The notes under the pieces: generated by a model
Database searches by the model: none
What the model saw: the letters and a program-made list of their open reading frames with translations, nothing else
Told to the model about the DNA's origin: nothing
Origin: an uncultured Thiogranum sp.
GTDB taxonomy: Bacteria > Pseudomonadota > Gammaproteobacteria > DSM-19610
DNA length: 35,241 nucleotides
Direction: 5' to 3'
Assembly (NCBI GenBank): GCA_913053655.1
Contig: CAJXFW010000010.1
Span: forward strand, 1 to 35,241
Translations under genes and position numbers: made by a program
Shown: positions 1 through 35,241 of the stretch, piece after piece
Position numbering within the stretch: the stretch's first letter is position 1
Layout of the letters: each line of letters opens with the position of its first letter

Positions 1-537
1 AGCCTGCGTTGTGTGGAGTTGTCCCGGGCACAGGAAATTTGTCGCGCGTTACCGCTTTTTATCAGCGTGGTGGCGTTGTTCGTCGATGCGCAGCGTGAAC
101 AGGTGGAAAAGGTGTTGAGTGCAGTGCCAGTGGATGTGCTGCAGTTCCACGGCAGCGAAAGCGCCGAACAGTGTACAGGTTTCAGCCGGCCCTATATCAA
201 GGTCATAGGTATGCAGCCCGGCCTGGATTTACAATCTGTTATACAGTCGCACCCGGAGGCCAGCGGGTTTTTGCTGGATGCCTGGCAGCCGGATACCCAT
301 GGCGGAGGCGGTATCGCCTTTGACTGGGCAGAGGTGCCGGCCAGTACCGACAGGCCACTGATACTGGCCGGTGGCCTGACACCAGAGTCTGTAGGTGAAG
401 CGGTTGCCCGGACCCGGCCTTTTGCCGTTGATGTCAGCAGTGGTGTGGAGCTTGAGAAGGGCGTCAAGTCGACCGAAAAGATACAGGCATTTATGCGAGG
501 AGTAGAACGTGGTGACGCAAGCAAAGCGAACCGGTGA
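1..537 (+). CDS. trpF: Phosphoribosylanthranilate isomerase, 5' end cut by the window
   Basis: This enzyme converts phosphoribosylanthranilate to carboxyphenylaminodeoxyribulose phosphate, an Amadori step of tryptophan synthesis in the cytosol. The frame is open from base 1, so the gene starts outside the window; about 178 residues are visible of the usual 200 or so. The stretch [10 protein letters not shown], the [11 protein letters not shown] loop and the terminal AVDVSSGVE motif carry the phosphate-binding and catalytic Asp features of the TIM-barrel family. Its 3' end overlaps the start of trpB by 29 bases, which suggests translational coupling. The internal ATG/GTG-like codons near position 13 are not the true start. 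Confidence 0.95.
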
Positions 538-1741
538 GTCGGTGCCGTTAACCGGGTTGCCGGATGCCGGCGGGCATTTTGGGCCGTATGGCGGTCGCTT
601 TGTCGCGGAGACCCTGATGGGGCCGCTGGAAGAGTTGCGTCTGGCCTATGAAGCGTGTCGTCAGGATGCAGATTTCCAGGCTGAACTGGATCGTGATCTG
701 GCGCATTTTGTCGGTCGGCCCTCACCGCTGTACCACGCGGAACGCTGGAGTCAGCAGCTGGGTGGGGCACAGGTCTATCTGAAACGGGAAGACCTCAACC
801 ATACTGGCGCGCACAAGATTAATAACACGGTCGGTCAGGCATTACTTGCCAAACGTCTGGGCAAGAAACGCCTGATCGCGGAAACAGGTGCCGGGCAGCA
901 CGGTGTGGCGACGGCAACTGTTGCGGCACGCCTGGGCCTTGAATGTGTCGTGTACATGGGTTCCGAGGATATCAAACGCCAGACCATCAACGTTTACCGC
1001 ATGCGCTTGCTGGGTGCCGAAGTGGTCGCCGTTGAGTCGGGTTCCAAAACGTTGAAGGACGCGCTCAATGAGGCGATGCGTGACTGGGTAACCAATGTCG
1101 ACGACACCTTCTACATTATCGGTACTGTAGCCGGACCTCATCCCTACCCGGTTATGGTGCGTGATTTCCAGACCATCATTGGCCGTGAAGCGCGCGCACA
1201 GATACTGGAGCAGGCGGGCCGATTGCCGGACGGGCTGATCGCCTGTGTGGGTGGTGGTTCCAATGCCATCGGGCTGTTCTATCCCTTCCTGGAGGATACC
1301 GGTGTTGCCATGTATGGCGTCGAGGGCGGTGGTCACGGGATCGAAAGCGGGAAACACGCTGCGCCCCTGTGTGCAGGTCGTCCGGGCGTTCTGCACGGTA
1401 ACCGAACCTACCTGATGGAAGATAAGGATGGCCAGATTATCGAAACCCATTCGGTGTCGGCGGGACTCGACTATCCGGGCGTAGGGCCGGAGCACGCCTG
1501 GCTGAAGGACAACGGCCGGGCGCAGTATGTGGCCGCAACGGATGAGCAGGCGCTGAAAGCGTTCCATTCCCTGACCCGTATTGAAGGTATTATGCCGGCG
1601 CTGGAATCCAGCCATGCACTGGCTTACGCTATGCAACTGGCGCCTGAAATGGATAAAGATAAATTGCTGATCGTGAATCTCTCGGGTCGTGGCGACAAGG
1701 ATATCCATACCGTTGCTGCACTGGAAGGTATCCAGGTATGA
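509..1741 (+). CDS. trpB: Tryptophan synthase beta chain
   Basis: The beta subunit condenses indole with serine using pyridoxal phosphate, in a complex with TrpA. The protein has 410 residues, a normal length. Visible motifs are HKINN with PLP-binding Lys103, GAGQHG (about 127-132) and the cofactor-phosphate loop GGGSNA (about 248-253). The start is GTG at 509, preceded by AGGAG at 498-502 and lying inside the end of trpF; a second in-frame GTG follows immediately at 512 and is an equally spaced alternative. The stop overlaps trpA by four bases (ATGA). Identity is certain from the motifs and the neighbours. Confidence 0.97.
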
Positions 1742-2544
1742 GTCGTATTACCGCACGCTTTGAGTCCTTGCGCGAGCGCGGACGTAAAGCGCTTATTCCT
1801 TACATTACTGCCGGTGATCCACAACCGTCGGTGACGGTACCGCTGTTGCACGCGCTGGTGGAAGCCGGTGCTGATGTGCTGGAACTGGGTGTCCCGTTTT
1901 CGGATCCCATGGCCGATGGCCCGGTGATCCAGGCCGCCTGCGAGCGGGCGCTGGCGCATCATGTCAACCTGCACCAGGTGCTCGATATGGTGCGCGGTTT
2001 TCGGGAACAGGACAATGAGACGCCGGTGGTACTGATGGGTTATCTCAATCCGGTGGAAGCGATGGGGTATGACACCTTTGCCAGTGCGGCCCATTCGGCC
2101 GGAGTGGATGGTGTGCTGACCGTTGACTTGCCGCCGGAGGAAGCCGGCGAGCTGGTTGCCTGTCTGAAGACAGAGCAGCTGGACCCGATTTTTCTGGCAG
2201 CGCCCAACAGCGACGATGAGCGTATTCGCCTGATGACGGAAAACGGGGGCGGTTTCCTTTACTATGTATCCTTCAAGGGTGTTACCGGTGCCAGTCACCT
2301 GGATGTTCAGTCGGTAGCCGACAAGCTTGAGCGGATTCGCCACAATACCGGGTTACCGGTGGGTGTCGGCTTCGGTATTCGCGATGCTGATACAGCGGCG
2401 CAAATTGCCGGGTTTGCTGACGCCGTGGTGGTGGGCAGTGCGCTGGTTAATCGTATCGCTGCGCTGGCTGACCAGCCCGGTCGGATAGCGCTTGAGGCAC
2501 CGCAGATTATCGCAGAGATGCGGGCGGCAATGGATCAGGTCTGA
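1738..2544 (+). CDS. trpA: Tryptophan synthase alpha chain
   Basis: The alpha subunit cleaves indole-3-glycerol phosphate to indole, which is channelled to TrpB. The 268 residues match the family length. The catalytic pair is in place: Glu49 in ADVLELG and Asp60 in FSDPMADGP, with the same numbering as the E. coli enzyme. The phosphate-binding GVGFGI loop follows near residue 210. The start ATG overlaps the trpB stop (ATGA), so the two subunits are probably made by coupled translation in equal amounts. accD follows after 18 bases and may share the transcript. Confidence 0.97.
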
Positions 2545-2562
2545 CATTCAGGAACCGTACTA

Positions 2563-3426
2563 ATGAGCTGGTTTGAGAAATTGATGCCGTCGCGCATCAG
2601 AACCGAAAACAAGGACAAACGAACCGTCCCCGAAGGTTTGTGGAGCAAGTGTACTTCCTGTGATGCGGTGCTTTACCGTGCCGAACTGGAGCGCAATCAG
2701 GATGTCTGTCCCAAGTGTGGTTATCATATCCGCATCGGCGCCCGTCGACGTCTGGATCTCTTTCTGGATGAAGAACCGCGCGAGGAGATCGGCGCGGATG
2801 TGCAGCCGATCGATCCGCTGAAGTTCAAGGACAGCAAGAAATATATCGATCGTTTAAAGCTGGCACAGAAAGCCACCAGTGAGGACGATGCACTGGTCGT
2901 GATGCGCGGACAGGTTGATGGTATTCCGCTGGTGGCTGCCGCTTTCGAATTTGGTTTCATGGGCGGTTCCATGGGTTCTGTGGTCGGCGAACGTTTTGTG
3001 CGCGCGGTTAACTCCAGTCTTGACCACAATATTCCGTTGGTGTGTTTTACCGCCAGTGGTGGTGCACGCATGCAGGAAGCGCTGTTGTCGCTGATGCAGA
3101 TGGCGAAGACCAGCGCAGCGCTGGCACGTCTTTCCAGGGCCGGTATTCCTTTTATATCAGTGCTGACTGACCCCACTATGGGCGGTGTATCCGCCAGTCT
3201 GGGGATGCTCGGCGACATCAATATCGGCGAACCCAAAGCACTGGTCGGTTTTGCAGGCCCGCGTGTTATCGAACAGACGGTGCATGAAACCCTGCCGGAG
3301 GGCTTCCAGCGCAGCGAGTTCCTGCTTGAGCACGGCGCCATTGACCTGATCGTCGACCGGCGTGAAATGCGTGAACGTATTGCGTCCCTGCTGGCGATCC
3401 TGACGCATCACGCGCCGCTCGAATAA
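2563..3426 (+). CDS. accD: Acetyl-CoA carboxylase carboxyltransferase subunit beta
   Basis: AccD forms the carboxyltransferase with AccA and transfers the carboxyl group from biotin to acetyl-CoA, the first committed step of fatty acid synthesis. The 287-residue protein begins with the family hallmark MSWFEKLMP and a four-cysteine zinc ribbon (Cys30, Cys33, Cys49, Cys52), followed by the crotonase-like carboxyltransferase domain with the glycine-rich TASGGARM and GGVSASLGM loops. An AGGAA ribosome-binding site precedes the ATG. In relatives folC follows almost directly; here about 250 bases intervene, occupied largely by a repeat element. Confidence 0.97.
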
Positions 3427-3487
3427 CGCTGTGACCCGTGCGCGAGTTTTGCTGATGCTGGGTAGTGTCCACCCACTAAAGAATAGC

Positions 3488-3508
3488 TCTCGCAAAGATC
3501 GCAAAGTT
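3488..3508. repeat. Possible half copy of the hairpin repeat seen at 13633-13707
   Basis: The sequence CGCAAAGATCGCAAAG here matches one arm of the perfect hairpin repeat at 13633-13707 read from its right side (CGCAAAGATCGCCAAG), with one difference over about 16 bases. Only one arm is recognisable, and the MITE-like element starts directly after it at 3509. The match is short, so shared ancestry is an inference. Confidence 0.3.
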
Positions 3509-3626
3509 CTAGGGAAACTCTGATTAATTCGTCATACCGGCGAAAGCCGGTATCCAACTCATTGAACCCACTGGATTCTGGCATACGCCAGAATGACGGA
3601 AAACGAATTAATCAGAGTTTTCCTAG
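3509..3626. mobile_element. MITE-like element with 23-bp terminal inverted repeats and two internal hairpins
   Basis: The ends at 3509-3531 and 3604-3626 are inverted repeats matching at 22 of 23 positions. Both are bounded by CTAG, which may be part of the repeat or a target duplication. Inside are two perfect 8-bp stem-loops: 3534-3553 (ATACCGGC, loop GAAA, GCCGGTAT) and 3575-3594 (ATTCTGGC, loop ATAC, GCCAGAAT). The two stem-loops, with flanking GTC and TCCA, are themselves inverted copies of one another. The element encodes nothing and has no transposase, so it would need a partner transposase elsewhere. It sits between accD and folC, 47 bases upstream of the preferred folC start. Hairpins of the form ATTCCGGCGAAAGCCGGAAT are a familiar dispersed motif in beta- and gammaproteobacteria. 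Confidence 0.85.
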
Positions 3627-3673
3627 CTTATTGTTACCAAAAATATCTTCGCTTGTGGACGAAGACCGGATAC

Positions 3674-4957
3674 ATGACTGAACCCCCGCGCTTTGCAACA
3701 CTGCAACACTGGCTGGACTGGCAGGAGACGCTGCACCCGTCCGCGATTGACCTGGGGCTGGGTCGGGTAGGCCGTGTTGCGGACCATTTACAGTGCCGCA
3801 GCCCGGCACCACTGGTTATTTCGGTGGCAGGAACCAACGGTAAAGGGTCTTCAGTCGCCATGCTGGAGGCTATCCTGTCAAGGGCCGGTTACCGGGTCGG
3901 GTGTTATACCTCACCGCACCTGTTGCGCTACAACGAAAGACTTCGCCTGTGTGGTGAAGAGGTTTCAGACCAGGCTTTGTGCGAAGCCTTCACTCGTATT
4001 GATCAGGCGCGTGGTGAGGATTCACTGACCTATTTTGAATTTGGCACGCTGGCGGCGCTGGATATCATGAGTCGCGAAGCGCTGGACGTAGCGCTGCTGG
4101 AAGTCGGGCTGGGTGGGCGGCTGGACGCCGTGAATATTGTTGATGCGGATGCGGCCATGATGACCAGTATCGGTATCGACCATACCGAATGGCTGGGCGC
4201 AGACCGGGAATCCATTGCCCGGGAAAAAGCCGGTATTATGCGCGCTGCGTGTCCCGCGGTGTGCGGAGACACCGATCCCCCGCACAGCCTGCGCACCGAG
4301 GCAGACAGAATCGGCACCGGTTTGCAGGTACTCGGGCAGGATTTCAGCATCCGGGAGACCGCTCGGGGCTGGCACTGGCAGGGTGGGCATAGCCATTATC
4401 GTGATTTACCGCGACCTGCATTGCCCGGAGCGCATCAGCTGGCCAATGCCGCTGCCGTTCTCATGCTCCTGGAGATGCTCGAAGCGCGGTTACCGGTGAC
4501 TGAGAAATCCGTTCGGGCCGGCCTGAAATGGGTCAAGCTGGCGGGGCGCGTGCAGCGGCTGACGGGCAGGGTGGAACAGGTGCTGGATGTGTCACATAAT
4601 GCGCAGGCGGCGCTGGCGTTAGCGGATGCGCTCAGAAATATACCGCTGGCGGGTGGGACACATGCGGTGCTCGGTATGATGCGGGACAAGGATACAGCGT
4701 CCTACGCGCGCGCCCTTGATCCACAGGTGTCCTGCTGGTACCCGGTGGGACTGGCAATTGGGCGCGCCGGTTCGGCTGAGCAATTGCGGGCAAAGATTGA
4801 GCCGGTAGTCGGTGATGCACGCATAAGTACCTGCCAGTCTGTTGCGGATGCGATGGAGTTGTTAAAACACAAAGCGGAGTCCGGTGATCGTGTGTTGGTC
4901 TGTGGCTCTTTTTACACCGTAGCTGAATGGACCGCGTTGCGGCCCGGGTTTGGATAA
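3674..4957 (+). CDS. folC: Bifunctional dihydrofolate synthase / folylpolyglutamate synthase
   Basis: FolC joins glutamate to dihydropteroate and then extends the glutamate tail of folates, using ATP. The 427-residue protein has the Mur-ligase-type P-loop AGTNGKGSS near residues 52-60 and the family signature IGIDHTEWLG followed by AREKAGIMR. I chose ATG 3674 because MTEPPRFATLQHWLDW aligns with typical FolC starts. The frame stays open to an ATG at 3593, but that codon lies inside the MITE-like element and its 27 extra codons are element sequence; TTG 3653 is another option. The ribosome-binding site is weak. Eight bases separate the stop from dedD. Confidence 0.95.
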   Translation: MTEPPRFATLQHWLDWQETLHPSAIDLGLGRVGRVADHLQCRSPAPLVISVAGTNGKGSSVAMLEAILSRAGYRVGCYTSPHLLRYNERLRLCGEEVSDQALCEAFTRIDQARGEDSLTYFEFGTLAALDIMSREALDVALLEVGLGGRLDAVNIVDADAAMMTSIGIDHTEWLGADRESIAREKAGIMRAACPAVCGDTDPPHSLRTEADRIGTGLQVLGQDFSIRETARGWHWQGGHSHYRDLPRPALPGAHQLANAAAVLMLLEMLEARLPVTEKSVRAGLKWVKLAGRVQRLTGRVEQVLDVSHNAQAALALADALRNIPLAGGTHAVLGMMRDKDTASYARALDPQVSCWYPVGLAIGRAGSAEQLRAKIEPVVGDARISTCQSVADAMELLKHKAESGDRVLVCGSFYTVAEWTALRPGFG

Positions 4958-4965
4958 CGATCAAG

Positions 4966-5550
4966 ATGGATACCCCGTTAAAGCAGCGCCTGATCGGCGC
5001 CATTGTATTGGTTGCCCTGGGCGTTATCTTTGTGCCCATGATTCTGGAAGGCCCCGACCGGACGCTGGTGCCGGAGATGGCAGCATTGCCGGTACCTGAA
5101 GATCGGGCGATCAGTCCACCACTCGAATCATTTCCGGCACCCGACGCCATACCGGTGGAGCCGGAAATATCCACCGTTCTGACCGACCTGCCGCCGGTAT
5201 CCGGGTCAGACGCGGCAGGCGAATCCGCTCAGCCGGTTGTCGAGCCCGAGCCGGAACCCGAACCGGTAGCAGTAAAGCCTGAATCCCGAAATAAACCGGC
5301 GAAGCCCGGCCCTCTGAGCAGCTGGGTGGTGCAGATGGGCAGTTTTTCCAGCGAGAAAAATGCCTTGCGCCTGCGCGACAAGCTACGCAAGAGTGGTTTT
5401 GCAACCCAGGTGGAGAAGGTCAGGATCGAGGGGAAATCACGCTACAGGGTGCGTGTCGGTCCGTTCCTGAAACGGGTAGAAGCGCAGCACAGCCAAAAAC
5501 AGATACAGGACAAGCTTACCCTCAAAGGGCGTGTGCTTTCCTACCCCTGA
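4966..5550 (+). CDS. dedD: SPOR-domain protein of the DedD type, inner-membrane anchored
   Basis: DedD-type proteins gather at the septum by binding denuded peptidoglycan and help constriction. The 194-residue protein has a short cytoplasmic N-terminus, one membrane helix at about residues 10-27, a proline- and glutamate-rich linker with an EPEPEPEP run near 93-100, and a SPOR domain from about 118 (SSWVVQMGSF) to the end (RYRVRVGPF inside). ATG 4966 was chosen over an in-frame upstream ATG at 4927, which lies inside folC and would add 13 residues before the membrane helix. The position between folC and cvpA is the conserved one. Confidence 0.92.
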   Translation: MDTPLKQRLIGAIVLVALGVIFVPMILEGPDRTLVPEMAALPVPEDRAISPPLESFPAPDAIPVEPEISTVLTDLPPVSGSDAAGESAQPVVEPEPEPEPVAVKPESRNKPAKPGPLSSWVVQMGSFSSEKNALRLRDKLRKSGFATQVEKVRIEGKSRYRVRVGPFLKRVEAQHSQKQIQDKLTLKGRVLSYP

Positions 5551-5643
5551 ATACCGGTCGCCATGATCACTCATCTTCGAGTAAAATAAGCAGATGCATT
5601 GTTTCGACAGGCGGCGCGCCCGGCGCCACAGCAGGGTTGTCGG

Positions 5644-6132
5644 GTGATCTGGGTAGACTATATTCTACTGGTCATTGTCGCCGTTTCGGCTTTGTTGAGC
5701 CTGTGGCGCGGGTTCATGAAGGAAGCGCTTTCCCTGCTTAGCTGGATCGCGGCACTGTGGATCGGCATGCTGTTTTTCTATGACCTTGCCAGAGTGATGC
5801 GGGACTGGATTGATACACCGACGATTCGCAATGTCGTCGCATTTGGATTGCTTTTCATCGGTACCTTGATGGTCGGAGGGCTGGTGGGCTACCTGGCGGG
5901 ACAGCTGGTCTCCAGGAGCGGGTTGACATCCACTGACCGCATACTGGGCATGATATTCGGCATTGCCCGCGGGATAGTGGTTGTTGCTGTGCTGGTCATG
6001 CTGGCCGGCCTGACGAGCGTGCCCCAGGATCCCTGGTGGCAGGAGTCGATACTGCTGGGATATTTTCAGGATATAGCGTTGTGGCTGCGCAGTTTTTTGC
6101 CGGCCGATATTGCGGAGCGTATCCGTTTCTGA
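5644..6132 (+). CDS. cvpA: CvpA family inner-membrane protein
   Basis: CvpA is a small multi-pass membrane protein first linked to colicin V production and more widely to envelope integrity; its biochemical role is unsettled. Starting at GTG 5644 gives 162 residues, the same length as the E. coli protein, with VDYILLVIVAVSALLSLWRGF as the first membrane segment and further hydrophobic segments near residues 28-45, 65-90 and 105-125. A TTG at 5599 in the same frame would add 15 unlikely residues. The Shine-Dalgarno sequence is poor. The gene lies between dedD and purF, as in many gammaproteobacteria. Confidence 0.92.
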   Translation: MIWVDYILLVIVAVSALLSLWRGFMKEALSLLSWIAALWIGMLFFYDLARVMRDWIDTPTIRNVVAFGLLFIGTLMVGGLVGYLAGQLVSRSGLTSTDRILGMIFGIARGIVVVAVLVMLAGLTSVPQDPWWQESILLGYFQDIALWLRSFLPADIAERIRF

Positions 6133-6170
6133 GTTTCAACGAACGTTTTTGACGCCGAGGTTTAAAACTA

Positions 6171-7682
6171 GTGTGTGGCATTGTCGGTATTGTTTCTTAC
6201 GACGCAGTTAACCAGTCGATCTATGACGCGCTAACGGTATTGCAACACCGCGGACAGGATGCGGCCGGGATTATAACCTGCGAAGGTAGCAAATTGTGGC
6301 TGCGCAAGGACAATGGCCTGGTACGCGATGTGTTTCATACGCGTCACATGCTCACCCTGCGCGGTAATATGGGTATCGGACACGTGCGCTACCCGACCGC
6401 CGGTTGCGAGAGTTCCGCCGAAGCCCAGCCTTTTTACGTGAATTCCCCTTACGGTATTACACTGGCACATAACGGCAACCTGACCAATGCGGAAGAATTG
6501 AAGCAGAACCTGTTTCGTGAGGATCTGCGCCATCTCAACACCGACTCGGATTCCGAGGTGCTGCTGAATGTCCTGGCGCATGAATTGCAGCGCTGTGGCA
6601 AGTTACGCCTCAACGAGGACGATGTTTTTACTGCGGTGTCGGCAGTGCACCGCCGCTGTCATGGTGCTTATGCAGCAGTTGCCATGATTACCGGTTTCGG
6701 GGTGGTGGCGTTTCGCGACCCCTATGGCATCCGGCCACTGGTCTACGGCTGTCGCGAAACAGACAAGGGCGTCGAATTCATGGTGGCATCAGAGAGTGTC
6801 GCGCTGGACCAGCTGGGTTTTGAGCTGGCAGGCGACGTGCGTCCCGGCGAAGCCGTTTTCCTGGGCAAGAATGGCAACATGGCGAAACGTCAATGTGCTG
6901 AAAATCCGGGCTATGCACCCTGTATTTTCGAGCACGTATACCTGGCGCGCCCGGATTCGATTATCGACGATGTATCGGTGTACAAGGCGCGCTTGCGCAT
7001 GGGTGAATCGCTGGCTGAAAAAATCCTGCGCGAGCGTCCGCAACACGATATTGATGTCGTCATACCGATTCCCGACACCAGTCGTACCGCGGCCCTGCAA
7101 CTGGCCAACAGCCTGGGGGTCAAGTATCGCGAGGGTTTTATCAAGAACCGCTATATCGGGCGAACGTTTATCATGCCGGGCCAGCAGGAACGCAAGAAGT
7201 CCGTGCGCCAGAAACTGAATGCCATTGATCTGGAATTCCGCGGCAAGAACGTTATGTTGGTGGATGATTCCATTGTACGCGGAACCACGTCCCAGCAGAT
7301 TATCCAGATGGCGCGCGATGCCGGTGCCAAGAGCGTCTATTTTGCCTCGGCAGCACCCCCGGTGCGCTATCCCAACGTCTACGGTATCGATATGCCGACC
7401 CGGGAAGAGCTGATCGCGCACAATAGAAGCGTTGAACAGATTGCCGATGTTATCGGCGCTGACTGGCTGATATTCCAGGATCTGGAAGACCTGATCGATG
7501 CCGTGCAAAAGGGTAATTCTGAAATAAGGTCGTTTGACTGTTCGGTGTTTACCGGTGAGTACATAACGGGTGAGGTGACCGGCGATTATCTCTCTCATCT
7601 GGAGAAAATACGCAGTGATTCCGCCAAGAAAAAACGGCGCCTGTCCGAGGATGAAGTGATCGGGATGCACAATAACGCTTGA
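6171..7682 (+). CDS. purF: Amidophosphoribosyltransferase
   Basis: PurF makes phosphoribosylamine from PRPP and glutamine, the first step of purine synthesis. The protein has 503 residues. The GTG start is followed at once by Cys2 (MCGIVGI), which becomes the N-terminal nucleophile of the glutaminase domain after methionine removal. The C-terminal phosphoribosyltransferase domain has the PRPP loop [13 protein letters not shown] near residues 361-373. The motif HNGNLTN in the glutaminase half is also visible. GAGG lies 11 bases before the GTG. The gene closes the accD-folC-dedD-cvpA-purF run. Confidence 0.97.
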
Positions 7683-7722
7683 CCGGGCCTGTCGGTTTTG
7701 TCTACTCTTGTGCTGCGCCGAT

Positions 7723-7751
7723 TTGAGATTCAGCTTGCGGGCGCGTAAAAA
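7723..7751 (+). promoter_or_regulatory. Candidate sigma-70 promoter for metZ
   Basis: TTGAGA at 7723-7728 matches five of six -35 bases. A 17-bp spacer leads to TAAAAA at 7746-7751, which matches four of six -10 bases. Transcription would begin near 7758, about 80 bases before the metZ start. The match is moderate and was judged by eye. Confidence 0.35.
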
Positions 7752-7771
7752 ATGCGGCTAAAGCGATGGCA

Positions 7772-7805
7772 CCTGCTTTCGTTATTGGCCGAAGGCGGGT
7801 TTTTT
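7772..7805 (+). terminator. Rho-independent terminator between purF and metZ
   Basis: A 10-bp stem (CCTGCTTTCG with CGAAGGCGGG, two G-T pairs) closes an 8-base loop and is followed by six T residues at 7800-7805. It most simply ends the purF transcript. It also lies downstream of the candidate metZ promoter, so it could act in the metZ leader. Confidence 0.7.
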
Positions 7806-7840
7806 ATTGCCCGTCCCTGAGAATTCGACAGGAGAGGGTT

Positions 7841-9022
7841 ATGCCCGACACAAAAGATACATTGCCCGGTTTTGAAACGCTGGCGGTTCGTGCCGGGCAG
7901 CAGCGCACGGCCGAGTGCGAGCACGCAGAACCGATTTTTCCGACCTCCAGTTATGTCTTCGAGAGTGCGGCAGATGCAGCCGCACGTTTTTCCGGAGAGC
8001 GGCCGGGGAACATCTATTCACGTTTTACCAATCCCACCGTGCGAACTTTCGAACAGCGCCTGGCGGCTCTGGAAGGCGGTGAGCGTTGTGTGGCGACCGC
8101 CTCCGGCATGTCGGCCATCTACGCGACCTGCGCGGGCCTGTTGCAGTCCGGTGATCATGTGGTGTCCTCGCGCAGTATTTTTGGCAGCACGACCTTGCTG
8201 TTCACTAATTTTCTGCACAAGTTCGGTATTGAGACAACCTTTGTCGCCCAGGATGACCTGTCGGGTTGGGAAGGCGCCATACGGCCGGAGACCCGACTGC
8301 TGTTTCTGGAAACGCCCTCGAATCCATTGACTGAAGTGGCCGATATTGCCGCACTGGCTGACCTGGCCCACACCCACAAGTGCTTGCTGGTGGTGGATAA
8401 TTGTTTTTGTACCCCGGCACTGCAACGCCCGCTGTCGCTTGGCGCCGATATCGTCATCCATTCGGCGACCAAGTATCTGGATGGACAGGGCCGCTGTATG
8501 GGTGGCGCAGTGGTTGGACGCGAAGATGTTGTTGGCGAAGGCGTGTACGGTTTCCTGCGCACCTGCGGGCCAACCATGAGCCCGTTCAATGCCTGGGTGT
8601 TCCTGAAGGGCCTGGAGACGCTGTCGATCCGCATGCAGGCACATTGTGTGTCGGCACAGCTGTTGGCGGACTGGCTCCAGGATCAGCCTGCCGTTAGCCG
8701 AGTGTATTATCCCGGACTGGCATCCCACCCCCAGCATGAACTGGCGACCCGGCAGCAGTCCGGTTTCGGCGGTATTGTCGCATTTGATCTGAAGGGTGGT
8801 CAGGAAGCTGCCTGGAAATTGATAGACGCAACCCGCATCTGTTCCATAACGGCAAATCTGGGTGACACAAAAACGACCATAACGCACCCGGCGACAACCA
8901 CGCACGGTCGTCTCACACCGCAGCAACGTGAGGAAGCAGGAATATCCGATGGACTGGTTCGGGTGGCGGTCGGTCTGGAATCCGTCGATGATCTGCGCGC
9001 GGATCTGGCGCGCGGACTTTAG
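7841..9022 (+). CDS. metZ: O-succinylhomoserine sulfhydrylase
   Basis: This PLP enzyme of the Cys/Met metabolism family makes homocysteine directly from O-succinylhomoserine and sulfide. The 393-residue protein has the PLP lysine Lys211 in HSATKYLDGQGR, and the tail sequence ISDGLVRVAVGLES typical of the family. Starting at ATG 7841 is supported by GGAGAGG at 7831-7837; the frame is open to ATG 7766, but that extension crosses the terminator hairpin. Assignment to metZ rather than metB or metC rests on the purF-metZ gene order known from Pseudomonas and on overall resemblance; substrate choice cannot be proved from sequence alone. Confidence 0.9.
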   Translation: MPDTKDTLPGFETLAVRAGQQRTAECEHAEPIFPTSSYVFESAADAAARFSGERPGNIYSRFTNPTVRTFEQRLAALEGGERCVATASGMSAIYATCAGLLQSGDHVVSSRSIFGSTTLLFTNFLHKFGIETTFVAQDDLSGWEGAIRPETRLLFLETPSNPLTEVADIAALADLAHTHKCLLVVDNCFCTPALQRPLSLGADIVIHSATKYLDGQGRCMGGAVVGREDVVGEGVYGFLRTCGPTMSPFNAWVFLKGLETLSIRMQAHCVSAQLLADWLQDQPAVSRVYYPGLASHPQHELATRQQSGFGGIVAFDLKGGQEAAWKLIDATRICSITANLGDTKTTITHPATTTHGRLTPQQREEAGISDGLVRVAVGLESVDDLRADLARGL

Positions 9023-9040
9023 GGGGACCCGCTGCGTTTA

Positions 9041-9382
9041 TTACGTGGCCAGCAGGCTGATTTTACCGACCCCCCAGCGCTGGAAATCCTCGAAACCCAC
9101 ATCGGTTTTATCTGCGATGTCGGAGTTGGAGGGGACACGGGAAATATTCACAGTACAGGTACTGGTTAGTGCCCGGTCGATCTTGTCCTCGGTGTAGTGG
9201 GGCAGGACCAGTAGCAATTCAATCATTTCGTGGTTAAATTCTACCGGTGTATCGAGGCGCAGCAGATAATAGTTGTCACGCATAGGTCCCTTCAGCACCG
9301 CAACGCCTGCAACCGTCAGCGGGTTCTGGCCTTTGTACTCATAGGGTTCGTAGACTTCAAGGACATGTTGTTGTTCGCCCAT
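9041..9382 (-). CDS. Hypothetical protein, family not recognised
   Basis: An open minus-strand frame ending 18 bases from the metZ stop. From ATG 9382 it gives 113 residues, with AGGAAA and GAGG just upstream. The frame stays open past a TTG at 9442 to a stop near 9470, so the true start could be 20 or more residues earlier. The protein is acidic, has no signal peptide or membrane helix, and seems rich in beta strands; a central NYYLLRLDTPVEF and LLVLPHYTEDKIDRAL give it a plausible folded core. I know no motif that assigns a function. It is convergent with metZ and divergent from the next gene. Confidence 0.55.
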   Translation of the reverse strand: MGEQQHVLEVYEPYEYKGQNPLTVAGVAVLKGPMRDNYYLLRLDTPVEFNHEMIELLLVLPHYTEDKIDRALTSTCTVNISRVPSNSDIADKTDVGFEDFQRWGVGKISLLAT

Positions 9383-9532
9383 TTTCCTGAATACCTCGAC
9401 TGCGGTGGATCGAGCATGCACCCAACCCGATGCCGGTGTCAAAACCAGGATCTCTTCCTGGGTAACAGGCTATATTAAATAGAGTCCATAACTTAATGTA
9501 ATATATTCAGATAAAATTGTGATTTGGGATTT

Positions 9533-9538
9533 TATAAT
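9533..9538 (+). promoter_or_regulatory. Candidate -10 box in an AT-rich spacer
   Basis: A perfect TATAAT lies in a strikingly AT-rich stretch (about 9470-9570) unlike the surrounding sequence. No good -35 box is found at 16-18 bases. It would serve the genes at 9571 and 9947. Confidence 0.25.
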
Positions 9539-9570
9539 TGTGGAACGAACGTGTATTTTGAAGAAATATT

Positions 9571-9957
9571 ATGCCTGAAAGTGTAGCGATACTGGTCGGC
9601 GACAATCTGTTCGCGTGTGCCTGGCAATGCCTTGAATGTGCCGACCCCGAGGTAAAGTGCGAACTTACGGAGCGCCTGGAACAGGCGGGTGACGGGTCTA
9701 CAGTTGCTGTACTGGAAATTATCCTGCGCGACGAGATCGGGCACGTGGAAACAGGAACACGCTGGTTTCGTTTTCTGTGTAATGAGCGGGACCTTGACCC
9801 CGATGTTACTTTTGCCGGGCTGGTACAGGAATATATGCGCGGTCAGGTGAAACGGCCTTTTCACTATGCGGCCAGGGAAAAGGCAGGTTTCAGCAAAGTT
9901 GAAATGGGTTATCTGGAAGCATTCGCGGCAGGAAACAGGGTGACTCATGAAAAGTAG
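9571..9957 (+). CDS. Internally deleted DUF455 (ferritin-like) protein, probably non-functional
   Basis: The 128-residue product resembles the two ends of the roughly 270-residue DUF455 family joined together. Residues 13-35 (FACAWQCLECADPEVKCELTERL region) look like the first helix. From about residue 37, EQAGDGSTVAVLEIILRDEIGHV onward, it follows the C-terminal part, including RWFRFLCNERDLDP and REKAGFSKVEM. The middle third, which in the family holds the first Glu/His metal ligands, is absent; only the second-half Glu-x2-His (EIGH) remains. The frame is intact, so the loss was in frame. Its end overlaps the next gene by 11 bases. It may be a decaying gene or a reduced protein. Confidence 0.7.
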   Translation: MPESVAILVGDNLFACAWQCLECADPEVKCELTERLEQAGDGSTVAVLEIILRDEIGHVETGTRWFRFLCNERDLDPDVTFAGLVQEYMRGQVKRPFHYAAREKAGFSKVEMGYLEAFAAGNRVTHEK

Positions 9958-10690
9958 CGCAAGTCCGGTTCGGAGGGTGTTCGTGAACCGGCGGTTCAGT
10001 ATCTTTAGTTTGCTGTTGCTCACCACCGGAGCGGTCCATGCCGAGGTGACGGGCAGCGTACTCTGGTACCTGGAACAGGAGCCGGGTATTGAGCCTTACA
10101 AAGTGCGTTACCTCGTTACCGAGAATTTTATGCGCTCCGACGAGGGCGACGGTGAAGTTGGCTTTGCCCTGTTTAATCGAAGCACCCGGCAAATCTACAG
10201 CGTAGACCCGGAAGTCCGGACTGTGTTAAGCATCGACGGGCAAGGGAAAACGCCCAAGACGCCACGACGTCTGGATATCAGTATAAAGCAGCATGTCGAT
10301 TCAGAGTTTCCCCGTATTGCCGGCAAGGTGCCGGTCACCGTCGAGCTTAACGCAGGGGGTGAGCTGTGCGATTCAGCGGTTGTGATACCCGGTTTCCCGG
10401 GTCCGGCACGCGCAGCGTTCCAGGAATTTGCCCGGTCACTGGCGATTCAGCAGAAGCGTACTCTGGCTAATACGCCCAGCGAATACCAGACACCCTGTTT
10501 TCTGTCCCGCTATATCTATGCCGGGGATTTTTACCTGCAGCAGGGTGTGCCGTTACTGGAGTGGGATGGTAAGGGTAAGCGACGCGAATTGATTAATTTT
10601 CAGATCGGGGTCGGGCTGGATGAACATTTGTTTGAACTGCCGGAGGGGTTTGAAACTATCCGGGCAGGTGGTCAGCAGGGCGCACCCTGA
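9947..10690 (+). CDS. Exported protein of unknown function
   Basis: A 247-residue protein with a clear Sec signal peptide: basic N-terminus (RRVFVNRR), hydrophobic core (SIFSLLLLTTGA) and a likely cut after AVHA at residue 32. The mature part is mostly beta-like, with two cysteines (GGELCDSA and YQTPCFLSR) that could pair in the periplasm. No catalytic motif is evident and I do not recognise the family. The start overlaps the preceding DUF455 remnant by 11 bases, so the two were probably co-transcribed. Its last 19 bases overlap the end of lpxH on the other strand. Confidence 0.8.
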   Translation: MKSSASPVRRVFVNRRFSIFSLLLLTTGAVHAEVTGSVLWYLEQEPGIEPYKVRYLVTENFMRSDEGDGEVGFALFNRSTRQIYSVDPEVRTVLSIDGQGKTPKTPRRLDISIKQHVDSEFPRIAGKVPVTVELNAGGELCDSAVVIPGFPGPARAAFQEFARSLAIQQKRTLANTPSEYQTPCFLSRYIYAGDFYLQQGVPLLEWDGKGKRRELINFQIGVGLDEHLFELPEGFETIRAGGQQGAP

Positions 10691-11409
10691 CAGCTCAGTG
10701 TTTGCAGACGCCGGCCCTGTGTGTCGGTAATCAGCACACTGCCTTTATCGTACCAGTCTCCCAGGACAATTCGGGTGGTTTCCCGGTTACCGATCCTGAT
10801 AGCATGCCTGCCTGGACGGTGGGTGTGTCCATGGATGAGCAATTCCACCTGGTGCTGTTCGATAACGCGCACAACTTCGTCCTGGTTGACATCCATAATA
10901 TCCTCCGCTTTCCCCTGGTTCGATTGTGCGCTGAGTTCCCGGGCCTGGGCTGCGATCTGCAAACGCTGGTCAACGGGAAGGACGCGCGCCTGTTGTTGCC
11001 AGGCCGGGTCGCGCACCCGGGCGCGAATCTGCTGATACTCGTGGTCGTCGACGCACAGCGAGTCACCGTGCATCAGCAGTGTCGGCGTGCCATGCAGATC
11101 AATGCACGTCGGGTCAGACAGCAGGATACAACCGGTTTCACCTGTAAAGGCGTCACCGAGCATGAAATCCCGGTTACCGTGCATCAGGTAGACCGGTGTT
11201 CCCGCATCGCAGCAGCCGCCGAGCGCCAGCTTGACGGCGTGATAGGCGGGCTCCGGATGATCGTCACCGATCCAGGATTCGAACAGGTCGCCCAGGATGT
11301 ACAGGGCATCCGCCCGGCCTTGTTGTTGCTCTATAAATTTCAGAAAGCAGGCGATGATTGCCGGGCGCGAGGGGTGCAGATGCAGGTCAGAGATGAACAG
11401 CGTTGCCAA
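10672..11409 (-). CDS. lpxH: UDP-2,3-diacylglucosamine diphosphatase
   Basis: LpxH splits UDP-2,3-diacylglucosamine to lipid X and UMP at the inner membrane, a step of lipid A synthesis. The 245-residue protein carries the full calcineurin-like metallophosphatase set: FISDLHL, ILGDLFESWIGDD, HGNRDF, MHGDSLC and HGHTHRP. The start is TTG 11409 (minus strand) with AGGTGA six bases before it; no better ATG is available. It follows an exported cyclophilin on the same strand, with a GC-rich hairpin between them. Its presence shows an outer membrane with lipid A, so a Gram-negative host. Confidence 0.95.
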   Translation of the reverse strand: MATLFISDLHLHPSRPAIIACFLKFIEQQQGRADALYILGDLFESWIGDDHPEPAYHAVKLALGGCCDAGTPVYLMHGNRDFMLGDAFTGETGCILLSDPTCIDLHGTPTLLMHGDSLCVDDHEYQQIRARVRDPAWQQQARVLPVDQRLQIAAQARELSAQSNQGKAEDIMDVNQDEVVRVIEQHQVELLIHGHTHRPGRHAIRIGNRETTRIVLGDWYDKGSVLITDTQGRRLQTLSCQGAPC

Positions 11410-11430
11410 GAGGGTTCACCTGCCTATCGA

Positions 11431-11455
11431 CTCCCTCCCCAATAGGGGGAGGGAG
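11431..11455 (-). repeat. Perfect 10-bp GC-rich hairpin between the cyclophilin gene and lpxH
   Basis: CTCCCTCCCC at 11431-11440 pairs perfectly with GGGGAGGGAG at 11446-11455 around a five-base loop. No T-run follows on either strand, so it is not a classical terminator. It may slow polymerase, protect the upstream mRNA's 3' end, or be a small dispersed repeat. Confidence 0.6.
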
Positions 11456-11463
11456 CCAATGGT

Positions 11464-12057
11464 TTAATCTTCGACTGTGACCTTTTCGATAATGACATCC
11501 TCGTCAGGGACGTCCTGGTGACCACCGTGTGTGCCGGTCGAAACCTTCTCGATATCCTGCACCACATCCAGACCTTCAACGACTTTGCCAAAAACAGTGT
11601 AACCCCAACCTTGCGGTGTTGGCGCGGTATGATTCAGGAAGTTGTTATTTTTGGTATTGATGAAGAATTGTGCCGTGGCCGAGTTTGGGTCGGATGTGCG
11701 TGCCATGGCGATGGTGCCCAGGTCATTTTTGAGGCCGTTATCGGCTTCATTCTTGATGGGGTCTTTGGCGGTTTTCTGGACCATGCCGGGTTCAAACCCA
11801 CCGCCCTGGATCATGAAGCGCGGAATGACGCGATGAAAAATGGTGCCGTCATAGAAACCCGCCCTGGCGTATTCCACAAAGTTGGCTACGGTTGCGGGGG
11901 CCTTCTCGGCATCCAGCTCAAGAACAATGGTGCCTTTGTTGGTCAGCATACGCACGGTCACAGTGGAATCTCCTGTTGCGGTGGGTTCAGCTGCTCCGGA
12001 AGTAAAAGGTAAAACACAGAGCAACGTTGTAAAAATAAATCGATTGAGAATTTTCAT
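11464..12057 (-). CDS. Exported cyclophilin-type peptidyl-prolyl isomerase
   Basis: This enzyme speeds cis-trans isomerisation at proline. The 197-residue protein has a signal peptide (MKILNRFIF then [13 protein letters not shown], cut near residue 22) followed by a cyclophilin domain with [14 protein letters not shown] (the catalytic Arg and the FMIQGGG strand), [18 protein letters not shown] and a C-terminal [10 protein letters not shown]. It should therefore act in the periplasm, like PpiA. By gene order (upstream of lpxH, divergent from cysS) it occupies the place that holds the cytosolic PpiB in E. coli, so I leave the symbol blank. Confidence 0.92.
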
Positions 12058-12219
12058 GTGGATCCCGGGCTCCTTTTCGCCAGCGCCGTATCATATACCT
12101 GACCCGCCCGGGATTTCCATCGGTACTGGGCTGCTTCCCGCCGGACAGGGTAATTTTTGTTACCATGCGCGCCATTCCTGCAGCCGATCCGACCGGATAT
12201 ACCAATGGAGCCAGTGTCC

Positions 12220-13611
12220 ATGTTGAAGCTGTTTAACAGCCTCACCCGAAAAAAAGAGGAATTTGTGCCGATCCAGCCCGGCAAAGTGCGCATGTATGTG
12301 TGCGGCATGACCGTGTACGACCTGTGCCACCTGGGGCACGCACGGGTACTGGTGGTATTTGACGTGATTGTCCGGCACCTGCGCAGCCTGGGGTATGACG
12401 TGACATACGTGCGGAATATTACCGATATCGATGACAAAATCATTGCCCGGGCGCAGGAGAACGGCGAGAACATTGCGGATCTGACCGAACGGTTTATCAC
12501 GGCCATGCACGAAGATGCGGAGGCGCTGGGTGTGCTGCGGCCTGATTTCGAACCGCGCGCAACAGAGTCGATGGACCATATTCTGGGCATGATCGGGCGG
12601 CTGATGGACAACGGCTATGCCTACCAGGGTGAAAACGGCGATGTATTCTATGCGGTCGGAAAATTTGACGGCTACGGACAATTATCCGGCAAACGTATTG
12701 AGGAACTGCGTTCCGGTGCGCGTGTGGATGTCGATCAGGCCAAACGGGATCCTCTGGATTTCGTGCTGTGGAAATCCGCCAAACCGGGAGAGCCCGGCTG
12801 GCCATCCCCCTGGGGCGAAGGACGCCCGGGCTGGCATATCGAATGCTCGGCTATGTCCACCGACTGTCTGGGCAATCATTTTGATATACACGGCGGTGGT
12901 ATGGATCTGCAGTTCCCGCACCACGAAAATGAGATCGCCCAGTCTGAGGCGGCGACCGGTGAGCACTTTGTCAATTACTGGATTCACAACGGGTTCGTGC
13001 AGGTTGATGAAGAGAAAATGTCTAAATCGCTGGGTAACTTTTTTACCGTGCGCGAAATTCTGCGACGCTACCAGGCAGAAGAGATACGCTACTTCATCCT
13101 TTCCAGTCACTATCGCAGCCCGCTGAACTACAGCGACGATAACCTGGATAAGGCGCGCGGCGCCTTGCAGCGCCTGTATACGGCACTGCGTGACGTTAGT
13201 GCCAGCGCTGACGCCGATCTGGAGCCTGCCTGCGAAGAGCGCTTCCAGGCGGCCATGAATGATGATTTCAATACACCGGAAGCCCTGGCCGTTTTGTTTG
13301 ACCTGGCCCGTGCCCTGAACCGGGCCCGGGAGCAGGATAGCGGTAACGCCGCTCGCCTTGCGTATACGCTGTCAGAACTGGGTGGCCGGTTGGGGATATT
13401 GCAAATGGACCCGGCGTCCTATCTGCGTGGCCGGCAGGATGTCGACACGCAGGGAGCCGGCGATGCTGATATTGAAGCGTTGATCGCGCGCCGCGAGCAG
13501 GCGCGGACGGAGCGTAACTGGGAAGAAGCAGACCGTATCAGGGACCAACTGACCGGGCTGGGAGTAGTACTCGAAGATGCTGCGGGTGGCACCCTGTGGC
13601 GGCGCGAATAA
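12220..13611 (+). CDS. cysS: Cysteinyl-tRNA synthetase
   Basis: CysS charges tRNA-Cys. With ATG 12220 the protein has 463 residues and begins [15 protein letters not shown], matching the usual start; in-frame upstream ATGs at 12157 and 12205 are less likely. The class I motifs are HLGH (37-40) and KMSKS (266-270). The zinc-site residues are visible: Cys28 in [15 protein letters not shown], the ECSAMS cysteine, and the [10 protein letters not shown] histidine and glutamate. A TGGAG lies about 10 bases ahead of the start. The gene is divergent from the cyclophilin gene and convergent with folD. Confidence 0.97.
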
Positions 13612-13632
13612 GGGGAATTCTGATCAAAAACG

Positions 13633-13707
13633 TTGAACCGCCAAGACGCAAAGACCCCAAAGAAAAGCAAATTCTTTCTTGGCGATCTTTGCGTCTTGGC
13701 GGTTCAA
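13633..13707. repeat. Long perfect hairpin repeat between convergent cysS and folD
   Basis: Arms at 13633-13654 and 13686-13707 are perfect 22-base inverted repeats (TTGAACCGCCAAGACGC... and its complement). Partial pairing continues into the 31-base middle, where CCAAAGAAAAG faces TTCTTTCTTGG. Translated, it yields the NRQDAK...FLGDLCVLAVQ peptide seen widely as a spurious ORF, which marks it as a dispersed bacterial repeat. Placed 21 bases after cysS and 20 bases after folD, it may terminate both transcripts or protect their 3' ends. Confidence 0.85.
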
Positions 13708-13727
13708 TGGCAATTGATTGATCGACG

Positions 13728-14582
13728 CTATCTGTCGTGCAGCGCTTCCGCTGCGTACAGGGTATTCTGTAGTAGTGTAGCCACGGTCATGGGGCCCACG
13801 CCGCCGGGTACCGGGGTAATCCATCCGGCTCTCTGCCGAGCGGTATCAAACACCACATCGCCAATCAGTCCCTTCCCGGTACGATGGATCCCGACATCAA
13901 TAACAGTAGCACCTGGCCGCACCCATTCACCCGGCACCAGCCCCGGTTTACCCGCGGCAACCACCAGAATTTCGGCGCTACGTACATGGGCTTCCAGGTC
14001 TTTTGTGAAGCGGTGACAGCAGGTGACAGTAGCACCGGCCATGAGCAGTTCCAGCGCCATGGGCCGGCCGACATGGTTGGACACGCCCACTACCACAGCT
14101 TCCCGTCCGTAATAGGATTCATCGGTGCTGTCGAGCAGGGTGAGGATGCCGCGTGGCGTGCAGGGTCTGAGTTGCGGAATTCGCAACGCCAGACAGCCGA
14201 TATTATAGGGGTGAAAACCGTCGACATCCTTGTCCGGACTGATGCGTTCGATAACCGTTTCGGAATTGATATGCGCGGGCAGAGGCAGCTGCACCAGGAT
14301 GCCGTCAATTTCGGCGTCGCTATTCAGGGCATCGATAAGCTCCAGCAATTGTTGCTGGGAGGTATCTTCAGCGAGATCCCAGGAGCGGGATAACAGGCCG
14401 GATTCCTCGCAGGCGCGACGTTTGTTGCGCACGTAGATTTCAGATGCAGGGTCGCTACCGACCAGTATAACGGCCAGCCCTGGCGCGCATTTTCCGGATG
14501 CCAACCGTGTGTCGACACCCTGTTTGACCTGCTGTCGGGTAGCTGCGGCAACGGACTTGCCGTCAATGATGCGGGCGCTCAT
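13728..14582 (-). CDS. folD: Bifunctional methylenetetrahydrofolate dehydrogenase / cyclohydrolase
   Basis: FolD interconverts 5,10-methylene-, methenyl- and 10-formyl-tetrahydrofolate, feeding one-carbon units to purine and methionine synthesis. From ATG 14582 the protein has 284 residues, the usual length; the frame is open 40 codons further upstream, but those residues are unlike the family. The catalytic segment [13 protein letters not shown] holds Tyr50 and Lys54, ILVQLPLP is the substrate loop, DKDVDGFHP follows, and [12 protein letters not shown] closes the NADP site. The Shine-Dalgarno sequence is weak. It is transcribed away from the tRNA cluster. Confidence 0.96.
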
Positions 14583-14667
14583 GGTGTGCTGGATCTGCTT
14601 GGTGCGAACGGGGCACGAATTTTCGCACGCAGCGCTGGAACGAACAAGCGAGGCTTGCTGAATCTGG

Positions 14668-14673
14668 TATAAT
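14668..14673 (+). promoter_or_regulatory. Second candidate promoter (extended -10) upstream of the tRNA cluster
   Basis: A perfect TATAAT preceded by TGG (extended -10 form), 22 bases upstream of the better promoter at 14690. No good -35 box is seen. Confidence 0.35.
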
Positions 14674-14689
14674 TTTGCGCTCCGGATCG

Positions 14690-14718
14690 TTGACGCAATC
14701 AAGGTGTAAACGTATTAT
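14690..14718 (+). promoter_or_regulatory. Sigma-70 promoter of the tRNA cluster
   Basis: TTGACG (14690-14695), a 17-base spacer and TATTAT (14713-14718) each match five of six consensus bases. The bases just after the -10 box (CGCCGGCCCGGCCC) form a GC-rich discriminator, typical of stable-RNA promoters under growth-rate and ppGpp control. The start would lie near 14725, about 58 bases before tRNA-Pro. Confidence 0.7.
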
Positions 14719-14782
14719 CGCCGGCCCGGCCCACCCTGGAATCAGGGTCGGTGTGAGTTCGGTCCCGGTACGGAGGAAATTT

Positions 14783-14859
14783 CGGGGTATAGCGCAGTCT
14801 GGTAGCGCGCCTGCTTTGGGAGCAGGATGTCGGGAGTTCGAATCTCTCTACCCCGACCA
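14783..14859 (+). tRNA. tRNA-Pro (anticodon TGG)
   Basis: A 77-base cloverleaf with encoded CCA. The acceptor stem CGGGGTA pairs with TACCCCG. The anticodon loop between CCTGC and GCAGG reads TTTGGGA with TGG at its centre. GTTCGAATC forms the T loop. It closely resembles the E. coli proline tRNA of the same anticodon and is the first gene of the cluster. Confidence 0.95.
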
Positions 14860-14908
14860 CATTATTGGTGTCAACAGGGTAGTAACGGGCTGTATTTCAA
14901 CATATTCG

Positions 14909-14985
<77 letters not shown>

Positions 14986-15026
14986 ATGTAGTCAGGCGGC
15001 ATTGCCGCACGCAAGACAGTTTTAAT

Positions 15027-15103
15027 GGCGGGCGTAGCTCAGTTGGTAGAGTCCCGGATTGTGATTCCGGTCGTCGTGGGTTCGAGTCCCATCGCTCGCC
15101 CCA
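15027..15103 (+). tRNA. tRNA-His (anticodon GTG)
   Basis: A cloverleaf with GTG between GGAT and ATTCC. It has the extra G at position -1 (base 15027) facing the C discriminator at 15100, the identity mark of bacterial histidine tRNA. The acceptor GCGGGCG pairs with CGCTCGC, and CCA is encoded. Confidence 0.95.
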
Positions 15104-15108
15104 GTTTG

Positions 15109-15184
15109 GGGCCGTTAGCTCAGTTGGTAGAGCAGGAGACTCTTAATCTCTTGGTCGTAGGTTCGAGCCCTACACGGCCCACCA
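15109..15184 (+). tRNA. tRNA-Lys (anticodon CTT)
   Basis: A 76-base cloverleaf. The acceptor GGGCCGT pairs with ACGGCCC, followed by A and encoded CCA. The anticodon stem GGAGA/TCTCT holds the loop CTCTTAA, giving CTT, which reads AAG. The AAA-reading TTT species must be encoded elsewhere. Confidence 0.92.
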
Positions 15185-15192
15185 TGTTTCAG

Positions 15193-15215
15193 CCCGCGTT
15201 CGATGCGGGTTTTTT
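15193..15215 (+). terminator. Rho-independent terminator of the four-tRNA transcript
   Basis: CCCGC (15193-15197) and GCGGG (15205-15209) form a short GC stem around GTTCGAT and are followed by six T residues. It lies nine bases after tRNA-Lys. Confidence 0.8.
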
Positions 15216-15259
15216 ATTTCCATATATCTTTCATGGTTATGCTCGTTTTTCCATTTCCG

Positions 15260-15265
15260 TATAAT
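15260..15265 (+). promoter_or_regulatory. Candidate promoter of tRNA-Leu
   Basis: A perfect TATAAT lies 46 bases before tRNA-Leu, after the previous terminator. The best -35 at 17 bases is TTATGC (15237-15242), which is poor. Confidence 0.4.
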
Positions 15266-15311
15266 AGTCTGATAACGTTGCGGCTCGCCATAAAGGCGGT
15301 TGGGGTTAATC

Positions 15312-15396
15312 GCGAAAGTGGCGGAATTGGTAGACGCGCCGGATTTAGGTTCCTGTGGGGTAACCCGTGAGAGTTCGAGTCTCTCCTTTCGCACCA
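15312..15396 (+). tRNA. tRNA-Leu (anticodon TAG)
   Basis: An 85-base class II tRNA with a long variable arm (GGGGTAACCC). The acceptor GCGAAAG pairs with CTTTCGC, then A and encoded CCA. The anticodon loop TTTAGGT holds TAG. The anticodon stem CCGGA/TCCTG has one C-T mismatch at the second pair, which is unusual; all other stems pair well. Tig follows 92 bases later. Confidence 0.9.
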
Positions 15397-15488
15397 AAAA
15401 ATCAGCTAATACAAGTAGTTGGAACGAATTAAAATAAAGATTGTGCTGGAAATTCAGGAATTACTAATAGTCAGATTGAGGAAATATC

Positions 15489-16763
15489 ATGCAAGTCTCA
15501 GTTGAAACCACCAGCGGATTGGAGCGCCGTATGACGGTGCAGATACCCGCAGATCAGGTTGATCAGCAGGTTCAGGGAAAGCTGCAGGAGCTGGTACGAA
15601 CCGTTCGGCTGGATGGATTCAGGCCCGGCAAGGTGCCGTTGAGTGTTGTCAGGAAGCGCTATGAAAGCCGGATTCGAGAGGAAACGGCAGGTGAGCTGAT
15701 AGCCACCAGTTACGAAGAAGCGTTACAGCAGGAGAATCTGAAACCGGCCGGTGATCCCAGTATCGAACAGACCCGGAATCAGCCTGGCCTGGAGCTGGAA
15801 TTCGTTGCCACGTTTGAGGTGTATCCGGACATCGAGCCACCCGAGATGAGCGATCTCACTATTGAGCGCCTGTCTGCCGAGGTGGGTGATAGTGACATCG
15901 ACAACATGTTTGAAAAGCTTCGCAAACAGCGCGTTACCTGGACCAGGGTCGAACGTGCAGCTGAGCAGGGCGACCGCCTGGAAGTAGACTTTAAGGGCAT
16001 GGTGGACAGTCAGCCCTTCGCGGGAAACGAGGCACACAAAGTCCCCCTGGAGCTGGGCAGCGATACCATGATTCCTGGTTTCGAAGAGCAGTTGGTCGGT
16101 GTCAGCGAGGGGGACAGGAAGACGATAGAGGTCAAATTCCCGGACGGCTATACCTCGACGGAAGTGGCCGGCAAAACCGCAACATTTGATGTCACCGTTC
16201 ACAGTGTGGCTGTTGCCGAATTACCGGAAATCAACGATGATTTCGCCCGCGCCTTCGGCGTTGCTGACGGAGGCATAGATCAGCTTCGCGCCGAGGTTCG
16301 AAAGAATATGGAGCGCGAGCTGGAGGCGGCGATCAAGTCGAAGGTAAAGCAACAGGTATTCGATGCATTGCTGGGAAAAGTGAATGTTGATGTGCCTGCC
16401 TCACTGGTCGATAGCGAAATAGATGCCTTGATCAAGAAAGGCGAAGAGGGTGCCGATGCAGGGGGCGACCGCAGCCAGTTTGAGCAGGAGGCGCGCAGAC
16501 GTGTTTCGCTCGGGTTGTTAATTGCGGAGGTCATTCAGCGAAACCAGTTGCAGGTCGACCCCGAGAGAGTGCGGGAAACCATCGAAAACCTGGCGCAGTC
16601 ATACGAAAAGCCGGAAGAAGTGGTGCAGTGGTACTACAGCAATCAGGACATGCTGGCCGGTATTCAGACACTGATTATGGAAGATACGGTGGTTGAGTGG
16701 GTTACCGGTCAGGCAAAGGTTAATGAGAAGTCCACAACTTTTGAAGAAATTATTCAGACCTGA
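15489..16763 (+). CDS. tig: Trigger factor, ribosome-bound chaperone
   Basis: Trigger factor binds the ribosome at the exit tunnel and shields nascent chains; it also has FKBP-type prolyl isomerase activity. The 424-residue protein has the ribosome-docking motif GFRPGKVP at 43-50, a central FKBP-like domain from roughly 150 to 245 (GDRLEVDFKGMVD, GFEEQLVG, and a FPDGYTSTEVAGKTATF segment), and a helical C-terminal cradle. GAGGA precedes the ATG by six bases. It is followed by clpP after 30 bases, so tig-clpP and perhaps clpX are probably one transcription unit. Confidence 0.97.
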   Translation: MQVSVETTSGLERRMTVQIPADQVDQQVQGKLQELVRTVRLDGFRPGKVPLSVVRKRYESRIREETAGELIATSYEEALQQENLKPAGDPSIEQTRNQPGLELEFVATFEVYPDIEPPEMSDLTIERLSAEVGDSDIDNMFEKLRKQRVTWTRVERAAEQGDRLEVDFKGMVDSQPFAGNEAHKVPLELGSDTMIPGFEEQLVGVSEGDRKTIEVKFPDGYTSTEVAGKTATFDVTVHSVAVAELPEINDDFARAFGVADGGIDQLRAEVRKNMERELEAAIKSKVKQQVFDALLGKVNVDVPASLVDSEIDALIKKGEEGADAGGDRSQFEQEARRRVSLGLLIAEVIQRNQLQVDPERVRETIENLAQSYEKPEEVVQWYYSNQDMLAGIQTLIMEDTVVEWVTGQAKVNEKSTTFEEIIQT

Positions 16764-16793
16764 CCAGAGTTTGTGACAAAAAGGAGGCGATAG

Positions 16794-17441
16794 ATGTCAG
16801 ATAGCAATGGTAAATATGGGGCAGGGGATGTACAGGCGTTGAACCTGGTCCCCATGGTCATTGAACAGACGGCGCGTGGCGAGCGATCCTACGATATCTA
16901 TTCACGACTGCTCAAGGAGCGCGTGGTATTTGTAGTCGGTCCGGTCGAGGACTATATGGCCAACGTGATTGTTGCCCAGTTGCTGTTCCTCGAATCCGAG
17001 AATCCGGAGAAGGACATTCACCTGTATATCAATTCACCCGGTGGCTCTGTGACGGCGGGTCTGGCTGTTTACGACACCATGCAATTTATAAAAGCCGACG
17101 TCAGCACCATGTGCATCGGGCAGGCCGCCAGTATGGGTGCTGTGCTGCTGGCGGGTGGTGCCAAAGGCAAGCGGTATTGCCTGCCCCATTCGCGTATGAT
17201 GATTCACCAGCCGCTGGGTGGCTTCCAGGGCCAGGCGAGCGATATAGATATTCACGCGCGCGAGATTCTCCTGGTGCGTGAGCGACTGAATGCCATTCTA
17301 GCGAATCACACAGGGCAACCGCTGGAAAAGATTCAGGCGGATACTGACCGGGATAATTTCCTTGGCGCAGAGGATGCCAGGGAATTCGGTCTGATCGACG
17401 AGATCCTGGTTTCCAGGAACGCAGAGGCGGAAAAAAGTTAA
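16794..17441 (+). CDS. clpP: ATP-dependent Clp protease proteolytic subunit
   Basis: ClpP forms the two-ring serine peptidase chamber used by ClpX (and ClpA). The 215-residue precursor has catalytic Ser113 in [11 protein letters not shown], His138 in MMIHQPLGG and the acid, probably Asp187, in [13 protein letters not shown]. The N-terminal stretch before [11 protein letters not shown] is likely removed as a short propeptide. A strong AAGGAGG lies just before the ATG. Confidence 0.97.
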
Positions 17442-17444
17442 AAA

Positions 17445-17490
17445 ACCGTAGATTGCCACCGGGAACCCTTGCCAGCCCGGTTTCTACGGT
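17445..17490 (+). other. Large stem-loop in the clpP-clpX spacer
   Basis: ACCGTAGA (17445-17452) pairs with TCTACGGT (17483-17490), and inside it ACCGGG (17458-17463) pairs with CCCGGT (17476-17481). The 46-base structure starts four bases after the clpP stop codon. No T-run follows, so it is more likely an mRNA-stabilising or attenuating structure than a full terminator. Confidence 0.6.
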
Positions 17491-17507
17491 GTTGAATGGG
17501 AGCTGGC

Positions 17508-17513
17508 TATAAT
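17508..17513 (+). promoter_or_regulatory. Candidate -10 box for a clpX-specific promoter
   Basis: A perfect TATAAT lies 80 bases before clpX, just after the spacer stem-loop. A TTGAAT at 17492 is too close (10 bases), and no good -35 lies at normal distance. Confidence 0.3.
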
Positions 17514-17593
17514 TTGTAACATCCTGAGTGTTCAGGTGATTACGGATCTGCCGCTGTTAGGGCTAAGTGAGGTACCGCGAGTCGGGGACAGCA

Positions 17594-18871
17594 ATGAGTA
17601 ACGATCGAAACGGAAAAAGCGACGACGGAAAGCTGCTTTACTGCTCTTTCTGCGGGAAGAGCCAGCATGAAGTGCGTAAGCTGATTGCCGGCCCGTCGGT
17701 GTTTATCTGCGACGAATGTGTCGAACTGTGTAATGACATCATCCGTGAGGAGATGCAGGAAAAAACTTCCAGCGGCAGCAACAAATTGCCCAAGCCCCAG
17801 GAGGTCAATGAAGTCCTGGACGAGTACGTCATCGGCCAGTCCAACGCAAAAAAAGTATTGTCAGTTGCAGTCTACAACCACTACAAACGACTGGAAGCCG
17901 GCCACAAGAAAGATGAGGTGGAGCTATCCAAGAGTAATATCCTTCTGATTGGTCCAACCGGGTGCGGCAAGACCCTGCTGGCCGAGACACTGGCGCGTAT
18001 GCTTAATGTTCCATTCACCATCGCCGATGCGACAACGCTCACTGAAGCCGGTTATGTAGGCGAAGACGTTGAGAACATTATCCAGAAACTGCTACAGAAG
18101 TGTGACTATGATGTTGACAAGGCGCAGACCGGCATTGTCTACATTGATGAAATCGACAAGATTTCCCGCAAGTCGGATAATCCTTCCATTACACGCGATG
18201 TATCCGGTGAGGGTGTACAGCAGGCGTTGCTGAAACTCATCGAAGGTACCGTGGCATCGGTGCCTCCGCAGGGTGGTCGCAAGCACCCGCAGCAGGAATT
18301 CCTGCAAGTGGATACGTCCAATATCCTGTTCATTGTTGGCGGTGCGTTTGCGGGCCTGGAAAAAATTATCAAGGGCCGCTCCGAGAAGGGTGGCATTGGT
18401 TTTTCTGCCGAAGTCAAAACCAAGGCCGAGGAAGTCAATGTAGGCGAGGTCCTCTACGATGTGGAACCCGAGGACTTGATCAAGTTTGGGCTCATTCCCG
18501 AGTTCGTTGGTCGCCTCCCGGTGGTGGCGACGCTGGAAGAGCTCGACGAGGATGCCCTGGTCAGTATTTTGACTGAGCCCAAAAATGCGCTAACCAAGCA
18601 GTATGCGAAGTTATTTGAGATGGAAGGCGCGGAAATCGAGTTTCGTGAAGGAGCCCTCAGGGCCATCGCAAAAAAGGCCATGGAAAGAAAGACCGGTGCG
18701 CGAGGACTGCGCACCATCATGGAGCATGTGCTGCTGGATACCATGTACGAAATTCCTTCCCTGGACAGCGTCCAGAAAGTTGTTGTGGATGAGCGGGCTA
18801 TTGCTGGTGAATCAGAGCCGTACCTGGTGTACGACTCGGAACAGGACCAGCTCGCGGCATCATCCGAATAG
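17594..18871 (+). CDS. clpX: Clp protease ATP-binding unfoldase subunit
   Basis: ClpX unfolds tagged substrates and feeds them to ClpP. The 425-residue protein has the N-terminal zinc-binding dimer domain (Cys17, Cys20, Cys39, Cys42), Walker A GPTGCGKT at 120-127, Walker B in VYIDEIDKI, the RSEKGGIGF pore-loop region, and the sensor segment [11 protein letters not shown] 17594, with GGGGA just ahead, was chosen over an in-frame upstream start at 17567 that would add nine residues. The ClpP-binding IGF-type loop (here GGIGF lies elsewhere) was not verified. Confidence 0.97.
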
Positions 18872-18950
18872 CGCCAATTCCGTTTACTCAAACTCGCCGC
18901 CCGGCATTGTAACGGTGCCCGTGTAAACGTTTGTATATCAGGAAATCGAC

Positions 18951-18956
18951 TATACT
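18951..18956 (+). promoter_or_regulatory. Candidate vegetative -10 box upstream of lon
   Basis: TATACT matches five of six bases of the -10 consensus. It sits about 110 bases upstream of the heat-shock promoter of lon and lacks a clear -35, so it is only a possible housekeeping start. Confidence 0.25.
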
Positions 18957-19047
18957 TCAGGGCAAGTCCCCGGCTCTGTGCGCCTGTTGGTACGGGGCGG
19001 TGTGTGGCTCGCTTCTTGCAGTTTTTCAGGTGGGATAAAAACCGTCA

Positions 19048-19075
19048 TTGAAATGTCTTATGGTTATCCCCATAT
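19048..19075 (+). promoter_or_regulatory. RpoH (sigma-32) heat-shock promoter of lon
   Basis: TTGAAA at 19048-19053, a 14-base spacer and CCCCATAT at 19068-19075 match the known sigma-32 pattern (CTTGAAA, 11-16 bases, CCCCATnT) at every key position. The start would be near 19082, leaving a leader of about 59 bases before the lon ATG. Confidence 0.85.
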
Positions 19076-19140
19076 CAAGCCAAAGAGTGCCCTGAGTTTC
19101 AGGCTCTCTTCGACCAGAACCGGATACGAGGTACTCCCAG

Positions 19141-21582
19141 ATGGAGCAGAACGAAAACACCACTGAAGAAGAAAACAACAACACAACGGCTATCGTTCCA
19201 GTCCTGCCTCTGCGCGATGTTGTGGTCTATCCCCATATGGTCATACCCCTGTTTGTGGGCCGGGAAAAATCGATCCGGGCGCTGGAAGCTGCCATGGACG
19301 ATGACAAGCGGATATTGCTGGTCGCGCAAAAAAGTGCAGAAGTGGATGATCCCCAGGTCGAAGACATTCATGAAATCGGCACCTTGTCGACAATTCTGCA
19401 ATTGCTGAAATTGCCTGATGGAACGGTCAAGGTTCTGGTGGAAGGTGCCGAGCGGGCTTCTGTTGTGCAGTTTGAAACCACCGAGGAATTTTTCTCGGCG
19501 CGGATAGAGCAAAGAGGGAGCGTTGAACAGACCGGTGAGCGCGAGATTGAGGTGCTGATGCGCTCATTACTGACCCTGTTCGACCAGTATGTGAAGCTGA
19601 ATCGCAAGGTGCCGCCGGAGATACTGACTTCGTTGTCGGGTATTGACGAGCCAGGTCGTCTTGCAGACACCATCGCTGCTCACATGGTGCTCAAGCTGGA
19701 TGAAAAACAACGCATACTGGAAATCGAGAACATCTCTGAACGCCTCGAACACCTGATGGGTATCATCGAAGGTGAGATTGATGTGTTGCAAATCGAAAAA
19801 CGTATCCGCGGCCGTGTAAAGCAGCAAATGGAAAAGAGCCAGCGCGAGTATTACCTTAACGAACAGATGAAAGCCATCCAGAAAGAACTGGGGGAGATGG
19901 ATGACATTCCCAATGAAACAGATGAGCTGCAGGGAAAAATCGAAAAGGCGGGCATGAGCAAGGAGGCGAAGACCAAAGCCAATTCAGAGTTGAACAAACT
20001 CAAAATGATGTCCCCCATGTCTGCCGAAGCGACGGTAGTGCGTAACTACATCGACTGGCTGGTGAATGCGCCATGGAAAAAGCGCACCAGGATTCGCCAT
20101 GACCTCACGCGTGCAGAGACCGTCCTCGATGAAGATCATTACGGACTGGACAAGGTCAAGGAGCGTATTCTGGAATACCTCGCCGTACAGCAGCGCGTAC
20201 GCAAGTTGAAGGGGCCGATCCTGTGCCTGGTCGGACCTCCAGGTGTCGGCAAGACTTCACTGGGCCGGTCTATTGCGCGCGCAACCAATCGCAAATTCAC
20301 GCGCATGTCGCTGGGTGGCGTACGCGATGAAGCGGAAATTCGTGGTCACCGGCGTACCTATATCGGTTCACTGCCGGGAAAGATAATTCAGAACCTTTCC
20401 AAGGTCGGTGTAAAAAATCCGCTGTTCCTGCTGGATGAAATCGACAAGATGTCCATGGACTTCCGTGGCGATCCCTCGTCGGCTTTGCTGGAAGTGCTCG
20501 ATCCCGAGCAGAACAGCACCTTTGGTGACCATTACCTGGAAGTGGAATTTGATCTCTCTGACGTGATGTTTGTTGCGACTTCGAACTCGCTGAATATACC
20601 CGGGCCACTGCTGGATCGTATGGAAGTCATTCGTATTCCAGGATATACAGAAGATGAGAAGGTTAATATCGCTACTCGATATCTGCTGGAAAAGCAGATC
20701 AGGAATAATGGTTTGAAGGAAGGCGAGCTTTGCATAACCGATGAGTCGATTCTCGATATCGTTCGTTACTATACTCGTGAGGCGGGTGTGCGAAATCTGG
20801 AGCGAGAGATTGCCAAAATTTGCCGCAAGGTGGTCAAGGAGCTGCTCCTCAACAAGGATGGCGAAACTCTTACTGTATCGCCGTCGAACCTCGAGAAATA
20901 TCTTGGTGTGAAACGCTTCCGTTATGGCCGGGCTGAAAAGCATGATCAGATCGGGCAGGTAACCGGCCTGGCATGGACCGAAGTGGGTGGGGAACTGCTC
21001 AGTATTGAATCGACGATTGTGCCCGGTAAAGGACGCCTGATTCACACCGGGCAGTTGGGTGAAGTCATGCAGGAATCCATCCAGGCTGCGACCACCGTGG
21101 TACGCAGCCGTGCTGAAGCGCTGGGTATCGAAGAGGATTTCTATCAGAAGTACGATATCCATGTACACGTACCCGAAGGCGCTACGCCGAAGGATGGACC
21201 CAGCGCAGGTGTCGGGATGTGTACCACACTGGTGTCTGCTTTAACCCGCATCCCGGTGCGCGCTGATGTCGCCATGACCGGTGAAATCACGCTGCGTGGT
21301 GAAATTTTACCCATAGGTGGTTTAAAGGAAAAATTGCTGGCTGCGCACCGCGGAGGGATTACCACGGTTTTGATCCCGGAGGAGAATCGAAAGGATTTGG
21401 CGGAAATTCCTGAAAACGTCAAAGAAAAACTTGATATACTGCCCGTGAAATGGATTGATGAAGTGCTGGAGCTGGCCTTGCAACATGCCCCTGTACCGCT
21501 GTCCGGCGAAGGTAAAACGGAAGCAAAAGCAAAGGGAAAGAGCAAGCCGGTTGGCAAGACCAAGACCCTCAGAACACACTAG
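19141..21582 (+). CDS. lon: ATP-dependent Lon protease
   Basis: Lon degrades misfolded and short-lived regulatory proteins in the cytosol. The 813-residue protein has the N-terminal substrate-binding domain ([13 protein letters not shown]), a coiled middle ([14 protein letters not shown]), the AAA+ module with Walker A GPPGVGKT at 365-372 and FLLDEIDKM, and the protease domain with the Ser688/Lys731 dyad (GPSAGVG and [14 protein letters not shown]). The C-terminal tail is lysine-rich and low complexity ([15 protein letters not shown]), longer and more basic than needed for catalysis. GAGG precedes the ATG. A sigma-32 promoter precedes it and a strong terminator follows. Confidence 0.98.
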
Positions 21583-21597
21583 AATCATTCCTGATCT

Positions 21598-21648
21598 GCC
21601 CTCGAACCGGCGCAATTGATATTTTTTACGCCGGTTCGAGGGCTTTTT
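21598..21648 (+). terminator. Strong Rho-independent terminator of lon
   Basis: A perfect 15-bp stem (21598-21612 with 21629-21643) is followed by TTTTT at 21644-21648. The loop contains ATTTTTTA. It ends 15-65 bases after the lon stop. Confidence 0.92.
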
Positions 21649-21650
21649 AT

Positions 21651-21680
21651 TTGACGTATCACGAGCCTGCTTGGTATAAA
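21651..21680 (+). promoter_or_regulatory. Strong sigma-70 promoter of hupB
   Basis: TTGACG (21651-21656), an 18-base spacer and TATAAA (21675-21680) each match five of six bases, and TGG before the -10 box makes it an extended -10. The -35 starts two bases after the T-run of the lon terminator. The first transcribed bases would form a GCCCGG/CCGGGC stem (21681-21686 with 21703-21708). Confidence 0.7.
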
Positions 21681-21816
21681 GCCCGGCACAGGTTCGGGGG
21701 TTCCGGGCAAATCGCCTTTATATTTTGGGATTTGGTTACTATTTAGTCAGCCCCGCACACTTTATTTTCCACACATTTAAGATACATTAAATTCAATAAT
21801 CGAGGGTCGCACTCCT

Positions 21817-22089
21817 ATGAATAAAGCCGAGTTAATAGATGCAGTCTCCAGTTCCACAGATCTTTCCAAAGCAGATGCAACCCGGGCAGTCGATGCAGTG
21901 ATTGATACCATCACCGAAACTCTCCGCGGTGGTGATTCTGTCACCCTGGTCGGGTTTGGTACCTTCGAGGTTCGTTCGCGCGCCGCCCGCGCCGGCCGTA
22001 ACCCCCAGACCGGTGAAACTATTCAGATCAAGGCCTCCAAAGCACCGGCCTTCAAGGCTGGCAAAGCATTTAAGGATGCCGTAAACTAG
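21817..22089 (+). CDS. hupB: DNA-binding protein HU, beta type
   Basis: HU dimers bend and compact DNA. The 90-residue protein begins [10 protein letters not shown], has the [22 protein letters not shown] arm region with the GRNPQTG tip that inserts into DNA, and ends with [16 protein letters not shown]. The lon-hupB-ppiD order supports hupB rather than hupA. A leader of about 130 bases separates the start codon from the promoter. Twelve bases separate the stop from tRNA-Val, so the tRNAs may be read through from this promoter. Confidence 0.97.
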
Positions 22090-22101
22090 CGCGCTTCCCT
22101 G

Positions 22102-22177
22102 GGGTGCTTAGCTCAGCTGGGAGAGCGTCGCCCTTACAAGGCGAATGTCGGGGGTTCGATCCCCTCAGCACCCACCA
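22102..22177 (+). tRNA. tRNA-Val (anticodon TAC)
   Basis: A 76-base cloverleaf. The acceptor GGGTGCT pairs with AGCACCC, then A and encoded CCA. The anticodon stem TCGCC/GGCGA encloses CTTACAA with TAC. Confidence 0.95.
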
Positions 22178-22184
22178 AGGTTTT

Positions 22185-22261
22185 GGAGTGGTAGTTCAGC
22201 TGGTTAGAATACCGGCCTGTCACGCCGGGGGTCGCGGGTTCGAGTCCCGTCCACTCCGCCA
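22185..22261 (+). tRNA. tRNA-Asp (anticodon GTC)
   Basis: A 77-base cloverleaf with acceptor GGAGTGG/CCACTCC, discriminator G and encoded CCA. The anticodon stem CCGGC/GCCGG encloses CTGTCAC with GTC. Only seven bases separate it from tRNA-Val, so both are cut from one transcript. Confidence 0.95.
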
Positions 22262-22270
22262 CCTTAGAGA

Positions 22271-22299
22271 ACGGGCGTCCAGCGGGACGCCCGTTTTTT
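22271..22299 (+). terminator. Rho-independent terminator of the hupB-tRNA unit
   Basis: ACGGGCGTCC (22271-22280) and GGACGCCCGT (22285-22294) form a perfect 10-bp stem with a four-base loop, followed by TTTTTT. Confidence 0.9.
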
Positions 22300-22364
22300 A
22301 TTTGCGCACGGTACAATGGGCGCAGCGGCTTTATTGAATAATGTACGAAACAGGATAAGTCATC

Positions 22365-24278
22365 ATGTTGCAGACACTGCGCGAAAAGGTCATGGGGGGG
22401 TTAGGCTGGTTTATTATTGGCCTGATCATTATCACCTTTGCCCTGTTTGGCCTCGGCTCATATTTGCAGGACCATTCCCGGGCATATGCCGCAACCGTGA
22501 ACGGTGTTGAAATAACAGATCAGGAACTTCAGCGGGCCTACCAGCAACTGCGTGCGCAGACGGAACAAAGGATGGGCGACGCCTTTAACCCGCAGCTGAT
22601 TGATGAAAGTTTACTTAAACAGCGTGCCTTGAATTCGCTGATTCAGGATCAGCTGTTATATCAGGCAGTGAAAGCCGGAGACTTCGTAATCAGTGATCAG
22701 CTGCTTGCCGCGAGGCTACACGCGACCCCCGGATTTCAGGTTGACGGAAAATTTTCAGAACAGCGTTACCGGGAGCTTCTGGCGCAACAGCAGCGGACGC
22801 CCGGCGGGTACGAACCGGTCCTCAGACGGGAAATGCAAGTGGAGCAGTTGCTTGCCGGATTTTCCGGGACAGTATTTGTTACTCGTGCAGAGCTGGAACG
22901 GTCCTATCAATTGCTGCAACAGACGCGTGACTTCAGCTACCTGGTGGTGGCGTCAGATTCATTTCTGAAAACTGTAAAAGTCAGTGATGAACAGATTGAG
23001 GCGTATTACAAACAGCACAGCAAAGAGTTTATTGTTCCCGAGCGCGTGCGCCTGGCTTATTTGCGTCTTAGCGGTGCGGAGCTCGGCAAGGATCTGAAAA
23101 TCGAAGAAGATGAGCTGCTGGCTCATTACGAGGAACAAAAGCAGGCGCTTCTTACCCAGGAGCAGAGACGAGCCAGCCACATCCTGATCAAGGTTGCCGC
23201 AGATGCTGATGAGAATGCAATACAAAAAGCAAAGGTAAAAGCCGAAGATGTTTTAAAACAAATTCGTGCAGGTGGTGATTTTGCGGAACTCGCCAGGAAG
23301 TACTCAGATGATCCCGGTTCCGCAGCACAGGGTGGCGATCTGGGATTTTTTGCGCGTGGTGTCATGCTACCGGAGTTTGAAGATAAAGTATTCAGCCAGA
23401 AAGTGGGTGATGTATCGGAGCCGGTTAAAACGCAGTTCGGATTCCACATCATAAAACTTGCTGAAATACAGGGCAGTGAGATTCCCTCGCTTGAGCAGGT
23501 GCGGACAGAACTGACTGACGAACTCAAGCAACATCACGCGGACGATCTGTTCTACGAACAGCTGGAGTTGTTAACCGATTTGAGTTATGAAAATCCGGAT
23601 TCACTGGGTGCCGCTGCCGAAGCACTGGGGATGGAGGTGCAGACCACTGACTGGATAACAGCAGATGCCGGTACCGGTATCGCTGAAAATCCCAAAGTGC
23701 GTGCAGCCGCTTTCAGTGACGATGTCCTGGAAGCAGGAAACAATAGTGAGCCGATTGAAGTTGACAGCAGTGAAGCTATTGTGGTGCGGGTTGAAGAACA
23801 TGAGGCGAGCCATCCGCAGCCCCTGGAATCAGTAAGGGAAGCAGTTATCGCGGCCTTGAAGAAGAAGCTGGTGGCCGAGAGTGCGGCAGAAAAAGGCGAA
23901 GCGCTGCTGAAAAAGCTGGAACAGGGCGCCACACCGGAACAACTGAGTGATCAGGACGCTATAACTTTTCATAAAGCAGAAGGCGTAACCCGTGCGGCGC
24001 CCGGGCAAAGACCTGAAGTTGCGCGTATGGCATTCAGGATGAAGCGTCCTGCAGAGGGTGCAAGTAACGACAGGGGGTTTCAGTTGGGAAATGGTGACTA
24101 CGCCGTAGTGCAGTTGACCCGGGTGAGTGATGCGGATCCTGCGATTATGGACGAGAAAACCCGTATTGGACTTGAGCGTGGCTACGAAAACATGAGCCGC
24201 TCACTGGCGCAGTCAGCCCTGGTTGCAGGTTTGCGCGCACAGGCAACCATCATTATTCCGGAAGAGCAACAACCGTAA
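22365..24278 (+). CDS. ppiD: Periplasmic folding factor PpiD, SurA/parvulin type
   Basis: PpiD is anchored in the inner membrane and helps newly exported proteins near the SecYEG exit. The 637-residue protein has a short cytoplasmic N-terminus, one membrane helix at about residues 14-34 (WFIIGLIIITFALFGLG), a SurA-like N-terminal chaperone region, a parvulin domain at about 270-364 (ASHILIK ... GGDLGFFARG ... FGFHIIKL) and a C-terminal chaperone-like part. An AGGATAAG precedes the ATG at 22365. It follows hupB and the tRNAs, the conserved place for this gene. Whether the parvulin domain is catalytically active cannot be told here. Confidence 0.94.
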   Translation: MLQTLREKVMGGLGWFIIGLIIITFALFGLGSYLQDHSRAYAATVNGVEITDQELQRAYQQLRAQTEQRMGDAFNPQLIDESLLKQRALNSLIQDQLLYQAVKAGDFVISDQLLAARLHATPGFQVDGKFSEQRYRELLAQQQRTPGGYEPVLRREMQVEQLLAGFSGTVFVTRAELERSYQLLQQTRDFSYLVVASDSFLKTVKVSDEQIEAYYKQHSKEFIVPERVRLAYLRLSGAELGKDLKIEEDELLAHYEEQKQALLTQEQRRASHILIKVAADADENAIQKAKVKAEDVLKQIRAGGDFAELARKYSDDPGSAAQGGDLGFFARGVMLPEFEDKVFSQKVGDVSEPVKTQFGFHIIKLAEIQGSEIPSLEQVRTELTDELKQHHADDLFYEQLELLTDLSYENPDSLGAAAEALGMEVQTTDWITADAGTGIAENPKVRAAAFSDDVLEAGNNSEPIEVDSSEAIVVRVEEHEASHPQPLESVREAVIAALKKKLVAESAAEKGEALLKKLEQGATPEQLSDQDAITFHKAEGVTRAAPGQRPEVARMAFRMKRPAEGASNDRGFQLGNGDYAVVQLTRVSDADPAIMDEKTRIGLERGYENMSRSLAQSALVAGLRAQATIIIPEEQQP

Positions 24279-24298
24279 ACCGGCTCGTGCCTTCAGCT

Positions 24299-25579
24299 AT
24301 GCACATTAAGCTCCACTGGCAGATTCTGATTGCGCTTGTTCTGGCGGTGATTGCCGGGCACCTGAGCGGTATGGAAGGCGCTCTCTTCGGTGTTGTGCTC
24401 TATCCGGTTTATGCGTTCATTGGAACCCTGTTCCTGAATGCGTTGAAGATGATAATAGTCCCGCTGATCATGTCGTCTATTATCATCGGTGTTTCCAGCG
24501 TCGGTGGGTCACATGGCCTGGGGCGGTTGGGTGGCAAGACCCTGCTGTATTACCTCACTACAAGTTTTTTGGCTATTGTGACCGGATTACTGTTCGTGAA
24601 CCTGTTGAATCCGGGCATTATTAACGGGCAGCCTGCGGGGGCGGTGATGGGCCTGAGTCTGCAGGCAGCTGACCAGGTTGCGGGCCAGCTGCAAGGGAAA
24701 TCGGTTGCCGATCTGAGCGGCGTATTCCTGAGCATGGTGCCACCCAATATTGTAGCCGCTGCAGCTGACGGTCAGATGCTGGGGTTGATCTTCTTCAGCC
24801 TGTTGTTCGGGTATTTCATGACCCGCATCGACAAGGACAACGGCAATGTACTGCAGCGCTTCTGGCAGGGCATCGCCGACGTCATGATGGGCATTACCGG
24901 TTTTGTTATGAAATTTGCGCCGCTGGGTGTTTTTGGCCTGGTGGCGAAGACGGTGGCCGGCATTGGTCCCGACCAGCTCGATGAGCTGGCGATTTCACTG
25001 GGCACCTTTACCCTGACTGTCCTGCTGGCGCTGGCGGTGCATGTGCTGGTGACTCTGCCCCTCCTGCTCGCCCTTGTGGCCAGGGTAAAGCCGACGCTGC
25101 ACTACAAGGCCATGATGCCGGCCCTGCTGACGGCTTTCTCGACAGCATCTTCTTCTGCGACCCTGCCACTGACCATGGAGTGCGTACAGGACAATGCCAG
25201 GGTTTCCAGCCGTACTTCCAGTTTTGTGTTGCCGCTGGGTGCAACGGTGAACATGGACGGAACAGCGCTGTATGAGTGCGTGGCAGCGATATTTATCGCC
25301 CAGGCTTACGGTATTGAGCTGAGTTTCACAACCCAGTTCATTGTAGTGCTGGTAGCCCTGTTGACCTCTATCGGTGTTGCCGGAATTCCTGCTGCGAGCC
25401 TGGTGGCGATTACCATAATTCTTAGCACTATCGGGCTCCCTGTAGAAGCAATTGGTCTGATACTGGCGGTAGACCGGATACTGGATATGTTCCGCACCTC
25501 GGTGAATGTTTTCAGTGATTCATGCGGTGCGGTTATTATCGCGAAAAGTGAAGGCGAGCAGGGTATTCTTAAAGGCTAG
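24299..25579 (+). CDS. Dicarboxylate / acidic amino acid:cation symporter (DAACS family)
   Basis: A GltP/DctA-type carrier that imports glutamate, aspartate or C4-dicarboxylates with sodium or protons. The 426-residue protein is almost wholly hydrophobic with eight or so membrane helices. It carries the family signatures: the serine-rich hairpin FSTASSSATLPLTME, NMDGTALYE in helix 7, the second hairpin GVAGIPAASLV and the DRILDMFRTSVNVFSD segment of helix 8, where the aspartate and arginine bind substrate. ATG 24299 is preferred to GTG 24287, which adds four residues; neither has a good ribosome-binding site. It follows ppiD by about 20 bases. The exact substrate is not decided. Confidence 0.9.
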   Translation: MHIKLHWQILIALVLAVIAGHLSGMEGALFGVVLYPVYAFIGTLFLNALKMIIVPLIMSSIIIGVSSVGGSHGLGRLGGKTLLYYLTTSFLAIVTGLLFVNLLNPGIINGQPAGAVMGLSLQAADQVAGQLQGKSVADLSGVFLSMVPPNIVAAAADGQMLGLIFFSLLFGYFMTRIDKDNGNVLQRFWQGIADVMMGITGFVMKFAPLGVFGLVAKTVAGIGPDQLDELAISLGTFTLTVLLALAVHVLVTLPLLLALVARVKPTLHYKAMMPALLTAFSTASSSATLPLTMECVQDNARVSSRTSSFVLPLGATVNMDGTALYECVAAIFIAQAYGIELSFTTQFIVVLVALLTSIGVAGIPAASLVAITIILSTIGLPVEAIGLILAVDRILDMFRTSVNVFSDSCGAVIIAKSEGEQGILKG

Positions 25580-25599
25580 AACCGCCACAGAGGTGGACG

Positions 25600-26385
25600 T
25601 CAACCTATCGGCGGCATGCCTGTTGTGTTGTAACCTGCATCCACATAGGTCACTTCACCGGTGATTCCCGATGCCAGGTCCGAACACAGGAAGGCTGCCA
25701 CGTTGCCCACTTCCTCTATGGTGACATTGCGGCGCAACGGCGCGGTGTCTTCCATCAGTGTCAGCATTTTACGGAAATTGGTGATGCCTGCCGCTGCCAG
25801 CGTTCTGATCGGACCGGCAGAGATAGCGTTTACACGAATCCCGTCCGGCCCCAGGCTCTGGGCCATATAGCGCACATTGGCTTCCAGGCTGGCTTTGGCC
25901 AGGCCCATGACATTGTAATTGGGCATGGCCTTTTCGGCGCCGTAATAGCTCAGCGTCAACAGCGACCCGTCGCGGCCCTCCATCATGCGGCAGCCCGACT
26001 TCGCCAGCGCGGAAAAGCTGTAGGAACTGATTTCGTGGGCAACACGGAAACCCTCGCGGCTGACGGATTCGAGATAATCGCCTTCCAGTTCGGCGCGCGG
26101 TGCGTAGGCCACTGAATGGACAATAATATCGAGGCCGTCCCAGTAGTTGTCGAGGTGGTCAAAGACCGCGTCAATCTGTTCATCGCTGGTGACATCGCAG
26201 GGTACGGTGATTTCAGTGCCGCACTCACCGGCCATTTTTTCCACCCGGTCACGCAGTTTCTCGTTCTGGTAGGCAAAGGCAAGTTCAGCGCCTTCGCGCT
26301 GCATGGCCCTGGCAATGCCCCAGGCGATAGACCGGTTGCTGGCGAGTCCTACGATGAGCGCGCGTTTGCCGCTTAGAAATCCCAT
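25600..26385 (-). CDS. fabI: Enoyl-[acyl-carrier-protein] reductase (NADH)
   Basis: FabI reduces the trans-2-enoyl-ACP in each round of fatty acid elongation. The 261-residue short-chain-dehydrogenase-type protein begins MGFLSGKR, has the catalytic Tyr147, Tyr157 and Lys164 in [20 protein letters not shown], and [11 protein letters not shown] near the active-site lid. Where E. coli has Gly93-Phe94, this protein has Ala93-Tyr94; alanine occurs naturally there in some triclosan-sensitive FabI proteins, so it does not by itself imply resistance. AGGTCAG lies just before the ATG. It is convergent with the symporter and divergent from the ABC operon. Confidence 0.97.
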
Positions 26386-26482
26386 AGCTGCATCTGACCT
26401 CTGAATGTAATGATTTGATGGCGGTAAGGTACCGGAAAAACGTCCATACTGGAAGGGTCTGTGAAACTGGTCGGTCGGGCTC

Positions 26483-26488
26483 TATAAT
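26483..26488 (+). promoter_or_regulatory. Candidate -10 box of the ABC transporter operon
   Basis: A perfect TATAAT ends only eight bases before the first ATG at 26497, so transcription would begin at or within two bases of that codon. No good -35 box lies at the usual distance. Confidence 0.45.
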
Positions 26489-26496
26489 GCAGCCTC

Positions 26497-28710
26497 ATGC
26501 GTGCGCCGGACCTGCTGTTCAACCGCTCGATCCCGTTTGTCAAATGGATGCTGTTCATTGTGACGGTTCTGGCGACCGTGGCCTGTAGTGACCAGCCCTG
26601 GAACAGTCCCTATCCGCCCGATCAGGCGGGACAGAACATTCTCTATTCTTCATTCGCATCGCGTCCAAACCACCTGGACCCGGCGCGTTCCTATGCTTCT
26701 AACGAAGTGGTGTTTAACGGCCAGATTTACGAGCCGCCGCTGCAATATCATTTTCTCAAACGTCCCTATCAACTGGAACCGCTCACCGCCACACGGATGC
26801 CCGAAGCGTACTATCTGGATGAAGCGGGCCAACGCCTGCCGGACGGCGCCGGCGAAGAGGAAATCGCCTACAGCGTCTATGATATCGAAATTCAGAAAGG
26901 CATTCGTTACCAGCCACACCCGGCATTTGCCAAAGACAAACGGGGCCGGTATCTCTATCACGCATTGCGTGAACAGGATCTGGATTCAGTGACTACACTG
27001 TCTGATTTCCACGAAACCGGTAGTCGTGAGCTGGTCGCAGCGGATTATGTGTACCAGATAAAGCGCCTGGCACACCCACGGCTCAACTCGCCGATATTCG
27101 GTCTGATGTCGGAGTATATTGTCGGTCTGAAAGACTATGCAGCGACGCTGAAGCAGGTTCTGGAAGAAGAAGGCACAGAAGCATCGCAGCCACGCTACCT
27201 CAACCTTGCTGATTACCCGCTGGCCGGTGCGCAGGTGCTGGATCGTTACCGTTATCGCATCAAGGTGCGCGGAAAATATCCGCAGTTCCAGTACTGGCTG
27301 GCGATGCCGTTTTTTGCGCCACTGCCGTGGGAAGCCGACCTGTTTTATTCGCAGCCGGGGATGAAAGAGCGCAACATCACCCTGGACTGGTATCCCGTTG
27401 GTACCGGCCCCTATATGCTGACCGTCAATAATCCCAACCGGCAGATGGTGCTGGAACGCAACCCGAATTTTCGTGGTGAGCTGTATCCGCGGGAAGGTGG
27501 TCCCGGTGATGCGCAGGCAGGATTTCTTGAAGATGCCGGGCAACGGATGCCTTTTATCGACAAAGTGGTCTACAGCCTGGAAAAGGAGGCGATTCCTACC
27601 TGGAACAAGTTTCTGCAAGGCTATTACGATGTGTCCGGCATCAGCTCTGACAGTTTTGATCAGGCCGTACAGATTGGCTCCGGAGGTGACATAGCGCTGA
27701 CCCCGGAGATGCGGGACAAAGGTATTCACCTGAACACCGCCGTATCCACGTCGATCTTTTACATGGGTTTTAATATGCTCGACCCGGTGGTTGGTGGTGA
27801 CAGCAAACGGGCACGTCTGCTGCGGCGCGCTCTGTCGATCGCCATGGACTACGAAGAGTACATATCGATTTTCCGCAATGGACGCGGTATACCCGCGCAG
27901 AGTCCCCTGCCGCCAGGGATTTTCGGATTTATAGATGGCAGGGAAGGTGTAAATACCTACTTGTATGACTGGACGGCGCAGGGCCCGCAGCGCAAGCCGA
28001 TTGCAGAGGCACGCAGGCTGCTGGCAGAGGCGGGGTATCCGAACGGCAGAAATGTAGCGACCGGGAAGCCACTGGTCCTCTACTTCGACACAACCGGTGG
28101 AACGCCGGATTCCTCGGCGCAGCAGAACTGGATACGAAAACAGTTTGCCAAACTCGATATCCAGTTGCAGATCCGCAATACGGATTACAACCGTTTTCAG
28201 GATAAAATGCTGAAGGGTACCGCGCAGATTTTTCAGTGGGGCTGGAATGCGGACTACCCGGATCCGGAAAACTTTCTTTTTCTTCTGTACGGGAAGAACG
28301 GCAAAGTTGAGCATAATGGGGAAAATGCGGCCAACTACAAAAACGAGGAATTCGATCGCCTGTTCGAACAAATGAAGAACATGAAAAACGGACCCGGGCG
28401 GCAGACCGTGATCAATCGTATGGTGGAAATCCTGCGTAAAGATGCGCCCTGGGTATTTGGATTTCACCCGAAAGATTTTGTCCTCTACCATGACTGGTAT
28501 CACAACGCCAAATCGAATCTGATGGCAAATAACACCCTCAAGTACAAGCGTATCGATCCACAGTTGCGCGAACGGCAACGGGAAGCCTGGAATCATCCTG
28601 TAGTCTGGCCACTGGGGTTGATACTGCTGTTATTGGTTGTCTCGGTGATCCCGGCCTACATTGGCTACCGCCGGCATGAAAGACAGCAGGGCCGGGCGGT
28701 AAACAGCTGA
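26497..28710 (+). CDS. ABC transporter substrate-binding protein, peptide family (SBP_bac_5)
   Basis: The extracytoplasmic receptor of a peptide/opine-type importer. At 737 residues it is clearly larger than usual OppA/DppA proteins (about 530-600). The N-terminus has a basic and hydrophobic signal ending in LATVAC at residue 30, a plausible lipobox. The body follows the family (RPNHLDPARSYAS, YPVGTGPYML, RRALSIAMDYEEY, WGWNADYPDPENF). Unusually, residues about 704-724 form a C-terminal membrane helix (PLGLILLLLVVSVIPAYIGY) before a basic tail, so the protein may be held in the inner membrane at both ends. The start may be leaderless. Its stop overlaps the first permease (TGATG). Confidence 0.93.
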   Translation: MRAPDLLFNRSIPFVKWMLFIVTVLATVACSDQPWNSPYPPDQAGQNILYSSFASRPNHLDPARSYASNEVVFNGQIYEPPLQYHFLKRPYQLEPLTATRMPEAYYLDEAGQRLPDGAGEEEIAYSVYDIEIQKGIRYQPHPAFAKDKRGRYLYHALREQDLDSVTTLSDFHETGSRELVAADYVYQIKRLAHPRLNSPIFGLMSEYIVGLKDYAATLKQVLEEEGTEASQPRYLNLADYPLAGAQVLDRYRYRIKVRGKYPQFQYWLAMPFFAPLPWEADLFYSQPGMKERNITLDWYPVGTGPYMLTVNNPNRQMVLERNPNFRGELYPREGGPGDAQAGFLEDAGQRMPFIDKVVYSLEKEAIPTWNKFLQGYYDVSGISSDSFDQAVQIGSGGDIALTPEMRDKGIHLNTAVSTSIFYMGFNMLDPVVGGDSKRARLLRRALSIAMDYEEYISIFRNGRGIPAQSPLPPGIFGFIDGREGVNTYLYDWTAQGPQRKPIAEARRLLAEAGYPNGRNVATGKPLVLYFDTTGGTPDSSAQQNWIRKQFAKLDIQLQIRNTDYNRFQDKMLKGTAQIFQWGWNADYPDPENFLFLLYGKNGKVEHNGENAANYKNEEFDRLFEQMKNMKNGPGRQTVINRMVEILRKDAPWVFGFHPKDFVLYHDWYHNAKSNLMANNTLKYKRIDPQLRERQREAWNHPVVWPLGLILLLLVVSVIPAYIGYRRHERQQGRAVNS

Positions 28711-29687
28711 TGCTTGCCTACATCATTCGCCGGACCCTGTATGCGATCCCCATCCTTATCGGCGTTAACCTGCTTACTTTTGTCCTTTTCTTTGTGGTGA
28801 ATACACCGGACGATGTGGCGCGTATGCACCTGGGTGCGAAGCGTGTAACACCGGAGGCGATCGAGCAATGGAAACAGGAACACGGCTATGATCAGCCGCT
28901 GTTGTATAACCGGAAAGCCAGTGGTGTCGCTAAGGTAACGGATACGATTTTCTACAACAAATCCATGCGTCTGTTTGCCTTCGATTTTGGTTCATCAGAT
29001 GCCGGCAGGGATATCGGTGAAGATATCAGCCAGCGCATGTGGCCCAGTCTCGCCATAGCCCTGCCGACACTGCTGATTGGCTTGTTAGTGAATATCAGTT
29101 TTTCCATGCTGCTGGCGTTTTTCCGCGGCACCTACCTGGATCTTTCCGGGGTGATGCTGGCCGTTGTCCTGATGTCTGTTTCAAGCCTGTTTTATATTAT
29201 CGGTGGACAATACCTGTTCAGTAAATTACTGCACCTGGTTCCTGTTTCAGGCTACGAGTCCGGTATGCAGGCCTGGCGATTTGTTTTGTTGCCGGTGGCA
29301 ATCGGTGTATTTTCAGGTATCGGCGCCGGAAGTCGCTGGTACCGCACCTTTTTCCTGGAAGAGGTTAATCGCGATTACGTGCGTACTGCCCGTGCCAAAG
29401 GCCTGCCGGAAGCCCGCCTCCTGTTCCGGCATGTACTAAGGAATGCCATGGTGCCGATTCTGACCGGCATTGTTGTAATACTCCCCACGCTGTTTATGGG
29501 CAGTCTGATTATGGAATCCTTCTTTGGTATTCCAGGGCTTGGCAGTTACACCATAGAAGCCATACAAACGCAGGACTTTGCCATTGTGCGCGCTATGGTG
29601 TTCCTGGGTTCAGTGCTATACATCCTGGGCCTGCTGCTGACAGACATTTCCTACACACTGGTAGATCCAAGGATCCGACTGTCATGA
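28710..29687 (+). CDS. ABC transporter permease, OppB/DppB type
   Basis: The first membrane subunit of the importer, 325 residues. It starts MLAYIIRRTLYAIPIL, has about six membrane helices, and shows the cytoplasmic EAA loop RDYVRTARAKGLPEARLLFRHVLRN region that docks on the ATPase. The ending YTLVDPRIRLS is typical of OppB-type permeases. It overlaps the receptor gene by one base and the next permease by four (ATGA), so translation is probably coupled throughout the operon. Confidence 0.94.
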   Translation: MLAYIIRRTLYAIPILIGVNLLTFVLFFVVNTPDDVARMHLGAKRVTPEAIEQWKQEHGYDQPLLYNRKASGVAKVTDTIFYNKSMRLFAFDFGSSDAGRDIGEDISQRMWPSLAIALPTLLIGLLVNISFSMLLAFFRGTYLDLSGVMLAVVLMSVSSLFYIIGGQYLFSKLLHLVPVSGYESGMQAWRFVLLPVAIGVFSGIGAGSRWYRTFFLEEVNRDYVRTARAKGLPEARLLFRHVLRNAMVPILTGIVVILPTLFMGSLIMESFFGIPGLGSYTIEAIQTQDFAIVRAMVFLGSVLYILGLLLTDISYTLVDPRIRLS

Positions 29688-31096
29688 TCCAGCACGTGTT
29701 TCTGTGGACCGATACGCTGATCTTTATATTGCTTGTCGCGGTGCTGGGTTTCGCCTGGTTTGCGCGCAACAAGGAACACCTGCGCGCGCCCTGGCGGGAA
29801 GTGGTGCGCAGTCGTATGGCGGTTGCATCGTTGGTGGTGTTAAGCATTTACACGATTACCGGCCTGCTGGATTCGGTACACTTCCGTAAAGCGCTGCCGA
29901 CGCAGGAAGGGCAGCAGGAAGTCCAGTATTCGGGTGATGTATTGAGCGTGCTCGATACGCTGCTGGGGCCGATGCGAACCCAGGATGAAAAAACCTACTC
30001 TGCGCCTTTTGCAGCCTATCTGTATGCCAGGGAAACGGTGACCGGTGCGGATGGTGAAAAACTCAGGATATTCCCGCGCCTTGAATATGGTGGTGCCGGA
30101 CTGACGGATCCGGCAACGCAGAAAGGTGCAGATATTGCCCGACGTACAGTAACCGCGCTGGCCGAAGCGGTGGCGGTTCTTTTATTGCTCTACGGGATGC
30201 TGGGTTTGCGCCTGGCCAGTAAATGGCGGCAGTCGTGGATGTCAGCGCTGGGCGCTATAGCGAAGGGTACGTCCGATGTGCCCTGGCGTACCGCCCTGTT
30301 GACCCTTGGTGTTTTCGTGTTGCTGATTGCGTTGGTGGTCAACCTGTCCGGCGCCTATCATCTTCTTGGTACTGACAAGGTTGGCCAGGACGTGTTGTAC
30401 CAGACCATAAAAAGTATCCGTACCGGTCTGGTGATCGGGACCCTGACGACCCTGGTCATGCTACCGTTTGCGGTATTCCTCGGCATGATGGCAGGTTACT
30501 TCCGCGGCTGGGTGGACGATGTCATCCAGTACATCTATACCACACTCAACTCGATCCCGGGCGTACTGCTGATTGCCGCAGCGGTGATGATGATGCAGGT
30601 CTACGTAGCCAACCACCCCGAGCTGTTCGAGACCATGGCGGAACGCGCCGACATTCGCTTGCTGTTCCTGGTCCTGATTCTAGGCATTACCAGCTGGACC
30701 GGACTGTGCCGTCTGCTGCGTGGTGAAACCCTGAAACTGCGTGAGCTGGATTATGTACAGGCCGCTGATGCTTTCGGCGTAGCGAAGTCCAGTATTCTGG
30801 TGCGTCACCTGTTGCCCAACCTGATGCATCTGGTAATGATCGCCGTGGTCCTCGATTTCAGCGGCCTGGTGCTGGCCGAGGCTGTGCTGTCGTATGTCGG
30901 AGTTGGTGTCGACCCCACCACTCAAAGCTGGGGTAACATGATTAACCGGGCACGCCTGGAGATGGCGCGGGAGCCGATGGTGTGGTGGTCGTTGCTGGCC
31001 TCGTTCAGTTTCATGTTTACCCTGGTGCTGGCGGCAAACCTGTTTTCCGATGTGGTCCGGGACGCCTTTGATCCACGTTTACGGGCACAACGATAA
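29684..31096 (+). CDS. ABC transporter permease, OppC/DppC type with long N-terminal extension
   Basis: The second membrane subunit. The C-terminal half is standard OppC: LGTDKVGQDVLYQ near residue 227, then the transmembrane core, the EAA loop (ELDYVQAADAFGVAKSSILVRHLLPN region) and DAFDPRLR at the end. At 470 residues it is much longer than the usual 300, because LGTD is normally reached by about residue 100. The extra N-terminal part holds two membrane helices near residues 8-26 and 45-62, a soluble segment of about 100 residues and another helix near 165. The role of the extra segment is unknown; it may meet the enlarged receptor. Confidence 0.93.
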   Translation: MIQHVFLWTDTLIFILLVAVLGFAWFARNKEHLRAPWREVVRSRMAVASLVVLSIYTITGLLDSVHFRKALPTQEGQQEVQYSGDVLSVLDTLLGPMRTQDEKTYSAPFAAYLYARETVTGADGEKLRIFPRLEYGGAGLTDPATQKGADIARRTVTALAEAVAVLLLLYGMLGLRLASKWRQSWMSALGAIAKGTSDVPWRTALLTLGVFVLLIALVVNLSGAYHLLGTDKVGQDVLYQTIKSIRTGLVIGTLTTLVMLPFAVFLGMMAGYFRGWVDDVIQYIYTTLNSIPGVLLIAAAVMMMQVYVANHPELFETMAERADIRLLFLVLILGITSWTGLCRLLRGETLKLRELDYVQAADAFGVAKSSILVRHLLPNLMHLVMIAVVLDFSGLVLAEAVLSYVGVGVDPTTQSWGNMINRARLEMAREPMVWWSLLASFSFMFTLVLAANLFSDVVRDAFDPRLRAQR

Positions 31097-31099
31097 ATC

Positions 31100-33145
31100 A
31101 TGAGTGAAACGCTGTTACAGGTGAAAGAACTAAGCGTCCGGATCGGCACCGGGGATAGCGCCATTCGCCCCGTGGATGCCGTCAGTTTTGAGATCAGACG
31201 CGGCGAGACATTCGCTTTACTGGGCGAGTCAGGTTGCGGTAAATCCATGACCGCGCTGGCGCTGTTGCGCCTGTTGCCGCAACCTGCCGGCGAAATTGTC
31301 GGTGGCTCCGTGCGACTGAGCGGTGAGGAACTGTTGTCACTGCCCGAAAACGGCATGCGTGCGGTGCGTGGCGGCCGAATCGCCATGATATTCCAGGAGC
31401 CGATGACATCGCTGAACCCGGTGATGACTATCGGCGACCAGATCTCGGAAAGCCTTGAGCAACACAAGGGTCTGCGCGGCGCGCAGGCGCGGCGACGGGT
31501 AGTGGAACTGCTGGACGATGTCGGTATCCCCGACGCCGCACACCGTTACGGCGAATACCCGCACCAGTTATCCGGCGGCATGAAGCAGCGCGTCATGATC
31601 GCTATAGCACTGGCTGGTGACCCTGACCTGTTGATCGCCGACGAACCGACCACTGCGCTGGACGTTACTATCCAGGCACAGGTGCTGGAGCTGATCAGGA
31701 ACCTGCAAAAAAAGCACGGTATGGCGGTGCTGCTGATCACACACGATCTTGGTGTAGTCTCGGAGATGGCCGATCGCATCGCTGTCATGTATGCCGGTCA
31801 GCTGGTTGAACAGGCCCCGCGCAAACTCTTTTTCGGGCAGGCACAACACCCCTACAGCCATAAACTGTTTGCCGCGCTTCCAGATGCCAGTAAACGCGAG
31901 GAACGGCTGACCGTTATTCCCGGCACCGTGCCACTGCTTAACCAGACATTTTATGGCTGCCGTTTTGCCGATCGTTGTGAACGTGCCTGGGATATCTGCC
32001 GAGGTCAGGTGCCGGACTGGTTCGAAACTTCACCGGAGAAAGGTGAGGCGCCTGGGGTGCAGGGCGTGCGTTGTCACCTGGCTGACCCGACACTTTCGGC
32101 GCCGACAGACCGGACGGTGGTGGATGATACAGCAGCACAACCCGCCCGAACCGCACCGGCGCCACAAAACGTGTTGCTTGAGGTCGATGGACTGAAGGTT
32201 CATTTCCCCATTCATAAAGGTTTGTTCAAGCGTGTCGTCGGTCAGGTACGTGCGGTGGACGGTGTCAGTATGTCGATCGCCGGGGGCCAAACCCTGGCGC
32301 TGGTGGGCGAATCCGGTTGCGGCAAAACTACGGTCGGCAAGGGTATCCTGCAACTGCTGAAAACTACCGCCGGCAGCGTGCGTTTTAAGTCTGTCGAACT
32401 GACCCGACTGACAAGCAAGGCACTGCGCAGCCGGCGCTCGGATTTCCAGATCATCTTCCAGGATCCGTATTCCTCCATGAATCCACGCATGAGCGTCGTG
32501 GACATTATTGAGGAGGGGATGATCGCCCAGCGCATCGGTAGCAACGCACAACAACGCCGGCATCGCGCGCAGGATTTGTTGCGACAGGTCGGATTGCGGC
32601 CCGAACACATACACCATTACCCGCACGAGTTCTCCGGCGGCCAGCGCCAGCGTATCTGTATCGCACGGGCGCTGGCTGTCAATCCACAACTTATTATCTG
32701 CGACGAACCTACCAGCGCACTGGATGTTTCGGTGCAGGCACAGATTCTCAATCTATTACAGGATTTGCAGCGTGAACTGGGACTCTCGTTCCTGTTTATT
32801 ACCCATGACCTGTCTGTCGTATCCTATATAGCCGACCGGGTAGCCGTCATGTATCTCGGTCGCATTGTGGAGGAGGGGGACGTCAATGAGGTGTTGGAAG
32901 ATCCAAAACATCCCTATACCCAGGCCCTGCTTTCAGCAGTTCCGCGCATTGATGGTGAGAGTGAGCGCAAGGTCATTCGTCTGGAAGGTGATTTGCCATC
33001 ACCGTCAAATCCACCGCAAGGTTGCCACTTCCATCCACGCTGCCGACAGGCCAGGCCTGAATGCAGAAAAAGTTATCCAAAGGTGACGCGCCTGTCGGAA
33101 ACCCGTCTGGTCCGGTGTCACCTGATGGACAGTCAGGTAAAATAG
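31100..33145 (+). CDS. ABC transporter ATP-binding protein with two fused ATPase domains (OppDF / YejF type)
   Basis: The energy subunit of the importer. The 681 residues contain two complete ABC modules: Walker A GESGCGKS at 42-49 and GESGCGKT at 403-410, signatures LSGGMKQR and FSGGQRQR, and Walker B LLIADEPTTALD and LIICDEPTSALD. Each half ends in the oligopeptide-transporter C-terminal region with a four-cysteine pattern (CRFADRCERAWDIC plus VRCH; CHFHPRCRQARPEC plus VRCH), which in DppD-type proteins binds a 4Fe-4S cluster. Three bases separate it from the permease gene. A single fused protein would give the heterodimeric arrangement in one chain. Confidence 0.95.
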   Translation: MSETLLQVKELSVRIGTGDSAIRPVDAVSFEIRRGETFALLGESGCGKSMTALALLRLLPQPAGEIVGGSVRLSGEELLSLPENGMRAVRGGRIAMIFQEPMTSLNPVMTIGDQISESLEQHKGLRGAQARRRVVELLDDVGIPDAAHRYGEYPHQLSGGMKQRVMIAIALAGDPDLLIADEPTTALDVTIQAQVLELIRNLQKKHGMAVLLITHDLGVVSEMADRIAVMYAGQLVEQAPRKLFFGQAQHPYSHKLFAALPDASKREERLTVIPGTVPLLNQTFYGCRFADRCERAWDICRGQVPDWFETSPEKGEAPGVQGVRCHLADPTLSAPTDRTVVDDTAAQPARTAPAPQNVLLEVDGLKVHFPIHKGLFKRVVGQVRAVDGVSMSIAGGQTLALVGESGCGKTTVGKGILQLLKTTAGSVRFKSVELTRLTSKALRSRRSDFQIIFQDPYSSMNPRMSVVDIIEEGMIAQRIGSNAQQRRHRAQDLLRQVGLRPEHIHHYPHEFSGGQRQRICIARALAVNPQLIICDEPTSALDVSVQAQILNLLQDLQRELGLSFLFITHDLSVVSYIADRVAVMYLGRIVEEGDVNEVLEDPKHPYTQALLSAVPRIDGESERKVIRLEGDLPSPSNPPQGCHFHPRCRQARPECRKSYPKVTRLSETRLVRCHLMDSQVK

Positions 33146-33150
33146 CCGAC

Positions 33151-33654
33151 GTGGAAAAGACCCTGTATCTTGTTCGGCATGCAAAATCCTCCTGGGGGGA
33201 ACCGGGGCTTGCGGATATTGACCGACCGCTGAACAAGCGTGGTTGCCGTGACTGTCAGGACATGGGGGCCAGGTTGAAAAAACACGGGCGAATGCCCGAT
33301 TTGATTGTGTCGAGTCCCGCCAATCGTGCGCTTGCAACGGCTCGCTGCATCGCACAGCAGTTACACTATCCCGAAGCGGATATCGTTACAGTAAAGAATG
33401 CGTACTGTTCCGGCACCGGCGCCCTGGTCGATATTCTGCAGCGGCTGGACGAACGCAATACAGCCGTCATGCTGGTTGCACATAATCCGGATATGACCGG
33501 GCTGGTGGATACACTGTGTGGCCCTGTTATCAGCGATATGCCGACCTGTGCAATTGCAATGGTCAGGCTGGAAATAGATCACTGGTCGCAAGCCGGTACA
33601 GTCGTCAGTGAGCTGACAGATTACGATTTTCCGAAAAAGAGTAATACCCCTTAA
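33151..33654 (+). CDS. SixA-like histidine phosphatase
   Basis: A small phosphatase of the histidine phosphatase superfamily. SixA proteins remove phosphate from phosphohistidine on signalling or phosphotransfer proteins. With GTG 33151 the protein has 167 residues and opens with TLYLVRHAKSSW, where His10 of RHA is the nucleophile. IDRPLNKRG, DLIVSSPANRALATA and LVAHNPDMTGLVD complete the motif set. An in-frame ATG at 33061 lies inside the ABC gene and is less likely. The start is five bases after the ABC stop, so it is probably the last gene of that operon. The substrate is unknown. Confidence 0.88.
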   Translation: MEKTLYLVRHAKSSWGEPGLADIDRPLNKRGCRDCQDMGARLKKHGRMPDLIVSSPANRALATARCIAQQLHYPEADIVTVKNAYCSGTGALVDILQRLDERNTAVMLVAHNPDMTGLVDTLCGPVISDMPTCAIAMVRLEIDHWSQAGTVVSELTDYDFPKKSNTP

Positions 33655-33658
33655 CCCA

Positions 33659-33706
33659 TTGAACCGCTAACACGCAAAGAAAACAGGTTCTTTCCTGGCG
33701 ATTCAA
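33659..33706. repeat. Degenerate copy of the cysS/folD hairpin repeat
   Basis: Begins TTGAACCGCTAACACGCAAA and ends with TTCTTTCCTGGCGATTCAA, a shortened and diverged inverted pair of the same kind as 13633-13707. It starts four bases after the SixA-like gene stops. Confidence 0.6.
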
Positions 33707-33725
33707 AGGCATTTAATCTGAAGCT

Positions 33726-33792
33726 TGCAGGAGCGGCCTCATTGGCCGCGATGGCGTGCCACAATAATCGCGCCGAAGGGCGGTGCTCCTAC
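33726..33792. repeat. Inverted pair of REP-like elements
   Basis: Two inverted copies of a GTAGGAGCGGC...GCCGCGAT-type motif face each other. The left one forms GCGGCC-TCATT-GGCCGC (33733-33749). The right one, read on the other strand, starts GTAGGAGCACCGCCC and has a CGCC/GGCG stem. Motifs of this form are common intergenic REP sequences in Pseudomonas, Xanthomonas and relatives and are mobilised by RAYT proteins, none of which is encoded here. Confidence 0.75.
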
Positions 33793-33877
33793 TTCTGCAA
33801 TCCGTAGCGCATGTCGGGGAATTGCGCCGCCGACAGCGTGTTAAACTGCCGAAAATTTTTCCAGAGAGCAGGCAACA

Positions 33878-35062
33878 ATGACCAGTAAATCCTTTCACCC
33901 ACCGGCACGCACCCTCATGGGTCCGGGCCCGTCTGACGTCAATCCGCGCATCCTGGAGGCCATGTCACGTCCCACCATCGGCCATCTGGACCCGGCGTTT
34001 GTGGGCATGATGGACGACATGAAAGGCCTGTTGCGCTATGCCTTCCAGACTGAGCACGAGTTGACAATGCCGGTTTCCGCGCCGGGTTCGGCAGGTATGG
34101 AGACCTGCTTCGTCAATCTGGTTGAGCCGGGAGACAAGGTGGTGGTGTGCCGGAACGGCGTGTTCGGTGGCCGCATGAAGGAGAATGTGGAACGCAGTGG
34201 TGCGACGCCGATTATGGTCGAGGACGAATGGGGAAAGGCGGTCGATACCAACAAGGTCGACGAAGCGCTGAAAGCCAATCCGGACGCCAGGGTGCTGGCC
34301 TTCGTGCACGCCGAAACCTCAACCGGCGCGCTGTCGGATGCAAAAACGCTGGCCGAAATCGCGCATAAGCACGATTGCCTGATCATTGCCGATTGCGTTA
34401 CGTCGCTGGCTGGTTCACCACTCAAGGTGTCGGAGTGGGGGCTGGACGCCGTGTATTCCGGTAGCCAGAAGTGTCTCTCCTGTACACCGGGCCTGTCACC
34501 CGTCACTTTCAGTGAACGCGCTGTCGAAGTGATCAAGAGCCGTAAAAGCAAAGTGCAAAGCTGGTTCCTCGATCTGAACCTGGTGCTGGGCTACTGGGGT
34601 GGTGGTGGCAAGCGTGCCTACCATCATACGGCGCCGATCAATGCCCTGTATGGTTTGCACGAAGCACTGGTGCTGCTGGAAGAGGAAGGCGTCGAAAATG
34701 CCTGGCAGCGTCACAATGATAACCATGTGGCGCTGCGTGCCGGTATCGAAGCGCTGGGCCTGTCGTTTGTGGTCGACGAAGCGGACCGGCTGCCACAATT
34801 AAACTCGGTTACCATTCCTGACGGTGTTGACGACGCCAGCGTACGTGCACGTTTACTGAATGAATACAGTCTGGAAATCGGTGCGGGTCTCGGGCCGATG
34901 GCCGGCAAGATATGGCGTATCGGTCTGATGGGATACGCGAGCAACCAGCGCAATGTGTTGCTGTGTCTGGGTGCACTGGATGCGGTGTTATCGGATATGG
35001 GGGCGTCGGTTACAGCAGGTGTGGCAGTGGAAGCTGCAATGAAGGTGTATGTTCGTAGCTGA
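33878..35062 (+). CDS. Class V aminotransferase, alanine/serine-glyoxylate type
   Basis: A PLP enzyme that transfers an amino group from alanine or serine, probably to glyoxylate. The 394 residues are normal for the family. The start TLMGPGPSDVNPRILEAM and GHLDPAF are characteristic of AGXT-type enzymes. SAPGSAGMET binds the cofactor phosphate, IADCVTSLAGSP holds the Asp that contacts the pyridine nitrogen, and Lys198 in SGSQKCLS is the Schiff-base lysine. The gene stands alone after two repeat elements. Donor choice (serine or alanine) cannot be fixed from sequence, so no symbol is given. Confidence 0.9.
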   Translation: MTSKSFHPPARTLMGPGPSDVNPRILEAMSRPTIGHLDPAFVGMMDDMKGLLRYAFQTEHELTMPVSAPGSAGMETCFVNLVEPGDKVVVCRNGVFGGRMKENVERSGATPIMVEDEWGKAVDTNKVDEALKANPDARVLAFVHAETSTGALSDAKTLAEIAHKHDCLIIADCVTSLAGSPLKVSEWGLDAVYSGSQKCLSCTPGLSPVTFSERAVEVIKSRKSKVQSWFLDLNLVLGYWGGGGKRAYHHTAPINALYGLHEALVLLEEEGVENAWQRHNDNHVALRAGIEALGLSFVVDEADRLPQLNSVTIPDGVDDASVRARLLNEYSLEIGAGLGPMAGKIWRIGLMGYASNQRNVLLCLGALDAVLSDMGASVTAGVAVEAAMKVYVRS

Positions 35063-35106
35063 TCAGGAGGGAGAGCATAAAAAGGGTGAACTCCTTTTTG
35101 TCCTGA
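35063..35106. terminator. Symmetric, possibly bidirectional terminator
   Basis: TCAGGA (35063-35068) pairs with TCCTGA (35101-35106), and inside AAAAAGG (35079-35085) pairs with CCTTTTT (35093-35099) around a seven-base loop. The same structure with a T-run forms on either strand, fitting a site between convergent genes. Confidence 0.55.
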
Positions 35107-35152
35107 TTTGACCCAGGACTACCATTCATGCATAAATTTCAGATATTTCACT

Positions 35153-35241
35153 TTACGGGGCCACTGTTCCGGAAATTAATTGCGCAGCCAGGTCAAAAGT
35201 ATAAACACCGTTGAGCGTTTCACCTTTTTCCGTCGCGTAAA
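35153..35241 (-). CDS. Possible C-terminal end of a convergent gene, cut by the window
   Basis: On the minus strand one frame is open from the window edge to TAA at 35153-35155. The last residues read GVYTFDLAAQLISGTVAP. The other two minus frames stop early. The composition looks coding and the preceding terminator is symmetric, but 28 residues are too few to be sure. Confidence 0.35.
   Translation of the reverse strand, partial: YATEKGETLNGVYTFDLAAQLISGTVAP

Follow-up and report, generated by a model that had tools for sequence, protein, structure and literature searches.

The DUF455 gene in the stretch of DNA analysed here (the window, 35,241 nt from an uncultured Thiogranum sp.) lacks its middle, and we consider it probable that the gene is in early, lineage-specific decay caused by one deletion, its reading frame having been kept either by chance or for coupling to the gene behind it. 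The features of the locus are collected in Table 1. Residues 20-111 of the open reading frame (ORF) match positions 154-245 of the 247-position Pfam profile DUF455 (PF04305; E 3.1e-28), and with 99.5 bits against a curated cut-off of 34.3 the ORF belongs to the family by score. The HMM covers only this last part of the full-length domain (profile 1-247), and the N-terminal piece of the remnant is recognisable through comparison with congeners only. An NCBIfam search of the ORF returned no match, and no second DUF455 match was found in the organism's own genome, an assembly that is 85% complete and divided into 268 contigs.

Table 1. Features of the DUF455 locus, with positions in the window.
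Feature	Position	Strand	Basis
DUF455 remnant ORF, 128 aa, with in-frame internal deletion	9571..9957	+	ORF reading, Pfam, congener comparison
N-terminal segment kept, residues 1-34, equivalent to helix 1 plus roughly half of helix 2 in the full-length model	9571..9672	+	Congener alignment, model
Deletion junction; 465 nt absent relative to G016, G012 and G002	9668..9673	+	Ungapped comparison
C-terminal segment kept, residues 35-128; core helix D and C-terminal helices	9673..9957	+	Pfam, congener alignment, model
DEIGHV, the single ExxH left of the family's two (E55, H58)	9730..9747	+	Invariant alignment columns
18-nt spacer, in place of about 860 nt in G016 that include a SIMPL-domain (PF04402) gene	9023..9040	.	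Congener comparison
133-aa ORF between the two losses, without a Pfam match; conserved in G016, G012, G007 and G002	9041..9442	-	
Downstream ORF, 247 aa, with an 11-nt overlap between its start and the DUF455 stop	9947..10690	+	ORF reading

The extent of the loss can be read against other members of the genus (G numbers denote genomes, L numbers the loci read), among which G016 matches the window best. In the 283-residue DUF455 protein of G016, residues 1-34 of the remnant align with the N-terminus and residues 35-128 with the C-terminus. A search gave 61% identity for query residues 4-39 (3.2e-9) and 66% identity for query residues 19-127 (1.5e-42), and both matching pieces fall, co-linear, in one frame of 305 codons. 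These two co-linear homologous pieces bear out the preliminary description of the window, which had proposed a DUF455 gene with an in-frame internal deletion and had regarded a failure of the N-terminal residues to align with DUF455 as evidence against it; residues 1-34 do align with congener N-termini. That the N-terminus is instead unrelated upstream sequence is ruled out by the 61% match. In an ungapped comparison in which the left part of the remnant was anchored at the N-terminus and the right part at the C-terminus, and on which the breakpoint rests, the junction fell at 9668-9673 against G016, at 9671 against G012 and, less sharply and discontinuously, at 9668-9686 against G002. The absent stretch corresponds to 155 residues against each of the three, rather than the roughly 130 first estimated. 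Length differences measured from anchor to anchor were 465 nt in L010 (G014), 465 nt in L012 (G003) and 474 nt in L017 (G010). The earlier picture of a first helix joined to the C-terminal third was right as to the joining of N- and C-terminal pieces, while the kept N-terminal part also includes about half of helix 2. The remnant resembles DUF455 in its C-terminal profile match, in its match to congener N-termini and in the gene neighbourhood of G016, G012 and G002; it differs in being without the central 155 residues.

A full-length relative gives an idea of what those residues would contribute. The predicted model of L057 (275 aa; eight-sequence alignment) has a pLDDT of 90.7 and a pTM of 0.90, with core helices at residues 79-106, 112-138, 163-175/177-192 and 195-225. 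It resembles aldehyde-deformylating oxygenase (5k53_B; VIA Z 14.3, rmsd 3.3, 180 residues) and MiaE (6zma_C; Z 12.6), bearing in mind that a Z of about 14 for a helical bundle is near the tool's warning level and can be reached through a common helix arrangement. Foldseek matched the model to ferritin-like diiron proteins with a probability of 1.0 but a best E of only 0.1, and the Pfam MiaE match of the full-length relative is sub-threshold (E 0.029). No convincing solved structure of the DUF455 family was found by sequence. On this modelling, full-length DUF455 is predicted to be a ferritin-like four-helix protein of the diiron type. Glu93, Glu125-x-x-His128, Glu175 and Glu208-x-x-His211 (L057 numbering) are invariant in eight full-length relatives. 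A Glu / ExxH / Glu / ExxH pattern in helices A/B/C/D presumably marks diiron metal ligands, as in ferritin-like proteins, and the six invariant Glu and His residues, which fit this pattern, are candidate metal ligands.

Little of this arrangement is left in the remnant. It is without the equivalent of L057 residues 33-187, comprising roughly half of helix 2 together with core helices A and B and the greater part of C; Glu93, Glu125, His128 and Glu175, four of the six candidate ligands, are lost with this stretch. Only the last ExxH, in helix D, is kept, which leaves the set of Glu (A), ExxH (B), Glu (C) and ExxH (D) incomplete. The model of the remnant has a pLDDT of 68.2 and a pTM of 0.59, and its best Foldseek probability among the 50 matches listed was 0.11. 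Structure prediction, which had been suggested as a check on the deletion, thus gave no confident fold for the remnant and a confident one for its full-length relative. Whereas the relative's model is like the ferritin-like diiron proteins (aldehyde-deformylating oxygenase, MiaE and bacterioferritin) and carries their Glu / ExxH / Glu / ExxH pattern, the remnant is left with a single ExxH helix. The preliminary description had placed the loss in the first half of the metal site; the site is indeed hit, but the loss is larger, and only the last of the four metal-site helices is whole. Because helices A, B and most of C are removed together with four ligand candidates, the product of the remnant is not expected to form the metal site and probably does not function.

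The joined N- and C-terminal form without the middle was found in none of the 16 other genomes of the genus (17 genomes were searched including the window's own, one per species), all of which keep at least part of the deleted middle. DUF455 is whole or nearly so in 12 of these 16 (257-284 aa as read; in G011 it begins at a contig end). In the other four, G004, G006, G007 and G013, it is interrupted by contig ends or Ns, with profile spans of 2-103, 2-79, 2-178 and 2-189, respectively, each of which includes part of the region missing from the window. Across the class, 194 of 369 genomes had a DUF455 match. When genomes are ranked by their best E, the window (1.6e-27) is isolated between G127 (5.4e-66) and values of about 1e-6, and by this best match no joined short form was found elsewhere among the 194. 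Seventeen class genomes with weak, partial or multiple matches, including those with two matches, were re-inspected; had a full-length copy masked a short one, the short copy would have been listed as an additional match. Most of the weak matches were under the family cut-off and were either middle-profile spans in longer frames or short fragments. Two pieces that score above the cut-off occur in G320, on separate contigs (profile 3-81 and 60-246), and G307 has one piece where a contig ends; neither these two nor any other of the 17 holds an N+C junction without the middle. A conserved family of similar 128-residue proteins across species, named beforehand as an observation that would speak against a deletion, was accordingly found neither in the 16 other genus genomes nor, by best match, in the class sample. 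A scan of named genomes gave eight DUF455 loci, each with a frame of 264-308 aa, and a tblastn search of plasmids gave 13 records, all below 60% identity.

In G127, a one-contig genome of 1.4 Mb, DUF455 carries two in-frame stops (G127:C1:685695-686423), apparently an independent decay of the family. Because of this copy, and because 144 of the 313 class genomes that are at least 90% complete have no DUF455 match, DUF455 is, judged by its distribution, dispensable in the class. In the portions of the literature consulted for DUF455 (including PMC4520260), COG2833 (PMC12090721) and PF04305, no assigned function for the family was found.

A second loss lies about 0.6 kb upstream of the DUF455 deletion. 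The window runs co-linear with G016, as it does with those parts of G012 and G002 that were read. The 18-nt spacer is bounded by the stop of a gene ending at 9022, which we take to be metZ-like, and by the minus-strand ORF 9041-9442. In G016, G012, G007 and G002 the order is metZ-like gene, SIMPL-domain gene (PF04402; 4.1e-27 for the G007 copy) and small minus-strand ORF. In 15 of the 16 congeners, the contig with DUF455 also has a match to the SIMPL protein no more than about 3 kb away, the exception being G011, whose contig begins inside DUF455. The SIMPL-domain gene is absent from the window's locus, and no match to it was found elsewhere in the organism's own 85% complete assembly. An additional ORF of 412-413 aa, presumably a glycerate 2-kinase gene from its appearance, lies between the small minus-strand ORF and DUF455 in L068 (G012) and L073 (G002). 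Neither the window nor the parts of G016 and G007 that were read contain it, so the locus gains and loses genes.

Two losses about 0.6 kb apart in a window of 35 kb could also mean a local problem. The deletion would then stem from misassembly, or from a minority variant taken into the draft consensus, in an organism that has a full-length DUF455. We consider this unlikely. The window comes from a single draft genome, with the completeness and contig number given above, and four of the 16 congener assemblies (G006, G007, G011 and G013) break inside DUF455, where 0.95 would be expected (Poisson P = 0.016, a post hoc value with the expectation taken from rounded contig numbers). The breaks lie in L027 (G006), L025/L030 (G007), L008 (G011) and L024 (G013), and a run of Ns lies within DUF455 in L026 (G004). 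The window itself, however, contains no N, and the longest direct repeat within the intact gene is 10-11 nt in four congeners, too short for the usual k-mer collapse; simple collapse is therefore unlikely. Among the 31 window ORFs matched to G016, DUF455 alone is missing more than 10 internal residues within the aligned part; none of the other 30 shows such a loss. ORF 14675-14947, matched in G016 over just 26 of its 90 residues, is unlikely to be a gene, and ORF 31100-33145 has a second, overlapping G016 match that stems from an internal repeat. The similar identity of both DUF455 pieces to G016 also argues against an error, as does the SIMPL loss, which ends between two intact genes in the way a real deletion under selection would.

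Compared with intact orthologues, the gene carries an internal loss of 155 residues, a lesion of the kind expected in a pseudogene if, as its extent suggests, it is disabling. The relaxed constraint that would also be expected of a pseudogene was not seen in the remnant, and a very recent lesion would look alike. Over the 106 retained codons compared, the window has 4 amino-acid changes of its own and G016 has 5 when G012 serves as the outgroup, and each has 6 when G002 does. With G012 as the outgroup, the codon changes were 3 non-synonymous and 13 synonymous in the window and 3 and 9 in G016. In the 84 C-terminal codons, dN from the window was lower than dN from G016 to eight of 11 other congeners (G012: 0.226 versus 0.244) and higher to three, slightly so for G001 and G011 and more for G010 (0.268 versus 0.213). 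The aligned C-terminal part retains each of its 21 family-invariant residues. Neither the unique changes nor dN against the 11 congeners shows a clear acceleration in the retained parts. The deletion may therefore be recent, or the remnant constrained, or the deletion not real; decay fits only if the deletion is recent. Dating it by dS is ruled out because dS in these NG86 estimates is near saturation or undefined for several pairs.

The same observations bear on whether the remnant has been selected as a mini-protein whose role is new or reduced; it might, for instance, form an oligomer in which several copies of helix D rebuild a metal site, or act as a partner of the downstream product. Its open frame, the kept overlap with the downstream gene, the 21 retained invariant residues and the absence of clear acceleration would all suit such a role. 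Against it, the form is seen neither in the 16 other members of the genus nor, by best match, in the class sample, the predicted fold is of low confidence with no good fold match, four of six candidate ligands are gone, and the absent acceleration is equally well explained by a recent event. We regard a selected mini-protein as very unlikely. Of the two outcomes that the preliminary description had left side by side, early decay or a selected mini-protein, decay is favoured, although the evidence, from one genome of the species, does not settle the choice.

The downstream gene offers a second reason for which a frame might be kept. The intact frame and the overlap with this neighbour, both pointed out earlier, are real, with an ORF start at 9947; no Pfam or NCBIfam match was found for the downstream ORF. 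In all 13 genus members read, the next ORF starts between -29 and +7 nt from the DUF455 stop, overlapping it in 11, in a comparison that used the longest ORF with start codons chosen mechanically. A counterpart of ORF 9947-10690 stands behind DUF455 in these 13, and an ORF that looks similar by eye follows DUF455 in a distant gammaproteobacterium (L058 5323-6072). DUF455 and the overlapping downstream ORF are possibly a conserved pair. In-frame internally deleted pseudogenes occur in operons with overlapping genes. The remnant is like these in that its kept frame would preserve termination-reinitiation at the downstream start, if the overlap reflects coupling. Read from the sequence, out-of-frame outcomes would meet stops at 9848 or 9690, at least 99 nt before the downstream start. 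Huber et al. (PMC10666635) report that coupling depends strongly on distance and is already nearly abolished at about 20 nt. An in-frame deletion is thus the kind that would leave the downstream gene translated. Since a deletion has an in-frame length by chance in one case in three, translational coupling to ORF 9947-10690 as the reason for the kept frame is a suggestion only.

In the decay reading, which we prefer, a single 465-nt deletion, evident from the congener comparison, removed the middle of the DUF455 gene in this lineage. Core helices A and B and the greater part of C went, along with their four ligand candidates, and helix D stayed with its ExxH. The frame would have survived by that chance, or because an out-of-frame loss would break coupling to the downstream start. 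Loss of the nearby SIMPL-domain gene would have accompanied this early decay, in a locus that may be eroding. It is doubtful that selection maintains the remnant, whether as a working mini-protein or, for the sake of the frame alone, as a leader whose translation brings ribosomes to the downstream gene. Most likely, the deletion is an instance of ordinary gene decay, an event of a familiar kind, and does not mark a novel protein type.

For annotation, the remnant calls for caution: well over the DUF455 cut-off, it would be called a member of the family, yet it is without most of the presumed metal site. That one lineage has neither an intact DUF455 nor the nearby SIMPL-domain gene hints weakly at a link between the two. 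If the frame was kept for coupling, the locus would offer a natural test, on a small scale, of the influence of operon structure on gene decay.
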